From: Mycobacterium sp. UM_CSW
Lineage (GTDB): Bacteria; Actinomycetota; Actinomycetes; Mycobacteriales; Mycobacteriaceae
Direction: 5' to 3'
Assembly (NCBI RefSeq): GCF_000455205.1
Contig: NZ_AUWQ01000026.1
Coordinates: 1-64,000 of the forward strand
Length of the DNA stretch: 64,000 bases
The notes beneath the pieces were generated by a model that was given only the letters and a program-made list of their open reading frames with translations, was not told the origin of the DNA and searched no databases. A program made the translations under genes and the position numbers. Of this stretch, positions 1-64,000 are shown piece after piece (positions within the stretch are counted from its first letter, which is position 1; every line of letters begins with the position of its first letter).

Positions 1-1
1 C

Positions 2-193
2 GATGAGCCGGCGGCGCCGGCCGTCGACGCGCCGGCACCGGTCGACGCACCGGCACCGGTCGACGCGCCGGCACCGGTCGACGCGCCGGCGCCAGTTGCC
101 GCGCCGCTGGAGCCCGCACCGGCGCCGCCGGCGGTCGAGGCGTCGACGCCGTGCGAGATTGCCGCGGACCAGCTTCCGCAGGCCGGGCAGTGA
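2..193 (+). CDS. C-terminal fragment of an Ala/Pro-rich protein
   Basis: The reading frame is open from the left edge and ends at the TGA at 191-193, so only the last 63 residues are present. They are almost all Ala, Pro, Val and Asp, with four VDAPAP hexapeptides followed by an Ala/Pro stretch and a short less biased tail ending in QLPQAGQ. No domain can be recognised in this part. Such tails are usually disordered linkers or wall-spanning segments. Its place two genes upstream of a hydrolase-like gene and glmS matches the Ala/Pro-rich Rv3439c of M. tuberculosis, recalled from gene order only. The main domain lies outside the window. Confidence 0.6.
   Translation, partial: DEPAAPAVDAPAPVDAPAPVDAPAPVDAPAPVAAPLEPAPAPPAVEASTPCEIAADQLPQAGQ
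23..94 (+). repeat. Four tandem 18-bp units encoding VDAPAP
   Basis: Four consecutive 18-bp units begin with GTCGACGC at 23, 41, 59 and 77 and differ at only a few positions. Each keeps the frame and encodes Val-Asp-Ala-Pro-Ala-Pro. The near identity at the DNA level suggests recent unit duplication, so copy number may vary between strains. Confidence 0.85.
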
Positions 194-197
194 CGGC

Positions 198-1241
198 TCA
201 GGCGGGGCGCATCCGTAGCACGTCCTCGACGAAGTCCATCGATTCGCCGGGGTCGGCCCCCAGCGGGTTGACCAGCAGCGTCGTCACACCGGACTCGGCA
301 AAGGCGGCCAGGCGTTCGGCGACGTATCCGCGGGGACCGACGAGCGACATCCCGCGCACCAACTCGTCGGGCACCAACGCGGTGGCCTCGCGCTTGCGCC
401 CCGACAGGTATAGCTCCTGGATCCGGTCCGCGACTTCACCGAAGCCGTAGCGCGTGGCCAGGTTGTGGTAGAAGTTGCGGCCCTTGGCGCCCATCCCGCC
501 GAGGTAAAGGGCGAGCTGCGGCTTGCTCCAGGCCAGCCGGTCTTCGACGTCGTCGCCGGTCGCCAGCGACGCGTGCACCATCACGTCGAGCGGCCCCAGC
601 GCCGGGTCGCGCTTGGCTGCGCCGGCGGCCAGCGCCTCGCCCCACACCAGATAGGCCTTGTCCGGCAGGTAGAAGACGGGCTGCCAGCCCTCGGCGATCT
701 CGGCGGTGAGCTCGACGTTCTTCGGGCCCAGCGCCGCGATCGAGATTGGAATTCGTTCGCGCACAGGATGATTGATGAGCTGAAGGGCCTTGCCTAGCCC
801 GGTTCCGCGGTCCGCGGGCAACGGGATCTGGTAGTGCTTGCCGGCGTATTGCACCCGCTCGCGGCGCCACACCTGGCGGCAGATCTCCACGATCTCGCGG
901 GTGCGGCCCAGCGGCGCGTCGAACTCGACGCCGTGGAACCCCTCCATCACCTGCGGCCCCGAGGTGCCGATGCCGAGGCGAAACCGCCCGTCGGACACGA
1001 AGTCCAGGCCCGCGGCCGTCATCGCCAGCAGCGATGGCGTGCGGATGTAGATGGGCAACACCCCCGACGCCAGCTCGACGGTGTTGGTCTTGGCGGCCAG
1101 ATAACCGAGCTGGCTGACGGCGTCGAAGGCATACGCCTCGGCCACCACCGCCACCTCGATGCCGGCCTTTTCGAGTTCGACGACGCGGTCGACGGCCTCG
1201 TGAAAGCCGCCCGAGTAATCCAGAGCGATCCCGATTCGCAT
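198..1241 (-). CDS. LLM-class F420-dependent oxidoreductase
   Basis: A 347-residue single-domain protein with the look of the bacterial luciferase-like TIM-barrel family. It opens with MRIGIALDYSGGF and shows the family pattern VVAEAYAFDAVSQLGYLAAKT near residue 35, then GIGTSGPQVMEGFHGVEFD near residue 95. In mycobacteria this family reduces substrates with the deazaflavin F420; the substrate here is unknown. The ATG at 1241 is preferred over an in-frame TTG one codon upstream. It ends only 4 bp from the convergent Ala/Pro-rich gene. The adjacent SnoaL gene is on the same strand 45 bp upstream and may be co-transcribed. Confidence 0.88.
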   Translation of the reverse strand: MRIGIALDYSGGFHEAVDRVVELEKAGIEVAVVAEAYAFDAVSQLGYLAAKTNTVELASGVLPIYIRTPSLLAMTAAGLDFVSDGRFRLGIGTSGPQVMEGFHGVEFDAPLGRTREIVEICRQVWRRERVQYAGKHYQIPLPADRGTGLGKALQLINHPVRERIPISIAALGPKNVELTAEIAEGWQPVFYLPDKAYLVWGEALAAGAAKRDPALGPLDVMVHASLATGDDVEDRLAWSKPQLALYLGGMGAKGRNFYHNLATRYGFGEVADRIQELYLSGRKREATALVPDELVRGMSLVGPRGYVAERLAAFAESGVTTLLVNPLGADPGESMDFVEDVLRMRPA

Positions 1242-1286
1242 CAACGACTCTTACCACGGGGGGCGCGGCGCGCCGTCGCTGGCATC

Positions 1287-1637
1287 TCAGCCCGCCGAGG
1301 TCCCCGTCCAGTACTCCGCGAAACGTTGACCGTCGGCGCTGAGGCGGAGGATGTCGTTGCCCGTGAACGAGACCGGGCCGTCCGCAGCGCGGCCCTGGCC
1401 GATCCAGCGGGCCGCGACCAGGTCGCCGTCGCAGAGCGGGCCGAGTTGTACCGCAAAGTTCAAGTCCGCCAGCATGCTTCGGGTCTGCGCAACCGTCCGC
1501 TGAAGTTCGTCGGGTCCGTGCACGTCGCGGTCGGGCCAATGACCCACGAAGTCCTCGGTGACGATCTCGGCCGCGATCGGCCGGCCGGCCCAGAGTTCGG
1601 TGATCCAGCGGTCGTAAAGCTCATCCACGGACTGCAT
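1287..1637 (-). CDS. SnoaL-like (NTF2-fold) protein
   Basis: A 116-residue protein with the SnoaL/ester-cyclase layout: an N-terminal helix with the pattern LYDRWITELWAG, then VTEDFVGHWPDRDVHGPDEL around residues 26-45, and a closing strand ending near FAEYWTGTSAG. This fold covers polyketide cyclases, epoxide hydrolases and many small-molecule binders, so no reaction can be assigned. It lies upstream of the F420-type oxidoreductase on the same strand, which suggests a shared small-molecule role. Confidence 0.75.
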   Translation of the reverse strand: MQSVDELYDRWITELWAGRPIAAEIVTEDFVGHWPDRDVHGPDELQRTVAQTRSMLADLNFAVQLGPLCDGDLVAARWIGQGRAADGPVSFTGNDILRLSADGQRFAEYWTGTSAG

Positions 1638-1690
1638 GGTCAGCGACTACCCGCTCGCAGGGCCGCAATCACGTCAGGGGCGCGACGACT

Positions 1691-2143
1691 TCAGGACCGG
1701 GGTTGTTGCGTCCGCCACGCGTTCATTTTCGAGAACAGGTCGATGACAGAGCGGAGTTCGGATTCCGGCGTGTCATCGAGCAGGCCGGCCATGTGCTCGT
1801 TGATCTCCCCGTAGAAGGCGTTCACCTTCTTCAGTTTCGCGGGATTCAAGCGCACCAGCACGCTGCGGCGGTCGCGGGGGTTCGGCTCCCGCTTCACGTA
1901 GCCGGCATTCTCCAGTCGGTCGAGCATCACCGTGACGCCGCCGGTGGTCAGTCCGGTGCAGCGGGCCAATTCGCCCGGTGTCGACGGCCCCATCAGGTCG
2001 AGCACATTGATGCATTGCATGTCGGTGAGGCGCAGGCCCACCCGGTCGGCGACTTGCTGGTTGTAGAGAATGCTCCCCGCGATGAACTGCCTGATGGTTC
2101 GGACGAACGTCTCGCGCAACTGGGCGTTCTCAGGGTTTGACAT
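1691..2143 (-). CDS. MarR-family transcriptional regulator
   Basis: About 150 residues with a typical MarR winged helix: recognition region LTTGGVTVMLDRLENAGYVKREPNPRDRRS around residues 67-97, with the DRRS wing signature, and dimerisation helices at both ends. Members bind palindromes and are released by small aromatic or lipophilic ligands. The ATG at 2143 is preferred because a GAGG lies just upstream; an in-frame TTG at 2152 is the alternative. The gene is divergent from a methyltransferase, and the 71 bp between them hold a 25-bp palindrome, so control of both genes is likely. Confidence 0.9.
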   Translation of the reverse strand: MSNPENAQLRETFVRTIRQFIAGSILYNQQVADRVGLRLTDMQCINVLDLMGPSTPGELARCTGLTTGGVTVMLDRLENAGYVKREPNPRDRRSVLVRLNPAKLKKVNAFYGEINEHMAGLLDDTPESELRSVIDLFSKMNAWRTQQPRS

Positions 2144-2167
2144 CGACCTCAACTCGCTTTAAAAAAT

Positions 2168-2192
2168 AAGTATCTTATCCAATAAGATACTT
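2168..2192. promoter_or_regulatory. Palindromic operator between MarR and methyltransferase genes
   Basis: Two perfect 11-bp arms, AAGTATCTTAT (2168-2178) and ATAAGATACTT (2182-2192), are separated by CCA. The stretch is AT-rich in otherwise GC-rich DNA and lies between two divergent start codons. It fits the size and symmetry of MarR operators. Binding is inferred, not shown. Confidence 0.82.
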
Positions 2193-2214
2193 TCCTACCG
2201 AGGAGACTCTGGAC

Positions 2215-2880
2215 ATGACGGCACCGACGACGAAAGCGTATCGGGGGATCGGCATGGAGGGCGTGATCGCCCGCTGGTATGCCAAGAGCACCCGCAAGGA
2301 CATCGAGCGCTTCCGCGCGCTGGCCGCGCGCCTGCGCGAGGTGGTGCCGCAGGGCGGCGATGTGCTGGAGGTGGCGCCGGGACCGGGCTATCTCGCGATC
2401 GAATTGGCAAAGGATGGAACTCGTCGCGTGACCGGGCTCGACATCAGCCGGACGATGGTGGAGCTGGCACGCAACAACGCCGCCGCGGCGGGTGTCGAGG
2501 CCGACTTCCACCGGGGCGACGCCTCGGCGATGCCCTTCGGGGACAACAGCTTCGATCTCGTGGTGTGCACCGCGGCGTTCAAGAATTTCACCCAACCGCA
2601 CCAGGCGCTCGAGGAGATATTTCGCGTGCTGCGGCCCGGCGGCACGGCGCTGGTGGTCGACTTGCACAAGGACGCGCCGATGTCGGAGATCAGAAACTAC
2701 TTCCGCGCCATGGGACTTGGGCTGGTCGACCGCTGGGTGACCATTGCGACGTTTCGGTTCATGCTGCTGAAGCGGGCCTACACGCGAGCACAGGTCGAAC
2801 AGCTGCTGGCGGATATTCCCTTCCGGGAAAAGGAAATTCGGGCCGAAGGGGTCGGCCTCGAAGTGTGGCTCCGAAAGTGA
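2215..2880 (+). CDS. Class I SAM-dependent methyltransferase
   Basis: A 221-residue methyltransferase of the Rossmann type. The SAM motif I reads VLEVAPGPGYLAIELA near residues 49-64 (a variant with Ala-Pro before GPG), followed by the acidic residue in GLDIS and a motif II/III area DNSFDLVVCTAAFKNF near residue 107. FRVLRPGG follows near residue 135. The substrate is not readable. An AGGAG sits about 10 bp before the ATG. It is divergent from the MarR gene across a palindrome and is the probable target of that regulator. Confidence 0.87.
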   Translation: MTAPTTKAYRGIGMEGVIARWYAKSTRKDIERFRALAARLREVVPQGGDVLEVAPGPGYLAIELAKDGTRRVTGLDISRTMVELARNNAAAAGVEADFHRGDASAMPFGDNSFDLVVCTAAFKNFTQPHQALEEIFRVLRPGGTALVVDLHKDAPMSEIRNYFRAMGLGLVDRWVTIATFRFMLLKRAYTRAQVEQLLADIPFREKEIRAEGVGLEVWLRK

Positions 2881-2892
2881 TCTGACCGCTCG

Positions 2893-3732
2893 CTACTTCA
2901 GCAGCGCGACGACCTTCTCTTCGAGCGCGACCGGCTCGGCCTCGGGGTCCACCGGAACCGTCCGCGGTAGCTTCACGTCCGGATCGGCGAAGTCGCGATA
3001 CTTCTTGTCGCCGCCCAGCGCGTAGAGCAGGTATCCGGTCAGCAGCGCCCGGACCGACCGCTGGGTGCGTCGGTGCAGGCCCGGCAGCCCGACCACCTTC
3101 GTCAGTCGCCGACCCTCGACGAGCCCCCCGGGCTTGGCCTTGGCGACGATGCGCAGCGTGGCCGTCTCCCATGCGGCATCCAGCGCCAGGGCGTTGGAGT
3201 TCAACGACTTCGGGTCGTCCGGCGCGGTCAGGATCAGGCCCGGGACCTTCAGCGCCGCGGCGGGCTGCTCGGCCGGGGGACTGGTGACCGCCGGGAAGAG
3301 CGCCGCGACGGCCGCGGGCTTGTCGGGCATCCCGGCCGCGGCGAACACGGCGGCCGAGCCGCCGAAGCCGTGGCCCACCACGCCGAGCTTGGCGGGATGC
3401 ACGCTGATGTTGCCGGGTCCCAGGCGCACGCCCGCCACGATGTCGAGGGCGGTACCGAGATCGAAGGCGAAGTTCAGCACGGAGGGCGCCAGCCCGCGCT
3501 GGGTGTCGGGGGCACCGGCCACGATGCCCCAAGAGGCGAGGTGCTCCAGCAGGCCCGAATAGCGGGCCGCGCCGGCGAGCCAATCATGGCCGAACGCGAT
3601 GCCGGGCAGGTTGAGGCCCGCTTCGGGCGTGTAGACCACCCCTGGCAAACCGGCGAAGGCCAGGTCGCCGCGCAAAACACGGTGCGGGCCACGGCGGCTG
3701 AGGGCTGCGACGAGCTTGCGGGTGCGGGCCAC
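2893..3732 (-). CDS. Dienelactone-hydrolase-like alpha/beta protein without the nucleophile serine
   Basis: A 279-residue alpha/beta-hydrolase-fold protein that resembles the chlorophyllase/dienelactone-hydrolase group: FGHDWLAGAARYSGLLEHLASWG for the early strands and LGVVGHGFGGSAAVFAAA for the nucleophile elbow near residue 120. In active members the elbow is GxSxGG; here the serine position is Gly (GHGFGG). A later acidic loop, LILTAPDDPKSLN, is kept. The protein may therefore bind rather than hydrolyse, or use another residue. By position it corresponds to Rv3438, from memory. It is convergent with the methyltransferase, 12 bp away. Confidence 0.8.
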   Translation of the reverse strand: MARTRKLVAALSRRGPHRVLRGDLAFAGLPGVVYTPEAGLNLPGIAFGHDWLAGAARYSGLLEHLASWGIVAGAPDTQRGLAPSVLNFAFDLGTALDIVAGVRLGPGNISVHPAKLGVVGHGFGGSAAVFAAAGMPDKPAAVAALFPAVTSPPAEQPAAALKVPGLILTAPDDPKSLNSNALALDAAWETATLRIVAKAKPGGLVEGRRLTKVVGLPGLHRRTQRSVRALLTGYLLYALGGDKKYRDFADPDVKLPRTVPVDPEAEPVALEEKVVALLK

Positions 3733-3757
3733 CCGTCGACGTTAGCGCATGGGCGTC

Positions 3758-3964
3758 CTAGGCGATGACCTCGATCAGGCCCACCCGCCACAGCACCGCG
3801 TAGAGCTGGCGCAGCGGGATGCTCAGCAAATGCGCGGCGGCGTCCGCCAAGGGGTCGCCCCCGGCGCCGATCGGCGACCGGCGGGGCTGCTTCGGCGCCG
3901 GCTTGACGGCCGCTCGGGTCGCGGGCGGGCTGGTCGCCACGTCGTTGTACAGAACAGCGGTCAT
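3758..3964 (-). CDS. Small hypothetical protein, 68 aa
   Basis: Not recognised. The N-terminal half is basic and Pro/Ala-rich (VKPAPKQPRRSP) and the C-terminal half forms one amphipathic to hydrophobic helix, LLSIPLRQLYAVLWRVGLIEVIA. A strong GGAGGG lies 6 bp before the ATG, which supports translation. It is on the same strand as the hydrolase-like gene and 25 bp upstream of it, so the two may form an operon. A membrane-peripheral helix is a plausible but unproved reading of the C-terminus. Confidence 0.6.
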   Translation of the reverse strand: MTAVLYNDVATSPPATRAAVKPAPKQPRRSPIGAGGDPLADAAAHLLSIPLRQLYAVLWRVGLIEVIA

Positions 3965-4458
3965 GATTCCCTCCTGGAAGCTGTTACGCGGGCGAAAGAT
4001 TCAAGAGTTGTCTTTGTCTGAATGCGGCACACGCCCGATATTCGATTTGTTTTTACGTTCACGGATTGCGGAAATTGACGCGCCTACGGGTTAGCTGGAC
4101 AGTCGTCATTCCTGATCTGGCGAGCGTCAGTGCCGTCCTTTTCCGCTGGCCGGTGCCATAGATTTCGCAGTTCGCCTTACTCCCCGGTGGTTGCCAGTAC
4201 TAGCCGATACCGCGAAGCTTAAATGCACAGTTCGCTGCGGCAATGACGCCTCCGAAAACGTCGGTAATACATCAGGTGAAATGAGCTTCGGATTTATGAA
4301 TAAGGCATGAATTCAAATGAACCCGCGGTGACGTCGGGTGGTCGGGTCGGGCGTGGGATTCCGGTCCGCGGCGCCGCCCTGACGGCGGACTGCCGGGTTA
4401 GCCGCAGGTCAGCCGCGTAAAAGCGGCTTGCCGGGATGCCTGCCGTACCCTAGTCAGA
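3965..4458. other. Intergenic region upstream of glmS
   Basis: A 494-bp stretch between divergent genes with no convincing ORF. The middle part (about 3980-4330) is clearly more AT-rich than the surroundings. It must hold the promoters for the small gene on the left and glmS on the right. A possible -10 TACCCT at 4446-4451 lies directly before the glmS ATG, which would give a very short leader. Confidence 0.5.
4411..4428 (+). promoter_or_regulatory. Small hairpin upstream of glmS
   Basis: Perfect 6-bp arms AGCCGC (4411-4416) and GCGGCT (4423-4428) enclose the loop GTAAAA, 30 bp before the glmS start. It could be a regulator site or a transcript hairpin. It has no poly-T tail, and it does not resemble the large glmS ribozyme of Firmicutes. 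Confidence 0.35.
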
Positions 4459-6336
4459 ATGTGCGGGATCGTCGGCTACGTCGGGCAGCGCCCGGCCTGC
4501 GAGGTCGTCATGGACGCGCTGCGCCGGATGGAGTACCGCGGCTACGACTCGTCGGGAGTCGCCCTGGTCGACGGCCACGGCAAACTCACCGTGCGGCGAC
4601 GTGCCGGCCGGCTGGCCAACCTGGAGGCGGCCATCGAGGAAACGGCCGCGACGGCGCCGGAATCGCTGGCCGGCACCACCGGCCTGGGCCATACCCGCTG
4701 GGCCACCCACGGCCGGCCCACCGACCGCAACGCGCACCCGCATCGCGACGCCGCGGGCAAGATCGCCGTCGTCCACAACGGCATCATCGAGAACTTCCCG
4801 GCCCTGCGCCACGAGCTGGAGGCGGCCGGGGTCGAGTTCGCCAGCGACACCGACACCGAGGTCGCGGTGCACCTGGTGGCGCAGGCCTACCGAAATGGAC
4901 CGACTGCTGGTGATTTCCCGGCCTCGGTGCTGGCGGTGCTGCGCCGCCTCGAGGGCCACTTCACCCTGGTGTTCGCCAACGCCGACGAGCCGGGCACCAT
5001 CGTCGCCGCGCGCCGCTCCACCCCGCTGGTGCTCGGGATCGGCGACGGCGAGATGTTCGTCGGCTCCGACGTGGCGGCGTTTATCGAACACACCCGCAAC
5101 GCCGTCGAACTCGGACAGGACCAGGCGGTCGTGATCACCGCGGACGGCTACCGCATCACCGACTTCCACGGCAACGACGACGCCGCGAGTGCCCGTGTCT
5201 TTCACATCGACTGGGACCTCGCCGCGGCCGAAAAGGGCGGCTACCCCTACTTCATGCTCAAGGAGATCGCCGAGCAGCCCACCGCGGTCGCCGACACGCT
5301 GCTCGGGCACTTCGTCGACGGCCGGATCGTCCTCGACGAGCAGCGGCTCTCCGATCAGGAGCTGCGCGAGATCGACAAAGTCTTCGTGGTCGCCTGCGGC
5401 ACCGCGTACCACTCGGGGCTGCTGGCCAAGTACGCGATCGAGCACTGGACCCGGCTGCCGGTCGAGGTCGAGCTGGCCAGCGAATTCCGCTACCGCGACC
5501 CGGTGCTGGACCGCAGCACCCTGGTCGTCGCCATCTCGCAGTCCGGGGAAACCGCCGACACCCTGGAGGCGGTCCGGCACGCCAAGGACCAGAAGGCGAA
5601 GGTGCTGGCGATCTGCAACACCAACGGATCGCAGATCCCGCGCGAGTGCGACGCGGTGCTCTACACCCGCGCCGGCCCGGAGATCGGTGTCGCCTCGACG
5701 AAGACCTTCCTGGCGCAGATCGCCGCCAACTACCTGGTCGGCCTGGCGCTGGCGCAGGCCCGCGGCACCAAGTACCCCGACGAGGTCGAGCGCGAGTACC
5801 GCGAGCTGGAGGCGATGCCCGACCTGGTGGCCCGGGTGCTCGCGACCATCGAGCCGGTCGCCGCGCTGGCGCATCAGTTTGCGCAATCGTCGACCGTGCT
5901 GTTCTTGGGTCGGCACGTCGGCTACCCGGTGGCGCTGGAGGGCGCGCTGAAGCTCAAGGAGCTGGCCTACATGCACGCCGAGGGGTTCGCCGCCGGCGAG
6001 CTCAAGCACGGCCCGATCGCGCTGATCGAGGACGGGCTGCCGGTCATCGTCGTGATGCCCTCGCCCAAGGGTCAGGCCACGCTGCATTCCAAGCTGCTGT
6101 CCAACATCCGCGAGATCCAGACCCGCGGGGCGGTGACCATCGTCATCTCCGAGGAGGGCGACGACACCGTGCGCCCCTACGCCGATCACCTGATCGAGAT
6201 CCCCTCGGTGTCAACCCTTCTGCAGCCGCTCTTGTCGACCATCCCGCTGCAGGTGTTCGCCGCGTCGGTCGCGCAGGCCCGTGGCTACGACGTCGACAAG
6301 CCGCGAAACTTGGCCAAGTCCGTCACCGTCGAATAG
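4459..6336 (+). CDS. glmS: Glutamine--fructose-6-phosphate aminotransferase (isomerizing)
   Basis: A 625-residue GlmS. It makes glucosamine-6-phosphate from fructose-6-phosphate and glutamine, the first step to UDP-GlcNAc for peptidoglycan. The N-terminal glutaminase domain starts MCGIVGYVG with Cys2 as nucleophile, followed by RMEYRGYDSSG and HNGIIENF. Two SIS sugar-isomerase domains follow, with VACGTAYHSG near residue 311 and ISQSGETADT near residue 358. The C-terminus, DKPRNLAKSVTVE, is the usual GlmS ending. Length and motifs are complete. It heads a run of plus-strand genes that includes a DUF4436 membrane protein 42 bp downstream. Confidence 0.98.
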   Translation: MCGIVGYVGQRPACEVVMDALRRMEYRGYDSSGVALVDGHGKLTVRRRAGRLANLEAAIEETAATAPESLAGTTGLGHTRWATHGRPTDRNAHPHRDAAGKIAVVHNGIIENFPALRHELEAAGVEFASDTDTEVAVHLVAQAYRNGPTAGDFPASVLAVLRRLEGHFTLVFANADEPGTIVAARRSTPLVLGIGDGEMFVGSDVAAFIEHTRNAVELGQDQAVVITADGYRITDFHGNDDAASARVFHIDWDLAAAEKGGYPYFMLKEIAEQPTAVADTLLGHFVDGRIVLDEQRLSDQELREIDKVFVVACGTAYHSGLLAKYAIEHWTRLPVEVELASEFRYRDPVLDRSTLVVAISQSGETADTLEAVRHAKDQKAKVLAICNTNGSQIPRECDAVLYTRAGPEIGVASTKTFLAQIAANYLVGLALAQARGTKYPDEVEREYRELEAMPDLVARVLATIEPVAALAHQFAQSSTVLFLGRHVGYPVALEGALKLKELAYMHAEGFAAGELKHGPIALIEDGLPVIVVMPSPKGQATLHSKLLSNIREIQTRGAVTIVISEEGDDTVRPYADHLIEIPSVSTLLQPLLSTIPLQVFAASVAQARGYDVDKPRNLAKSVTVE

Positions 6337-6378
6337 TCTCTCCGCGCGGACAATTCATCCGAGTGAAGGGGAGGCACG

Positions 6379-7257
6379 TTGCCGGCCGATGGTCCGTCGC
6401 CGCGGGGGAGACGCTTCCGAAGGGTCTTGATCATCGGCCTGGTGGTCCTCTTCGTTGCGACCTATGCCATCACGGTGGGGCTCTACTCCAAGTCCGGGTG
6501 CGGCTGCCCCCGCCAGGTCACCGACGGCCAGCCGACGCCCGACGGCACCACCGTGACAATCGATCTGCAAGAGCTTCAGTCGGTGAAGGGCGGCCTGACC
6601 GGCAATGTCACCGTGTCGCCCGGACCCGAGCTGCTGGATCCGCTGACGGGCGGCCTCAAGGAGGACCTCACTGTCGCGGTCCACTCGGCGGTGTCGCCCA
6701 CCCGGCGCACCTGGTCGAAGGGCATGGTGCCGGGCGTGATTCCCGTCCCGCTGACCATCACCGGGGACCCGTCGGATTACCCGTTCGACCACTACCACTC
6801 CGGCCCGATCACGGTTGACCTTCTGCACGGCGCCTCCCAAGTGCCGCAACGGGCGTCGGTGACGTTCGTCGACCGCCTTCCGGGTTGGCGCGTCGACATA
6901 CCCGTCAGCGGCAAAGCGGATATCCCCGCGCCCTACCGGGTCGAGTTGCACCGGTCGCCGAGCACGGTGGCCTTCGCCGCCGTCCTCGTCGCCATGCTGA
7001 TCGCGCTCGCCGGGATAGGCCTGTTCGTCGCCCTGCAGACGGCGCTCGACCGGCGCAAGTTTCAGCCGCCGATGACGACCTGGTATGCCGCGATGCTCTT
7101 TGCGGTGATGCCGCTGCGCAACGCTCTGCCCGACTCGCCGCCCATCGGGTCATGGATCGACGTGACCGTCACGCTGTGGGTGATCGTCGCGTTGGTGAAC
7201 GCGATGCTGCTCTACATCTACTGCTGGTGGCGCCACCTGCGACCCGAGGCGTCTTAG
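6379..7257 (+). CDS. DUF4436 membrane protein
   Basis: A 292-residue protein of the DUF4436 type, corresponding by position to Rv3435c. One membrane segment lies near residues 17-37 (VLIIGLVVLFVATYAITVGLY), then an extracytoplasmic beta-rich part with two close cysteines (GCGCP) and the motif DYPFDHYHSGPITVDL. Three C-terminal membrane helices span about residues 197-220, 235-252 and 257-282. The start is a TTG at 6379 with GGGGAGG a few bases upstream. Function unknown; conservation next to glmS suggests an envelope role, but this is inference. Confidence 0.8.
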   Translation: MPADGPSPRGRRFRRVLIIGLVVLFVATYAITVGLYSKSGCGCPRQVTDGQPTPDGTTVTIDLQELQSVKGGLTGNVTVSPGPELLDPLTGGLKEDLTVAVHSAVSPTRRTWSKGMVPGVIPVPLTITGDPSDYPFDHYHSGPITVDLLHGASQVPQRASVTFVDRLPGWRVDIPVSGKADIPAPYRVELHRSPSTVAFAAVLVAMLIALAGIGLFVALQTALDRRKFQPPMTTWYAAMLFAVMPLRNALPDSPPIGSWIDVTVTLWVIVALVNAMLLYIYCWWRHLRPEAS

Positions 7258-7301
7258 CCGAAGTTTCACCGTGTCACGCCAGGCGTGCCAAAGTGGACCA
7301 C

Positions 7302-8009
7302 GTGGCGAACGCATCGGTCGGGACACGGCTGCGGCGAATCTGGTTCGCGGTGTGGCGTTTCGTCGTCACCGCGCCGCTGACCTACACCTGGCTGCTGGTG
7401 CTGGCGATCACGACGATCATCCAGAACGAGTTGCCCGGCCGGCAACTGCACTCCGTGCTGTTGCACCGATCTACCAACATTCACGCGCTCGGCACCGACC
7501 CGCTCGACGTGCTGTTCTCCAGCCTGCTGTGGATCGACGGCAAGAACCTGGAACCGTACCTGCTGCTGTTCTCCCTGTTCCTCGCGCCGGCCGAGCACTG
7601 GCTGGGCCAGTTACGTTGGCTCACAATCGGATTGACCTCCCACATCCTGGCCACCTATATCAGCGAGGGCATCCTGTACTTCGCGATCGAGGAGCACGAG
7701 GCGCCGGAACGGCTGGTGCACGCCCGCGACATCGGGGTCAGCTATTTTCTGGTCGGCGTGATGGCGGTGCTGACCTATCACATCGCGCGGCCCTGGCGCT
7801 GGGGCTATCTCGGGGTGCTGCTGGTCATCTTCGGTTTCCCGTTGCTGACGATGACCCGCCACGGGGTGAACTTCACCGCGATCGGTCATTTCGCCGCGAT
7901 CCTGATCGGGCTCTGCTTCTATCCGATGGCGCGCGAGCGCAAGCGCCCGGCGCTGAATCCCGCGAAAATCAGGGCGGCTTTCCGGCGAATCGGAACGCGC
8001 GAGGGCTAG
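7302..8009 (+). CDS. Rhomboid-like multi-pass membrane protein
   Basis: About 235 residues with five to six membrane helices: FVVTAPLTYTWLLVLAITTII, LLLFSLFLAPAEHWLG, LTIGLTSHILATYISEG, GVSYFLVGVMAVLTYHIA, GYLGVLLVIFGFPLLTM and IGHFAAILIGLCFYP. The last helix has a His in a GH context like the catalytic His of rhomboid proteases, and a Ser lies in the GVSYF helix, but the classic GxSG is absent. Protease activity is therefore uncertain. The GTG at 7302 gives VANASVGT; a GTG at 7293 is the alternative. It seems to match Rv3434c by position and ends 3 bp before the next gene. Confidence 0.7.
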   Translation: MANASVGTRLRRIWFAVWRFVVTAPLTYTWLLVLAITTIIQNELPGRQLHSVLLHRSTNIHALGTDPLDVLFSSLLWIDGKNLEPYLLLFSLFLAPAEHWLGQLRWLTIGLTSHILATYISEGILYFAIEEHEAPERLVHARDIGVSYFLVGVMAVLTYHIARPWRWGYLGVLLVIFGFPLLTMTRHGVNFTAIGHFAAILIGLCFYPMARERKRPALNPAKIRAAFRRIGTREG

Positions 8010-8012
8010 GCG

Positions 8013-9863
8013 ATGGGGCGGCAGGTACGCGCGCTCTACGGCGCGTCGCTGTCCCCCGACGCCACCGCGTTCGCCCACCTCGTCGACGACGGCGGCTATC
8101 CCCATGCGGTGCAGCGCTTCCTGCGCGGCCGCCGGGCCAGCTCGTCGCGCAACGTCGAGCTTCCGATCGAGGGCCCGGTCTCGCGGGTGATCCACTCCGC
8201 GGACGGGCACTGGCTGGCCTGCGAGGTGGCCCCGGAGGGCTTCACCCGCCGGCAGATCTGGGTCGTCACCACCGATCCCGACGACCGGATGGCCTGGCGC
8301 ATCGACCGCGAGGAGGCCGGCACCGCCGAGCTGATCGGGTGGGACGGCACCCGGGTGGCGGCGATCCTGACCGGTGAGGACGGGGTCGGGCAGTCCTGCC
8401 TGATCGATCCGGCCGACGGCAATTGCGTTGTGCTAGACCGCCGTTCCGGCGCCCGGCTCGTCGACGCGTGGGCCGGGGCGGCGCTGATCCGGGTCGGGCC
8501 GCGCGGCTACCAGGAGATGGTCATGCTGCATGGGGACACCGAAATCGCGCTGTTGCCTTCGGATCCCGGCTCGGTGACGGCCAAGGGCGTCATCCTCGAC
8601 GACCACCATCCGCGCCGCCTGCGCTACGGCCCGACCGGCGAGCTGAGCAGGCTGTACCGTCCGGGCGCGGGCGGCGACGGGTACTTCCGGGCCTTGCTCA
8701 TCAGCGACAACGGCTGCGAGCACGCCCGGCTGGTGGAGGTCATCGCCACGCTGGACGGGGTGAGCTACTTCGTGGTCGCCGAGCGGCCCGACTGCGATCT
8801 GGACGAGTTCGTCGTCAGCGACGACATGTCCACCGTCGCGTTGCTGTGGAACCTGCACGGCCGCAGCGAGTTACAGATCCTGCACTACACCGACTACTCG
8901 CTGGCCGAACCGATCCCGCTGCCGGGCGACGTCGCCGGCGAGCTGACCATCAGCGCCGGCGGCTCGATGGTGGCGATGACCGTGCAGGGCCCGGCGATGC
9001 CGCGAACCGTCGAGCTGGTCGACACCCGCACCCGGGCATGGCAACTCATCGACTCAGAACCCAGTCGCGGCCCGATCGCCTCGGGCTTGGCCGCCCGGCC
9101 TTCGCTCGAGATGATCACCGCCCGTGACGGCCTGCAGCTGCCGTCCTGGCTGTACCGGGCGAGCGAAAACTGCTCAAGCGCTTTGGTTTACCTGCACGGC
9201 GGCCCGGAGGGCCAGGCCCGGCCCGACTACAGCGAGATCTTCCCCGAGCTGCTGGACGCCGGGATCAGCGTGCTGACGCCGAACGTGCGCGGTTCCGGCG
9301 GGCTGGGCCGCAGCTTCGTGCACGCCGACAACAAGGGCAAGCGGTTCGCGGCCATCGACGACGTCGTTGACTGTGTCCGCTTCCTGGTCGACAACGGGCT
9401 GGCCGACCCGGGGCGGATCGCGTGTGCGGGCTGGTCCTACGGCGGCTACCTGACGATGGCGGCCCTGACGTTTCACCCGGACTTGTTCGCGGCCGGCGTC
9501 ACCATCTGCGGCATGAGCGATCTGACCACGTTCTACCGCAACACCGAGCCGTGGATCGCCGAGGCCGCCTACCCGGAGTACGGCCACCCGGTCAACGACC
9601 GCGCGCTGCTGGAGCGGCTCTCGCCGCTGCGCCGGGTCGACGTGCTGACCGCGCCGCTGCTGGTGGTGCACGGCGCGCACGACACCAACGTCCCGGTCAG
9701 CGAATCGGAACAGATCGTCGACGCGTTGCGGCGCGCGGGCCGGCAGGTGCGCTACATGTTGTTCGCCGACGACGGCCACGAGATCACCAAGCGCGAGAAC
9801 CGCGCCGCTCTGGCCGAGGCGATGACCGCATGGCTGACGGAGGCGTTCGCCCGGCGCGCCTAG
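8013..9863 (+). CDS. S9-type prolyl-oligopeptidase-like serine hydrolase
   Basis: A 616-residue protein with a beta-propeller-like N-terminal part (about residues 1-370) and a C-terminal alpha/beta-hydrolase domain from about residue 375. The catalytic triad is visible: nucleophile in CAGWSYGGYLT, Asp in VVHGAHDTNVPVSE and His in FADDGHEITKREN. The oxyanion region YLHGGPEGQ is also present. No signal peptide is seen, so it probably acts in the cytosol on short peptides or acyl-peptides. It starts 3 bp after the rhomboid-like gene with GAGGG upstream and is followed closely by nnr. Confidence 0.85.
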   Translation: MGRQVRALYGASLSPDATAFAHLVDDGGYPHAVQRFLRGRRASSSRNVELPIEGPVSRVIHSADGHWLACEVAPEGFTRRQIWVVTTDPDDRMAWRIDREEAGTAELIGWDGTRVAAILTGEDGVGQSCLIDPADGNCVVLDRRSGARLVDAWAGAALIRVGPRGYQEMVMLHGDTEIALLPSDPGSVTAKGVILDDHHPRRLRYGPTGELSRLYRPGAGGDGYFRALLISDNGCEHARLVEVIATLDGVSYFVVAERPDCDLDEFVVSDDMSTVALLWNLHGRSELQILHYTDYSLAEPIPLPGDVAGELTISAGGSMVAMTVQGPAMPRTVELVDTRTRAWQLIDSEPSRGPIASGLAARPSLEMITARDGLQLPSWLYRASENCSSALVYLHGGPEGQARPDYSEIFPELLDAGISVLTPNVRGSGGLGRSFVHADNKGKRFAAIDDVVDCVRFLVDNGLADPGRIACAGWSYGGYLTMAALTFHPDLFAAGVTICGMSDLTTFYRNTEPWIAEAAYPEYGHPVNDRALLERLSPLRRVDVLTAPLLVVHGAHDTNVPVSESEQIVDALRRAGRQVRYMLFADDGHEITKRENRAALAEAMTAWLTEAFARRA

Positions 9864-9883
9864 GGCATGGAATGCTTGCGGTG

Positions 9884-11299
9884 ATGCGGCACTACTACTC
9901 CGTAGACGCCATCCGCGACGCCGAAGCGCCGCTGCTGGCCAGCCTCCCCGACGGCGCGCTGATGCGCCGCGCGGCCTTCGGGCTGGCCACCGCGATCGTC
10001 GCCGAGCTGACCGCGCGCGCGGGCGGGGTCGCCGGCCGGCGGGTGTGCGCGGTGGTCGGCTCGGGCGACAACGGCGGTGACGCGCTGTGGGCGGCGACCT
10101 TCGTGCGCCGCCGCGGGGCGGCCGCCGACGCGGTGCTGCTCAACCCGGAGCGCACCCACCGCAAGGGACTCGCGGCGTTCCGCAAGGCCGGCGGTCGCGT
10201 CGTCGAAAGAGTTTCGCCCGCAACAGATCTCGTGATCGACGGCGTCGTGGGGATCTCCGGCTCCGGCCCGCTGCGGCCCGCGGCGGCCGATGTGTTCGCG
10301 TCCGCCGATGCAATCCCGGTGGTCGCCGTCGACATCCCCAGCGGCATCGACGTGGCCACCGGCGCGGTCACCGGCCCCGCGGTACACGCGGCGCTGACCG
10401 TCACGTTCGGTGGGCTCAAACCCGTGCACGCGCTGGCCGACTGCGGCCGCGTCGAGCTGATCGACATCGGCTTGGATCTGCCCGAGACCGACCTGCTGGG
10501 TTTCGAGGCCGCCGACGTCGCGGCGCGCTGGCCGGTGCCCGGACCGCACGACGACAAGTACACCCAGGGGGTGACGGGCGTGATGGCCGGGTCGTCGACC
10601 TACCCCGGCGCCGCCGTCCTGTGCACCGGCGCCGCCGTAGCCGCCACCTCCGGCATGGTCCGCTACGCGGGCAGCGCGCACACGCAGGTGCTGGCGCAGT
10701 GGCCCGAGGTGATCGCGTCGCCAACCCCGGCCGCGGCCGGGCGGGTGCAGGCGTGGGTGGTCGGGCCGGGCTTGGGCACCGACGAAACCGGGGCCGCGGC
10801 GTTGTGGTTCGCGCTGGAGAGCGACCTTCCGGTGATCGTCGACGCCGACGCGCTGACCATCCTCGCGGCCCACCCCGAGCTCGTCATGAGCCGCGCCGCG
10901 CCCACGGTGCTGACCCCGCACGCGGGTGAATTCGCCCGGCTGGCGGGGAATCCGCCGGGCGATGACCGGGTGGCCGCGTGCCGGAAGCTGGCCGACGCGT
11001 TCGGCGCCACCGTGCTGCTCAAGGGCAACGTCACGATCATCGCCGACCCCGGCGGGCCGGTCTACCTCAATGCGGCCGGGCAGTCCTGGGCGGCCACGGC
11101 CGGGTCCGGCGATGTGCTGTCCGGGATGATCGGCGCGCTGCTGGCGTCCGGGCTGCCGGCCGCCGAGGCGGCCGCGGCGGCGGCGTTCGTGCACGCGCGG
11201 GCGGCCGCGCTGTCGGCCGCCGACCCGGGCCCGGGTGAGGCGCCGACGTCGTCGTCGCGGATGGTCCCGCACATCCGGGCCGCCCTGGCCGAGTTGTAG
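9884..11299 (+). CDS. nnr: Bifunctional NAD(P)HX epimerase / ADP-dependent NAD(P)HX dehydratase
   Basis: A 471-residue fusion that repairs hydrated NAD(P)H. The epimerase (YjeF_N) part runs to about residue 215 with VVGSGDNGGDALWAA and VAVDIPSGIDV. The dehydratase (YjeF_C, ribokinase-like) part follows, with VGPGLGTDETG, LTPHAGEFARLAG and the catalytic TAGSGDVLSGMIGALLA. The ATG at 9884 gives MRHYYSVDAIRDAE, the start known from mycobacterial Nnr; in-frame ATG 9872 and GTG 9881 are alternatives. It sits between a serine hydrolase and gadB, as Rv3433c does next to Rv3432c. Confidence 0.95.
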   Translation: MRHYYSVDAIRDAEAPLLASLPDGALMRRAAFGLATAIVAELTARAGGVAGRRVCAVVGSGDNGGDALWAATFVRRRGAAADAVLLNPERTHRKGLAAFRKAGGRVVERVSPATDLVIDGVVGISGSGPLRPAAADVFASADAIPVVAVDIPSGIDVATGAVTGPAVHAALTVTFGGLKPVHALADCGRVELIDIGLDLPETDLLGFEAADVAARWPVPGPHDDKYTQGVTGVMAGSSTYPGAAVLCTGAAVAATSGMVRYAGSAHTQVLAQWPEVIASPTPAAAGRVQAWVVGPGLGTDETGAAALWFALESDLPVIVDADALTILAAHPELVMSRAAPTVLTPHAGEFARLAGNPPGDDRVAACRKLADAFGATVLLKGNVTIIADPGGPVYLNAAGQSWAATAGSGDVLSGMIGALLASGLPAAEAAAAAAFVHARAAALSAADPGPGEAPTSSSRMVPHIRAALAEL

Positions 11300-11319
11300 C
11301 CATCGAGAAAGGATCCGCC

Positions 11320-12705
11320 GTGTCCCGCCGCCACCCGTCCCTGCCCGCGCATGCGATCGCCCCCGCCTACACCGGCCGCTTGTTCACCGCGCCGGTGCCC
11401 GCGCTGCGGCTGCCCGAGGAGTCGATGGACCCCGAGGCCGCCTACCGCTTCATCCACGACGAGCTGATGCTCGACGGCAGTTCGCGGCTGAACCTGGCCA
11501 CGTTCGTCACCACCTGGATGGATCCCGAGGCCGGCAAGCTGATGGCCGAGACGTTCGACAAGAACATGATCGACAAGGACGAATACCCGGCGACCGCGGC
11601 CATCGAGCAGCGCTGCGTCTGCATGGTGGCCGACCTGTTCCACGCCGAGGACCTGCGCGACGACGACCCGTCCAGCGCGATCGGGGTGTCGACGATCGGG
11701 TCCAGCGAGGCGGTGATGCTGGGCGGGCTGGCGCTGAAATGGCGGTGGCGCCAACGGATCGGCAAAGGCTGGGAGAAGCGGACCCCCAACCTGGTGATGG
11801 GCTCCAACGTCCAGGTGGTGTGGGAAAAGTTCTGCCGCTATTTCGACGTAGAGCCGCGCTACCTGCCGGTGGAGGAGGGGCGCTATGTGATCACCCCCGA
11901 GCAGGTCGTCGACGCCGTCGACGAGGACACCATCGGCGTGGTGGCCATCCTGGGCACCACCTACACCGGCGAGCTCGAACCCATCGCCCAGATCTGCGCG
12001 GCGCTGGACAAGCTGGCGGCCGGCGGTGGCGTGGATGTTCCGGTGCACGTCGACGCCGCCAGCGGGGGCTTCGTGGTGCCGTTCCTGCACCCGGGCCTGG
12101 AATGGGATTTCCGGCTGCCCCGGGTGGTGTCGATCAACGTCAGCGGCCACAAGTACGGGCTGACCTACCCCGGCATCGGGTTCGTCGTGTGGCGCAGCGC
12201 CGAGCACCTCCCGGACGAACTCGTGTTCCGGGTCAACTACCTGGGCGGAGACATGCCGACCTTCACGCTGAACTTCTCCCGACCCGGCAACCAGGTGGTC
12301 GGCCAGTACTACAACTTCCTGCGGCTGGGCCGCGAGGGATACACCAAGGTGATGCAGAGCCTGTCGTCGACCGCGCGCTGGCTCGGCGATCAGCTGCGCG
12401 AAGGCGAGCATTGCGAGCTGATCTCCGACGGCTCGGCGATCCCGGTGATCAGCTTCCGGCTCGCCAGGGACCGCGGCTACACCGAGTTCGACGTCTCCCA
12501 CGAGCTGCGCGGCTACGGCTGGCAGGTGCCCGCCTACACCATGCCGGACAACGCCACCGACATCTCGGTGCTGCGCATCGTGGTGCGCGAAGGGCTCTCC
12601 GCCGACCTGGCCCGCGCGCTGCATGACGACGCCCGCAGCGCGCTGGCGTCGCTGGACAAGCTCAAGCCCGGCGGGCACTACGACGCCCAGCATTTCGCGC
12701 ACTGA
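11320..12705 (+). CDS. gadB: Glutamate decarboxylase
   Basis: A 461-residue PLP enzyme of fold type I. It converts glutamate to GABA while consuming a proton, supporting acid tolerance and the GABA shunt. The PLP lysine is in [14 protein letters not shown] near residue 277, with [10 protein letters not shown] upstream supplying the PLP-nitrogen Asp and [13 protein letters not shown] near residue 126 binding the phosphate. The start is GTG at 11320, 20 bp after nnr and with GAGAAAGGA upstream, so the two are probably co-transcribed. Length is normal. Confidence 0.95.
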
Positions 12706-12868
12706 GCCTCGCTGCTTGTCACATCCGTCACATTGGCCCCGGCGGGGGAGGGATGTCTCTTGTGCCCGCCTCAGAGCGACAACCGGGCACATCGTGGGCC
12801 GCCCCGAGCGGGTGACTGCAGTGACGGCTGAGGGCGAGGCGCGCTTCCCCTCGAAGGGTTCTGGGACA

Positions 12869-14056
12869 ATGGCGGTCATGAAAGGCCCCGCCGCCGTTAC
12901 GCCGATCTCCCTGACGCCCGGGGTCCTCGCCGAGGCCGTGGTGGACCTGGGCGCCATCGCGCACAACGTGCGGGTGCTGCGCGAGCACGCCGGTGGCGCG
13001 GGGGTGATGGCGGTGGTCAAGGCCGACGGCTACGGCCACGGCGCGACTCGGGTCGCCCGCGCGGCGCTGGCGGCCGGGGCGGCCGAGCTGGGGGTGGCCA
13101 CCGTCGACGAGGCGCTGGCGCTGCGCGCCGACGGGATCACCGCGCCGGTGCTGGCGTGGCTGCACCCGCCCGGCATCGACTTCGGCCCCGCGCTGCTGGC
13201 GGACGTGGAGATCGCTGTGTCTTCGGTGCGTCAGCTCGACGAGGTGACCGACGCGGTGCGCCGCACGGGACGCACGGCGACGGTGACCGTCAAGGTCGAC
13301 ACCGGGCTCAACCGCAACGGCGTCGCCCCGGCGAACTACCCGGCGATGCTGACCGCGCTGCGCCAGGCCGTCGCCGAGGACGCCATCCGGCTGCGCGGGC
13401 TGATGTCGCACATGGTGTTCGCCGACCAGCCCGAGAACCCGATCAACGACGTTCAGGCCCAACGGTTTTCCGACATGATCGCGCAGGCGCGCGCCGAGGG
13501 CCTGCGGTTCGAGGTCGCGCACCTGGCAAATTCGTCGGCCACGATGTCGCGCCCCGACCTGGCCTTCGACCTGGTGCGTCCCGGCATCGCGGTGTACGGC
13601 CTGAGCCCGGTGCCCCAGCTCGGTGACATGGGGTTGGTCCCGGCGATGACGGTGAAATGCGCTGTCGCGCTGGTCAAATCGATTCGCGCCGGCGACAGCG
13701 TTTCCTACGGGCACACCTGGACCGCGCAACGCGACACCAACCTGGCGCTGATGCCGATCGGGTACGCCGACGGCGTATTCCGCTCGCTGGGTGGGCGCCT
13801 GGAGGTGCTGATCAACGGGAGGCGACGCCCCGGTGCGGGCCGCATCTGCATGGACCAGTTCGTCGTCGACCTCGGTCCCGGGCCGCTCGACGTGGCCGAG
13901 GGCGACGAGGCGATCCTGTTCGGGCCGGGCACCCGGGGCGAGCCCACCGCACAAGAGTGGGCAGACCTGCTCGGCACCATCCACTACGAAGTGGTCACCA
14001 GCCCGCGGGGGCGGATCACCAGGACCTATCGCGAGGCCGAAACCATTGAGCCCTGA
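12869..14056 (+). CDS. alr: Alanine racemase
   Basis: A 395-residue PLP-dependent racemase that supplies D-alanine for peptidoglycan and is the target of D-cycloserine. The PLP lysine is in [13 protein letters not shown]; the catalytic Tyr is in VSYGHTW; the barrel ends with [13 protein letters not shown]. The ATG at 12869 (MAVMKG) has AAGGG about 10 bp upstream; ATG 12878 is also possible. There is 163 bp between gadB and alr. In M. tuberculosis, from memory, a block including PPE and IS genes lies between these two; here they are direct neighbours. Confidence 0.96.
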
Positions 14057-15161
14057 CAAAACCCGCAGGCGCCACAGGGGCAGAGCCTGGCTTGCGGGAG
14101 GGGCCGGGGTGACCGCCGTCGCCACCATCGTCGGAGCCTCCGCCCGCCGCTCGATGACCCAGCGCGCGACGCTGCTCGAAGACCCTTACGCCGAAGAGGA
14201 TTTCGAGACGATCGACAACGACCGCGCCTACGTGGTGACCACGCCCGACGGGGTCTCGCTGGCGGTCCGCGAGGCCGGCCCGCCCGACGCACCGGTGACC
14301 ATGGTCTTCGTCCACGGATTCTGCCTGCGCATGGGCGCCTTCCATTTCCAGCGCACCCGGCTGCCGAATCGATTGGCCCCGCCCGTCCGGATGGTGTTCT
14401 ACGACCAGCGCGGCCACGGGCGATCCGGCGCCGGCGCGCCCGAAACCTACAACCTCACCCAACTGGGCGAGGACCTCGAGACCGTGCTGAGGGCCGTGGC
14501 CCCCCACGGGGTGGTGGTGCTGGTCGGCCACTCGATGGGTGGCATGACGGTGTTGTCGCACGCGCGCCAGTTCCCCGGCCAGTACGGCAAGCGGATCGTC
14601 GGCGCCGCGATCATCTCTTCCGCGGCCGAGGGCGTGACGCGATCGCCGTTGGGCGAGATCCTGAAAAACCCTGCGCTGGACGCATTTCGGTTCACGGCGC
14701 GGTCCGCGCCCAAGCTGATGCACCGCGGCCGCAACGTGTCGCGGTCGCTGATCGGCCCGATCCTGCGGGCCGCCTCCTACAGCGACCTACAGGTCAGCCG
14801 CAGCCTGGACGCGTTCTCCCAGCGGATGATGAACGGCACCCCGATCGACACCATGGTTGGCTTTCTGGACGCCCTGGAAAAACACGACGAGACCGCCGGG
14901 CTGTGGACGTTGCTCAAGGTGCCGACCCTGATCGCGTGCGGCGATCATGACCTGCTCACCCCGGACGAATACTCGCGGAAGATGGCGGCCTCGCTGCCGC
15001 GCTCCGAGCTGGTCATCGTCTCCGGGGCCAGCCACCTGGCGCTGCTGGACAAGCCCGAGGCCATCAACGACGGGCTGGTCCGGCTCGTCCACCGGGCTGT
15101 GCCGGGCGAGATGGCGCTGCGGTACCGGCGACTGCGGGAAAGGTTGCGGCGCAATGGCTGA
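14046..15161 (+). CDS. Membrane-anchored alpha/beta hydrolase
   Basis: About 371 residues. A short basic N-terminus ([12 protein letters not shown]) is followed by one hydrophobic segment, [18 protein letters not shown], so the enzyme is probably membrane-anchored. The hydrolase domain shows [11 protein letters not shown] for the oxyanion region, GHSMGGMT for the nucleophile, ACGDHDLLT for the acid and [11 protein letters not shown] for the His. The start is a TTG at 14046 that overlaps alr by 11 bp, and the stop overlaps tsaE by 8 bp, indicating coupling within an alr-hydrolase-tsaE-tsaB-rimI-tsaD operon. Substrate unknown. Confidence 0.85.
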
Positions 15162-15681
15162 TCGCGTCGACCCGCCGCGCCCGGCTTCGCCGCGCTTGCG
15201 ATCGCCGCGGGCTGACAGCGTCGACGGGCAGGGCACGGCCACCTGCGAGCGCGTCGAGGACACCGTCGCGCTGGGCTCGCGGCTGGGCAGCCAGCTGCGC
15301 GCGGGCGACGTGGTGGTGCTCTCCGGACCGCTTGGTGCGGGAAAGACGGTGCTGGCCAAGGGGATTGCCGCGGCGATGGACGTCGATGGCCCGGTCACCT
15401 CGCCGTCGTACGTGCTGGCGCGGGTGCACCCGCCGCGGCGGCCGGGCGCGCCCGCGATGATTCACGTCGACATGTACCGGCTGCTGGATCACGGGGGCGC
15501 CGACCTGCTGGGCGAGCTGGACTCGCTGGACCTAGACACCGATCTCGACGACGCGGTCGTCGTGGTCGAGTGGGGCGAGGGCCTGGCCGAACGGCTGTCG
15601 GAGCGGCACCTCGACGTCCGGCTCGAGCGCGTCAGCCACTCCGACGTGCGGATCGCGACCTGGGAGTGGGGGCGCTCGTGA
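15154..15681 (+). CDS. tsaE: tRNA t6A synthesis ATPase TsaE
   Basis: A 175-residue P-loop protein. It works with TsaB and TsaD to put threonylcarbamoyl on A37 of ANN-reading tRNAs. The Walker A motif is SGPLGAGKTVLAKG near residue 57, with TSPSYVLARVHP and HVDMYRL downstream and a Walker-B-like VVVVEWGEGL near residue 137. The first 30 residues are low-complexity and may be flexible. The ATG at 15154 lies inside the end of the hydrolase gene, and the stop overlaps the tsaB start. Confidence 0.95.
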   Translation: MADRVDPPRPASPRLRSPRADSVDGQGTATCERVEDTVALGSRLGSQLRAGDVVVLSGPLGAGKTVLAKGIAAAMDVDGPVTSPSYVLARVHPPRRPGAPAMIHVDMYRLLDHGGADLLGELDSLDLDTDLDDAVVVVEWGEGLAERLSERHLDVRLERVSHSDVRIATWEWGRS

Positions 15682-16298
15682 ACGTGCTTGCGCTCGACAC
15701 CGCCACCCCTGCCGTGACGGCGGGCGTCGTACGACTCGAGGACCTGACGGTCCTGGCCGAGCGGGTCACCCACGACGCCCGCGCGCACGCCGAGCGGCTG
15801 ACCCCCAATGCGCTGGCCGCCCTCGCCGACGCCGGGCTGACCATGGGCGATCTCGACGCCGTCGTGGTGGGCTGCGGACCCGGCCCGTTCACCGGCCTGC
15901 GGGCCGGGATGGCGACCGCCGCCGCGTACGGGCACGCGCTGGGCATCCCGGTGCGCGGGGTGTGCAGCCTGGACGCCATCGGGGTGCGCACCACCGGCGA
16001 CGTGCTGGTGGTCACCGACGCCCGGCGCCGCGAGGTCTACTGGGCCCGGTATCGCGACGGGTTCCGCATGGCGGGTCCCGGCGTCAATGCCCCAGCCGAC
16101 GTCGACCCCGGCACGGCCGTCGCGGTCGCCGGCTCGCCCGAGCACGCCGCCCGGTTCGGCCTGCCGGTCTGCGGGCCGGCCCACCCGACGCCGGCGGGCC
16201 TGGTGGCGGCGGTACCCGACTGGTCCGAGCGCCCACTGCCGCTCGTGGCGCTGTACCTGCGCCGCCCCGACGCCAAGCCCCTGGCGGCACCCCGATGA
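15678..16298 (+). CDS. tsaB: tRNA t6A synthesis protein TsaB
   Basis: A 206-residue ASKHA-fold protein that acts as the inactive partner of TsaD. It begins [16 protein letters not shown] and contains the family hallmark [20 protein letters not shown] near residue 72, then [13 protein letters not shown]. The GTG start overlaps the tsaE stop (GTGA), and the stop overlaps the rimI start (ATGA). The direct adjacency of tsaE, tsaB, rimI and tsaD is the standard actinobacterial arrangement. Confidence 0.95.
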
Positions 16299-16762
16299 CC
16301 GCGTGCAGCGAGCACGTGACCATCGGCGCCTTGACACCCGCCGACGCCGAGCGCTGCGCCGAGCTGGAGGCGGTGCTGTTCCCGGGCGACGACCCTTGGC
16401 CCGCGGTGGCGTTCAACCGCGAGCTCGCCGCCAAGCACAACCACTACGCGGCCGCCCGGGTCGGCGACATCCTGGTCGGCTACGCCGGCATCTCGCGGTT
16501 GGGCCGCGTCCCGCCGTTCGAGTACGAGGTGCACACCATCGGGGTGGATCCGGCCTATCAAGGCAGGGGCATCGGCCGCCGGCTGCTCGACGACCTGCTC
16601 GATTTCGCCGGCGACGGCGTCGTCTACCTGGAGGTTCGCACCGACAACGAGGCGGCCATCGGGCTCTACCGCAGCGCAGGATTCGCGCAGATCGGCCTGC
16701 GCAAGCGCTACTACCGGGTCAGCGGCGCCGACGCGTACACCATGCGGCGGGAGGGGCAATGA
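16295..16762 (+). CDS. rimI: Ribosomal protein S18-alanine N-acetyltransferase
   Basis: A 155-residue GNAT acetyltransferase. The acetyl-CoA loop reads [16 protein letters not shown] near residues 87-102, followed by [21 protein letters not shown], the usual RimI C-terminal pattern. RimI acetylates protein N-termini, classically S18 in E. coli. Its overlap with tsaB and tsaD by a few bases each shows strong coupling with the t6A genes. Confidence 0.93.
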
Positions 16763-17781
16763 TCGTCCTGGCAATCGAAACCTCCTGCGACGAAACGGGA
16801 GTCGGGATCGCGCGCCTCGACGAGGACGGCACCGTGACACTGCTCGCCGACGAGGTGGCGTCCAGCGTCGACGAACACGTCCGCTTCGGCGGCGTCGTCC
16901 CCGAGATCGCCTCGCGCGCGCATCTGGAGGCGCTCGGCCCGGCCATGCGCCGCGCGCTGGCGACGGCGGGGCTCGACAAGCCCGACGTCGTTGCGGCCAC
17001 CATCGGGCCCGGGCTGGCCGGCGCACTGCTGGTGGGAGTGGCTGCGGCCAAGGCGTATTCGGCCGCCTGGGACGTGCCGTTCTACGCCGTGAACCACCTG
17101 GGCGGGCACCTGGCCGCCGACGTCTACGAACACGGACCCCTGCCCGAATGCGTGGCTCTGCTGGTGTCGGGCGGGCACACCCACCTGCTGCACGTGCGCT
17201 CCCTCGGCGAGCCGATCGTCGAACTGGGCAGCACCGTCGACGACGCCGCCGGCGAGGCCTACGACAAGGTGGCGCGGCTGCTGGGGTTGGGCTACCCGGG
17301 CGGCAAGGTGCTCGACGACCTGGGCCGCACCGGCGATCCCGACGCCATCCCGTTGCCGCGCGGCATGACCGGTCCCCGCGACGACCCGTACGCGTTCAGC
17401 TTCTCCGGGCTCAAGACCGCCGTCGCGCGCTACGTCGAAAGCCACCCCGACGCGGCCACCGCCGACGTCGCCGCCGGCTTCCAGGAGGCGGTCGCCGACG
17501 TGCTCACCGGAAAGGCGGTGCGCGCGGCGAGCGAGCTCGGCGTCTCGACGCTGCTGATCGCCGGGGGAGTGGCCGCGAACTCGCGATTGCGGGAGCTGGC
17601 CACCGAGCGCTGCGCGGCGGCCGGCCTCACGCTGCGCATCCCCCGGCCCCGGCTGTGCACCGACAACGGGGCGATGATCGCCGCCTTCGCCGCGCACCTG
17701 GTGGCGGCGGGCGCGGCGCCGTCGCCGCTGGACGTCCCCAGCGACCCCGGCCTGCCGGTGGTAAAAGCCCAGGTGGGCTGA
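16759..17781 (+). CDS. tsaD: tRNA t6A threonylcarbamoyltransferase TsaD
   Basis: A 340-residue ASKHA-fold enzyme that transfers threonylcarbamoyl to tRNA A37. Metal ligands His113 and His117 lie in [14 protein letters not shown]; nucleotide-binding elements include [11 protein letters not shown] and the C-terminal [12 protein letters not shown]. It starts [16 protein letters not shown]. The last gene of the alr-to-tsaD operon, followed by 251 bp that carry the groE promoter. Confidence 0.96.
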
Positions 17782-17832
17782 CGTTCGCTCTGCGCGGACA
17801 CGCCGGGAGGCGAGAAGCACCATGGCGCCCTT

Positions 17833-17864
17833 GAGTGCTAGCACTCGCATGTATAGAGTGCTAG
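17833..17864 (+). promoter_or_regulatory. CIRCE-type HrcA operator with an extra half-site
   Basis: CTAGCACTC (17838-17846) and GAGTGCTAG (17856-17864) form a perfect 9-bp inverted repeat with a 9-bp spacer, the CIRCE layout bound by the heat-shock repressor HrcA. A third copy, GAGTGCTAG at 17833-17841, overlaps the left arm so that 17833-17846 is itself a perfect 14-bp palindrome. The site is about 170 bp upstream of groES, in the long leader or promoter of the chaperonin operon. Confidence 0.92.
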
Positions 17865-18032
17865 GTGGCAATCGGCCAAGCCCCTGTGTCGGCACCCGCG
17901 ACGACGGCGCGAGGGCACGGATGGATGCTGGGTCAACTGATAATCCGGCCGGGGCGAATGCCCCGGACCCGGATCTAACACATGTCCGGGGCGAAGGCTC
18001 CGGCCCGATCTAACTAGTGGAGGGCTCCAATC

Positions 18033-18335
18033 GTGGCGAAGGTGAACATCAAGCCACTCGAGGACAAGATTCTCGTGCAGGCCAACGAGGCCGAGACCAC
18101 GACCGCGTCCGGTCTGGTCATTCCTGACACCGCCAAGGAGAAGCCGCAGGAAGGCACCGTCGTCGCAGTCGGCCCGGGCCGTTGGGACGAGGACGGCGAG
18201 AAGCGGATCCCGCTGGACGTCTCGGAGGGTGACACCGTCATCTACAGCAAGTACGGCGGCACCGAGATCAAGTACAACGGCGAGGAGTACCTGATCCTGT
18301 CCGCGCGCGACGTGCTGGCTGTCGTATCCAAGTAA
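18033..18335 (+). CDS. groES: Co-chaperonin GroES
   Basis: A 100-residue Cpn10 that caps the GroEL ring. It starts [20 protein letters not shown] and holds the mobile loop [19 protein letters not shown] and the roof/base strands [16 protein letters not shown]. The GTG start at 18033 has GGAGGG upstream. It is followed after 77 bp by groEL1, which places both under the CIRCE-type site. Confidence 0.98.
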
Positions 18336-18403
18336 GGACCGTGTTCCGCCCCGGCGATCCCCGCGCACCCCGCGGGTGATTTCCGGGGCGGCATGCGTTG
18401 TGA

Positions 18404-20032
<1,629 letters not shown>

Positions 20033-20043
20033 AACTACGCAAC

Positions 20044-20082
20044 GAAAACACCCCCGGTCCCATTAGGCCCGGGGGTGTTTTC
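20044..20082. terminator. Rho-independent terminator, bidirectional
   Basis: Perfect 14-bp arms GAAAACACCCCCGG (20044-20057) and CCGGGGGTGTTTTC (20069-20082) with an 11-base loop. The outer A/T runs give a T-tract in both directions, fitting its place between the convergent groEL1 and alcohol dehydrogenase genes. Confidence 0.93.
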
Positions 20083-20091
20083 GTCCGCGGA

Positions 20092-21108
20092 TCAGACCGC
20101 CACGACGGCACGGTAGTGAGCTCGACCTGAACGCACCTGCGCGACAGCTTCGTTGATGTCTCCCATGGCGTATGTCTGTACGACCGGACGGATGCCGGTG
20201 CGGGCGGCGAAGTCGAGCATCTGGACCGTCTCCTGGCGCGACGCGGGAACGCCGCCGGAGATCTTCTTCTCGGCGGGCAGCAACGCGAACGGGCCGATCG
20301 ACATTGCGCTACCGGGCACACCGACCACGCTCAGAGTGCCCTGCGGTTTCAGCGCGGAAAGGTAGTCGTCCCAGGGGATGTCGGCGGACACCGTGGACAT
20401 GATGAAGTCGAATGTGCCGGCGCTTCGGGCCAACTCGTCCGAGTCACGGGTCGCGATGAAGTGGTCTGCGCCCAGCTCGAGTGCCTCGTCGCGCTTACCT
20501 GCCGTCGACGAGATCGCGGTGACGTCACAGCCCCACGCGTGAGCGAACTGAATCGCCAGGTGGCCGAGTCCACGAATGCCGACAATTCCGATCCGGTCGG
20601 TGGGCTTGACGCCGTGGCGCAATAGTGGTGCGAAAACCGTTACGCCAGCGCACAATAACGGTCCCGCGTGCTGAGACTCGATGGCATCGGGGATCGGGTA
20701 AGCGAAGCGCCAGTCACTGGCTCGCACCGATGTCGCGAACGCCCCGCGGTGCCCGCGGAGCACCGTGTCGTCGCGCTGGGGACAGAGCTGTTGCCTACCG
20801 CTCAGGCAGAATTCGCACTTCATGCACGTCCCCGCAATTGCGCCGATGCCCACCCGCTCGCCGACGGCCAGCCGGTCGGGATCGACCGCCGACCCGATGG
20901 CCGACACAACACCGACCGCTTCATGACCGGCGACCACGGGAAACTGCGAGTAGCCCCAATCGTCGTCGATCATCCCGACGTCCGTGTGGCAGATTCCGCA
21001 GTGCGTCACGTCGACGTCGACCTCCATCGGACCCAGTTGTCCGGGGTCGTACTCATACGGTGCCAGGTCGGCTTTCGCACTCGGCGCGGCATATGCGGTG
21101 ACGCTCAT
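20092..21108 (-). CDS. Zinc-dependent NAD(P) alcohol dehydrogenase
   Basis: A 338-residue medium-chain dehydrogenase of the cinnamyl-alcohol/YahK-like group. Catalytic zinc ligands are in HCGICHTD (Cys37, with Cys40-His41 as the group signature) and GHE (His62-Glu63). The structural zinc cluster is GTCMKCEFCLSGRQQLC. The coenzyme loop is GIVGIRGLGHLAIQFA near residue 174, with Arg in place of the usual Gly of GxGGLGH. It probably reduces aldehydes. It is divergent from a TetR gene with two matching operators between them. Confidence 0.92.
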   Translation of the reverse strand: MSVTAYAAPSAKADLAPYEYDPGQLGPMEVDVDVTHCGICHTDVGMIDDDWGYSQFPVVAGHEAVGVVSAIGSAVDPDRLAVGERVGIGAIAGTCMKCEFCLSGRQQLCPQRDDTVLRGHRGAFATSVRASDWRFAYPIPDAIESQHAGPLLCAGVTVFAPLLRHGVKPTDRIGIVGIRGLGHLAIQFAHAWGCDVTAISSTAGKRDEALELGADHFIATRDSDELARSAGTFDFIMSTVSADIPWDDYLSALKPQGTLSVVGVPGSAMSIGPFALLPAEKKISGGVPASRQETVQMLDFAARTGIRPVVQTYAMGDINEAVAQVRSGRAHYRAVVAV

Positions 21109-21125
21109 GTCTGCCTTCTACTCCC

Positions 21126-21145
21126 TAATGACCAACTGGTTATTA
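21126..21145. promoter_or_regulatory. Operator 1 of the ADH/TetR pair
   Basis: TAATGACCAACTGGTTATTA is a 20-bp imperfect palindrome with TAAT/ATTA and ACCA/TGGT arms, centred 18-37 bp before the dehydrogenase start. It shares the pattern TAATGnCCAnCTGnnnATTA with the second site 44 bp away, which is what marks both as operators. Confidence 0.8.
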
Positions 21146-21169
21146 ACAACAGTAGGCATACACGCGCAC

Positions 21170-21189
21170 TAATGTCCAGCTGTACATTA
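21170..21189. promoter_or_regulatory. Operator 2 of the ADH/TetR pair
   Basis: TAATGTCCAGCTGTACATTA is a 20-bp palindrome with one mismatched pair; one further pair matches on each side. It ends 5 bp before the TetR start codon, so occupancy should block transcription of the regulator itself. It matches operator 1 in pattern and is 44 bp from it, centre to centre. Confidence 0.82.
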
Positions 21190-21194
21190 GGCAG

Positions 21195-21779
21195 ATGCCT
21201 AGGCCGGAGTTGCCAAAGCGGAAGCGCATCCGCAATCCGGAAGCCCATCGGGCGGCCATCCTGACGGCAGCACGCGAGGTTTTCGGTGAACGGGGATATG
21301 CGCAGGGCACCATCCGCGAAATCGCCGGCCGCGCGGGGGTGACTCACGGGCTCGTCGTGCGCCACTTCGGAACCAAGGATCAGCTTTTCGCGGACTCCCT
21401 GCTCGACGGGCGTCGCGCACCGCCGGACCTCGGTGGTGACCTGTCAAACCTCCCGGCGCGGATAGCGCGTGATTACGTCGACAGGATCGAAACCGACGGA
21501 TCGAGCGACCCGTTCATCGCCTTGATACGCAGCGCGGGCGACATCGCCGTGGCGAAGCGGCTCCTGCACGCGATGCGAAGGGAACCTGCCGACGCCTACC
21601 TCGCCACGCTCGATATCCCGGATCGCGACCAGCGGGGAGATTTGTTGGGAGCGCTGTTAATCGGCGTGACGTTCACCCGCTACGTCCTCGCCGACGGACC
21701 CTTGGCCGCCATGACGGCCGACGAGCTGGTCGGCTATCTCACCCCGTTGATCGGGGAGATCCTGTTGCCGGGTTACTGA
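21195..21779 (+). CDS. TetR/AcrR-family regulator
   Basis: A 194-residue repressor-type protein. The HTH covers about residues 18-63: HRAAILTAAREVFGERGYAQGTIREIAGRAGVTHGLVVRHFGTKDQL. The ligand domain behind it is of unknown specificity. There is no clear ribosome site in front of the ATG. It probably represses itself and the divergent alcohol dehydrogenase through the two palindromes between them. Confidence 0.9.
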   Translation: MPRPELPKRKRIRNPEAHRAAILTAAREVFGERGYAQGTIREIAGRAGVTHGLVVRHFGTKDQLFADSLLDGRRAPPDLGGDLSNLPARIARDYVDRIETDGSSDPFIALIRSAGDIAVAKRLLHAMRREPADAYLATLDIPDRDQRGDLLGALLIGVTFTRYVLADGPLAAMTADELVGYLTPLIGEILLPGY

Positions 21780-22005
21780 TGTCTGCTCGCGCTTGATGGT
21801 GACCGTCTATCGAGCACCGCGCTACTCGCTTCTAATCGAGAAACTGGGCACATACTTCGACGATGTCGATCCCAGGTCGTTTCCGCGTTATGTCACTGGT
21901 GCTGCGCGGGTGACCTCTTAGGCCGCGCCATCGGCTCAGACGAAGCGCCCCCGGTTACGAAGGCCGGGGCGTTTCCGTGAGGTGGTTTGCGTCAAATCTC
22001 GCGCC

Positions 22006-23367
22006 ATGGAGCGCTTGTTGCAGTGGGCATGGGATCGGTACGCCACGCGATACACGTGGGTGATGGCCGCGGTCGCCGTTGGCATTTCGTTTCCGGTCTA
22101 CCTGTTGTTGTCATTCGCCATCGTGGATTTCGAGAACTCCAGCCGCTACCTCGTGGCGGCCGGGGCTGCAGGGCTTATCGCGCTGCTGTCGGTCGTCGTC
22201 GGTCGCATTGCCAGCGCGACAGGAGAGCGGCTGGTCGAGATTGTGATCTGGACCTGCGCCTTCGGAGTCGGCAGTCAGCTCATCGGGGTGCACAGCCTGG
22301 CGGAGACGGTGATGCGGCCGCGACGGGTCGCCCTCACCGGCGACAAGGAAATCGGTGACTCCTTGCCTCGCCAGCGCCCCAGCTTCGCCGCTTGGTCGAA
22401 CCTGTCGGTGCTCGCTGTCACGTTCGTCTTCTCCACCGCTGGGGACATGCTGGCGGCCGTGGTCGACCGGGCGACCCAGCTGCCGCTGTTGTGGGTGGTG
22501 ATCGGCGTCGGGATGACTCTGGTCTTCGGGGTACCCATAACCGTCGGCGCTGTTTTCGCGCCGTCCCTACAGCCGATTCGTGATCTCGCCGACGGGACCA
22601 GACGCGTTGCGGCCGGCGATTACAGTCGACGTCTGCCGGTGGTGCAGGACGACGACCTGGGAGCGCTCACTGCGTCGTTCAACCGCATGCAGGCGGGCCT
22701 CGCCGAGCGTCAGCGACTCCAGGGCGCTTTCGGAATGTATGTCGACCCCATGCTGGCGGCGCGACTGCTCGAGCAAGGTGACCACGTCTTCACCGGTGAG
22801 CGTCGGGAGGTGACCGTGATGTTCGTCGATGTCCGCGACTTCACTTCGTTCGCCGAGGCGCACACCGCTGGGGAGACGGTCACTCATCTCAATGCACTGT
22901 TCGAGACGGTCGTGCCTGCCGTCGTAGAGGCCGGTGGCCACGTGAACAAGTTTCTCGGCGACGGCGCGCTGGCCGTCTTCGGCGCTCCCAACGACCTTGC
23001 ACAGCACGCCGACGCCGCACTGGGAGCCGCAACATCGATCAACCGCCTTGTCGCCGAGCGATTCGGCGGGGAGCTTCGTGTGGAGATCGGGATAAATACT
23101 GGCGTGGTGATCGCCGGCACCGTTGGCGGCGGCGGCAAACTGGAGTTCACCCTCATCGGTGACGCCGTCAATGTGGCAGCCCGCGTCGAGCAACTCACCA
23201 AAATCACCGGTGATGGAATTCTTCTGACTCAGCAGACCATCAAGGCCTTGGTTTCTCGACCGCCCGGACTCGTCGACCGGGGTCCGCACGCGCTGATGGG
23301 CAAGTCAGTCCCGACGGAGCTTTTCGGACTCGACCCGGCGGCCACACATTCGCGTCTTCTCGGCTAG
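22006..23367 (+). CDS. Membrane adenylate cyclase, short form (class III)
   Basis: A 453-residue class III cyclase of the mycobacterial Rv1318c-1320c type. Membrane helices lie near residues 18-41, 48-67, 77-97, 132-152 and 161-184; a HAMP domain spans about 188-240 and the cyclase domain about 265-440. Catalytic residues are all visible: metal Asp275 and Asp319, adenine-specifying Lys315 and Asp386, and transition-state Asn389 and Arg393. Compared with the next gene it lacks about 55 residues in the membrane part, including one helix. The ATG at 22006 is chosen because it aligns with the paralogue's start. Confidence 0.9.
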   Translation: MERLLQWAWDRYATRYTWVMAAVAVGISFPVYLLLSFAIVDFENSSRYLVAAGAAGLIALLSVVVGRIASATGERLVEIVIWTCAFGVGSQLIGVHSLAETVMRPRRVALTGDKEIGDSLPRQRPSFAAWSNLSVLAVTFVFSTAGDMLAAVVDRATQLPLLWVVIGVGMTLVFGVPITVGAVFAPSLQPIRDLADGTRRVAAGDYSRRLPVVQDDDLGALTASFNRMQAGLAERQRLQGAFGMYVDPMLAARLLEQGDHVFTGERREVTVMFVDVRDFTSFAEAHTAGETVTHLNALFETVVPAVVEAGGHVNKFLGDGALAVFGAPNDLAQHADAALGAATSINRLVAERFGGELRVEIGINTGVVIAGTVGGGGKLEFTLIGDAVNVAARVEQLTKITGDGILLTQQTIKALVSRPPGLVDRGPHALMGKSVPTELFGLDPAATHSRLLG

Positions 23368-23454
23368 ATCTTGGGTAACTGATTCAACGGACCGTCGGAC
23401 CGCGGCAGTCGCGAAACACTCCCGGTTCGTCGCGCGCGGTGTTTCGCTATTCGC

Positions 23455-24957
23455 ATGGATCGCATCTGGCAGATGGCGTGGGATCGGTACAAATCGAGGT
23501 ACCCGTGGGCGGCCTGGGCGCTCACACTTCCTCTGGCGCTCCCGGTTTACCTCGCCTGGTCGCTGGGGATCGTCGCGTTCGAGAGGTCCGATCGCTACGC
23601 CGAGGCGGCCGCGGTGACCGTGGTCGCCGTGCTCGCGTATGTGTATCTGCTGGTGATGCCCGACGGAAAAGAAGCCCGCCTCATTGAGCGGTGGGCCGCT
23701 GGCGACGGCGTCGATCGAGGGAGTGCGCTGCGCGCCACCTACAGCTACGGCCGCAAAGTGATTGCGAGGGGGATGGCTGTCACCGTTGTTTCGCTCGCGG
23801 CGCTGTTCGTCGCGGTCGGGATGGTTGCCGGAGCGAGCGGATCGCGGCTCGTCCAGTATGCGATTCTGGGCGCCGTTGCCGGATCTTCCGGCCAGCTGAT
23901 CACCGTGCACAGCTACACCGAGTCAATCCTGCGGCCCGCCCGGGCCGCGATCGCCTCGGACACCGGGATCGGTGATTCCCTGCCTCGCTCTCGCCCGTCG
24001 TTCGCCACGTGGACCAATGTGGCCATGCTCGCGGTGGGGTTCGCGTTTGCCGTCGCGGGCGCGCTTCTGGGCGCCGTGTTGGACGTGGCCAGGCACGGCC
24101 CCATCCTCCCCATGCTGATCGGTGGTGTGCTGGTGCTCCTGATCGGGCCGTCGCTCTGGGCCGCGTACTCGCCACTGCTGCAACCCATTCGGGATCTCGC
24201 CGCGGGAACCGATCGCGTCGCGGCCGGCGACTTCAGCCGGCGGCTGCCGGTGGTGCAAGATGACGACCTCGGCGCGCTGGCGGCGTCGTTCAACCGCATG
24301 CAGGCGGGACTGACTGAGCGGCAACGACTTCAGGCCGCGTTCGGAACCTACGTCGACCCCGCCCTGGCCGCACGCCTGCTCGAGCAGGGCGACGACGTCT
24401 TCACCGGCGAGCGCCGTGAGGTGACCGTGATGTTCATCGACATCCGCGACTTCACCTCGTTCGCCGAGGCCAACAGCGCCGAGGACACCGTCGCCCGGCT
24501 CAACGCCCTGTTCGAGATCGTGGTCCCCGCCGTCGTTGATGCCGGGGGGCACGTCAACAAGTTCCTCGGTGACGGCGCGCTGGCGGTGTTCGGTGCTCCC
24601 AATGACCTCGCGGATCATGCCGACGCCGCCGTGAGCGCGGCGGTCCTTATCCAACGCCTCGTCGCCCAGCGTTTCGACGGTGCGCTGCGGATCGGCATTG
24701 GGATCAACACCGGGAAGGTGATCGCGGGGACCATCGGCGGCGCAGGCAAGCTGGAGTTCACCCTGATCGGCGACACCGTCAACGTCGCGGCCCGCGTCGA
24801 GCAACTCACCAAAACCACCGGTGACGCCCTGCTTCTTACCCACCAGACGGTCGACGCCCTGGTTGCTCGACCGTCGGGACTTACCCACCGGGGTGCTCAC
24901 GCCCTGAAGGGCAAGTCGACGCCCACCGAGGTCTTCGGTCTCGGCTCAGCCCGGTAG
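23455..24957 (+). CDS. Membrane adenylate cyclase (class III), paralogue of the preceding gene
   Basis: A 500-residue cyclase with six predicted membrane helices (near residues 19-41, 50-68, 103-126, 132-152, 187-207 and 214-236), a HAMP domain with the pattern DLAAGTDRVAAGDFSRRL, and a full class III catalytic domain: FIDIRDFTSF, HVNKFLGDGALAVFG, LEFTLIGDTVNVAARVEQL. It makes cAMP from ATP, presumably in response to a membrane or envelope signal. It begins 87 bp after the first cyclase on the same strand; the two are clearly a tandem duplication. Confidence 0.93.
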   Translation: MDRIWQMAWDRYKSRYPWAAWALTLPLALPVYLAWSLGIVAFERSDRYAEAAAVTVVAVLAYVYLLVMPDGKEARLIERWAAGDGVDRGSALRATYSYGRKVIARGMAVTVVSLAALFVAVGMVAGASGSRLVQYAILGAVAGSSGQLITVHSYTESILRPARAAIASDTGIGDSLPRSRPSFATWTNVAMLAVGFAFAVAGALLGAVLDVARHGPILPMLIGGVLVLLIGPSLWAAYSPLLQPIRDLAAGTDRVAAGDFSRRLPVVQDDDLGALAASFNRMQAGLTERQRLQAAFGTYVDPALAARLLEQGDDVFTGERREVTVMFIDIRDFTSFAEANSAEDTVARLNALFEIVVPAVVDAGGHVNKFLGDGALAVFGAPNDLADHADAAVSAAVLIQRLVAQRFDGALRIGIGINTGKVIAGTIGGAGKLEFTLIGDTVNVAARVEQLTKTTGDALLLTHQTVDALVARPSGLTHRGAHALKGKSTPTEVFGLGSAR

Positions 24958-25012
24958 CCGACGCGTCATGGTTGACGCGGCTGCCGTACGAGGTGCAATG
25001 TGATACTCGTCA

Positions 25013-25029
25013 TATGACCACTGGTCATA
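25013..25029. promoter_or_regulatory. 17-bp perfect palindrome upstream of the ferritin-like gene
   Basis: TATGACCACTGGTCATA is fully symmetric around its central base and ends 22 bp before the ATG of the diiron protein. The size and position suggest a repressor site over the promoter. No regulator gene lies next to it, so the binding protein would be encoded elsewhere, or may be the TetR at 21195, whose sites share ACCA-n-TGGT. That link is speculative. Confidence 0.7.
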
Positions 25030-25051
25030 CCGGGCGGAGAGGCAAGAACTC

Positions 25052-26152
25052 ATGACCACCAGGGACAAGTACACGGACGTACCCGAGCCCTACTCGTGGA
25101 AGGTCCCCAGTGCCGGGGATGCGCGTTTCACCTGGGAGTACGACGACGGTCGCGCCCGGCTCCTCTCTCTGTACCAAAAGGGAAAGGACAAACAGTGGGA
25201 TGCCCAGTCGCGCATCGACTGGGCGCAAGACGTCGACCCCGACAACCCGGTCGGGCTGCCCGACGAGTTCCATCCGCTGTTCGGCAGCCCGGTGTGGGAC
25301 GCCGCCGACGAATCGCGTCGCGCCGAGATGCGCCGGCATTCCCAGGCCTGGCAGTTCTCCCAGTTCCTGCACGGCGAGCAGGGGGCGCTGGTGTGCGCGG
25401 CCAAGATCGTCGAGGTCGTCCCTGACTTGGACGCGAAGTTCTACGCGGCCACCCAGACCATGGACGAGGCCCGGCACGTGGAGACGTTCTCGCGGTTCCT
25501 GCAGGAGAAGGTCGGTCTCGTCTACCCGATCAACAAGAACCTGACCCAATTGCTGGACGACACCCTGCGCGATTCGCGTTGGGACATGCCGTATCTCGGC
25601 ATGCAGGTCCTCATCGAAGGGCTGGCACTCGCCGCCTTCGGGACGCTGCGCGACTTGGCGGCGCCGGACTCGCTGGCCAAGCAGGTGCTGGCCTACGTCA
25701 TGCAGGACGAGGCCCGGCACGTGGCCTTCGGCCGAATCTCGTTGAAGGACTACTACTCCGCGCTGACCGAAGCCGAGCGCGATGAGCGTGAAGAGTTCGT
25801 AGTCGACGCCTGCTACCTGATGCGCGACCGGTTCCGCGGCGAGGAGGTTTTCGAAACCCTCGGCCTCGACGTCAAGGCGTGTGCCGAGTGGGTCGACACG
25901 TCGCCGCTGATGATCCAGTTCCGCGCCCACCTGTTCAGCCGGATCGTGCCGATCGTCAAGGACATCGGGCTGTGGGGCGACAAGGTGCAGAAGGCCTTCA
26001 CGGAGATGGGCGTCCTCGACCTGGCGTGCTCGAACATCGAGGCGCTGATGAAAGCCGACGAGGATCAGGCCGAGGCGCTGGACAAGGCACACGCCGAGAT
26101 GGCCGACCGGGCGCTCGAAGTGGACCAGGTGATCGCGGCGGGCGCGGGCTGA
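25052..26152 (+). CDS. Ferritin-like diiron protein (ribonucleotide-reductase R2-like fold)
   Basis: A 366-residue helical protein with the carboxylate/His pattern of the diiron oxidase superfamily: Glu in FLHGEQGALVCAAKI, then DEARHVETFSRF, Glu in LIEGLALAAFG, and DEARHVAFGRISL. Two EARH motifs make a dinuclear metal site very likely. Relatives include N-oxygenases, R2-type subunits and R2-like oxidases; none of these can be chosen from sequence alone. GAGAGG lies upstream of the ATG. It stands alone after the cyclases, with a palindrome in its promoter. Confidence 0.85.
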   Translation: MTTRDKYTDVPEPYSWKVPSAGDARFTWEYDDGRARLLSLYQKGKDKQWDAQSRIDWAQDVDPDNPVGLPDEFHPLFGSPVWDAADESRRAEMRRHSQAWQFSQFLHGEQGALVCAAKIVEVVPDLDAKFYAATQTMDEARHVETFSRFLQEKVGLVYPINKNLTQLLDDTLRDSRWDMPYLGMQVLIEGLALAAFGTLRDLAAPDSLAKQVLAYVMQDEARHVAFGRISLKDYYSALTEAERDEREEFVVDACYLMRDRFRGEEVFETLGLDVKACAEWVDTSPLMIQFRAHLFSRIVPIVKDIGLWGDKVQKAFTEMGVLDLACSNIEALMKADEDQAEALDKAHAEMADRALEVDQVIAAGAG

Positions 26153-26157
26153 CTCAG

Positions 26158-26886
26158 CTAGCGCGGAGGAAGGCTGGGCGGGGTCGTCCAGGTGTAGCTC
26201 GGCGTGGTCGTGACGGTCGGGGTGCTGGTGACCGTGACGGTGCTGGTGCTTGTGCTGGTGGACGGCGGTGGCACGGCGGTCGTGACCGTGGTGACGGTGG
26301 TGGTCTCCGTGGTCGACGACGTCGTCGTCGCGGCCGCCGCGGTGATCACGCCGCAGGCCAGCCGCTTACCGGAATCACCGCTGGACGTGCCGCTGAGGTT
26401 GTCGGCGGCCTGGTGGATGACCAGCGCGGTGCCCGAGCTGTTTCTCAGGTCCGCGGCGGTGAAGGAGTTGGTGGTGGTGACGAGTTTCGCCGAGCCGTCG
26501 GAGCGCACCTGCAGCGCGGTCAGGTCGCCGCTGGCCGGGTAGCCGCTGTGCCCCGGCGCCTGATAGACGCTGCCGGCGGAGCTGAAGTCCCCGCCCTCGC
26601 ACTTGCCCACGGCGTGGATTTGCAGCCCGTGGAAGCCCTGGCTCAGGACCTGATTCGGGCCCGCCTCGACCGTCACCGTGGCGTAGCCGCTCGTGAAGTC
26701 GATGGTGGCGGTGGCGACCTGCGTGCCGTCGGCGCTCTTCAACTGCGTGGTCATCCGCTCGGCGCCGGCCGACGCGCTCGAGGACGGCGACGTGGTGGAC
26801 TGGTTACCGCCCTGGCTTGCGCATGCGCCCAATGGCGCGATGGTCGCGGTGAGTGCCGCGACCGCAAAGGCCATTTCCCGTTTCAT
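26158..26886 (-). CDS. SodC-like lipoprotein with degenerate metal site and Thr-rich tail
   Basis: A 242-residue secreted lipoprotein. The signal peptide ends in a lipobox LGAC with Cys22 as lipidation site. Residues 46-181 follow the Cu,Zn superoxide dismutase pattern (FHGLQIHAVGKCEG, PGHSGYPASGDLTALQVRSDG, GDSGKRLACGVI) and keep the disulfide cysteines 96 and 178. Several metal ligands are lost: Gln89 where the first Cu His is expected, and Val107 and Gln109 in the HYH loop. His91, His113 and His158 remain. A tail of about 60 residues of Thr, Ser and Pro follows. Dismutase activity is doubtful. Confidence 0.85.
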   Translation of the reverse strand: MKREMAFAVAALTATIAPLGACASQGGNQSTTSPSSSASAGAERMTTQLKSADGTQVATATIDFTSGYATVTVEAGPNQVLSQGFHGLQIHAVGKCEGGDFSSAGSVYQAPGHSGYPASGDLTALQVRSDGSAKLVTTTNSFTAADLRNSSGTALVIHQAADNLSGTSSGDSGKRLACGVITAAAATTTSSTTETTTVTTVTTAVPPPSTSTSTSTVTVTSTPTVTTTPSYTWTTPPSLPPR

Positions 26887-26991
26887 GGGCTGGGCCTACC
26901 CCGATGAGCAAATATCAAACCCCGCACAAAGATATGAGAGGTATATGAGCCGGGCCGTGGCCGGTGCTTCGCACCCGCGTCGTGTGCGAGC

Positions 26992-27270
26992 GTGGGTCGG
27001 GTGGTCTCCGAACCGCAGTTGACAGAAGCGCTCCGGCAGGCGTCGAGCTACCTGTGGATAGCCGACGTGGCGGGCAAGAGGAATCTGCCCATGATCCAGT
27101 CGCTTTACAGCTTCGCCGCCCGGCAGATGGTCGCCTACACCGAAGACGGCGAAGAGTGGCACCTGCGGGCCGCCACCGCCGCCGCACACGACGCCACCCG
27201 AATGCACGACCTGCTCACCGGCCGCGCGCCGCGCACGCCGGGCGCCCTCGGCGCGCCGACGAACCTCTGA
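26992..27270 (+). CDS. Hypothetical protein, about 92 aa
   Basis: Not recognised. The sequence reads as one soluble helical protein (LTEALRQASSYLWIADVAGKRN, MIQSLYSFAARQMVAYTEDGEEWHLRAATAAAHDATRMHDLL) with a Pro-rich end. A GTG start is assumed at 26992; GTG 27001 (VVSEPQL) is equally possible. The ribosome site is poor. It is convergent with the hemerythrin remnant, which ends 4 bp away. Confidence 0.5.
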   Translation: MGRVVSEPQLTEALRQASSYLWIADVAGKRNLPMIQSLYSFAARQMVAYTEDGEEWHLRAATAAAHDATRMHDLLTGRAPRTPGALGAPTNL

Positions 27271-27274
27271 GCGG

Positions 27275-27650
27275 CTATCCCAGCGCGCTGAGCAGGGCCT
27301 TACGCCCGCGAACGCGGAGCCGGTGGATGCTCGATCGACGCAATTCGGCGATGCGCTCGATCATCCGGTTTCCCAGCGCCTCAAGCAGGTCTGCATTCAA
27401 ATCGATTGGGGCCGGGCACAAGTCGCGCTCTTCCTCGCTGGCGTGGGCGTCCAGCACGGTGACGAACGAGCGCCACTCGTCCTATATTCCGGCGCGCTCG
27501 GCGCCGTGCGCAGCAGCACCGTGAGCTGATCCCAGACCTGGCGGTGTTCGGCATGGGCGATCGCGACGAGCTCGGTTGCCGCCGACACCGCCGGATAGAA
27601 CAGGTCATCCTCGACAGCCAGCCTCGGGGATTGGCCATCGCCGGCGCCGT
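27275..27650 (-). pseudogene. Hemerythrin-like (HHE) gene, frameshifted and 5'-truncated
   Basis: Two overlapping frames on the minus strand together read as one HHE-type protein: VEDDLFYPAVSAATELV, HAEHRQVWDQLTVLL and APEYR in one frame, then DEWRSFVTVLDAHASEEERD and the C-terminus in another. The switch lies at about 27480-27484, where adding one G would restore EYRDEW and remove the TAG at 27482-27484. The first helix-pair region with the usual initial His motif is missing; the readable part begins just downstream of whiB3. A sequencing error could explain the frameshift but not the missing start. Confidence 0.78.
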
Positions 27651-27724
27651 GCTGGGATGCGCGGGATAGCCTCGTGGCTCGCGGTGATGATCGTGTCCGG
27701 CGGCCTGTTGGGCGCCGGGGTGCA

Positions 27725-28033
27725 CTAGGCCGAGCGGCGGATCCCGCGGTTGCGGCCGATGTCGCCCTTCAGCAGCATGTCGCGCTCGGATTCCGACAGG
27801 CCGCCCCAAACTCCGTACGGCTCACCAACTTCCAGTGCGTGGGACCGGCACTCCTGGATCACCGGGCACCGCCGGCACATTTCCTTGGCGCGCTGCTCGC
27901 GCTGCATGCGGGCGCGGCCGCGCTCGCCGTCGGGGTGGAAGAACATCGACGAGTCAACGCCGCGGCACAGGCCTTGCAGTTGCCAGTTCCAGATGTCGGC
28001 GTTGGGGCCAGGTAGCTGCTCCGGCTGTGGCAT
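27725..28033 (-). CDS. whiB3: Redox-sensing regulator WhiB3
   Basis: A 102-residue Wbl protein with a 4Fe-4S cluster on Cys23, Cys53, Cys56 and Cys62 (GLCRG and CRRCPVIQEC), the GVWGG turn at residues 74-78 and a basic C-terminus. It starts MPQPEQLPGPNADIWNWQ, identical in style to WhiB3 of M. tuberculosis, which binds SigA and controls lipid synthesis and redox balance. The ATG at 28033 has GAGAGGG 8 bp upstream. It is divergent from an Rv3415c-like gene across 347 bp. Confidence 0.96.
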   Translation of the reverse strand: MPQPEQLPGPNADIWNWQLQGLCRGVDSSMFFHPDGERGRARMQREQRAKEMCRRCPVIQECRSHALEVGEPYGVWGGLSESERDMLLKGDIGRNRGIRRSA

Positions 28034-28380
28034 TGGATCGTTCCCTCTCTGCACGGCACGCCCAGAAGTTCAGGTTCGCGAAGCGTCCGACAAGCGATTG
28101 TGCAACCGATTTTCGAGTGGGGTCACCGCTGACTACCCGTCGAAGTAGAACTTAGGGTGGGCGGCGAATTTCCGTCAATAGCCACTTAGGTCGCCAAAAT
28201 ATGTAAGCGTTGTAAGAGAATTAACTCGCCGTTCATGTGCCACGCTTTTGTTGACCAAAGACCGTGCTACCAGGCGCTTGACCGGACCGAGATTTCCCAG
28301 CTCAGCGCGCAAGACAGTGGGGGGAGCAATTAGTACGCAGCTCATGGCGATTAACAGCTCGGTAACAAGAACAGCACGAA
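28034..28380. other. Long divergent promoter region of whiB3
   Basis: 347 bp without a supported gene. It is noticeably AT-rich around 28150-28260 (runs such as CAAAATATGTAAGCGTTGTAA). It must contain the whiB3 promoter on the left and that of the Rv3415c-like gene on the right. No clear long palindrome was found here. Confidence 0.5.
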
Positions 28381-29199
28381 GTGTTTACTACTATCACCGT
28401 GATTGAAACTGGTCACACTTCGGTGATTAAGAGCACACTGGCCGCCGCCGCCTTCGGGGAGCAACCCGGAGCCTGGCCGCTGCCGGCGGCGGGCACGCGG
28501 CAGCAACTGTGGTGGCGGGCCGTCGCGGCGGGCGGGCAGGGCCGTTACGGCAGCGCCTACCACGACCTGGCGGAGCTGCGACGCACCGGCGGCCGATGGA
28601 AGTCGCTGGCGCACAGCACGCATGGCTCGTTCCTGCGCCAGCTCGGCTGGCATGAACTGGCGCGGGGCTGGGACGGCCGCGCGCTCGCGTTGGCCGGGGT
28701 GGACGCAGAGGCGCGCGCCGATGCGCTGATCGGGTTGGCGGCCGACGCGCTGGGCGTCGGCCGGTTCGCCGCCGCGGCAACGTTGTTGGGCCGCGTGGAC
28801 CTGCGGGCGGTCCCGGACCGGCTCCCGGTGCGCCGGGGATGGGTGGCCGCCGAGTTGGCGATGGCCTCCGGGGACGGTGCGTCGGCCGTGCGTCACGCCG
28901 AGGAGGCCGTGCGGCTGGCGGAGGCGATGGTCGTTTCGTCGGTGCGGCACCGGGTGAAGAGCGACGTGGTGCTCGCCGCCGCGCTGTGCAGCGCCGGCCG
29001 CGTCGAGCGCGCCCGCGCGGTCGCCGAGGCGGCGCTGGACGCCACCGGCCGGTCCAATCTGATCCCGCTTCGATGGGCGCTGGCTTGCTTGCTGATCGAC
29101 ATCGAAAGTGTCACGTTTTCAACACAAAAGCTGCGCGAAATTCGCGATATCTGCGCAGGCCAGGTGCGGCGCGCCGGGGGCGCGTGGCGTTCCGCTTGA
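28381..29199 (+). CDS. Conserved hypothetical helical-repeat protein (Rv3415c-like)
   Basis: A 272-residue protein rich in Ala, Leu and Arg and almost entirely helical, with repeated patterns such as RADALIGLAADALGVGRFAAAATLLGRV and VVLAAALCSAGRVERARAVAEAAL. These resemble TPR-like hairpins but no strict repeat could be set. Its place between whiB3 and sigD matches Rv3415c. The GTG at 28381 is assumed; GTG 28399 is also possible. Function unknown; the location suggests a role with the neighbouring regulators. Confidence 0.75.
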   Translation: MFTTITVIETGHTSVIKSTLAAAAFGEQPGAWPLPAAGTRQQLWWRAVAAGGQGRYGSAYHDLAELRRTGGRWKSLAHSTHGSFLRQLGWHELARGWDGRALALAGVDAEARADALIGLAADALGVGRFAAAATLLGRVDLRAVPDRLPVRRGWVAAELAMASGDGASAVRHAEEAVRLAEAMVVSSVRHRVKSDVVLAAALCSAGRVERARAVAEAALDATGRSNLIPLRWALACLLIDIESVTFSTQKLREIRDICAGQVRRAGGAWRSA

Positions 29200-29280
29200 A
29201 ACGGCCTTCGGCCCGTTATTGTCAGTGCGTTAGTTAGCCCGCGATGTGTCCCGTTCGTAACGTTGGAGCAACCGCCGTCG

Positions 29281-29856
29281 ATGACAATTCAAGGGGAACG
29301 TCTCGACGCTGTGGTCGCGGAGGCCGTGGCGGGGGACCGAAACGCCCTACGGGAGGTGCTGGAGACCATCCGTCCGATCGTCGTCCGATATTGCCGTGCG
29401 CGAGTCGGCACGGTCGCGCGGGGTGGTCTGACAGCCGACGACGTGGCTCAGGAGGTGTGCTTGGCCACCATCACGGCGCTGCCGCGCTATCGCGAGCGGG
29501 GACGCCCGTTCCTGGCCTTCCTGTACGGCATCGCGGCCCACAAGGTCGCCGACGCGCACCGGGCCGCCGGTCGTGACCTCGCCTACCCCGCCGAGACCAT
29601 CCCCGAGCGCTGGTCGACCGACGCGGGCCCGGAGCAGCGGGCCATCGAGGCCGACTCGGTCAGCCGAATGAACGAGCTGCTCGAGATCCTGCCGTCCAAG
29701 CAGCGCGAGATCCTGATCCTGCGGGTGGTCGTCGGCCTGTCCGCCGAGGAGACCGCCGCCGCCGTCGGCAGCACGACGGGAGCGGTCCGCGTGGCCCAGC
29801 ACCGGGCGCTGTCCCGGCTCAAGTCCGAAATCGTCGCGGCGGGTGACTATGCCTGA
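29281..29856 (+). CDS. sigD: ECF sigma factor SigD
   Basis: A 191-residue ECF sigma factor. Region 2 includes VVRYCRARVG, DDVAQEVCLATITALPRYRERG and PFLAFLYGIAAHKVADAHR; region 4 includes LEILPSKQREILILRVVVGLSAEETAAAVGSTTGAVRVAQHRALSRL in two parts. The sequence matches mycobacterial SigD, which is active in stationary phase. ATG 29281 (MTIQGERLD) is taken; an in-frame TTG at 29263 would add six residues. The end overlaps the gene for its anti-sigma factor. Confidence 0.95.
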   Translation: MTIQGERLDAVVAEAVAGDRNALREVLETIRPIVVRYCRARVGTVARGGLTADDVAQEVCLATITALPRYRERGRPFLAFLYGIAAHKVADAHRAAGRDLAYPAETIPERWSTDAGPEQRAIEADSVSRMNELLEILPSKQREILILRVVVGLSAEETAAAVGSTTGAVRVAQHRALSRLKSEIVAAGDYA

Positions 29857-30607
29857 ATCCCTGGATGAATTCGCCAGCACCGACTTGCTTCTCGACGCGT
29901 TGGCCGAGCGCCGGCCGGTCGATCTGGACGATCCCAACGACGACGCGTTGGCCGTGCTGCTGGCCGACTGGCGAGACGACCTGCGCTGGCCGCCGGCCAG
30001 CGCGCTGGTTTCGCCGGAAGAGGCCGTCGGGGCGCTGCACGCCGGGCTGGCCGAGCGGCGGCGCGCCCGCCGCGGGCTCGCCGCGATCGGCTCGGTGGCC
30101 GCCACGCTGCTGGTGCTGAGCGGGTTCGGGGCCATGGTGGTCGAGGCCCGTCCCGGCGACACACTGTACGGCCTGCACGCGATGTTCTTCGACCAGCCGC
30201 GGGTCAAGGACAGCCAGATCGAGCTGTCGGCCAAGGCCGAACTGGCCAAGGTTCAGCAAATGATCGACCAGGGCCAGTGGACGCAAGCGCAGAACCAGCT
30301 GGCCGAGGTCAGCAGCACGGTGCAATCCATGAATGACGGGGCCAGCCGCAACGACCTGTTGGACGAGGTGAACCTGCTCAACACCCGGGTCGAATCGCGC
30401 AACCCGAACGCGACGCTGCCGCCGGCCGCGCCGAAGCCCAAGGCGCCGGCCGCATCGTCCACCTCGCCGGCCGCGCCGAGTACGACCCCACCGAGCCCGT
30501 CAGCAAGTTCGACGACGAGCCCCACAACGAGCCCGTCGTCCGGGCGGCATCGGCATCACGGGCACTCGTCCACGCCGCCATCAGCGGCGCCGGACGACAC
30601 GCCCTAG
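29843..30607 (+). CDS. rsdA: Anti-sigma-D factor RsdA
   Basis: A 254-residue membrane protein. The cytoplasmic N-terminus (about residues 1-75, with LDEFASTDLLLDALAERRPVD) binds SigD; one membrane helix follows near residues 78-100 (RGLAAIGSVAATLLVLSGFG); an external part of about 100 residues follows, and the last 65 residues are Pro/Ser/Thr-rich with a short His cluster. Family knowledge: regulated proteolysis of RsdA frees SigD, with ClpXP handling the inner fragment. The GTG at 29843 or ATG at 29849 overlaps the sigD end, ensuring paired synthesis. Confidence 0.9.
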   Translation: MTMPESLDEFASTDLLLDALAERRPVDLDDPNDDALAVLLADWRDDLRWPPASALVSPEEAVGALHAGLAERRRARRGLAAIGSVAATLLVLSGFGAMVVEARPGDTLYGLHAMFFDQPRVKDSQIELSAKAELAKVQQMIDQGQWTQAQNQLAEVSSTVQSMNDGASRNDLLDEVNLLNTRVESRNPNATLPPAAPKPKAPAASSTSPAAPSTTPPSPSASSTTSPTTSPSSGRHRHHGHSSTPPSAAPDDTP

Positions 30608-30608
30608 C

Positions 30609-31019
30609 TCAGCGGCGGTGAAACCCGTCCGCGTCTGACGTCGCTTCGTTCAGCGAGGCGTCGGCGTATCCCCGGCAGTAATCCCACGTGACATAGGAGT
30701 CGGGTTCGGGGTCGTAGGCGGGCTCGTGCGGGCGGACGGTGCCGTCGATGAGCAGTTGCAACAGGTTGGCCCGCAACATGTCCCAGTCGTGGTAGTGGTC
30801 CTGCTGACATTCGTCGCAGCACACCACGAGTCCGCGAATTCCCTTGTGCGCCAGCAGGGCCTCGTAGACGGCCAGATCGGCCAGGTCCGCCTCGACCGCC
30901 ATCCGCTCTTGCTGATCCAGGGGTTGCCCCGGCTCGACGGCTTCGAGCGCAGCCGACGGATCGCAGGGGTCGTCGGCGAACGGGTCGGGTGGCAAACCCG
31001 GTGGGAGGTGGTCACGCAC
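30609..31019 (-). CDS. DUF5319 protein (Rv3412-like)
   Basis: A 136-residue acidic cytosolic protein of the DUF5319 type, found in most mycobacteria next to sigD and guaB2. A conserved core has VVCCDECQQDHYHDWDMLRANL with three cysteines and several His that could bind metal. Function unknown. It is convergent with rsdA, only 1 bp between stops, and divergent from guaB2. Confidence 0.85.
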   Translation of the reverse strand: MRDHLPPGLPPDPFADDPCDPSAALEAVEPGQPLDQQERMAVEADLADLAVYEALLAHKGIRGLVVCCDECQQDHYHDWDMLRANLLQLLIDGTVRPHEPAYDPEPDSYVTWDYCRGYADASLNEATSDADGFHRR

Positions 31020-31027
31020 GCCTCTAG

Positions 31028-32773
<1,746 letters not shown>

Positions 32774-32787
32774 ACAGCGAACTGGCA

Positions 32788-33915
32788 ATGGTCGAGATCG
32801 GCATGGGCCGCGTCGCCCGTCGCACGTATGAACTGAGCGAGATCAGCATCGTGCCGTCGCGGCGCACCCGCTCGTCGAAGGACGTGTCGACGGCGTGGCA
32901 GCTGGACGCCTACCGCTTCGAGATCCCGGTAATCGCCCATCCCACCGACGCTTTAGTGTCGCCGGAGTTCGCGATCGAGCTGGGCCGGCTCGGCGGGCTG
33001 GGCGTGCTCAACGGCGAGGGGCTGATCGGCCGGCACGCCGACGTCGAGGCCAAGATCGCGCAACTGCTCGAGGCCGCCGAAAAGGAGCCCGAACCCTCGG
33101 CGGCGATCCGGCTGCTGCAGGAACTGCACGCGGCGCCGCTGGACCCGGACCTGCTGGGGTCGGCCGTGGCGCGCATCCGCGAGGCGGGGGTGATCACCGC
33201 GGTGCGGGTCAGCCCGCAGAACGCCCAGGCGCTGACGCCGGTGCTGCTGCAGGCGGGGATCGACCTGCTGGTCATCCAGGGCACGATCGTGTCCGCCGAG
33301 CGGGTGGCTAGCGACGGCGAGCCGCTGAACCTCAAGACCTTCATCTCCGAGCTCGACGTGCCGGTGGTCGCCGGCGGGGTGCTCGACCATCGCACCGCGC
33401 TGCACCTGATGCGCACGGGCGCGGCCGGGGTCATCGTCGGCTACGGCTCCACCCGGGGCGTGACCACCAGCGACGAGGTGCTCGGCATCAGCGTGCCGAT
33501 GGCCACCGCGATCGCCGACGCCGCCGCCGCCCGCCGCGAATACCTCGACGAGACCGGCGGCCGATACGTGCACGTGCTGGCCGACGGCGACATCCACACC
33601 TCGGGCGAGCTGGCCAAGGCCATCGCCTGTGGCGCCGACGCGGTGGTGCTGGGCACGCCGCTGGCCGAGGCGGCCGAGGCGCTCGGGGGTGGTTGGTTCT
33701 GGCCGGCCGCCGCGGCGCACCCGTCGCTGCCGCGCGGGGCGTTGCTGCAGATCGCGGTGGGTGAGCGGCCGCCGCTGGAGCGGGTGCTGGGCGGGCCGTC
33801 GGACGACCCGTTCGGCAGCCTGAACCTGGTGGGCGGCCTGCGCCGGTCGATGGCCAAGGCCGGTTATTGCGACCTCAAGGAGTTCCAGAAGGTCGGCCTG
33901 ACCGTCGGGGGCTGA
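32788..33915 (+). CDS. guaB3: GuaB3, IMPDH/GMP-reductase family protein
   Basis: A 375-residue paralogue of IMPDH without the CBS insert. Its start MVEIGMGRVARRTYELSEISIVPSRRT is typical of actinobacterial GuaB3. The loop that should hold the catalytic Cys reads VGYGSTRGVTTSDEVLG and contains no Cys, so the normal IMPDH chemistry is questionable. ADGDIHTSGELAKAI corresponds to the phosphate loop. The ATG at 32788 gives the usual length; a GTG at 32770 overlaps the guaB2 stop and may also be used. The role in purine metabolism is not settled. Confidence 0.9.
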   Translation: MVEIGMGRVARRTYELSEISIVPSRRTRSSKDVSTAWQLDAYRFEIPVIAHPTDALVSPEFAIELGRLGGLGVLNGEGLIGRHADVEAKIAQLLEAAEKEPEPSAAIRLLQELHAAPLDPDLLGSAVARIREAGVITAVRVSPQNAQALTPVLLQAGIDLLVIQGTIVSAERVASDGEPLNLKTFISELDVPVVAGGVLDHRTALHLMRTGAAGVIVGYGSTRGVTTSDEVLGISVPMATAIADAAAARREYLDETGGRYVHVLADGDIHTSGELAKAIACGADAVVLGTPLAEAAEALGGGWFWPAAAAHPSLPRGALLQIAVGERPPLERVLGGPSDDPFGSLNLVGGLRRSMAKAGYCDLKEFQKVGLTVGG

Positions 33916-33947
33916 GGCCCGAAAGCCCCCTGGTTTGTTACCGGCTG

Positions 33948-33959
33948 GTATGGCCATAC
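33948..33959. promoter_or_regulatory. 12-bp palindrome before choD
   Basis: GTATGGCCATAC is perfectly symmetric and lies 7 bp before the choD start codon, in a spot where a -10 element or operator is expected. It is short and could be chance. Confidence 0.4.
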
Positions 33960-33966
33960 TGGTGCA

Positions 33967-35703
33967 ATGAAGCCGGATTACGACGTCCTGATCATCGGGT
34001 CGGGGTTTGGGGGCAGCGTCAGCGCGTTGCGGCTGACGGAAAAGGGCTACCGGGTGGGCGTGCTGGAGGCCGGCCGCCGGTTCTCGGACCAGGAGTTCGC
34101 CGAGACCTCCTGGGACCTGCGCAAGTTCTTGTGGGCGCCCAGGCTGGGTTGCTACGGCATCCAGCGGATCCACCCGCTGCGCAACGTGATGATCCTGGCC
34201 GGCGCCGGGGTGGGCGGTGGTTCGCTCAACTACGCCAACACCCTGTACGTGCCGCCGGAGCCGTTCTTCAAAGACCGGCAGTGGGCGCACATCACCGACT
34301 GGCGTGACGAGTTGATGCCGCATTACGAGCAGGCGCAACGGATGCTGGGCGTGGTGGAGAATCCGACGTTCACCGACGCCGACCGCCTGATGAAGGAGGT
34401 CGCCGACGAGATGGGGTGCGGCGACACCTTCGTGCCGACCCCGGTGGGGGTGTTCTTCGGCCCGAACGGCACCAAGGCGCCCGGCAAGACCGTGCCGGAC
34501 CCGTACTTCGGCGGCGCCGGGCCCGACCGGACCGGCTGCCTGGAATGCGGCTGCTGCATGACCGGCTGCCGCTACGGCGCCAAGAACACGCTGGTGAAGA
34601 ACTACCTCGGCCTCGCGGAAGCCAATGGCGCGCAAGTCATTCCGATGACCACGGTGAAGGGCTTCGAGCAGCGTCCGGACGGCCTGTGGGAGGTCCGAAC
34701 GGTACGCACCGGAAGTTGGCTGCGCCGCGACCGGCGCACCTACACCGCCTCGCACCTGATCCTGGCCGCGGGCACCTGGGGGACGCAGCACCTGCTGTTC
34801 AAGATGCGCGATCGGGGGAAGCTGCCGCGCCTGTCGAAACGCCTCGGCGTGCTGACCCGCACCAACTCCGAGTCAATCGTCGGCGCCGCGACGCTGGAGG
34901 TGAAGCCCGATCTGGACCTCACGCATGGAGTGGCGATCACGTCGTCGATCCACCCGACGTCGGACACGCACGTCGAGCCCGTCCGCTACGGCAAGGGCTC
35001 CAACGCGATGGGGCTGCTGCAGACGCTGATGACCGACGGGCACGGACCGGGCGGCACCGATACGCCGCGCTGGAAGCAGCTGCTGGACCAGGGCCGCGAG
35101 GACCCGCGCGGAATCCTGCGGATGATCAACGTGCGGCAGTGGAGCGAACGCACGGTGATCGCGCTGGTGATGCAGCACCTGGACAACTCGATCACCACGT
35201 TCACCAAGCGCGGCAAGCTCGGAATCCGTTGGTATTCCAGCAAACAGGGGCACGGCGAGCCCAACCCCTCGTGGATCCCGGTCGGCAACGAGGTCACCCG
35301 CCGCATCGCCGCCAAGATCGACGGCGTGGCCGGCGGCACTTGGGGCGAGCTGTTCAACATCCCGCTGACGGCGCACTTCCTCGGCGGCGCGGTGATCGGC
35401 GACGGTCCCGAAAGCGGCGTCATCGACCCGTATCACCGGGTCTACGGCTACCCGACGCTGTTCGTGGTGGACGGCGCGGCGATCTCGGCGAACCTGGGCG
35501 TCAACCCGTCGCTGTCCATCACCGCGCAGGCCGAGCGGGCCGCGTCGCTGTGGCCGAACAAGGGCGAGAACGACCTGCGCCCGCTGCAGGGCGACACCTA
35601 CCGCAGGCTGGCCCCGATTCCGCCTGCGCACCCGGTGGTGCCAGCGCATGCGCCGGGCGCGTTGCGCTGGCTACCGAGCAACCCCGTGAGCACAGCAGGC
35701 TGA
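33967..35703 (+). CDS. choD: Cholesterol oxidase-type GMC flavoenzyme
   Basis: A 578-residue GMC-family FAD oxidoreductase. The ADP-binding motif is VLIIGSGFGGSVSALRL at residues 7-23; GAGVGGGSLNYANTLY follows near residue 79. A cysteine-rich stretch CLECGCCMTGCRYGAKN lies near residue 182. The C-terminal part has HFLGGAVIGDG and the FAD-site region VDGAAISANLGVNPS. The sequence matches mycobacterial ChoD (Rv3409c). Whether it truly oxidises cholesterol in vivo is debated; KstD- and HsdD-type enzymes do that step elsewhere. Separate promoter from guaB3 (51 bp gap). Confidence 0.93.
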   Translation: MKPDYDVLIIGSGFGGSVSALRLTEKGYRVGVLEAGRRFSDQEFAETSWDLRKFLWAPRLGCYGIQRIHPLRNVMILAGAGVGGGSLNYANTLYVPPEPFFKDRQWAHITDWRDELMPHYEQAQRMLGVVENPTFTDADRLMKEVADEMGCGDTFVPTPVGVFFGPNGTKAPGKTVPDPYFGGAGPDRTGCLECGCCMTGCRYGAKNTLVKNYLGLAEANGAQVIPMTTVKGFEQRPDGLWEVRTVRTGSWLRRDRRTYTASHLILAAGTWGTQHLLFKMRDRGKLPRLSKRLGVLTRTNSESIVGAATLEVKPDLDLTHGVAITSSIHPTSDTHVEPVRYGKGSNAMGLLQTLMTDGHGPGGTDTPRWKQLLDQGREDPRGILRMINVRQWSERTVIALVMQHLDNSITTFTKRGKLGIRWYSSKQGHGEPNPSWIPVGNEVTRRIAAKIDGVAGGTWGELFNIPLTAHFLGGAVIGDGPESGVIDPYHRVYGYPTLFVVDGAAISANLGVNPSLSITAQAERAASLWPNKGENDLRPLQGDTYRRLAPIPPAHPVVPAHAPGALRWLPSNPVSTAG

Positions 35704-35712
35704 CCCCTCAAA

Positions 35713-36630
35713 TCAGCTTGCGATCTCGGCGGGCGTGGTGGCATCGAGCAGGGCCCCGCTGACGACCCGGCTGCGTTCCCCGTGCACGTTGACGGGTACA
35801 TCGCCCATCAGCGTGACCCGGTGCATCAGCCGATGCTGGTCGTCGTAGTCGTCGATGGCACGGTGTTGCGTGGCCCGGTTGTCCCAGATGGCGACGTCGC
35901 CGTAGCTCCAAGTCCAGCGAATGGTGTTCTCGGGCGCGGTGATTCGCCGCTGCAGCAGCTCGTGCAGCACCGTCGATTCGTAGCTGTCCAGCCCGACGAA
36001 CCCGCGAACGAAATCGCCCAGCACCAGCGTCCGCTCACCGGTCTCGGGGTGCACGCGAACCACCGGGTGCTCGGTCCGGAAATCGGGCTTGTCGAACGCC
36101 TGCCGAAATGCGCGCTGCGCCTCGGTCATCGCCTCGATCGATTCCGGGCTCACGTAGTCGTAGCGGTTGGTGTGCAGCGCCCACAAATTGTCGACCAGTG
36201 ATTTGAGCGGCTCGGGCAGTTCGTCGTAGGCCGCCGCGGTGGAGGCCCACAGCGTCGAGCCGCCGTAGCTGGGCAACGTGACCGCGCGCAGGATCGAGGC
36301 CGCGGGGTAGTTCGCGGCGAACGTGACGTCGGTGTGCCAGCGCGTCGCCTTGCCGTACTCGGAGTTGATGGGCGTGATGGTCGGCGCGTCCTTGCCCGCC
36401 AAGAAGGCGGCCGCGGGGTGGCCGATCGGGGTGCCCAGCAGCCGCGCGAACTCGAGCTGTTGCTCGTCGTCGAGGTGGTCCTGCCCGCGGAAGAAGATCA
36501 CCTTGTGGGTCAGCAGGGCCCCGCGGATCTGGTCGACGGTGGCCTGGTCGAGGTCGCCGCCCAGCTTCACCCCGTCGACTCGGGCGCCGATCCGGCTGCC
36601 CAGCTTGGTGACGGTCACTGGCTGTGTCAT
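35713..36630 (-). CDS. Fe(II)/2-oxoglutarate dioxygenase, TauD/alkylsulfatase type
   Basis: A 305-residue TauD/TfdA-family enzyme corresponding to Rv3406. The iron triad is His99-Asp101 in RWHTDVTF and the distal His in [11 protein letters not shown]; the 2-oxoglutarate Arg is in MHRVTLMGD. The family hydroxylates sulfonates or sulfate esters and releases sulfur; Rv3406 is known as an alkyl-sulfate dioxygenase that can also inactivate some DprE1-type drugs. It is divergent from a TetR gene with two operators in the gap and convergent with choD (9 bp). Confidence 0.93.
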
Positions 36631-36661
36631 TTCAGTCGTCCTTTTTGCCGTAACTCGGTGG

Positions 36662-36699
36662 TAGTCACTTGACTAACGTGTAGTGTAGTCACGTGACTA
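36662..36699. promoter_or_regulatory. Two operators between the dioxygenase and TetR genes
   Basis: TAGTCA-CT-TGACTA at 36662-36675 and TAGTCA-CG-TGACTA at 36686-36699 are palindromes with perfect 6-bp arms, 24 bp apart centre to centre. The second covers the GTG start codon of the TetR gene (36693-36695), so binding would block its own expression as well as that of the dioxygenase. Confidence 0.9.
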
Positions 36700-37262
36700 A
36701 CAATTCCGCAAGGGTCGAGCGCCGCGAGAGTCCTACCGGTAGGGAGGAAGTGGTGGCGGCGATCCTGGAGGGGGCCACCGACCTGTTCGCCGAGCGCGGT
36801 CCCGCGGCCACGTCGATCCGCGACATCGCCGCACGATCGAAGGTCAACCACGGCCTGGTGTTTCGGTACTTCGGCGCCAAGGAACAGTTGGTGGGCGCCG
36901 TGCTCGATCACCTAGGCGCGACGACGACCGCGTTGCTGGAGGCCGACCCCTCCTCTCCTGAGGCCGAGCGGGCGCTGGACCGCCACATGCGGGTAATGGC
37001 CCGCACGTTGCTCGACGGCTATCCCGCGGGCAAGTTGCAGTCGCGGTTTCCGGGCGCCGCCCTGTTGTTCGACCGGTTCCGCCCGACCCACGAGGACGAC
37101 CGCAGCGCCCGCCTGGCCGTGGCCAATGGCTTTGCGCTGCAATTGGGTTGGCGACTGTTCGCGCCCTTCCTGCGCTCGGCCACCGGTCTGGACGAGCTGA
37201 CCGAGGACGAAATACGCGAGGCGGTGCAGGCCGAGGTGGCCCGCATCGTCGAGCCTCACTGA
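36693..37262 (+). CDS. TetR-family repressor (Rv3405c-like)
   Basis: A 189-residue TetR protein with HTH EEVVAAILEGATDLFAERGPAATSIRDIAARSKVNHGLVFRYFGAKEQL (about residues 17-65, described in parts by the segments ILEGATDLFAERG and VNHGLVFRYFGAKE). The start GTG lies inside an operator, so the mRNA has essentially no leader. It controls the divergent dioxygenase most likely. Its 3' end overlaps the convergent GH65 gene by 7 bp. Confidence 0.9.
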   Translation: MTNNSARVERRESPTGREEVVAAILEGATDLFAERGPAATSIRDIAARSKVNHGLVFRYFGAKEQLVGAVLDHLGATTTALLEADPSSPEAERALDRHMRVMARTLLDGYPAGKLQSRFPGAALLFDRFRPTHEDDRSARLAVANGFALQLGWRLFAPFLRSATGLDELTEDEIREAVQAEVARIVEPH

Positions 37263-39622
37263 GTCCGGGCCAGCGCGCGCCGGTGCATCGGCTCGCGGCC
37301 CGGCGGCTGCTGCGGCGTCGGAAGCAGCGGCTTGCGGATGTGCACCGCCACGGTCGTCGGCGCATCGGTGTGCAGGGTGAGCTGCTCGCCGGCGTGTCGG
37401 ATGTCCAGGTCGTGGTCGGGCCCGTCGTGCACGGTGTAGGTCACATCTGAGTGGTTGACGTCGACGGTCAGCCGGAAGTCACGCCAGCGCAGCCGGAACC
37501 GTAGCCGCGAAATGCCGTCGGGCAGTAGGGGATCCAGCGATAGGACGCCCTCGTCGTCGCGCAGGCCGCCGAACCCGACGACCAGCGTCATCCAGGCCCC
37601 GGCCAGCGACGCCATGTGCAACCCGTCGCGGGTGTTGTGGTGCAGATCGCGCAGGTCGATCAGGGCGGCCTCGTACGCATAGTCGTGGGCCAGCTCCAGA
37701 TGGCCCACCTCGGCACACATCACGGCCTGCGAGCACGCCGACAGCGACGAGTCGCGCACCATGCGCCGCTCGTAGTAGTCGACGTTGCGCGCCTTCTGTT
37801 CGGGCGTGAACGCGTGGCTCTGCCACTGCATCGCCAGCACGAGGTCGGCCTGCTTGATCACCTGCGCGGGGTAGAGCCGCACGTACGCTTCGTGCAACAG
37901 CAGGGGATAGGTGGTGTTCTTCTCGAAGTCCCATTCGGCGAAGGTGGTGAAGCCCTCGCACTGCTGATGGACGCCGAGCTCCGCGTCATAGGGAATGTTG
38001 ACGGCACCGGCGGCGTCGCGCCAGGCGGCCGCCTCCTCGTTGGTGACCTCCAGCGCCTCCGCCTCCTCGGGGTGGCGGTTGCACGCGTCGGCGGCCGTGA
38101 TCAGGTTGTGCGCCGCCATCAGGTTGGTGAAGACGTTGTCGCGCACGACCGCCGTGTACTCGTCCGGACCGGTGACGCCGTCGAGGTGCCACACGCCGTG
38201 CCGGTCGTGGTGCCCGAGCGACATCCACAGCCGGGCCGTCTCGACCAGTACCCGCAGCCCGCACTCCCGCTCCAGCTCCTGGTCGCCGGTGACGATGCGG
38301 TACCGCTCGAAGGCCATGGCGATGTCGGCGTTGATGTGCCAGGCCGCCGTCCCGGCCGGCCAGTAGGCCGAGCACTCCTGCCCGCGGATGGTTCGCCAGG
38401 GGAAGCTGGCGCCGTCGAGGCCGAGCTCGGCCGCGCGCTCCTTGGCGAGGTCGAGCGTCGACGCCCGCCACCGCAGCGCGTCGGCGACGGTGTGCGGCGC
38501 GGTGTAGCTCAGCACGGGCAGCACGTAACCCTCTGTGTCCCAAAAGGCGTGGCCGTCGTAGCCGGTTCCGGTGAGCCCCTTGGCCGCGATGGCGCGGCGC
38601 TCGGCGCGCGCGCTCGCCTGCAGCAGGTGAAACATCCCGAACCGGACGGCCTGTTGGGATTCGGGGTCGCCCTCCACCTCGACGTCGGCGTTCTGCCAGA
38701 AGTCGTCGAGGTAGGACCGCTGCGCGTCCAGCAGTCCCTGCCAGCCGCTGTAGCGGGCGCTGTGGATCGCGGCGGCGGCCTGGTCGCGAAGCGCCGGGCG
38801 GGAGCGCATGCTCGACCAGCCATACGCCAGGTACTTGACGATGCGCAGCTTCTGGCCCGGGCGCAGCCCGCAGATCACCGTGGTGCGCGCCAGGTCGGGA
38901 CGGGCGTCGGTGCTGAACTCGACGCGGCCGGGAACCTCGATCTCGTGGTCCATCGCGGCGGCCATCATCAGCGCACTGGCCCGGGTCCGGTGCATGAGAA
39001 GCGCTCCGGTTTCGGTTTTTTCGTGGTCGACGGCCTCGAGCGGGTTCTCCAGGATCGCCGATACCCGCGGGTCGTCGGAGGTCTCGGGCTGGTCCTCGTT
39101 GGTGACCAGCTCGGACTGCACGGTGACCCGCACGAATTCCTCGACCGCTTCGACGACGTACTCGATGGCCGCGACCCCGCGCTGGGCCAGCGAGACCAGC
39201 CGGGTGGACACGACCCGGACCTGCTTGCCGTTGGGCGAGCGCCAGTGCGCGCGGCGGGTCAGCGTGCCGGCGCGCAGGTCGAGCACGCGCTCGTGCGAGA
39301 GCAGCTCGCCGTAGCGCACGTCGAACGGCTCGTCCTCGACCAACAGCCGAATGATCTTGCCGTTCGTGACGTCGACGAGCGTCTGGCCCGCCTCCGGGTA
39401 GCCGAAGCCGGCCTCGGCGTACGGCAGGGGCCGGATCTCGTAGAAGGAGTTGAGGTAGGTGCCCGGCAGGCCGTGGGGCTCGCCCTCGTCGAGGTTGCCG
39501 CGCAGCCCGATGTGCCCATTGGACAGGGCGAACAGCGATTCGGACTGCGCCAGCAGGTTCAGGTCGAGCCGGGTCTCGCGGATCTGCCACGGTTCGACGG
39601 GGTAGCACTCTTCAGTGATCAT
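37256..39622 (-). CDS. Glycoside hydrolase family 65 phosphorylase/hydrolase
   Basis: A 788-residue GH65 protein corresponding to Rv3401. The N-terminal beta-sandwich holds [25 protein letters not shown] in its first 60 residues; the (alpha/alpha)6 barrel carries [12 protein letters not shown] and the general-acid Glu in [15 protein letters not shown]. Family members cleave trehalose, maltose or kojibiose, mostly by phosphorolysis giving beta-glucose-1-phosphate. The HAD gene directly upstream (4-bp overlap) is of the beta-phosphoglucomutase type, which strongly suggests phosphorolysis rather than hydrolysis. The sugar cannot be named. Confidence 0.92.
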
Positions 39623-40416
39623 GACTGGAGAAGGTCCGCGAGATCGGTGACCACCACGTCGGCGCCGTTGCGGCGCAGATCCTCGGCCTGGCCCACCCGG
39701 TCGACACCCACCACGTAGCCGAAGTTACCGGCCCGGCCGGCCTGCACGCCGGACAGCGCGTCCTCGAAGACGGCCGCGGCGTCCGCGGGGACATCGAGCA
39801 GCTCCGCCCCGCGCAGGTAGGAGTCGGGGGCCGGCTTGCCGGCGATGTGCTCGTCGCGCAGCGTGACGCCGTCCACCCGCTTCTGGACGAACCGGTCGAG
39901 GCCGGTGATCTCGAGGACATCGCGGGTGTTGGCGCTCGAGGACACCACGGCGATGCCGAGGCCGGCGGCCGAGACCGCCTCCAGGTAGCGGCGCGATCCC
40001 TCAAACACCTCGACGCCGTCGTCGCGCAGGACCTTCTGGAACATGTCGTTCTTGCGGTTGCCGAGGCCGTATATCGTCTCGGCGTCGCCCGGGTCGTCCG
40101 GATCGCCGTCCGGCAGCTCGATTCCCCTGCTCTGAAGGAACGACCGGACGCCGTCCTCGCGCTTTTTGCCGTCCACGTACTTGCGGTAGTCGGCGGCCGC
40201 GTCGAAGGGGACGAATTCTTCTCCCGTTCGCTTGGCCCGCTCGGCCAGGTAGGCGTCGAACATGGCCTTCCAGGCCTTGGTGTGAACGCTCGCGGTATCG
40301 GTGAGCACCCCGTCGAGGTCGAACAGGCAGGCGCGCACCTTCTCCGGCAGACCCAGCACAGGTGACCTCACTCTCGGGTATCGGGCGATTACTTGGTGCG
40401 ATACCCACTCCACCAT
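39619..40416 (-). CDS. HAD-family beta-phosphoglucomutase-type enzyme
   Basis: A 265-residue HAD phosphatase/mutase (Rv3400-like). Motif I is [21 protein letters not shown], with the nucleophile Asp and the general-acid Asp; motif II is [12 protein letters not shown]; the Lys of motif III is in HIAGKPAPD; and motif IV is [14 protein letters not shown]. In a pair with GH65 it would turn beta-glucose-1-phosphate into glucose-6-phosphate. The ATG at 40416 gives an N-terminal extension of about 25 residues before the domain. Confidence 0.92.
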
Positions 40417-40461
40417 GCTGAGATGCCTGCCGCCAGGGATCGCGGCCTTTGCGGCACCCGT

Positions 40462-41073
40462 TTACGCGTCGTTCAGCAGGCCGCGCTCGATGAGGTCGAA
40501 CACCTGGGTCCGTGCGAAACGGACGGCCGCCGGGCTTTGAGGGAGCGGTCCGTCGAGCAGCAGGCAGGCCAGCCCGTGCACCGCCGACCAGGCGGCGATC
40601 TCGGCCCCGGGCCGGCGCCGCGCGTCCAGCAGGCCGGCCGCTTGGGCCTCGTCGAGCACCTGGCCGAGGACCCCGAATGGGTCGGCGGTCGTGTCGGTTG
40701 CCCCGGGGGACGTCGCGGGGTGCGACGTGAACGCGGTGCGAAACAATCCCGGCTCGGACATCGCGAAGTCGATGTAGGCGGTGCCGACCGCGCGCAGCCT
40801 CTTGCGCGGGTCGTTGGTGCGACTGACGCGCCGGCGCATCTGCGCGGCGAGCTCGTCGCGCGCGTAGCTCGACACCTCGGCCAGCAGCGCCTCACGGTCG
40901 GCGAAGTGGCGGTAGGCGGCCGAGTGCGACACCCCGGCGGCGCGGGCCGCCTCGCGCAGGATCACCCGGTCGGGCCCACCCTCGCGGGCCAGCGCGATGC
41001 TCGCCTCGACCAGGGCCGAGTGCAACGCACCGTGGTGGTAGCCCCTTTTGGCAGGGGGGCCGACGGAATTCAT
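40462..41073 (-). CDS. TetR-family regulator, WHG-type C-domain
   Basis: A 203-residue regulator. The HTH is LVEASIALAREGGPDRVILREAARAAGVSHSAAYRHFADREALL in essence (residues 20-65), and the C-terminal half contains GLARREAG-like helices ending WSAVHGLACLLLDGPLP, the WHG pattern. It is divergent from an NmrA-family gene with two similar inverted repeats in the 109-bp gap, which marks the likely target. Confidence 0.9.
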   Translation of the reverse strand: MNSVGPPAKRGYHHGALHSALVEASIALAREGGPDRVILREAARAAGVSHSAAYRHFADREALLAEVSSYARDELAAQMRRRVSRTNDPRKRLRAVGTAYIDFAMSEPGLFRTAFTSHPATSPGATDTTADPFGVLGQVLDEAQAAGLLDARRRPGAEIAAWSAVHGLACLLLDGPLPQSPAAVRFARTQVFDLIERGLLNDA

Positions 41074-41099
41074 GCCATCACGATCTCACGCCGGCTGGA

Positions 41100-41155
41100 A
41101 TGTTGACAACGGTCACATTAGCGGCGCATACTGCGGATGTAACCATCGGTCACAT
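41100..41155. promoter_or_regulatory. Pair of operators between TetR and NmrA genes
   Basis: Two 19-bp sites share ATGT-N6 or 7-CGGTCACAT. The right one (41137-41155) is ATGTAACC-ATC-GGTCACAT with seven of eight arm pairs matching. The left one (41100-41118) keeps only the outer ATGT/ACAT pairs but has the same CGGTCACATT half. Centres are 37 bp apart. Confidence 0.75.
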
Positions 41156-41182
41156 TTCGGCTCGAAAGGGAAGGAAAGTTCA

Positions 41183-42304
41183 ATGACGAACACACGTGTG
41201 CTAGTCACCGGCGCGACGGGAAGGATAGGCGGCGCCGTGGTGGCCCAATTGCTGGAAAGGGGCGTGCCGACGCGGGCACTGGTGCGCCGCGACGACGCGC
41301 GCAGTGCCCGGCTGCGGACGTTGGGCGCCGAGGTCGCTGTGGCGGATATGCTTGACATTCAACAGGTTCGGGCCGCGGTCGAGGGCGTGGACCGGTTGTT
41401 CTTCAACCCTCCGTACCACCCGCACGCGCTCGACAGCGCGGTGAGCTTCGCCGTGGCCGCGCGCGACGCCGGCGTCGAGGCGGTGGTCGCGCTGGGCCAG
41501 TGGCTGGCCAGCCCCGAGCATCCGTCGCTGATGACGCGCCAGCACTGGTTGTCCGACAAGCTGTTTCGGCTGTTGCCAGACACCGCCCACGTCGCGGTCG
41601 ATCCCGGCTTCTTCGCGGACAACTATTTCATGGCGCTGCCGGTTACCGTCCAACTCGGGGTGCTGCCGGCACCGAGCACCGGGGGACGACTCAACGCGCC
41701 CCCGTCCAACGAGGACATCGCCCGGGTCGCGGTGGGCGCATTGCTCGACCCGCATCGCCACGACGGTCGGGCCTACCGCCCGACCGGGCCAAAGCTGTTG
41801 TCCGGCAAAGAGGTCGCGGAGATAGTGGGTGACGCCATGGGGCGGCGGGTCCGCCTCATGGAAATGCCCCCGTGGATGTTCATGCGAGCGGTGCACGTGA
41901 ACGCCAAGCGACTCGGAGTCGACACGTACTTCGAGTCCGGGTTGCGCCACTACCTGCCCGAGACCGCGCTGGGAGTCTGGGAGGTGGGCGGCCCGACCAC
42001 CCACGTGCGCGACGTCGCCGGGGTCGAACCCGAAGACTTCCTCACGATCGCCCGCCGCTACGTCGAGGCGGCGGACACCCGGCGCACCCCGGGAAAAGTG
42101 TTGCGCGAGATCGGGAATCTGATGCTGACCGGCCTGGTGCCCGCGCACCGGCTCGACCGCTTCGACAGGCGCCAGCAACATCCCCAGCCCGCCCGGCCCC
42201 GGTATTCGGCCGAGTCGGCCGTGTGGCAACGCGAGCACGCCCCGTCGGTTGACCCGGCCCGCTACCGGTACGGCCTAGGCAAGTTGGCGGTCGATGTCCA
42301 GTAG
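41183..42304 (+). CDS. NmrA-like NAD(P)-binding protein
   Basis: A 373-residue atypical SDR. The Rossmann motif is RVLVTGATGRIGGAVVAQLLERG at residues 4-26, then RALVRRDDARS. The catalytic YxxxK is not present, as usual for NmrA proteins, which sense NADP or bind quinones. A C-terminal region of about 80 residues beyond the usual length ends in a basic, Pro-rich tail. GGGAAGGAAAG precedes the ATG. It is the likely target of the divergent TetR. Its last 30 bp overlap the convergent DinB gene. Confidence 0.85.
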   Translation: MTNTRVLVTGATGRIGGAVVAQLLERGVPTRALVRRDDARSARLRTLGAEVAVADMLDIQQVRAAVEGVDRLFFNPPYHPHALDSAVSFAVAARDAGVEAVVALGQWLASPEHPSLMTRQHWLSDKLFRLLPDTAHVAVDPGFFADNYFMALPVTVQLGVLPAPSTGGRLNAPPSNEDIARVAVGALLDPHRHDGRAYRPTGPKLLSGKEVAEIVGDAMGRRVRLMEMPPWMFMRAVHVNAKRLGVDTYFESGLRHYLPETALGVWEVGGPTTHVRDVAGVEPEDFLTIARRYVEAADTRRTPGKVLREIGNLMLTGLVPAHRLDRFDRRQQHPQPARPRYSAESAVWQREHAPSVDPARYRYGLGKLAVDVQ

Positions 42305-42781
42305 GTGGTGACGCACCTCGTGCATCGTGTTGACGGCCACCCAGCGGAGCGTCCGCTGGGTGCGCCGCGGCCAGTTGTAGACGATGCGGAGCTCCCAGTC
42401 GGCGTCGTCGAGCCGGCGCAGGGTGTTCGCCAGCAGCCGCGCCGCGACCGTCAGCTCCTCGGCGACTTCGGCGGGGTCGCTTTCGGCGTACCCCTCGTGG
42501 GCGACGCGTTCGTCGCGGCCCATCGGCACGGCGGCGGGCACGTCGACGCGTCGGGCCAGCAGCACCCGCTCACGCTGCGTGATCAGTACGTCGCGGAGGT
42601 GGCAGGCGTATTCGAGCGGTGACCACAGCTTTTGCGCGGTGCGCCTCGCGAGGGTGGCCGCCTCGACGGTGGCGAGCAGCCGGGCCAATTCGGCAACGCC
42701 ACCCCGGATCTCGTCACCGGCCCGCGTTGCGGCGGTCAGGTCGTATGCGAATCCGCACTCATCGCACCGTTGCACCAGCAC
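42275..42781 (-). CDS. DinB-superfamily protein
   Basis: A 168-residue four-helix-bundle protein of the DinB/YfiT/mycothiol-transferase superfamily. The three His usual for metal binding are suggested by ACHLRDV and HEVRHHLLDIDRQLA. The N-terminus has a CDECGF pair of cysteines. Relatives carry out mycothiol- or bacillithiol-dependent transfers. The GTG start lies 3 bp after the stop of the small membrane protein, so it is the last gene of the minus-strand operon that begins with the exporter at 47267. Confidence 0.82.
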   Translation of the reverse strand: MLVQRCDECGFAYDLTAATRAGDEIRGGVAELARLLATVEAATLARRTAQKLWSPLEYACHLRDVLITQRERVLLARRVDVPAAVPMGRDERVAHEGYAESDPAEVAEELTVAARLLANTLRRLDDADWELRIVYNWPRRTQRTLRWVAVNTMHEVRHHLLDIDRQLA

Positions 42782-42784
42782 AGC

Positions 42785-43180
42785 TTATGGGCGGGCGCTG
42801 CGCCGACGGACCGGTAGCCAACACGCGGCCAACGGGACGGTGGTGAGCAATCCGAGCGCGACCACGCCGGCCAGATGCCGGTGCTCGTCGCGCATCGCGA
42901 TCGCCATGACCAGCATGACGCCGAAATGCGCTGCGTTGGCGGTGAGATTGAAATCGAGGAAGAGTCGGTTCGCCAGCGGGTCGCGCGCCGATGCGAACAG
43001 GAACAGCGCCCAGACGATGTAGACGGTGGCGAACATGACCGCGATCGCGTCGCCCCCGGAGCCCCAGTCGAAGAGCGCGTTGGCCCGATGCGTTATCGCG
43101 AACACCAGGTCGGGCACGAAGAAGAGCAGGTACCCGACCGCGGTCAGCCGGATGACTACCCGAAGCCAGGCCTGCCTCAT
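42785..43180 (-). CDS. Small four-helix membrane protein
   Basis: A 131-residue integral membrane protein, not recognised by family. Helices: VVIRLTAVGYLLFFVPDLVFAI, AVMFATVYIVWALFLFASA, LTANAAHFGVMLVMAIAM and LAGVVALGLLTTVPLAACWL. The basic end VRRRSARP probably faces the cytosol. Its ATG overlaps the stop of the hydrolase gene (ATGA), showing tight coupling. It is in an operon with methyltransferases and an exporter; a DoxX- or DUF-type helper role is possible but unproved. Confidence 0.75.
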   Translation of the reverse strand: MRQAWLRVVIRLTAVGYLLFFVPDLVFAITHRANALFDWGSGGDAIAVMFATVYIVWALFLFASARDPLANRLFLDFNLTANAAHFGVMLVMAIAMRDEHRHLAGVVALGLLTTVPLAACWLPVRRRSARP

Positions 43181-44070
43181 GAACCCGGTTGGCTGTGCGC
43201 AATGATGCGGACCATCTCCGTGGGGCGTTCGAGGGCCGAGAAGTGGCCCGCGCCGCTTACCGTGACGGCCCGGACACCCAGTAGGCGGGCGACCTGGTCC
43301 CGCTCCGCGGGGCGGGACCAGTCGTGCTCGCTGTAGACCAGCGTGACCGGCGTCTTCACCTGCGGGTAGCGGTCTTTCGCGTTGATGAGCCCGGGAAGGA
43401 CGCGCATGATGGCCCGATTCACCCGGGGGTAGCCGGGGCGGCGACCGCTGCGGCGCAACTCGACGAGGAAGTCCTTCGGCAGCGCGCCGGCGTCGGCGAA
43501 GCCGCCGGCCAGCACGCCGCGCAGGATGAGGCGATTCTCGAGCGCGGCGAAGACCGGTCCGGAACCGGGCAGGCGGACGCCCGTCCCGATCACGCGGGCG
43601 AACCAGTTGCCGCGTTCGAGGCCATTGGGGTAGTCGTAGGGGTTGAAGGCGATCACGTTGCTCACCCGGTCGGTCAGCTCGATCGAGGCCAGCAGCGCGA
43701 GCGCGCCGCCCATCGATTCGCCCGCCAGCGTGACGTCGCGCAGGTCTAGAGTCCTGACGAATTCTACGACCGCGCAGCGCAATTCGGCCTCCCCGTACCG
43801 GGCGCCGGGTACGACGTCGGACCAGCCCATGCCGGGCAGGTCCAGCGCGTACACTGTGAAGTCGTCCCACAGCGCCGGCACCACTCGCTGGAAGTAGTCC
43901 AGCTGCGTGCGGACGGTGTGCAGCAGGACGAGCGGTGGGCCGGTTCCCGCCGTGAAGTAGCGCAACCGGGAGCCGTCCGATCGCCGGAGGAACCTGACCT
44001 CGCCGCGGCCGCCGCTCCACGCCAGCGTGTAGTGTTGTTCCGGAATCTCGTTGGGGGCCATCGTGGTCAC
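43177..44070 (-). CDS. Alpha/beta hydrolase of the methyltransferase-exporter operon
   Basis: A 297-residue hydrolase with a complete triad: nucleophile in LAGESMGGALALL, acid in VYSEHDWSRPAE, His in SGAGHFSALERP; the oxyanion region is VLLHTVRTQLDYF, without the common HG. It resembles ester and carbon-carbon bond hydrolases of small lipophilic molecules. The GTG at 44070 overlaps the stop of the methyltransferase gene (GTGA); ATG 44061 (MAPNEIPEQ) is the alternative. Confidence 0.87.
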   Translation of the reverse strand: MTTMAPNEIPEQHYTLAWSGGRGEVRFLRRSDGSRLRYFTAGTGPPLVLLHTVRTQLDYFQRVVPALWDDFTVYALDLPGMGWSDVVPGARYGEAELRCAVVEFVRTLDLRDVTLAGESMGGALALLASIELTDRVSNVIAFNPYDYPNGLERGNWFARVIGTGVRLPGSGPVFAALENRLILRGVLAGGFADAGALPKDFLVELRRSGRRPGYPRVNRAIMRVLPGLINAKDRYPQVKTPVTLVYSEHDWSRPAERDQVARLLGVRAVTVSGAGHFSALERPTEMVRIIAHSQPGS

Positions 44071-44870
44071 CGTTCGCACAGCGCCTGGATGGCGCGCAGG
44101 CGCCCGTCGGCCAGGGCCCCGGTCAGGTTTTCGGCCTTTCGGCGGAAGTCGGTGACGAACGCGTGCAGGCCCAGCGGGCCGTCGGGCTGGGCCAGGATGG
44201 CCTGCATGAGCGCGGCCGCCTGGTCGGTGAGGTCGTTCCACGCCGTGACGGTGAAACCCGCGGACTCGACCGCGGCGCGCAGCTCGTCGGGGGTCGCCAG
44301 GTGGCTGCGCGCGGGTTCGTCGGCCCAGGGCAGGGGATAGGTGAGCTCGATGCCGCCGCCAATCGTGATGTCCCACAGGGCGAGTCGCCCGCCGTCCTTG
44401 AGCACCCGATGCGCCTCGGAGTATAGGCGCGCCTTGTCGGCCACGTTCATCTGGACGTGCTGGCTGATGGCGACGTCGAACGTGCCGTCGGCGAAGGGGA
44501 GTTCGGTGACGTCGGCCTGACGAACCGAGATCAGGTCGCCGAGTCCGACCAGCCCGTTGAGCCAGCGGTTGGTTTCGCAGTATTCGTCGGTGAGGTCCAC
44601 CGCGGCGACCCGAGCGCAGAAGCGGTCCGCGACATAGCGCGCGGTGCCGCCGACGCCGCTGCCGGCGTCGAGGACGTCACTGTCATTGGTGATCCCCGCC
44701 AGGTCGACCAGTTGGGCGGTGGCGATGCGGCCCATGGTGTGGAAGTCCTCCAGCATCGCCAGGTCGGCGGGCGCCAGGTGGTCGAGGTCCATTCCGGCGG
44801 AGCGCAGCGCGCGTTCGATGTTGTTGCGGGACAAGCCTGTCGAGTACTGGGCCTGGATTACGGAGTTCAT
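44067..44870 (-). CDS. SAM-dependent methyltransferase, UbiE/sterol-type
   Basis: A 267-residue class I methyltransferase. Motif I is DVLDAGSGVGGTARYVADRF near residue 64, with the acidic residue in VAAVDLT, then LPFADGTFDVAISQHVQMNV and AHRVLKDGGRLALWDITIG. The pattern is like sarcosine-dimethylglycine or gamma-tocopherol methyltransferases and polyketide O-methyltransferases. The ATG at 44870 overlaps the stop of the preceding methyltransferase (ATGA) and has GGAG upstream. Confidence 0.9.
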   Translation of the reverse strand: MNSVIQAQYSTGLSRNNIERALRSAGMDLDHLAPADLAMLEDFHTMGRIATAQLVDLAGITNDSDVLDAGSGVGGTARYVADRFCARVAAVDLTDEYCETNRWLNGLVGLGDLISVRQADVTELPFADGTFDVAISQHVQMNVADKARLYSEAHRVLKDGGRLALWDITIGGGIELTYPLPWADEPARSHLATPDELRAAVESAGFTVTAWNDLTDQAAALMQAILAQPDGPLGLHAFVTDFRRKAENLTGALADGRLRAIQALCER

Positions 44871-45691
44871 CTCCGCACCTCTGCCCATGCGGTGATGATG
44901 GAAGGCATGGTGATCAGGGCGCCGGCCGCCAGCGCCTCCTCGCGGAAACGTGGCACGAACTCGTTGATGTCACCGAGATCATCCAGGCCGAAGCCGCCTT
45001 GTTCGGCGATGGGCGAGACGAGCCGCCAGACTTCCGCGCCGTAGGCGAGGATGTCGACGTCGGCGGCGGTGCCGATCGGCGCGCCGATGGCCAACTGCGG
45101 CGCCCCAAGGCCGGCGTCGGCGAAGACCGTGTGCAGCGTGGTGCCGAACCGCGGGCTGATGCCCATGGCCTCGAAGGCGCGGACGATGCCCGCGATCACC
45201 CGGCTGAACAGCGGCAGCTCCGGGACGCTGCGCGCCCGGGTGATATCGATCTCGGCGAACGCCACAACGCCGCCGGGGCGCATCAGGGAGGTCAGGCGCC
45301 GCAGCGTGGCGGCCGGGTCGGGCAGGTGCATCAGGATCAGCCAGCCGATCACCGCGTCGACCGGTTCGTCCAGGGCGATCGAGTCGATAGAGGCCTGCGT
45401 GAAACGCACATTGGCCAAGCCCTTTTCGGCGGCGCGGGTGTGGGCCAGTTCGACCATCGCGGGCGCGGCGTCGACGCCGAGGACGCTTCCGGTCGGGCCG
45501 ACCAGCCGGGCGGCGACGAACGACACGTCGCCGGGCCCGCTGCCGATATCGAGCACCCGCATGCCCGGTCGCAGCCCGGCCAGCCGCAGCGCGTGTTCGG
45601 TGTAGCCGTCGTAGAGCCGTCCTTGCAGGAGCAGCCGCTGCACCTCTTCGTCGGCGTGCCCGAGGACATAGCTGCTTTCGGTTGTACTCAT
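44867..45691 (-). CDS. SAM-dependent methyltransferase
   Basis: A 274-residue class I methyltransferase, different from its neighbour. Motif I is MRVLDIGSGPGDVSFVAARLVG near residue 44, then VLGVDAAPAMVELA, ALDEPVDAVIGWLILMHLPDPAATLRRL and MRPGGVVAFAEID. Second gene of the operon, 31 bp after the exporter. With the next methyltransferase it may alkylate the molecule the exporter carries; this is an inference from order. Confidence 0.9.
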   Translation of the reverse strand: MSTTESSYVLGHADEEVQRLLLQGRLYDGYTEHALRLAGLRPGMRVLDIGSGPGDVSFVAARLVGPTGSVLGVDAAPAMVELAHTRAAEKGLANVRFTQASIDSIALDEPVDAVIGWLILMHLPDPAATLRRLTSLMRPGGVVAFAEIDITRARSVPELPLFSRVIAGIVRAFEAMGISPRFGTTLHTVFADAGLGAPQLAIGAPIGTAADVDILAYGAEVWRLVSPIAEQGGFGLDDLGDINEFVPRFREEALAAGALITMPSIITAWAEVRR

Positions 45692-45722
45692 TGGTTTCGT
45701 GCCTTTCTGTGGTTGGGAGTTA

Positions 45723-47267
45723 TTAGGCCCTGGCCAGTTCGGGGGACGGCGTCGCTTGGCGCGCGCGGGCGGGCAGGAGCCAGGCCACGACGATCGCGGA
45801 GCCCAGCGCGATGCCCGCGCACACCAGGGAGCTCACCTGCATGCCGTCGAGAAAGGCGCGATCCACGACGGCGCGGATGTGGCCCGCCTGTTGGATGGGC
45901 AGCCGTCCGATCACCGTGTGCGCCACCGCCATCGAGCGCCGCATCGCGTCGGCGGGCAGTCCGGTCAACGCGGCCGTGCCGAGACGTCCGGAGTACACCG
46001 ACGCGAAGACGCTGCCCGCGATGGCGACGCCGAGGGTGCCGCCGAGTTCGCGCGTGGTGTCGTTGACGGCCGAGCCGACGCCGGCCTTGTCGACCGACAG
46101 CGATCCCATGATGGCCTCGGTAGCCGGCGAAACGGTCAGGCCCAGGCCGCCGCCGAGCAGCAGCATCTGCAGGGCGATCTGGATGTAGGGCGTGGCGGCA
46201 TCGGCCGTGGACGCCCACGCCAGGCCGGCGGCGAACACGGTCAGACCGCCGGCGACGACGGCCGTGGTGCCGATTCGTTCCACCAGCCGGGGCCCCAGGA
46301 TGCTGGCCAACGCGATGGATGCGGCGACCGGAAGCAGGCGCACGCCGGCCTGAAACGCGGTGTAGTCCTTGATGAATTGGAAGTACTGCGTAATTACGAA
46401 GATGAACCCGAACAGGGTAAGGAAGCCGGCGGTGACGGCCAGGCTGCCGCCGGAGAACCGCCGGTTGGCGAACACCGAGACGTCCAGCATCGGGTGGGTG
46501 CTGCGCCGCTCCCACACCGCGAACGCGGCGAGAACGGCTGTCGCGAGGGCGAATCCGGCTGCGGTGCGGACGTTGGTCCATCCCCAGGTGGGCGCCTCGA
46601 TGACGGTGTAGACCAGCGTCGTGATTCCTACCGCGGACAGGATCAGGCCGGGGACGTCGACGCGTGGCGCCGCGGGGTCGCGCGAGGTGGGGACGAACAG
46701 GATTCCCCCGACGATGGCCAGCGCCGCGATGGGGATGTTGACCATGAAGATCGAGCCCCACCAGAAGTGTTCGAGCAGCCAGCCGCCGCTGATCGGCCCG
46801 ACGGCCACCCCCACGCCGACCATGGCCGCCCACAGCCCGATCGCCTTCGCGCGTGGGACCGGGTCGGTGAAGATGTTGGTGATCAGGCCCAGCGTGGTCG
46901 GAAAGATCACCGCGGCGCCGATGCCCATCGCGGCGCGGGCCGCGATCAGCGCGTCGGCCGAATTCACTTGCGCGGCAACGGCGGAGGTGAGCGCGAACAG
47001 CGCGAGTCCGGAGTTGAGCCAGCCCCGCCTGCCGTAGCGGTCGGACAGGCTGCCGGCCGACAGCAGCAGCCCGGCCATGACCAGCGTGTAGGCGTCGACG
47101 ATCCATTGCAGCTGGGCGGTGTCGGCGCCGAGTTCGCGCGACAGGGTGGGCAGGGCGACGTTGACGATGGTGGCATCGACGCTGATGACGAAGACGCCGA
47201 GGCAGATGACGGCGAGCGCGGCTATCGGGCGGTTTTTGAAGATCGGGAAGACGGGTTCGGTACTCAT
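45723..47267 (-). CDS. MFS drug exporter, DHA2 (14-helix) family
   Basis: A 514-residue MFS transporter. The N-terminal region has the DHA2 pattern FVISVDATIVNVALPTLSREL and the motif LSAGSLSDRYGRRG between helices 2 and 3. Fourteen hydrophobic segments can be counted up to AGIALGSAIVVAWLL. It exchanges protons for a lipophilic substrate. The ATG at 47267 (MSTEPVFPIF) is used; a TTG- or ATG-type start further upstream is less likely. First gene of a six-gene operon, divergent from an HxlR regulator with 79 bp between. Confidence 0.92.
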   Translation of the reverse strand: MSTEPVFPIFKNRPIAALAVICLGVFVISVDATIVNVALPTLSRELGADTAQLQWIVDAYTLVMAGLLLSAGSLSDRYGRRGWLNSGLALFALTSAVAAQVNSADALIAARAAMGIGAAVIFPTTLGLITNIFTDPVPRAKAIGLWAAMVGVGVAVGPISGGWLLEHFWWGSIFMVNIPIAALAIVGGILFVPTSRDPAAPRVDVPGLILSAVGITTLVYTVIEAPTWGWTNVRTAAGFALATAVLAAFAVWERRSTHPMLDVSVFANRRFSGGSLAVTAGFLTLFGFIFVITQYFQFIKDYTAFQAGVRLLPVAASIALASILGPRLVERIGTTAVVAGGLTVFAAGLAWASTADAATPYIQIALQMLLLGGGLGLTVSPATEAIMGSLSVDKAGVGSAVNDTTRELGGTLGVAIAGSVFASVYSGRLGTAALTGLPADAMRRSMAVAHTVIGRLPIQQAGHIRAVVDRAFLDGMQVSSLVCAGIALGSAIVVAWLLPARARQATPSPELARA

Positions 47268-47346
47268 GCACAAGACGCTAAAGCCATGAGATAGATAAAT
47301 CAAGTAGTAAGTTGAAAAAGATGTCTGCTCCGATTAGAGTGGACTC

Positions 47347-47997
47347 GTGGCGTCACGCCGGATGTACAACCAGAACTGCCCGATCGCGCGCGGACTCGAC
47401 GTTCTCGGCGAGCGGTGGACGCTGCTGATTCTGCGCGAATTGGTCGGTGGACCCCGCCGCTACGGCGACCTGCGCGACGCGTTGCCCGGGATTGCGACCA
47501 ATCTGCTCGCCGAGCGTCTCAAGGAAATGCAGGCGGCCGGGCTCGTCGACCGGACCGACCTGCCCGCCCCGATCGGGCGCACCGTGTACACCCTCAGCGA
47601 CATGGGCTGGCAGCGTGCGCTGCCCGTCCTGCGGAGCGTCGCGTGGTTCGGGCTGGACCGGCTGGACCCGATCGGGGACGGCCCCGCGACGCCGTTGAAC
47701 GGGTTCCTGGCCGGAATCCTGCTCGGCTTCGATTCGGCCGGCGCGGCGGGCCTGGAGGCGACGATCCGCATCGAAATCGACGGCCGTCGTTTCGAATTCG
47801 CCGTGACGCAGGGGCGGCTCGCCGGCGCTCGTGGCGAGCCTTCGGTGAAGATCACCGCCAGCGCCGCGGACCTGGTCGCCGCGCGCCTCGGCGCCAGCGA
47901 GGCCAAGCGGCGGGCGGCGCTGCGGCGCATCGACTTCGATGGCGACCCCGACTCCGACACCGTTGACGCCGTGCGCCGCGCATTCGCACTCGTCTAG
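47347..47997 (+). CDS. HxlR-type regulator fused to an SCP2-like domain
   Basis: A 216-residue protein. Residues 1-100 form an HxlR winged helix: [36 protein letters not shown] with the conserved Cys10, then [13 protein letters not shown] and the wing. Residues 115-216 look like a sterol-carrier-protein-2 fold ([42 protein letters not shown]), a lipid-binding pocket. A repressor that senses a lipid-like ligand would suit the adjacent exporter operon. The GTG at 47347 is the start. Confidence 0.85.
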
Positions 47998-48101
47998 ATC
48001 GACTTTTCCGAAATCGTGGATTTTCGGTCCACACTGCAATACAGTCGTATCGTTTTGCGCCGTTTTCACCTCGAGCATGTCCGAACGAAGGGACGGGTCT
48101 G

Positions 48102-48980
48102 ATGAGTTTTGCGGTGCTGCCACCAGAGGTGACGTCCGCGCAGATGTATACCGGCGCCGGCTCGGGGCCGATGCTGGCCGCCGCGGCGAGCTGGGCCGGG
48201 CTGGGCGACGAGCTGGGGTCGGCGGCGGAGTCGTTCTCCTCGGTGACCTCGGGCCTGGCGGACGGGCCCTGGCAGGGTCCGGCATCGGCGGCCATGGCGG
48301 GCGTGGCCACGCAGTACGCGCAGTGGCTCAACGCATCGGCGGCTCAGGCCGCCGGAGCTGCCGCGCAGGCCAATGCGACTGCCGAGATCTTCGAGGCGGC
48401 CAAGGCGGCGATCACGCACCCGGCGGCCGTCACCGGCAACCGCCTGCAGCTGCTGTCGCTGGTGCGCTCCAACCTGTTCGGGTTCAACGCCCCGGCGATC
48501 GCGGCCACCGAGGGCGCGTACGAGGAGATGTGGGCTCAGAACGTCGCCGCGCTGTCGGGCTATCACAGCGCGGCGTCGGCGGTGGTCGCCCAACTGGCGC
48601 CCTGGCAGCAATTGCCGTCGGCCCAGGCGACTCCGGCGGTGGCCCTCGGTGCTACCCCTTGGGGTCAAATCACCGCGGCGCTCGCCCCCGCGCGAACCCA
48701 GGCCAACGTGGTTGTCGACCTGGCATCCGAGATGGGCAAAGCCGCGCTCCGGGCTGACCTCCAGCAATTGAACAATGTTGCCCGTCCCCTCGCGGCGATT
48801 CCCGTACCACCACCGGTGCAAGCCGTCGAACGCAGCGTGGAAGAGGGCGCCGACGCAATGGCTAGGCTGGCCAGGGGGCTTGAAGCCGAAGCCGAAGCCG
48901 ACGCCGTTTCGCTCATCACTACCGGAGCTTTACCGGCTCCGCCTGCTCCGCCTCCGCCGACCAGTCCGCTCCCGCCGTAG
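48102..48980 (+). CDS. PPE-family protein
   Basis: A 292-residue PPE protein. The N-terminal domain of about 180 residues opens [24 protein letters not shown] and contains the WxG-type turn [12 protein letters not shown] near residue 60, the signal for ESX/type VII secretion. The C-terminal part is Ala-rich and ends in a Pro-rich stretch, [15 protein letters not shown]. No PE gene stands next to it, so any partner must be elsewhere. It ends 4 bp before the convergent peroxiredoxin-like gene. Confidence 0.93.
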
Positions 48981-48984
48981 CAAG

Positions 48985-49497
48985 TCAGGCATTCTCGCTG
49001 TGGGCCTGCGCGAGCACCTCGTCCACGGTCCACTGGTCGTTGGCGTGCCGGCCGCGCTTGCACGCCAGGACCCGGCCGTCGGTACCGATGAGGAAGTCGG
49101 CGGGCAAGCCCAGGTGGCCGCCGGTTGGATGCATGTTCACGTTGCCCATGCCACTACGGAGCGCCGACACCAGCGCCCGCGGGTGCAACACGGAGCGTGG
49201 CGAGGTGCCGACGCCGAACTCGTCGTAGAGAGCCTTGGTGGGGTCGCCGACCACAGCGAACGGCAGGTCGCCCGCGTACCGTCGCAACTCCTCGTCGGTC
49301 GAGTGGAACACGACGACCTCGCGGACGCCGGCGGCGGCGATCTCGTCGTGCCGCCGCACGATCGACCGCAGATGAAGATTGCAGATGGGGCAGCCGGCGA
49401 ACCGGCGAAACTGCAGGTGGACGAGCCGATTTGGATCCGGAATCGGGACAGCGTCGCCCGAAACGCTGACCAGTTCGCGCGGCGTGACGAGCCTCAC
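48985..49497 (-). CDS. Peroxiredoxin-like (AhpC/TSA-type) protein
   Basis: A 170-residue thioredoxin-fold protein. The possible active site is RRFAGCPICNLHL near residue 36, with a CxxC-type CPIC. The region LPFAVVGDPTKALYDEFGVG is typical of AhpC/TSA relatives and HLGLPADFLIGTDGRVLACKRGRHANDQW of the PRX-like-2 group. It probably acts on peroxides or thiols. The GTG start overlaps the P450 stop (GTGA), so both are made together. Confidence 0.85.
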   Translation of the reverse strand: MRLVTPRELVSVSGDAVPIPDPNRLVHLQFRRFAGCPICNLHLRSIVRRHDEIAAAGVREVVVFHSTDEELRRYAGDLPFAVVGDPTKALYDEFGVGTSPRSVLHPRALVSALRSGMGNVNMHPTGGHLGLPADFLIGTDGRVLACKRGRHANDQWTVDEVLAQAHSENA

Positions 49498-50597
49498 CAG
49501 GACACCGGAAGTTCAGCGAGACCGCCGGCCAGCACGTCGGAGCGCGTGGGCAGTGTCTCGGGATCGACGGCCAGGCGCATCGACGGGAATCGCGGAATCA
49601 GTTGTGCAAAAACGGTTTTCAGCTCGATGCGGGCTAGCGGGGCTCCGATGCAGTAGCGAGCGCCGTGCCCGAACGTCAGGTGGGCGGTCTCCTTGCGGGC
49701 GACGTCGACACACTGCGGGTCGGCGAAGGCCGTGGGGTCGTGGTTGGCGGCGTTGATGTCCAGCAGCACCAGGTCCCCGGCGTGGATGGCGACGCCGTCG
49801 ATGTCGAAGTCGGTGCGCGCGTAGCGCGGAACTCCGCCCACACCGCCGCCACCCGACGTCGCCCGCAGCAGCTCCTCGACGGCGTGCGGGATCAGCGCGG
49901 GATCGTCGACGAGCGCCCGCCATTGATCGCGATTCGTCAGCAACAGCATTGCGCCCAGTCCGATTTGGACCACCGTGGTCTCGTGCCCGGCGAACAGAAG
50001 GAACATCGACATCGTGGCGGCCTCCTCGTCGGAGACCCCGTCGGTGGCGCACAGCCGCGACATCACGTCGTCGCCGGGATGGGCGCGCTTACGTTCGACC
50101 ATCCGGCGGCCGTACTCGAACAGCTCGGCCAGCCCGCGCTCGGAGCGGGCGTGATCGCGCACGTTGCCGGCGTCCTCCGCCCAGGCCCGGAACTGCTCAC
50201 GGTCGGCGTATGGCACCCCGAGCAGCTCGCAGATCACCAGGATGGGCAGCGGCAGCGCGAGGCGCGCGTGCAGGTCGGCCGGGGATCCCTGCGCCGCAAG
50301 TTCGTCCAGCAGGCCGGCGGTGAGCGCCGCGACCCTGGGTTCCAGCGACCGCAGGTGCCGCGGTGAGAAGTGGGGCTGCAGCAGTGCGCGCATCCGCGCG
50401 TGATCGGCCTCCTCGGTGTCGAAGTCGCCCAGCGGCCCACCGAACAGCGCGGATTCCCCCGTGCGAGAGGCGGTTTCGGGGTTCCGATGCGAGCGGCCGA
50501 GGCGATCGTCGTCGAGCAGCCGCCGCACCTTCGCGTAGTCGGTGACCAGCCAGGCCTCGTGGCCGACCGGCGTGCGCACCGCATGAATCGCTGTCAT
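49494..50597 (-). CDS. Cytochrome P450 with short N-terminus
   Basis: A 367-residue P450. The heme loop is LTFGHGARYCIGAPLAR with Cys316; the I-helix has LLFAGHETTVV at residues 201-210; and the ExxR is EELLR at 241-245. Bacterial P450s usually have about 400 residues; here the first 30-40 (helix A region) are missing, and an in-frame TAA upstream rules out a longer start except for three codons (GTG GCG CCA). AAGGTGG precedes the ATG. It is divergent from a TetR gene with an inverted repeat in the gap. Confidence 0.93.
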   Translation of the reverse strand: MTAIHAVRTPVGHEAWLVTDYAKVRRLLDDDRLGRSHRNPETASRTGESALFGGPLGDFDTEEADHARMRALLQPHFSPRHLRSLEPRVAALTAGLLDELAAQGSPADLHARLALPLPILVICELLGVPYADREQFRAWAEDAGNVRDHARSERGLAELFEYGRRMVERKRAHPGDDVMSRLCATDGVSDEEAATMSMFLLFAGHETTVVQIGLGAMLLLTNRDQWRALVDDPALIPHAVEELLRATSGGGGVGGVPRYARTDFDIDGVAIHAGDLVLLDINAANHDPTAFADPQCVDVARKETAHLTFGHGARYCIGAPLARIELKTVFAQLIPRFPSMRLAVDPETLPTRSDVLAGGLAELPVSW

Positions 50598-50605
50598 GGC
50601 GCCAC

Positions 50606-50629
50606 CTTGTATACGGCAAGTTATACAAG
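50606..50629. promoter_or_regulatory. Operator between P450 and TetR genes
   Basis: CTTGTATA (50606-50613) and TATACAAG (50622-50629) are perfect 8-bp arms with an 8-bp spacer, starting 8 bp before the P450 ATG. A related half, ACTTGTAC, follows at 50633-50640. The site would cover the P450 promoter/leader. Confidence 0.83.
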
Positions 50630-50643
50630 ATTACTTGTACACT

Positions 50644-50662
50644 CTCCTCTAGACAAGAGGAG
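50644..50662 (+). promoter_or_regulatory. Hairpin that includes the TetR ribosome-binding site
   Basis: CTCCTCT (50644-50650) pairs perfectly with AGAGGAG (50656-50662), with loop AGACA. AGAGGAG is also the Shine-Dalgarno sequence, 6 bp before the ATG at 50669. If the mRNA begins upstream of 50644, the hairpin would hide the ribosome site and keep repressor levels low. Confidence 0.6.
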
Positions 50663-50668
50663 TCTGAG

Positions 50669-51277
50669 ATGACGGTGGTCCGGTCCGAGTCGACCCGGCG
50701 GATGCCCCGCGCCCAGCGGCGGGAACAGATACTCGATGCCGCCACGCGCGCCTTCGCCCGCGGCGGCTTCGCGAACACGGGACTCGACGCCATCGCCGCG
50801 GAAGCCGGTGTCACCCCGGTGATCCTGTACCGGCACTTCGCCTCGAAGGCCGACCTGTATCGGGAGGTCATCGAGGGCGGTCACGCGCGCCTTCGCGAAG
50901 CCACCGGCCCCGACGACTTCGACGACGCCAGCATCCCCGCGCTAATCCGCGCCGCCGCAGCCGATCCCGACACCTTCCGGCTGCTCTATCGCCATGCCGC
51001 ACGCGAAGCCGACTTCCGCGACATCATCGACACCCTCGTCGAGCGTTCGGCCGAGATCACCCGCCGTCACCTCGAGGGCATCGCCGACGAAGGTTGGCGC
51101 AACTGGGCGGCGCGGCTGCTGCCCACCATGACGATCGACGCCGTCATCGCCTGGCTGGACGCCGGTCAGCCCGACCCCGATCAAGCCGCCGCCCGAATCC
51201 GCAGCGTCGTCGACGCCGTGATCCAGGCCGCGTCGGGCGCTAGCCGAGCAGGGCGTCGATCCACGCCTGGGCGATGA
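50669..51277 (+). CDS. TetR-family regulator next to the P450 gene
   Basis: A 202-residue TetR protein. The HTH is RREQILDAATRAFARGGFANTGLDAIAAEAGVTPVILYRHFASKADLY in essence (residues 17-63). The C-terminal ligand domain is of unknown specificity; the last 15 residues are basic and Ser/Gly-rich. It likely represses the divergent P450-peroxiredoxin pair through the palindrome at 50606-50629. Its 3' end overlaps the next, convergent TetR gene by 38 bp. Confidence 0.9.
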   Translation: MTVVRSESTRRMPRAQRREQILDAATRAFARGGFANTGLDAIAAEAGVTPVILYRHFASKADLYREVIEGGHARLREATGPDDFDDASIPALIRAAAADPDTFRLLYRHAAREADFRDIIDTLVERSAEITRRHLEGIADEGWRNWAARLLPTMTIDAVIAWLDAGQPDPDQAAARIRSVVDAVIQAASGASRAGRRSTPGR

Positions 51278-51884
51278 ACTTGCCGTAGCGGGTGGCCGAC
51301 CAACCACGTTCGAGCACGAGAAGCTCGTAGAGCTCGGGCGCGTGGTAGGTCCACAGGATGTCGCGCGCCTGCGTGGCGCTGACCCGAAGCTGTCCGGTGC
51401 CGGCGAGGCCGGCGGCGAACATCGTCATGGCCGTGAGGGTTTCGTGCCGGATCTGCTTCCAGACCTCCGCGGCGTCGGCCGACGACGCGGCGCCGTCGCG
51501 GGCCAGCAGCTGGACCGGGGCGCTGCGCGGCATGGTGGCGGCCAGGTGCTTGGCGTAGAGCTCGAGCTTGCGGGCGGCGTCCGGGGCGTCGCGCACCTTC
51601 TGGATGACGTCGCGCTCGGCCATCGGGATCGGTTCGTCGTCGCCCGCGACGGACACGTCGAAGAGCGCCTTGAGCACCCCCGCCTTGGTCGCGAAGGCCT
51701 TGTACACCGTCTCGACCGACACGCCGGCGTCCCGCGCGATCTCCGCGATGGTCGTCGCGGCATAGCCCTGCGCCAGGAAGCGTTGGCGGGCGGACGTGAG
51801 CACCGCGCGCCGATTCCGTTGGGCCTGTTGGCGTCGACGGCTCGAGTCGTAGCGGCGCGGGGGCTGGCTCTTGACAGATCCCAT
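51240..51884 (-). CDS. TetR-family regulator facing the flavoprotein gene
   Basis: A 214-residue TetR protein with a basic N-terminal arm (PPRRYDSSRRRQQAQRNRR) and HTH FLAQGYAATTIAEIARDAGVSVETVYKAFATKAGVL (residues 36-71, in essence). It is divergent from the acyl-CoA-dehydrogenase-like gene at 51945; the gap has three CTGTA/TACAG half-sites. The 38-bp overlap with the neighbouring TetR stop means that two regulators converge tail to tail. Confidence 0.9.
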   Translation of the reverse strand: MGSVKSQPPRRYDSSRRRQQAQRNRRAVLTSARQRFLAQGYAATTIAEIARDAGVSVETVYKAFATKAGVLKALFDVSVAGDDEPIPMAERDVIQKVRDAPDAARKLELYAKHLAATMPRSAPVQLLARDGAASSADAAEVWKQIRHETLTAMTMFAAGLAGTGQLRVSATQARDILWTYHAPELYELLVLERGWSATRYGKFIAQAWIDALLG

Positions 51885-51900
51885 AATTCAGTACATGCTC

Positions 51901-51924
51901 CTGTATCTATTACAGGTTACTGTA
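51901..51924. promoter_or_regulatory. CTGTA/TACAG half-sites in the TetR-flavoprotein gap
   Basis: CTGTA (51901-51905), TACAG (51911-51915) and CTGTA (51920-51924) alternate at 9-10 bp steps, giving two overlapping inverted repeats that share the central half. The group lies between the start codons at 51884 and 51945 and is the only symmetric element there. Confidence 0.7.
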
Positions 51925-51944
51925 TCAGAAAAAGGGGAGCCGAC

Positions 51945-53141
51945 ATGACAACCGCGACACGCGCCGCCACTTTGGCCGACGGCGACCATCCCACGGCGGT
52001 AGCACGCGCCCTGGCAACGGAGATCACGCGGGCCGCCGACGACGCCGAGGCGCTCGGCACGCTGCCGATCGAGCTGGTGGCGCGGCTGCGTGCGGCCGGA
52101 ATCTTCCGGGCGGTGCAACCGCGCGCGCTCGGCGGATTCGAAGTGGCCCCGGTCGACTACATCGAGATGATCGAGGAATTGGCGCGCGCCGACGGTTCGA
52201 CGGGCTGGATCGCGGCCATCGGCGCCGGCGCACCGGCGTTTACCGCCTGGCTCGAGCCGGCCGTCGCCGAAGACCTGTTCGGTTCGGACGCGGACTTCTT
52301 GGCGGCCACCGTGTTTTCCCCCACCGGCCGGGCCGTCCCCGACGGCGCGGGCCGGTTCGCCGTCGACGGCCGATGGCCGTTCGCGAGCGGATGCCGGCAC
52401 GCCGAGTGGTTACTGACGGGGATGTTCGTACTCGACGACGGTCAGGCGCCGCGGATGATTCCGGGACAGGGCCCGGACTGGCGCCTCGGGTTCTTCCCCC
52501 GCGCCGAGGCCGAAATCGTCGACAACTGGGACGTTTTGGGGTTGCGCGGCACCGGTAGCAACGACGTGGTGGCCCGGGGCCTGAGCGTCGCCGAGGAACA
52601 CACCATCGCCCCGTTCTTCCGGCCGGCCCGGCATGACGGGCCGCTGTGGCGGCTGCCGTTCTTCACGATGGTGGGGGTGGCCCTCGTCGGCGTCCCGCTC
52701 GGGATCGCGCGGCGCGCCCTCGACGAATTCGCCGACCTGGCGCCCACGAAGACCCGTGCCGGCACGTTCGAGCCGCTCGCCGCGGACCCCGTCGCGCAGG
52801 TCGAGTTCGCCGGCGCGGAGGCGGGTTTGCGGTCGGCGCGGGCGTTCGTTCTCGACGAGGCCGGCTCCCTCTGGGACACCGCCCTCGCCGGGGACGCGCC
52901 GTCGCTGGAGCAGCGAGCTCGGTTCCAGCTCGCCGCACAGCAGGCGATGCGCGCGGCGCGCCAAGCGGTCGACACTGCGTTCGGCCTGACCGGTGCGGGT
53001 GCGGTGCACGCCGCCCATCCGCTGCAACGATGCTTCCGGGATCTGCACACCGTCGGCCAGCACGTGTACTTCAGCCCGGCCGCCCTGAAGCGTTACGCCA
53101 AAACCCACTTCGGCATCGCCCAGCCGACACACCTGATGTGA
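51945..53141 (+). CDS. Acyl-CoA-dehydrogenase-fold flavoprotein (HsaA-like monooxygenase type)
   Basis: A 398-residue protein with the ACAD fold in three parts: helical N-terminus (PIELVARLRAAGIFRAVQPRALGGFEV), central beta domain with DGRWPFASGCRHAEWLLTGM and LGLRGTGSNDVV, and helical C-terminus. The RGTGSNDV and FASGCRHA patterns are those of flavin-dependent aromatic monooxygenases such as HsaA and DszC-like enzymes rather than true dehydrogenases. A partner flavin reductase is not adjacent. The ATG at 51945 has AAAGGGGAG upstream. It is under the divergent TetR. Confidence 0.85.
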   Translation: MTTATRAATLADGDHPTAVARALATEITRAADDAEALGTLPIELVARLRAAGIFRAVQPRALGGFEVAPVDYIEMIEELARADGSTGWIAAIGAGAPAFTAWLEPAVAEDLFGSDADFLAATVFSPTGRAVPDGAGRFAVDGRWPFASGCRHAEWLLTGMFVLDDGQAPRMIPGQGPDWRLGFFPRAEAEIVDNWDVLGLRGTGSNDVVARGLSVAEEHTIAPFFRPARHDGPLWRLPFFTMVGVALVGVPLGIARRALDEFADLAPTKTRAGTFEPLAADPVAQVEFAGAEAGLRSARAFVLDEAGSLWDTALAGDAPSLEQRARFQLAAQQAMRAARQAVDTAFGLTGAGAVHAAHPLQRCFRDLHTVGQHVYFSPAALKRYAKTHFGIAQPTHLM

Positions 53142-53148
53142 CACCGAC

Positions 53149-53751
53149 CTACAGGGCGTTGATCCACTTTTCCATCCGCCGGGCCTGGTGCGCCATCAGC
53201 TCGGGTTGAGCCAGCGCGTTGGTCAGCACCGCGCTGCCCTCGTAGGCGATGACGAGCTCGCGCGCCAGGTCGCGCGCGTCGCGGCGGCCCATGGCGTGGA
53301 ATTGCTGCTCGGCCCAGTCCAGCAGGGTTTGCATCAGGGGGGCGGTCAGTGCAGGTGATCGGCCAGGTTGGTTCGCCAGCTCGGTGCACAGGGTCCCCAA
53401 GGCGCAGCCGTGGTCGGCGATAGCCTCGCTCGATTCGGCCAGCATCCCGACCAGCGCCTTGAGCCGGGCCTTGGGGCTCCCGTACTTGCGCTGCAGCGCC
53501 GCGGTCGCGGCGCGGATTTCCTCGGTGCGCGCCTCGACGACGGCGGCCACGATGTCGTCTTTGGTCTTGAAGTAGTAGTACATGTTGCCCAGCGGGACCT
53601 CCGCGGCCTCGGCGATGTGCGCGAGCGTGGTGCCCGCGATGCCCTGGCGGTAGAACAGGTCGCAGGCGGCGGCGATCAGTCGCTCGCGCTTGCCGGGCGG
53701 TGGCGCCAAGGGGGCCTCGCCGGCGTCGGTTAAGTCAGCCATATCACTCAC
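53149..53751 (-). CDS. TetR-family regulator of the SDR/MmpSL locus
   Basis: A 200-residue TetR protein. The HTH is RERLIAAACDLFYRQGIAGTTLAHIAEAAEVPLGNMYYYFKTKDDI in essence (residues 22-67). A lone Cys lies in HGCALGTLCTELA. It is the last gene of a three-gene minus-strand operon behind two SDR genes, 3 bp after the second. The start is GTG 53751 or ATG 53742. It may act at the twin sites in the promoter region between 55402 and 55597. Confidence 0.88.
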   Translation of the reverse strand: MSDMADLTDAGEAPLAPPPGKRERLIAAACDLFYRQGIAGTTLAHIAEAAEVPLGNMYYYFKTKDDIVAAVVEARTEEIRAATAALQRKYGSPKARLKALVGMLAESSEAIADHGCALGTLCTELANQPGRSPALTAPLMQTLLDWAEQQFHAMGRRDARDLARELVIAYEGSAVLTNALAQPELMAHQARRMEKWINAL

Positions 53752-53754
53752 GGA

Positions 53755-54591
53755 CTATAGACGGCACGCGGCCATGCTCAGGTTCCACAGCAGCTCCCTG
53801 TTCTCCGGGGTGTTGTAGGCGCTCTTGACGTTCTTCGGCGCGGCGTTGGTGAAGTACTGGCCGGAGGCCGCCGCCGCGTCCGGCGAGGTGGCGAGGAACA
53901 GCGAGGTGGCGGCACCCTGCCGCGGCGACCGGGAAAACGGCAGCGCCGCAAAGGAGATCGCGCGGAAGACCCCTTGGGCCCCGCGCATCATCGGCGTACG
54001 GACGATTCCGGGGTGCGCGGCGTTGGCGGTGACGCGGGTCGAACGGAGTCGATGCGCCAGTTCGATGGTGAAGAGCAGCACGTACAGCTTGGACGCGGCA
54101 TACGTGCGGATCGTCGAGAAACGGCGTTCGCTCTGCAGGTTGTCCGGTTCGAACTTGCCGGCGCGGTAGACGCTCGAGCTGAGGTTGACGACCCTGCCCT
54201 GCGGGCTTTTTTCCAATTCGCCCAGCAGCAATTGGGTGAGATAGAACTGCGCCAGGTAGTTGACCTGAAACGTCGTCTCGTATCCGTCGGCGGTCAACAC
54301 GCGTTGCGGCATGATGACGCCGGCGTTGTTGATCAGCACGTCCAGTCGCGGGTAGCGGGCCCTAAACGCCTCGGCCAGCCGGTGCAGGTGCGCGAGCGAC
54401 CTGAGGTCGGCGGTGAGGTAAGCGACGTCGCGGTTGCCGGTCACCGCGACGATTTCGCTTGCGACGCTTGCCGCCTTCGCCTCATTGCGCGCGGCCAGCA
54501 CCACGCAGTAGCCGGTGCGGGCGAGCTCGGTGGCGGTGACCTTGCCGATGCCGTCGGTGGCTCCGGTGATGAGGCAGATGGGCCTGTCCAT
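53755..54591 (-). CDS. Short-chain dehydrogenase/reductase (retinol-dehydrogenase-like)
   Basis: A 278-residue SDR. Coenzyme motif ICLITGATDGIGKVTATEL near the N-terminus, LDVLINNAGVIMPQR, Ser in VVNLSSSVYRAG and the active-site YAASKLY. The length and the C-terminal region resemble eukaryotic-type RDH/WWOX relatives that act on lipids or retinoids. The ATG at 54591 (MDRPICL) is preferred to an upstream TTG at 54600. Middle gene of the SDR-SDR-TetR operon. Confidence 0.88.
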   Translation of the reverse strand: MDRPICLITGATDGIGKVTATELARTGYCVVLAARNEAKAASVASEIVAVTGNRDVAYLTADLRSLAHLHRLAEAFRARYPRLDVLINNAGVIMPQRVLTADGYETTFQVNYLAQFYLTQLLLGELEKSPQGRVVNLSSSVYRAGKFEPDNLQSERRFSTIRTYAASKLYVLLFTIELAHRLRSTRVTANAAHPGIVRTPMMRGAQGVFRAISFAALPFSRSPRQGAATSLFLATSPDAAAASGQYFTNAAPKNVKSAYNTPENRELLWNLSMAACRL

Positions 54592-54604
54592 ATATTTCAA
54601 GCGC

Positions 54605-55402
54605 CTATCTGGACTCGGCCAGGGTGGGCCGCAACAACATCCGCGACATCACCGAGCGGGTGACGGCCGCCGGCACCAGCGCGGCGGTCACCCGGTTGAT
54701 TCGTCCCGGTATGCAATTGGCGCGATTGCGTTCGAGGGCGCGCAGCGCATCACGGGCGCAAACGTCCGGCGCCATGGGCGATATCGGCATCTTGTCGGGG
54801 TCGAGGCCCAGGTCGCCCAGCGCCGGCGTGCGGGTGGGCCCCGGGTGCAGCACCGTAACGTGCACCCCCTGCTTGGCCAGCTCGCCGTGCAGGCCGACGC
54901 CGAGGCTGGTGATGTAGGCTTTGGTCGCCGCGGTGTGCGCCATGTAGGGCACGCCATGCACCGCTCCGAGCGCGGAGACCAGCAGGATGCCGCCGCGGCC
55001 GCGCCGCACCAGCCGTTCACCGAAGTGGTGCGTCAAGCCCAGGTGTGCGGCGGTGTTCAGCCGCAGGATCGCGCGCTGGGCCTGCAGGTCGGAGCCCACG
55101 AGGGCGCCGGGCAGGGCCGTGCCGGCATTGGAGACCAGCAGCCCGACGTCGATGTCGTTGGTGGCCTGGACGATTGGGGTCAGCGAGCCCGGGTCGGACA
55201 GGTCGACGCCGACGGCCCGGTAGTCGACGCCGTAGCCCCGGCTCAGCCCTTCCCCTAGCTCCCGCAGCACTGCCAGGCGCCGCGCGACGAGGACCACGTT
55301 GATGCCCGAATCGGCGATCTGGTGGGCGAATTCGCGCCCGATTCCCGACGACGCGCCCGTCACGACCGCCCATGGGCCGAACCGATCTGCACTGATGCTC
55401 AT
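54605..55402 (-). CDS. Short-chain dehydrogenase/reductase
   Basis: A 265-residue SDR. Coenzyme motif WAVVTGASSGIGREFAHQI, LLVSNAGTALPG, Ser in ILLVSALGAVHG and the active-site YMAHTAATKAY: here the spacing is Y-x-x-H-T-A-A-T-K, which does not give a plain YxxxK, so the catalytic Tyr/Lys pair is YxxxxxxxK or altered. The ATG at 55402 has GGAGG upstream. First gene of the operon, facing mmpS across a 194-bp promoter region. Confidence 0.83.
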   Translation of the reverse strand: MSISADRFGPWAVVTGASSGIGREFAHQIADSGINVVLVARRLAVLRELGEGLSRGYGVDYRAVGVDLSDPGSLTPIVQATNDIDVGLLVSNAGTALPGALVGSDLQAQRAILRLNTAAHLGLTHHFGERLVRRGRGGILLVSALGAVHGVPYMAHTAATKAYITSLGVGLHGELAKQGVHVTVLHPGPTRTPALGDLGLDPDKMPISPMAPDVCARDALRALERNRANCIPGRINRVTAALVPAAVTRSVMSRMLLRPTLAESR

Positions 55403-55423
55403 GCGTGCGAACCTCCGTATCGA

Positions 55424-55437
55424 GTTAGTTGGATAAC
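55424..55437. promoter_or_regulatory. Operator-like site 1 near the SDR start
   Basis: GTTAGTTGGATAAC has GTTA/TAAC arms around a 6-bp centre and differs by one base from a second copy 134 bp away. It lies about 22 bp before the SDR ATG at 55402. Confidence 0.78.
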
Positions 55438-55553
55438 TTAACACCGGTGGCAACTGGTCGGCAAGCGTGGGAGAGCAAGTTGCGGATTATTTGCAGTAAA
55501 GCTCCTGGAAAATCAACGTTGTCTTGCATCGTCGCTATCGCAGTGGTTAGCGT

Positions 55554-55576
55554 GTTGGTTAGTTGGCTAACCAACT
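55554..55576. promoter_or_regulatory. Operator-like site 2 near the mmpS start
   Basis: GTTGGTTAG (55554-55562) and CTAACCAAC (55567-55575) are perfect arms with a 4-bp spacer; AGTTGG/CCAACT (55561-55566 and 55571-55576) form an overlapping second palindrome. The core GTTAGTTGGCTAAC (55558-55571) is the one-base variant of site 1. It ends about 20 bp before the mmpS ATG. Confidence 0.85.
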
Positions 55577-55596
55577 CTGACCGGACAGGGGTGAGG

Positions 55597-56025
55597 ATGA
55601 GTGTCGTCAAACGCTCGTGGATTCCACTGGTCGTCGTGGTCCTGGTCGGCGTCGCGGGTTTCGCCGTCTACCGGTTACATGGCGTCTTCGGCGCGCGCGG
55701 CGGCGCGTCGGCCGTCGGCGCCCGCTCCGATGACATCAAGCCCTTCAACCCGAAGCGCGTGACCCTGGAGGTCTTTGGGGCGGAGGGGACCGTAGCGGAC
55801 ATCAACTATCTCGACGTCGACGCCGCACCGCAGCGGGTCGACGGCACGCCGCTGCCGTGGACGTACAGCGTGGCCACGACCGCTCCGGCGGTCAGCGTGA
55901 ATGTCGTGGCCCAGGGCGACGGTAACGTCATCGGCTGCCGAATCACGGTGAACGGCGACGTCAAGGCGCAGCGAACGGCATCGGGGATCCACCCGCAAAC
56001 CTATTGCCTGGTGAAGTCCGCGTGA
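55597..56025 (+). CDS. MmpS-family membrane protein
   Basis: A 142-residue MmpS protein: one N-terminal membrane helix ([20 protein letters not shown]) and a periplasmic beta-sandwich with ITLEVFG-like [34 protein letters not shown] in two parts, then [22 protein letters not shown] in variant form. MmpS partners stabilise the MmpL pump and take part in siderophore and lipid export. The ATG at 55597 is used. The stop overlaps the mmpL start. Confidence 0.93.
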
Positions 56026-58862
56026 TCGCGCGAACGGTCCGCCGGCTGTCGGTGCCCATCCTGCTTTTCTGGCTCGGGCTGGCCGCCGTCACCAATGTCT
56101 TTGTACCGCAACTGGAAGCGGTCGGGGAAGCGCACGCCGTTTCGATGAGCCCCGACGACGCCCCGGCGATACAGGCGATGAAGCGTATCGGCCAGGTGTT
56201 CGGAGAATTCGACTCCGACAGCGCGGTCATGGTCGTGCTGGAAGGCCAGGCGCCGCTGGGCGACGCGGCGCACCGCTTTTACGACGACCTGATGCGCAGG
56301 CTCGCCCGCGACCGCAAGCATGTCGAGCACATCCAAGACTTCTGGGGCGATCCGCTCACCGCTGCCGGGTCACAGAGCGCCGACGGCAAGGCCGCCTACG
56401 TTCAGGTTTTCCTCGCGGGCCACCAGGGCGAGACACTGGCCAACGAGTCCGTCGACGCCGTCCGGGGAATCGTGTCAAGTGCGGTGGCGCCCAACGGGGT
56501 CCGGGCGTACGTCGCCGGCCCGGCGGCCGTGACCACCGATCAGCTCGAGTTCGGCAACAAGAGCGCCCGCAAGGTGATGGGCGTGACGGTCGGGGTCATC
56601 GTGCTGATGCTGCTGATCGTGTACCGCTCCGTGGTCACCGTCCTGCTGACCCTGCTGATGGTCTTCATCGAACTGCCCGCCGTGCAAGGAGTGATCGCAT
56701 TCCTCGGAAGCCACGGGATCATCGGGCTTTCTACCTTCGCGGTCCAGATCCTGCCGATCCTCGCCATCGCCGCGGGCACCGACTACGCGATATTCATCGT
56801 GGGCCGATATCAGGAGGCGCGCCAAGCCGGCCAAGACCGGGAAACCGCCTACTACACCATGTTTGGCGGCAGTGCCCACGTGGTCCTTGGCTCGGGCCTG
56901 ACCATCGCCGGCGCGATGTTCTGCCTCAGCTTCACCACGCTGCCCTACTTCCAAACCCTGGGCGCGCCGTGCGCGATCGGGATGTTCACCATGGTGGCGG
57001 GCGCGCTCACGCTCGGTCCGGCCATCGTCACGTTGGGCAGCCGATTCGGGCTGTTCGATCCAAAACGGAAAATGAAGACGCGTGGATGGCGGCGGGTGGG
57101 AACCGCCGTCGTCCGGTGGCCCGCACCGATACTCGCGGCGGCCTCGGCGACCGCGCTCGTCGGGCTGCTCGCCCTGCCGTCGTTCACGACGAGTTACAAC
57201 GACCGCAATTACCTGCCCCGGATCACCCCGTCCAACATCGGGTATGCCGCGGCCGAGCGGCACTTTTCGCCCGCCCGGTTGAACCCCGACCTGCTGCTGG
57301 TGGAGGCCGACCACGACATGCGCAATCCCGCCGACATGCTCGTGCTGGACCGGCTGGCCAAGGGCGTGTTCGGGGCCGACGGCGTCGCCCGCGTTCAATC
57401 CATCACCCGTCCGTTGGGCGCCCCAATCACGCACACCTCCATCCCATTTCAGATCAGCATGCAAGGCACCACGCTGACCGAGAACATGAAGTACCTGCAT
57501 GACCGCATGGCCGACATGCGGGCCATCGCCGACCAGATGACCGGCGTCATCGACACCATGCAACGCATGCTCGCCATGATGCGCGAGCTGGCCGCCACCA
57601 CACACGACGTCGCCGGCCAGACCAAGCGGATCGTCGATGACACGACCGAAGTGCGCGACCGCATCGCCGATTTCGACGACTTCTTCCGCCCGCTGCGTGG
57701 CTACTTCCACTGGGAGCAACACTGTTTCGACATTCCCGTCTGCTGGGCGCTGCGATCGGCATTCGACGCGCTCGACGGCGTCGACACGCTCACCGACGAC
57801 CTGGGCGGTCTGGTCAAGGACACCGACCGGCTGGACAGCCTGATGCCGCAGCTGATTTCGCTGCTGCCGCCGATCATCGACGCGACGACAACCATGCGCA
57901 CCATGACCATGACGATGTACAGCACGTTCGCGGGCCTGCTGGACCAGATGGACGCCGCGCAGCAGAACGCCTCCGCGATGGGGAAAGCCTTCGACACGGC
58001 CAAGAACGACGACTCGTTCTACCTGCCGCCGGAGGTCTTCGACAACCCCGACTTCAAACGGGGCCTGGCGATGTTCCTCTCGCCGGACGGCAAGGCCGCG
58101 CGACTGATCATCACCCACGACGGGGATCCCGCCACCCCCGAAGGCGTCTCGCGCGTCGACGCCATCAAGCAGGCCGCGCGTCACGCCCTCAAAGGGACGC
58201 CCTTGGAAGATGCCAGGATCTACCTGGGTGGCACCGCCGCGACGTACAAGGACATGAGCGACGCGGCCAAGTACGACCTGCTGATCGCGGGAATCGCCGC
58301 GGCCTGCCTGATCTTCATCATCATGCTGGTGATCACCGGCAGCGTCGTCGCGGCCCTGGTCATCATCGGGACCGTGGTGCTCTCGCTGGGATCGTCGTTC
58401 GGGCTGTCGGTGCTGGTGTGGCAGGACATCCTCGGTATTCCGTTGCACTGGTTGGTCATCGCGATGGCGCTGATCGTGCTGCTGGCCGTGGGATCGGACT
58501 ACAACCTGTTGCTCGTCTCGCGGTTCAAAGAGGAAATCGGCGCCGGAATCAAGACCGGAATCATCCGCGCGATGGGCGGAACCGGGGCGGTGGTGACCTC
58601 CGCGGGCCTGGTGTTCGCCTTCACCATGGCGTCCTTCGTGTTCAGCGACCTGCAGATGATCGGTCAGTTCGGGACGATCGTCGGCATCGGCCTGCTTTTC
58701 GACACGCTGATCGTGCGGTCGCTGATGACACCGTCGATCGCCGCCCTGCTCGGGCGGTGGTTCTGGTGGCCCCGGCGGGTGGGTCCCCGCCCTCGCGCGC
58801 GGGGGCCCCGTCGCACCCCCACCCTGTCGACCCCGACCGCCATCGAAAGCGTGCGCCCATGA
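56022..58862 (+). CDS. MmpL-family RND transporter
   Basis: A 946-residue MmpL. Two halves, each with a large periplasmic loop (about residues 40-190 and 390-720) and membrane bundles; the proton-relay Asp-Tyr pairs are in [16 protein letters not shown] and [16 protein letters not shown]. The second loop has a long helical part ([17 protein letters not shown] and beyond), as in MmpL4/5. The GTG at 56022 overlaps the mmpS stop (GTGA). The C-terminal tail after the last helix is short and basic. Cargo unknown; TetR and SDR neighbours suggest an inducible lipid or drug exporter. Confidence 0.94.
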
Positions 58863-59236
58863 CCCTCCGCCGCACCAGACACCAGAAGCTGTCCGAGTCG
58901 ATCCGCATCGCCGCGCCGCCCGACCAGGTGTGGGAACTGATCACCACCGTCGCCGGCATCACGGACTGGTATGACGCGTGGGACGCGGTGGAGCACTCCG
59001 CCGGCGAGGAACGACTCCAGGTCGGCACGTCGTTTCGACTGATCCGCCGCCGCAACGGCCGCGACGACACGGCGTTGTGCCGCGTGACCTCGATGCACCC
59101 GGGCAGGCGGTTGTGCTGGGTGCAGTACGCCCCCGACCGGCCCGCCATGTCGGTCGAGTTCCAGTTGGCTGCCGAAACCGACGCCGGCACGCTGCTGAGC
59201 CACACCAGGAGCTGGCTCGAACCCGGTGATCGCTGA
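58859..59236 (+). CDS. SRPBCC-fold protein
   Basis: A 125-residue protein of the START/Bet v1-like SRPBCC superfamily: [33 protein letters not shown] at the N-terminus and a final helix region [11 protein letters not shown]. Length is short for the family (about 140), the last helix seems cut. Such folds bind lipophilic ligands or act as cyclases. The ATG overlaps the mmpL stop (ATGA), so it belongs to the mmpS-mmpL transcript and may bind the exported molecule. Confidence 0.82.
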
Positions 59237-59285
59237 TGCCACTCAGCTGGATACCACGAAGCCGGCTGCCACTAAGCTGGCTGCC

Positions 59286-60845
<1,560 letters not shown>

Positions 60846-60854
60846 CTCGGCGGT

Positions 60855-61472
60855 TTATGCCCGCGCCTCCGTTGTGAGGCCCGGCCAGGCGGCCATCGCG
60901 GCCGCGACTGCACCCATGAGCGCTTTGCGGGAGGCGCCGTCGCCGGCGCGCACGGCCAGGCCGTGAATCACGGTGGCGTAGAACGACGCGATGGTATCGA
61001 TGTCGGTCGATGCCGCTAGTTCACCTTCGTCGACCGCGCGGGCGAGCCGCGCCTTGATGACTTTCGGTGTCTGCCGGCGGATGGCCTGTAGGTAGTCCTG
61101 AGCCCCGCTATTGGCCGGCGTGCAATTCGTCGCACCCAGCACCAGCAAGCACCCGTGGGGTTGCCCTGAGCGGCTGAAGGATTCAGCGGTGAGTCGCAGC
61201 ATCTCGTGCAGAGCTTCGCGAGCGGTCGGAGTTTCGTGCAACGCGTGCAGCGCGGGCGCGCCGACTGTCTGCTGGTAGGCATCGACGGCTTGACGAAACA
61301 GGGCCTCTTTGGACCCGAACGCGTGGTACAGGCTGGTCGCGCTGATATCGCCCATCGCAGCCAACAGGTCCTCCAGGGTGGTGCCCTCGTAGCCGCGTTC
61401 CCAGAACAACATCATCGCGCTGTGCAGCGCCTCGTCGCGGTCGAACCCCGGCGGTCGTCCTCTCTTCGCCAT
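60855..61472 (-). CDS. TetR/AcrR-family regulator
   Basis: A 205-residue TetR protein of the group that starts AKRGRPPGFDRDEALHSAMMLFWERGYEGTTLEDLL (in parts), with HTH end ISATSLYHAFGSKEALF near residue 45 and a Cys in QPHGCLLVLGATNC. Such proteins often respond to quinones or electrophiles. The ATG at 61472 has GGAGGAG 4 bp upstream. It is divergent from an SDR gene with two TGTAG-N6-CTACA sites between and convergent with guaA. Confidence 0.9.
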   Translation of the reverse strand: MAKRGRPPGFDRDEALHSAMMLFWERGYEGTTLEDLLAAMGDISATSLYHAFGSKEALFRQAVDAYQQTVGAPALHALHETPTAREALHEMLRLTAESFSRSGQPHGCLLVLGATNCTPANSGAQDYLQAIRRQTPKVIKARLARAVDEGELAASTDIDTIASFYATVIHGLAVRAGDGASRKALMGAVAAAMAAWPGLTTEARA

Positions 61473-61487
61473 GTCCTCCTCCATTTC

Positions 61488-61503
61488 TGTAGGTGATACT
61501 ACA
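61488..61503. promoter_or_regulatory. Operator 1, TetR/SDR gap
   Basis: TGTAG-N6-CTACA with flanking TTT/AAA (TTTCTGTAGG begins at 61484). It lies just upstream of the TetR start and ribosome site. The same 10-mer recurs at 61540. Confidence 0.85.
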
Positions 61504-61543
61504 TAAACTCTTGACACGGTCGCTTCCAGCCCGCCACTATTTC

Positions 61544-61559
61544 TGTAGGAAGGACTACA
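61544..61559. promoter_or_regulatory. Operator 2, TetR/SDR gap
   Basis: TGTAG-N6-CTACA again, in a TTTCTGTAGG context, 56 bp from operator 1 and 20 bp before the SDR ATG at 61580. A possible -35 TTGACA lies at 61511-61516 between the two sites. Confidence 0.85.
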
Positions 61560-61579
61560 AAATAGCGAAGGGTAAGAGG

Positions 61580-62332
61580 ATGGGCGGTTCTGCACAACCT
61601 GTCGTGCTCCTCACCGGCGGCACCACCGGCATCGGATACGCGAGCGCAGTGGCGCTACACAAACGGGGTTACGCGGTGCTGGTGACCGGCAACAATCCGG
61701 CCAGGCTGGCAGCTGCGCGTGACGGTATGCCCGCCGATATCGTTGTACTGCAGGCAGATTCGGCAGATGTCGCGTCGGCAGATCTGATCGCTGATGAACT
61801 GCGGCGGCGGTGGGGCGGTGTCGATGCTGTCGTGCTCAACGCGGGCATCGGGCGGATGTTGCCGATCGAGGCCGTCGACGAAGGGATCTTCGACGAGCAC
61901 TTCGCGGTCAACGTGAAAGGCCCGTTCTTCACTCTGCAGAAGGTGCTGCCCCTGCTGCCGTCGGGCGGGTCGATCGTCATCACCAGTGCGGTCGGGACGT
62001 ATCTGGGCGCGCCGAACTGGTCGGTGTACACCGCCACCAAGGGCGCCTTGGCGGCCATGGTGCGTGCGCTGGCCGCTGAACTCGCGCCGCGTGGAATCCG
62101 GGTGAATTCGGTGAGCCCGGGTCCGATCGACAACGCCGCCTTCGACAAACTCGGAATGCCGCCCGACGAATTGGCGGCCTTCAAAGCCCTGTTGCCCCAG
62201 CGTATTCCGATGGGCCGCTTCGGTGTCGAGGACGAGACCGCGCGCCTCATCGCCTTCCTGGTGTCGCCCGAGGCGAGTTTCATCACTGGCGAAGACATCC
62301 GTGTCGACGGCGGCCTGGCCGCCACTCTCTGA
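61580..62332 (+). CDS. Short-chain dehydrogenase/reductase
   Basis: A 250-residue classical SDR. VVLLTGGTTGIGYASAVAL binds the coenzyme, VVLNAGIGRML is the NAG motif, Ser is in IVITSAVGTYLGA, and the active site is WSVYTATKGALAAM (YxxxK). The C-terminus FITGEDIRVDGGLAATL is standard. AAGAGG precedes the ATG. First gene of a plus-strand cassette under the divergent TetR. Confidence 0.92.
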   Translation: MGGSAQPVVLLTGGTTGIGYASAVALHKRGYAVLVTGNNPARLAAARDGMPADIVVLQADSADVASADLIADELRRRWGGVDAVVLNAGIGRMLPIEAVDEGIFDEHFAVNVKGPFFTLQKVLPLLPSGGSIVITSAVGTYLGAPNWSVYTATKGALAAMVRALAAELAPRGIRVNSVSPGPIDNAAFDKLGMPPDELAAFKALLPQRIPMGRFGVEDETARLIAFLVSPEASFITGEDIRVDGGLAATL

Positions 62333-62396
62333 ACCGACGCCAGCTGATCCCACCCCTGCCTTACCGGCTCGCCTCACCCACCCACGGAGACAAACC

Positions 62397-63278
62397 ATGA
62401 CCCATAACCCCATCCTGGTCACCGGAGCCACCGGCCGCGTCGGCCGCCACCTCGTCACCCAGCTCGCCGCCGCCGGGCATCCGGTCCGAGCTCTGATTCG
62501 AGATCCGTCCAAAGCCGCCACGTTCCCGCCCTCCGTCGAGGCGGTAGTGGCCGACCTGACCGAACCCCGGTCGCTGACCGCCGCGTTCGACCGAGCCGAG
62601 CGGGTGTTCGTGTTGGCCCCAACCCCGCCGATACCGGATATGGAACGACTGGAGATCAACGCGTTCGTCGCCGCCGAACAAGCCGGCGCTCGCCACATCG
62701 TCTACCTGTCCAACTTCGGTGCCGGCCGCTTCCACCACCCGCTGTTCACCGCACACGGCGCCAACGAATGGCGCCTCCGCTCCCTGGCCGTCGAGTGGAC
62801 CATCCTGCGCCCCACCCGATTCATGACCGAAGTGCCGTTCACCTGGCACGGCATCCACACCGAGGCGACCCTGCGCGAACCCGTCGGCGGTCAGCCGCTG
62901 ACCATCGTCGATCCGCACGACATCGCCGCGGCCGCAGCGCTGATCCTGACCACCGATGGTCATGCCTCCCGCATCTACGAACTCACCGGTCAGGCCATCA
63001 CCGGCCCCCAGATCGCCGAGCACCTTTCCGCAACCTTGAACCGACCGATCGGATTCGAAGATTGCACCGAGGACGTCTTCGACCGCGACCTCGCCGACGG
63101 CGGGGTGCCCGCGGCAGTGATCGAGATCCTGCACGAAGTCTTTCGCACCGTGCGCCAAGGCCACTGGTACGACACCCCCACCCTGGCGAACCTGCTCGGG
63201 CGCCCGCCCCGCAGCTACGCCGACTGGCTGCGCGACAACCGCGAGCTGCTTCCGGCCGACCGTGAGGCGCTCAAGTGA
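62397..63278 (+). CDS. NmrA-like / NAD(P)H:quinone-type atypical SDR
   Basis: A 293-residue protein with PILVTGATGRVGRHLVTQLAAAGHPVRALIRDPSKA at the N-terminus (in parts), the pattern of the NmrA/QOR2 group. A YLSNFGAG stretch follows near residue 100 and an NmrA-type C-terminal part. It likely reduces or senses a quinone-like molecule with NADPH. The ATG at 62397 follows the SDR after 64 bp; the stop overlaps the next gene (GTGA). Confidence 0.88.
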   Translation: MTHNPILVTGATGRVGRHLVTQLAAAGHPVRALIRDPSKAATFPPSVEAVVADLTEPRSLTAAFDRAERVFVLAPTPPIPDMERLEINAFVAAEQAGARHIVYLSNFGAGRFHHPLFTAHGANEWRLRSLAVEWTILRPTRFMTEVPFTWHGIHTEATLREPVGGQPLTIVDPHDIAAAAALILTTDGHASRIYELTGQAITGPQIAEHLSATLNRPIGFEDCTEDVFDRDLADGGVPAAVIEILHEVFRTVRQGHWYDTPTLANLLGRPPRSYADWLRDNRELLPADREALK

Positions 63279-63721
63279 GCAAACCTCGAGCCGAGCTTCC
63301 CGCGGCGATGCTGCGCTTCTCCAAAGTCCCGGCCGCGCTGCTGCGTGCCGGCATTCCCCTTGGCCCCCTGTACCTTCTCGAGAGCCGCGGCCGGCGCAGC
63401 GGAACGCTGCACTCCGTCCCCGTGGTCGTCTTCCGCCACGACGACGGCCGCTGGCTGGTGTCGATGTACGGCGAAACCGGGTGGGTCGCCAACGTGCGAG
63501 ACGCCGGCACGGCTGTCATCCGGCGCGGGCGCCGGGCGGAGACCATCCACTGCACCGAAGTCACCGACAACCGCCGCGCCGAGGTCGCCATGCACCTGCG
63601 ACGCAAATTCGGTTTCATCCCGTTCGTCCGGGCCGCGTTCAACGCCAACCCGAGCGACGGCCCGGGCGCTTTCCAGGCCGAACAGCGCCGCCACCCGGCA
63701 TTCCTCATCGCGCGGGAGTAA
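63275..63721 (+). CDS. Deazaflavin (F420)-dependent nitroreductase-family protein
   Basis: A 148-residue split-barrel protein of the Ddn/DUF385 family: LYLLESRGRRSGTLHSVPVVVFRHDDGRWLVSMYGETGWVANVRDAG in essence (residues 33-78), the region that binds F420 phosphate in relatives. Members reduce nitro compounds, quinones and unsaturated ketones. GTG start at 63275 overlaps the NmrA-like gene. Third gene of the redox cassette. Confidence 0.9.
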   Translation: MSKPRAELPAAMLRFSKVPAALLRAGIPLGPLYLLESRGRRSGTLHSVPVVVFRHDDGRWLVSMYGETGWVANVRDAGTAVIRRGRRAETIHCTEVTDNRRAEVAMHLRRKFGFIPFVRAAFNANPSDGPGAFQAEQRRHPAFLIARE

Positions 63722-64000
63722 CTACTCCACGAATTCGCGCTTGCCGTAGGCGATCGTGGCGGCCTCCCAATTGCCGCCGGCCGCGCCGACGAGTCGGCGG
63801 GCGACGTCTCGATCGTCGTTTCCGGCGACCAGGATCAGGGTGTGGTCGGTCGTGGTGACGGATCCGCCCCGGATGCGGTCGCGGGCGACCGGGTCGCCCG
63901 CCAGCGCGTCGCCGAAGCGGGCGACGTCGACATCCGGCACGGCGATGATGATCGCGTCCGCTTCCGGCGCACGCTCGTAGTCGAAGGTCAGCACCGCTTC
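63722..64000 (-). CDS. Hypothetical protein, 5' end outside the window
   Basis: The frame is open up to the right edge; an internal GTG at 63994 would give 90 residues (LTFDYERAPEADAIIIAVPDVDVARFGDAL onward). Acidic, Ala/Asp-rich, with no family recognised. Alternating strands and helices (ADAIIIAVPDVD, HTLILVAGNDDRDVARRLV) suggest a small alpha/beta fold. It is tail to tail with the deazaflavin-type gene with no gap between the stops. Confidence 0.5.
   Translation of the reverse strand, partial: EAVLTFDYERAPEADAIIIAVPDVDVARFGDALAGDPVARDRIRGGSVTTTDHTLILVAGNDDRDVARRLVGAAGGNWEAATIAYGKREFVE

Follow-up and report, generated by a model that had tools for sequence, protein, structure and literature searches.

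The DHA2 exporters LfrA and QacA have local regulators, LfrR and QacR, and to our knowledge neither system includes modifying enzymes. Likewise, we know of no SCP2 part in sensors of the YodB/QsrR/HypR type, nor of a methyltransferase or DHA2 pump as their target. The exporter of the simocyclinone system is under a TetR regulator. For this full biosynthetic cluster, inducible efflux in the producer (PMC5812520) and the NmrA-like ketoreductase SimC7 (PMC5039031) have been reported. In Mycobacterium tuberculosis, the MarR protein Rv2887 controls Rv0560c, which N-methylates a drug-like compound and so abolishes its activity (PMC5526998). Besides, the mycobacterial protein EspN (MMAR_1626, Rv1725c) joins a winged helix to an SCP2 domain and is described as acting on whiB6/ESX-1 in M. 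marinum (PMC11005418).

In the window (the 64,000-nucleotide stretch of Mycobacterium sp. UM_CSW DNA analysed here), a DHA2 exporter, as in LfrA and QacA, lies with two methyltransferases (MT1, MT2), an NmrA-type reductase related to SimC7 (SDR), and a divergent regulator (REG) that resembles EspN in its winged helix and, probably, in an SCP2-like end and, in its HxlR fold and conserved N-terminal cysteine, YodB, QsrR, and HypR (PMC7835342). Like Rv2887/Rv0560c, this locus would pair a ligand-responsive winged-helix repressor with a small-molecule methyltransferase, yet the repressor is of the HxlR rather than the MarR family, its gene is adjacent, and the excerpted account of Rv2887/Rv0560c (PMC5526998) describes neither exporter nor reductase. 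The parts are ordinary; of the locus, their assembly, and the control sites we found no description in the open-licence literature. The preliminary description knew of no mycobacterial system with this set; for the HxlR-plus-SCP2 regulator type, EspN is a described parallel. The recurring cluster probably modifies and pumps out small molecules, foreign or self-made. That it forms a sensor-induced unit which reduces, methylates, hydrolyses, and exports an aromatic or electrophilic compound strikes us as an even bet, with tailoring or self-protection as the main rival to such a detoxification role.

Gene content and distribution

The genus sample comprised 198 genomes, of which 40 carry MT2, and neighbour counts refer to these 40 MT2 loci. 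The window holds the following features:

40462..41073, minus strand: TetR regulator of the SDR side (Pfam TetR_N and TetR_C_33)
41101..41155, no strand assigned: two likely TetR operator copies in the TetR/SDR intergene, conserved in aligned rows
41183..42304 (Pfam search entry from 41180), plus strand: SDR, NmrA-type reductase (NmrA profile, PDB relatives; 21/40 loci)
42275..42781, minus strand: DinB_2 superfamily protein (Pfam DinB_2; optional, 3/40 loci)
42785..43180, minus strand: MEM, small DUF6632-like membrane protein (Pfam DUF6632; optional, 5/40 loci)
43177..44070, minus strand: HYD, alpha/beta hydrolase (GTG start; optional, 15/40 loci)
44067..44870, minus strand: MT2, class I SAM methyltransferase (core member; 40/198 genomes)
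44867..45691, minus strand: MT1, class I SAM methyltransferase, UbiE/ArsM-like (optional, near MT2 in 22/40 loci)
45723..47267, minus strand: MFS, DHA2-type exporter (Pfam MFS_1; NCBIfam efflux_EmrB)
47275..47340, both strands: divergent promoter/operator (read from the sequence, an alignment of 30 loci, and patterns over 42 loci)
47347..47997, plus strand: REG, divergent HxlR regulator (GTG start 6 nt past the -10 box)

All six minus-strand genes and the divergent plus-strand regulator lie where they had been placed before, and the junctions of the run are as tight as claimed (a 31-bp gap, three 4-bp overlaps, and a 3-bp gap). Its location between GH65/HAD and guaA was also confirmed: GH65 occurs in the surveyed stretch of 22/40 loci, the GMP synthase gene in 20/40, and a HAD neighbour within 10 kb of MT2 in 30/40, this place being common to other genomes. 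The earlier bounds (42275..47997) were too narrow, however, because the NmrA reductase and TetR beyond DinB (40462-42304), which had been missed, are part of the same module. The 3' end of SDR overlaps that of DinB by 30 bp; elsewhere the reductase gene lies inside the operon (13 loci), and in 0/40 loci does it occupy both positions at once.

Genes of the run have homologues that co-occur in many species, and the idea of a single co-directional unit preceded by a conserved divergent promoter is supported; the exact six genes as a conserved unit or fixed content are not. The full window set recurs at none of the 39 other MT2 loci of the genus sample and, among 80 named loci, only at L089 (Mycobacterium sp. 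1245805.9). By gene content the locus is modular, with REG, the DHA2 exporter, and MT2 as its core and MT1, HYD, MEM, and DinB as optional members. An exporter is found near MT2 in 33/40 loci and a regulator in 31/40; the association is therefore more than chance, and we count it in favour of detoxification. The same holds for the same divergent order in Nocardia alni and two Actinomycetes MAG contigs, where the regulator was matched over its HxlR part only. On the opposite side we count five of the 40 genus loci in which MT2 has no mapped neighbour, regulator-exporter pairs that lack an adjacent MT2, and the MT2 loci of two sister genera in the family sample, in 6/6 of which the analysis found no close exporter. 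Among these six, a regulator match directly adjoins MT2 in one and lies 1.4 kb off in another, and TetR is present in two.

Inheritance looks mostly vertical, unlike that of a freely moving cassette, which likewise counts against detoxification. Distance correlations were high within the locus (Mantel r of 0.71 for REG/MFS, 0.75 for MFS/MT2, and 0.85 for MT2/HYD), but could not serve as a sign of coevolution: the neighbouring HAD gene gives similar values (0.58 to 0.80 with REG, MFS, MT2, and HYD; 0.53 with MT1; 0.23 with SDR), and shared descent explains most of them.

Exporter and enzymes

The exporter is of the DHA2 EmrB type (NCBIfam TIGR00711, efflux_EmrB: 248 bits, cut-off 230.2). Its best solved relative is an antiseptic resistance protein of the QacA type (234 bits), and among NCBIfam models it is closest to SmvA, LfrA, and QepA, though far below their cut-offs; we count both likenesses for detoxification. 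It falls short of the curated cut-offs for LfrA and QacA equivalogs (267.8 bits against 825 and 233.7 against 900, respectively).

For MT2, profile and structure comparisons found no close characterised relative, and Rv0560c was not among its matches at E <= 1e-5. MT1 matched the Rv0560c structure over residues 45-161 (2.4e-6, 30.6 bits), and neither methyltransferase has close full-length similarity to the Rv0560c heterocyclic toxin methyltransferases. Distant relatives of MT2 are present on plasmids of Variovorax, Nocardioides, and Bradyrhizobium, in uninformative gene contexts.

SDR is an NmrA-type reductase (E 1.8e-21, 77.5 bits against a cut-off of 27), and its PDB relatives include an aryl ketoreductase, a dye reductase, and ytfG, all counted for detoxification, as well as SimC7. 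In HYD, Ser119, Asp250, and His276 are invariant in 14/14 full-length copies and would form the catalytic triad. MEM scores at the Pfam DUF6632 cut-off, and of the four helices previously ascribed to it only three segments exceeded the threshold used in the hydropathy scan. The DinB protein belongs to DinB_2 (E 3.6e-12, above the cut-off) and bears a weak likeness to mycothiol-dependent enzymes, with matches below the Pfam cut-offs to MDMPI_N (E 5e-4, 21.1 of 24.2 bits) and MST (E 6e-4, 20.8 of 27); a PDB search with it returned nothing informative.

Regulator and control sites

REG carries the winged-helix domain and N-terminal cysteine that define the HxlR (DUF24) family. The domain is firm (Pfam E 1.2e-17), and profile matches to YodB and HxlR structures place it in the HxlR/YodB fold by sequence, which we count for detoxification. 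The SCP2-like end of the supposed HxlR-SCP2 regulator is weak in the window protein (PF02036 at E 0.015, below the Pfam gathering cut-off); with PF02036 matched at E <= 1 in 16/19 orthologues (best 7.8e-5), the C-terminus is likely an SCP2-type domain. Cys11 is invariant in 19/19 orthologues, and in other DUF24/HxlR proteins the conserved N-terminal cysteine is reported to sense electrophiles, quinones included (PMC7835342), a further point for detoxification. Formaldehyde sensing in the manner of Bacillus subtilis HxlR, reported to require a Cys11-Lys13 pair (PMC7835342), was rejected for REG, which reads Cys11-Pro12-Ile13 and has no Lys13.

Two promoter-like elements can be read head to head in the REG/exporter intergene. 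On the minus strand, a -35 TTGATT (47298-47303) is followed after 17 nt by a -10 TAGCGT (47275-47280), 7 nt from the ATG; on the plus strand, TTGAAA (47312-47317) and TAGAGT (47335-47340) are likewise 17 nt apart. Both promoters are probably leaderless. Operator-like half-sites sit within the -35/-10 spacers of both, the left one at 47290-47304. An inverted repeat of fixed spacing, GACA-N28-TGTC, is present in 27 of 42 REG/exporter intergenes; its absence from the window's own intergene, where the half-sites are altered, counts against detoxification, as does the nearest relative, sp. E796, which has a retained operator but no regulator beside the exporter, though two other close homologues are present. 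A half-site pattern (<=1 mismatch) had a single match in each of 30/198 genomes, and 29 of these 30 adjoin the exporter. Strong sites being almost all beside the exporter, they are local, as one would expect of a dedicated sensor, and we count them and the fixed-spacing inverted repeat for detoxification. A DNA-binding sensor of its own apparently switches the locus from a single bidirectional promoter. A consensus promoter scan of 40300-48200 gave two plus-strand sites (41103 and 47312) and none within the six-gene run; this silence is weak evidence, because the likely promoter of the exporter itself escapes the scan as well.

On the SDR side, the candidate TetR operator copies read TGTTGACAACGGTCACAT (41101-41118) and TGTAACCATCGGTCACAT (41138-41155), and the pair is conserved in 22 aligned rows from 16 genomes. 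A TetR gene adjoins MT2 in other loci: L232 has both copies between TetR and MT2, L164 has one clear copy, and the pieces cut from L165, L166, and L231 (the last probably coding) had no match. Elsewhere in its own genome, the site has 21 matches (<=2 mismatches, both strands counted) versus 4 for a reversed control.

Proposed function and competing explanations

For detoxification, we envisage that the HxlR-SCP2 regulator would rest on the inverted repeat in both promoter spacers and keep itself and the exporter operon off. It might encounter a toxic compound, probably an aromatic or electrophilic one, via Cys11 and/or the SCP2-like end and be released, whereupon a leaderless operon transcript would yield exporter, methyltransferases, and hydrolase together. 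What the sequence shows is the set of genes, their modularity, and conserved promoter-like and operator-like sites; we infer such repression, the transcript, and a ligand. Reduction of a carbonyl or quinone may fall to the NmrA reductase, which adjoins its own TetR here but belongs to the operon in many species; MT2, with MT1 where present, could methyl-cap the resulting hydroxyl or amine; the hydrolase may open an ester or lactone, and the DHA2 pump would export the product. This order of reactions, and detoxification as their purpose, are likewise our proposal. Chemical defence would suit the mapped proteins, which are modifying enzymes and a pump that vary around an unchanging core. We only tentatively suggest, and think rather unlikely, that non-tuberculous mycobacteria have an undescribed two-sensor defence locus of the reduce-methylate-export kind, in which MT2 represents a new methyltransferase family that disarms one class of aromatic or quinonoid small molecules and is coupled, depending on the species, either to the HxlR-SCP2 sensor and pump or to the TetR sensor and NmrA reductase, with both halves joined in the window's clade.

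The reading that survives best beside detoxification, though we deem it somewhat improbable, is that the locus reduces, methylates, trims, and exports an own secondary metabolite whose scaffold is made elsewhere and whose final form is sensed by the regulator. In Nocardia alni, a KAS III-like enzyme (nearest solved relatives DpsC-type, CerJ, and ChlB3), an AMP ligase, and a marginal ACP follow directly past MT2; this looks biosynthetic and counts against detoxification, yet it is a single locus. The reductase resembles SimC7, reported as a tailoring enzyme of simocyclinone (PMC5039031), and a tetracenomycin exporter model matches the pump below its cut-off. Against tailoring, scaffold-making genes were not recognised at any of the genus loci, where, of the 408 predicted genes surrounding MT2, 205 have no label from the window's proteins (six common unlabelled groups, when scanned, were guaA, GH65, an acyl-CoA dehydrogenase, two dehydrogenase types, and one without match), and the modifying genes are gained and lost between close relatives.

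EfpA is a mycobacterial pump with lipophilic cargo. Its presence among the exporter's solved relatives, together with the SCP2-like regulator end, would suit the earlier proposal that what the unit modifies and exports is a lipid, or another lipophilic component of the envelope, detected by way of an SCP2 pocket. We consider this improbable: EfpA matches more weakly than the antiseptic resistance protein, the exporter is nearer to drug pumps, the module proteins include no lipid-making enzyme, and the matches of both methyltransferases to the Pfam cyclopropane synthase profile stay under the cut-off. Methylation, hydrolysis, and export of a lipophilic molecule had been a guess, and no evidence here identifies a lipid. 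Least likely is a loose regulator-exporter pair whose neighbours are unrelated and linked to it by nothing more than a common transcript. In its favour, such pairs occur without MT2, MT2 occurs without the pair, and DinB and MEM are rare; against it, the pair is accompanied by MT2, MT1, SDR, and HYD in many different arrangements, and SDR swaps between its two positions.

If the detoxification proposal is true, many environmental and opportunistic mycobacteria would carry a dedicated inducible enzyme-plus-pump unit. The two candidate operators could then serve as ligand reporters in a direct search for the inducing compound, and HxlR-SCP2 regulators, a mycobacterial type known through EspN, would gain a metabolically readable target.

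Gene content and limits of the locus

The seven genes and junctions of the preliminary description, six in a row on the minus strand with a divergent regulator, were confirmed at their places in this genome of 6.39 Mb. Family searches upheld the labels DHA2 exporter, class I methyltransferase (twice), alpha/beta hydrolase, DinB_2 and HxlR regulator, and identified the small membrane protein as DUF6632-like. The SCP2 end ascribed to the regulator fell below the cut-off in the window sequence alone, but 16 of 19 orthologues gave a PF02036-type match (E <= 1, best 7.8e-5). The bounds first drawn proved too narrow, as they left out an NmrA-type reductase and a TetR regulator beyond DinB.

Genes of the locus
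40462-41073, TetR regulator of the reductase, beyond DinB
41183-42304, NmrA-type reductase, beyond DinB and tail to tail with it
42275-42781, minus, DinB_2 protein
42785-43180, minus, small membrane protein
43177-44070, minus, alpha/beta hydrolase
44067-44870, minus, methyltransferase MT2
44867-45691, minus, methyltransferase MT1
45723-47267, minus, DHA2 (MFS) exporter
47347-47997, plus, HxlR regulator

The regulator is followed, at 48102-50597, by genes for a PPE protein, an AhpC/TSA_2 protein and a P450 that scores 367 bits against the pentalenolactone synthase model (cut-off 700); only some relatives have them next to the locus.

Distribution and modular build

Among 198 genomes of the genus, MT2 was present in 40 (E <= 1e-40) and the regulator in 47 (E <= 1e-50). 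We took up to 16 kb around MT2 from the 39 other genomes and mapped the window's proteins onto each. Within 10 kb of MT2 and at an identity of at least 45%, the 40 loci, window included, held the exporter in 33 cases, the regulator in 31 (contig ends at loci L057 and L066 account for two misses), the HAD neighbour in 30, MT1 in 22, the reductase in 21, the hydrolase in 15, TetR in eight, the membrane protein in five and DinB in three; five loci had no mapped neighbour. The locus is modular, and the window's whole set, sought elsewhere as the unit originally proposed, recurred in none of the other 39 MT2 loci and in one of 80 named loci (L089, Mycobacterium sp. 1245805.9). GH65 occurred in the surveyed stretch of 22 of the 40 loci and the GMP synthase gene in 20, and the slot between them is therefore common to many species. 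An exporter split or truncated in L071, L082 and L201, as is MT2 in L082, indicates that the locus decays in places.

Among the matches listed, the closest named relatives by MT2 were Mycobacterium sp. E796 (94%) and 1245805.9 (92%). The 80 listed of 123 MT2 carriers include M. interjectum, M. scrofulaceum, M. nebraskense, M. bohemicum, M. genavense, M. triplex, M. szulgai, M. persicum and M. innocens; M. tuberculosis is not among these 80, which is no proof of its absence. In E796, an unrelated ORF stands where the window has its membrane protein, between hydrolase and DinB (L044 6049-6840). In one species, the chromosomal slot of the locus (L065 5691-11182) has neither exporter nor MT1; it holds the regulator, a DUF302 protein, a different alpha/beta hydrolase, an unknown protein, MT2, a dioxygenase of the TauD type and a TetR regulator.

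The reductase accompanies TetR in seven loci (the window and L044-L049), lies within the operon in 13 and, in L075, separates TetR from MT2; the first two placements were seen together in none of the 40 loci. TetR directly adjoins MT2 in L164 (Nocardia aurantiaca), L148 (a Mycobacterium MAG) and two family genomes (L231, L232); in the three Kribbella loci L165-L167, one gene, predicted in L165 and L166, separates them. Given these varied placements, the window's clade seems to combine a regulator/exporter half with a TetR/reductase half.

Outside the genus, the locus is more sparsely represented. The divergent regulator-exporter-MT2 order recurs in Nocardia alni and two Actinomycetes MAG contigs (MT2 63-68%, exporter ~51%, regulator ~51% with the match confined to its first 100 residues). 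In a family sample of 301 genomes, MT2 (E <= 1e-80) occurred in 14, six of them from two other genera. None of these six loci had a close exporter beside MT2; a regulator match lay 150 bp (L233) or 1.4 kb (L235) away, TetR was present in L231 and L232, and none of exporter, regulator and TetR was found beside MT2 in L230 and L234.

Candidate control sites

Two sigma-70-like promoters can be read head to head in the window's regulator/exporter intergene, and their spacing suggests that both are probably leaderless.

Predicted promoters
Exporter side, TTGATT-17-TAGCGT, then 7 nt to ATG
Regulator side, TTGAAA-17-TAGAGT, then 6 nt to GTG

The intergene was aligned over 30 loci and patterns were counted over 42. 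The strict promoter pattern occurred on the exporter side in 35 of the 42 and on the regulator side in 15. An inverted repeat, GACA-N28-TGTC, was found in 27 of these homologous, hence not independent, intergenes, always at a spacing of 28 with 22-30 allowed; the window is one of the 15 without it. Of the 198 genomes, 30 had one match each to the half-site pattern AGACAAATAAATCAAG (<= 1 mismatch), and 29 of these matches adjoin the exporter (exception, L180); the reversed control matched once across all 198. The window's genome had no match at <= 1 mismatch and a relaxed one at 47290-47304. E796 (L044/L190), the nearest relative, keeps the site with no adjoining regulator gene and has two other close regulator homologues elsewhere. 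The window shows the opposite, a regulator gene kept beside altered half-sites (47275-47340), and regulation may be eroding in this clade.

A second regulator in the window's genome (G000:C5:86067-86702, L204; 69% identical) diverges from a short-chain dehydrogenase and has a similar upstream site, ACAAACAAATCAAG; such a pair also occurs in genome G051 (L206) and in L213, there with an exporter further off.

Between TetR and the reductase lies a candidate site pair, TGTTGACAACGGTCACAT and TGTAACCATYGGTCACAT (22 aligned rows from 16 genomes, because six contigs occur twice). Both copies stand between TetR and MT2 in L232, and the first with a degenerate second in L164; no match lay in the segments taken from L231 and from Kribbella L165 and L166. 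In these two Kribbella loci, the stretch from TetR to the next gene contains two copies of another inverted repeat, GTGGACA..TGTCCAC.

Functional reading

Among solved structures, the exporter comes closest to an antiseptic resistance protein, which we take to be of the QacA type, and next to EfpA. The best solved relatives of the reductase comprise an NmrA protein, the ketoreductase SimC7, two entries labelled as monooxygenase, triphenylmethane reductase and ytfG; MT2 gave low-scoring matches to phosphoethanolamine, glucose, mitomycin and sarcosine/dimethylglycine methyltransferases. Hydrolase residues Ser119, Asp250 and His276, kept in 14 of 14, are read as an esterase/lactonase-type triad. 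Regulator Cys11 is kept in 19 of 19, at a position reported as the electrophile-sensing site of DUF24 relatives (PMC7835342). Formaldehyde sensing as in B. subtilis HxlR was discarded, as the regulator lacks the lysine described there as required. The closest functional parallel is Rv2887/Rv0560c (PMC5526998) and the closest regulator architecture that of EspN (PMC11005418).

Tailoring or self-protection is favoured in Nocardia alni, where regulator, exporter and MT2 precede genes for a KAS III-like enzyme (closest in solved structures to the daunorubicin PKS DpsC type, CerJ and ChlB3), an AMP ligase and a protein with a marginal ACP match, a possible small biosynthetic cluster (L149 6624-12660). 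Of the 408 predicted genes around MT2, 205 could not be labelled from the window's proteins, and a biosynthetic partner may thus have escaped notice. Against an inducible response also stand an inheritance that looks mostly vertical and regulator-exporter pairs without adjoining MT2, several with the hydrolase.

The component families are already known; in the literature searched, we found no description of the assembly, of its modular build or of the two candidate operators. The observation behind the preliminary description stands, and its interpretation in part. From the relatives of exporter and reductase, the hydrolase triad and Cys11, we prefer, at an even chance of being right, a locus that would be induced by an aromatic or electrophilic compound and would respond by reduction, methylation, hydrolysis and export.
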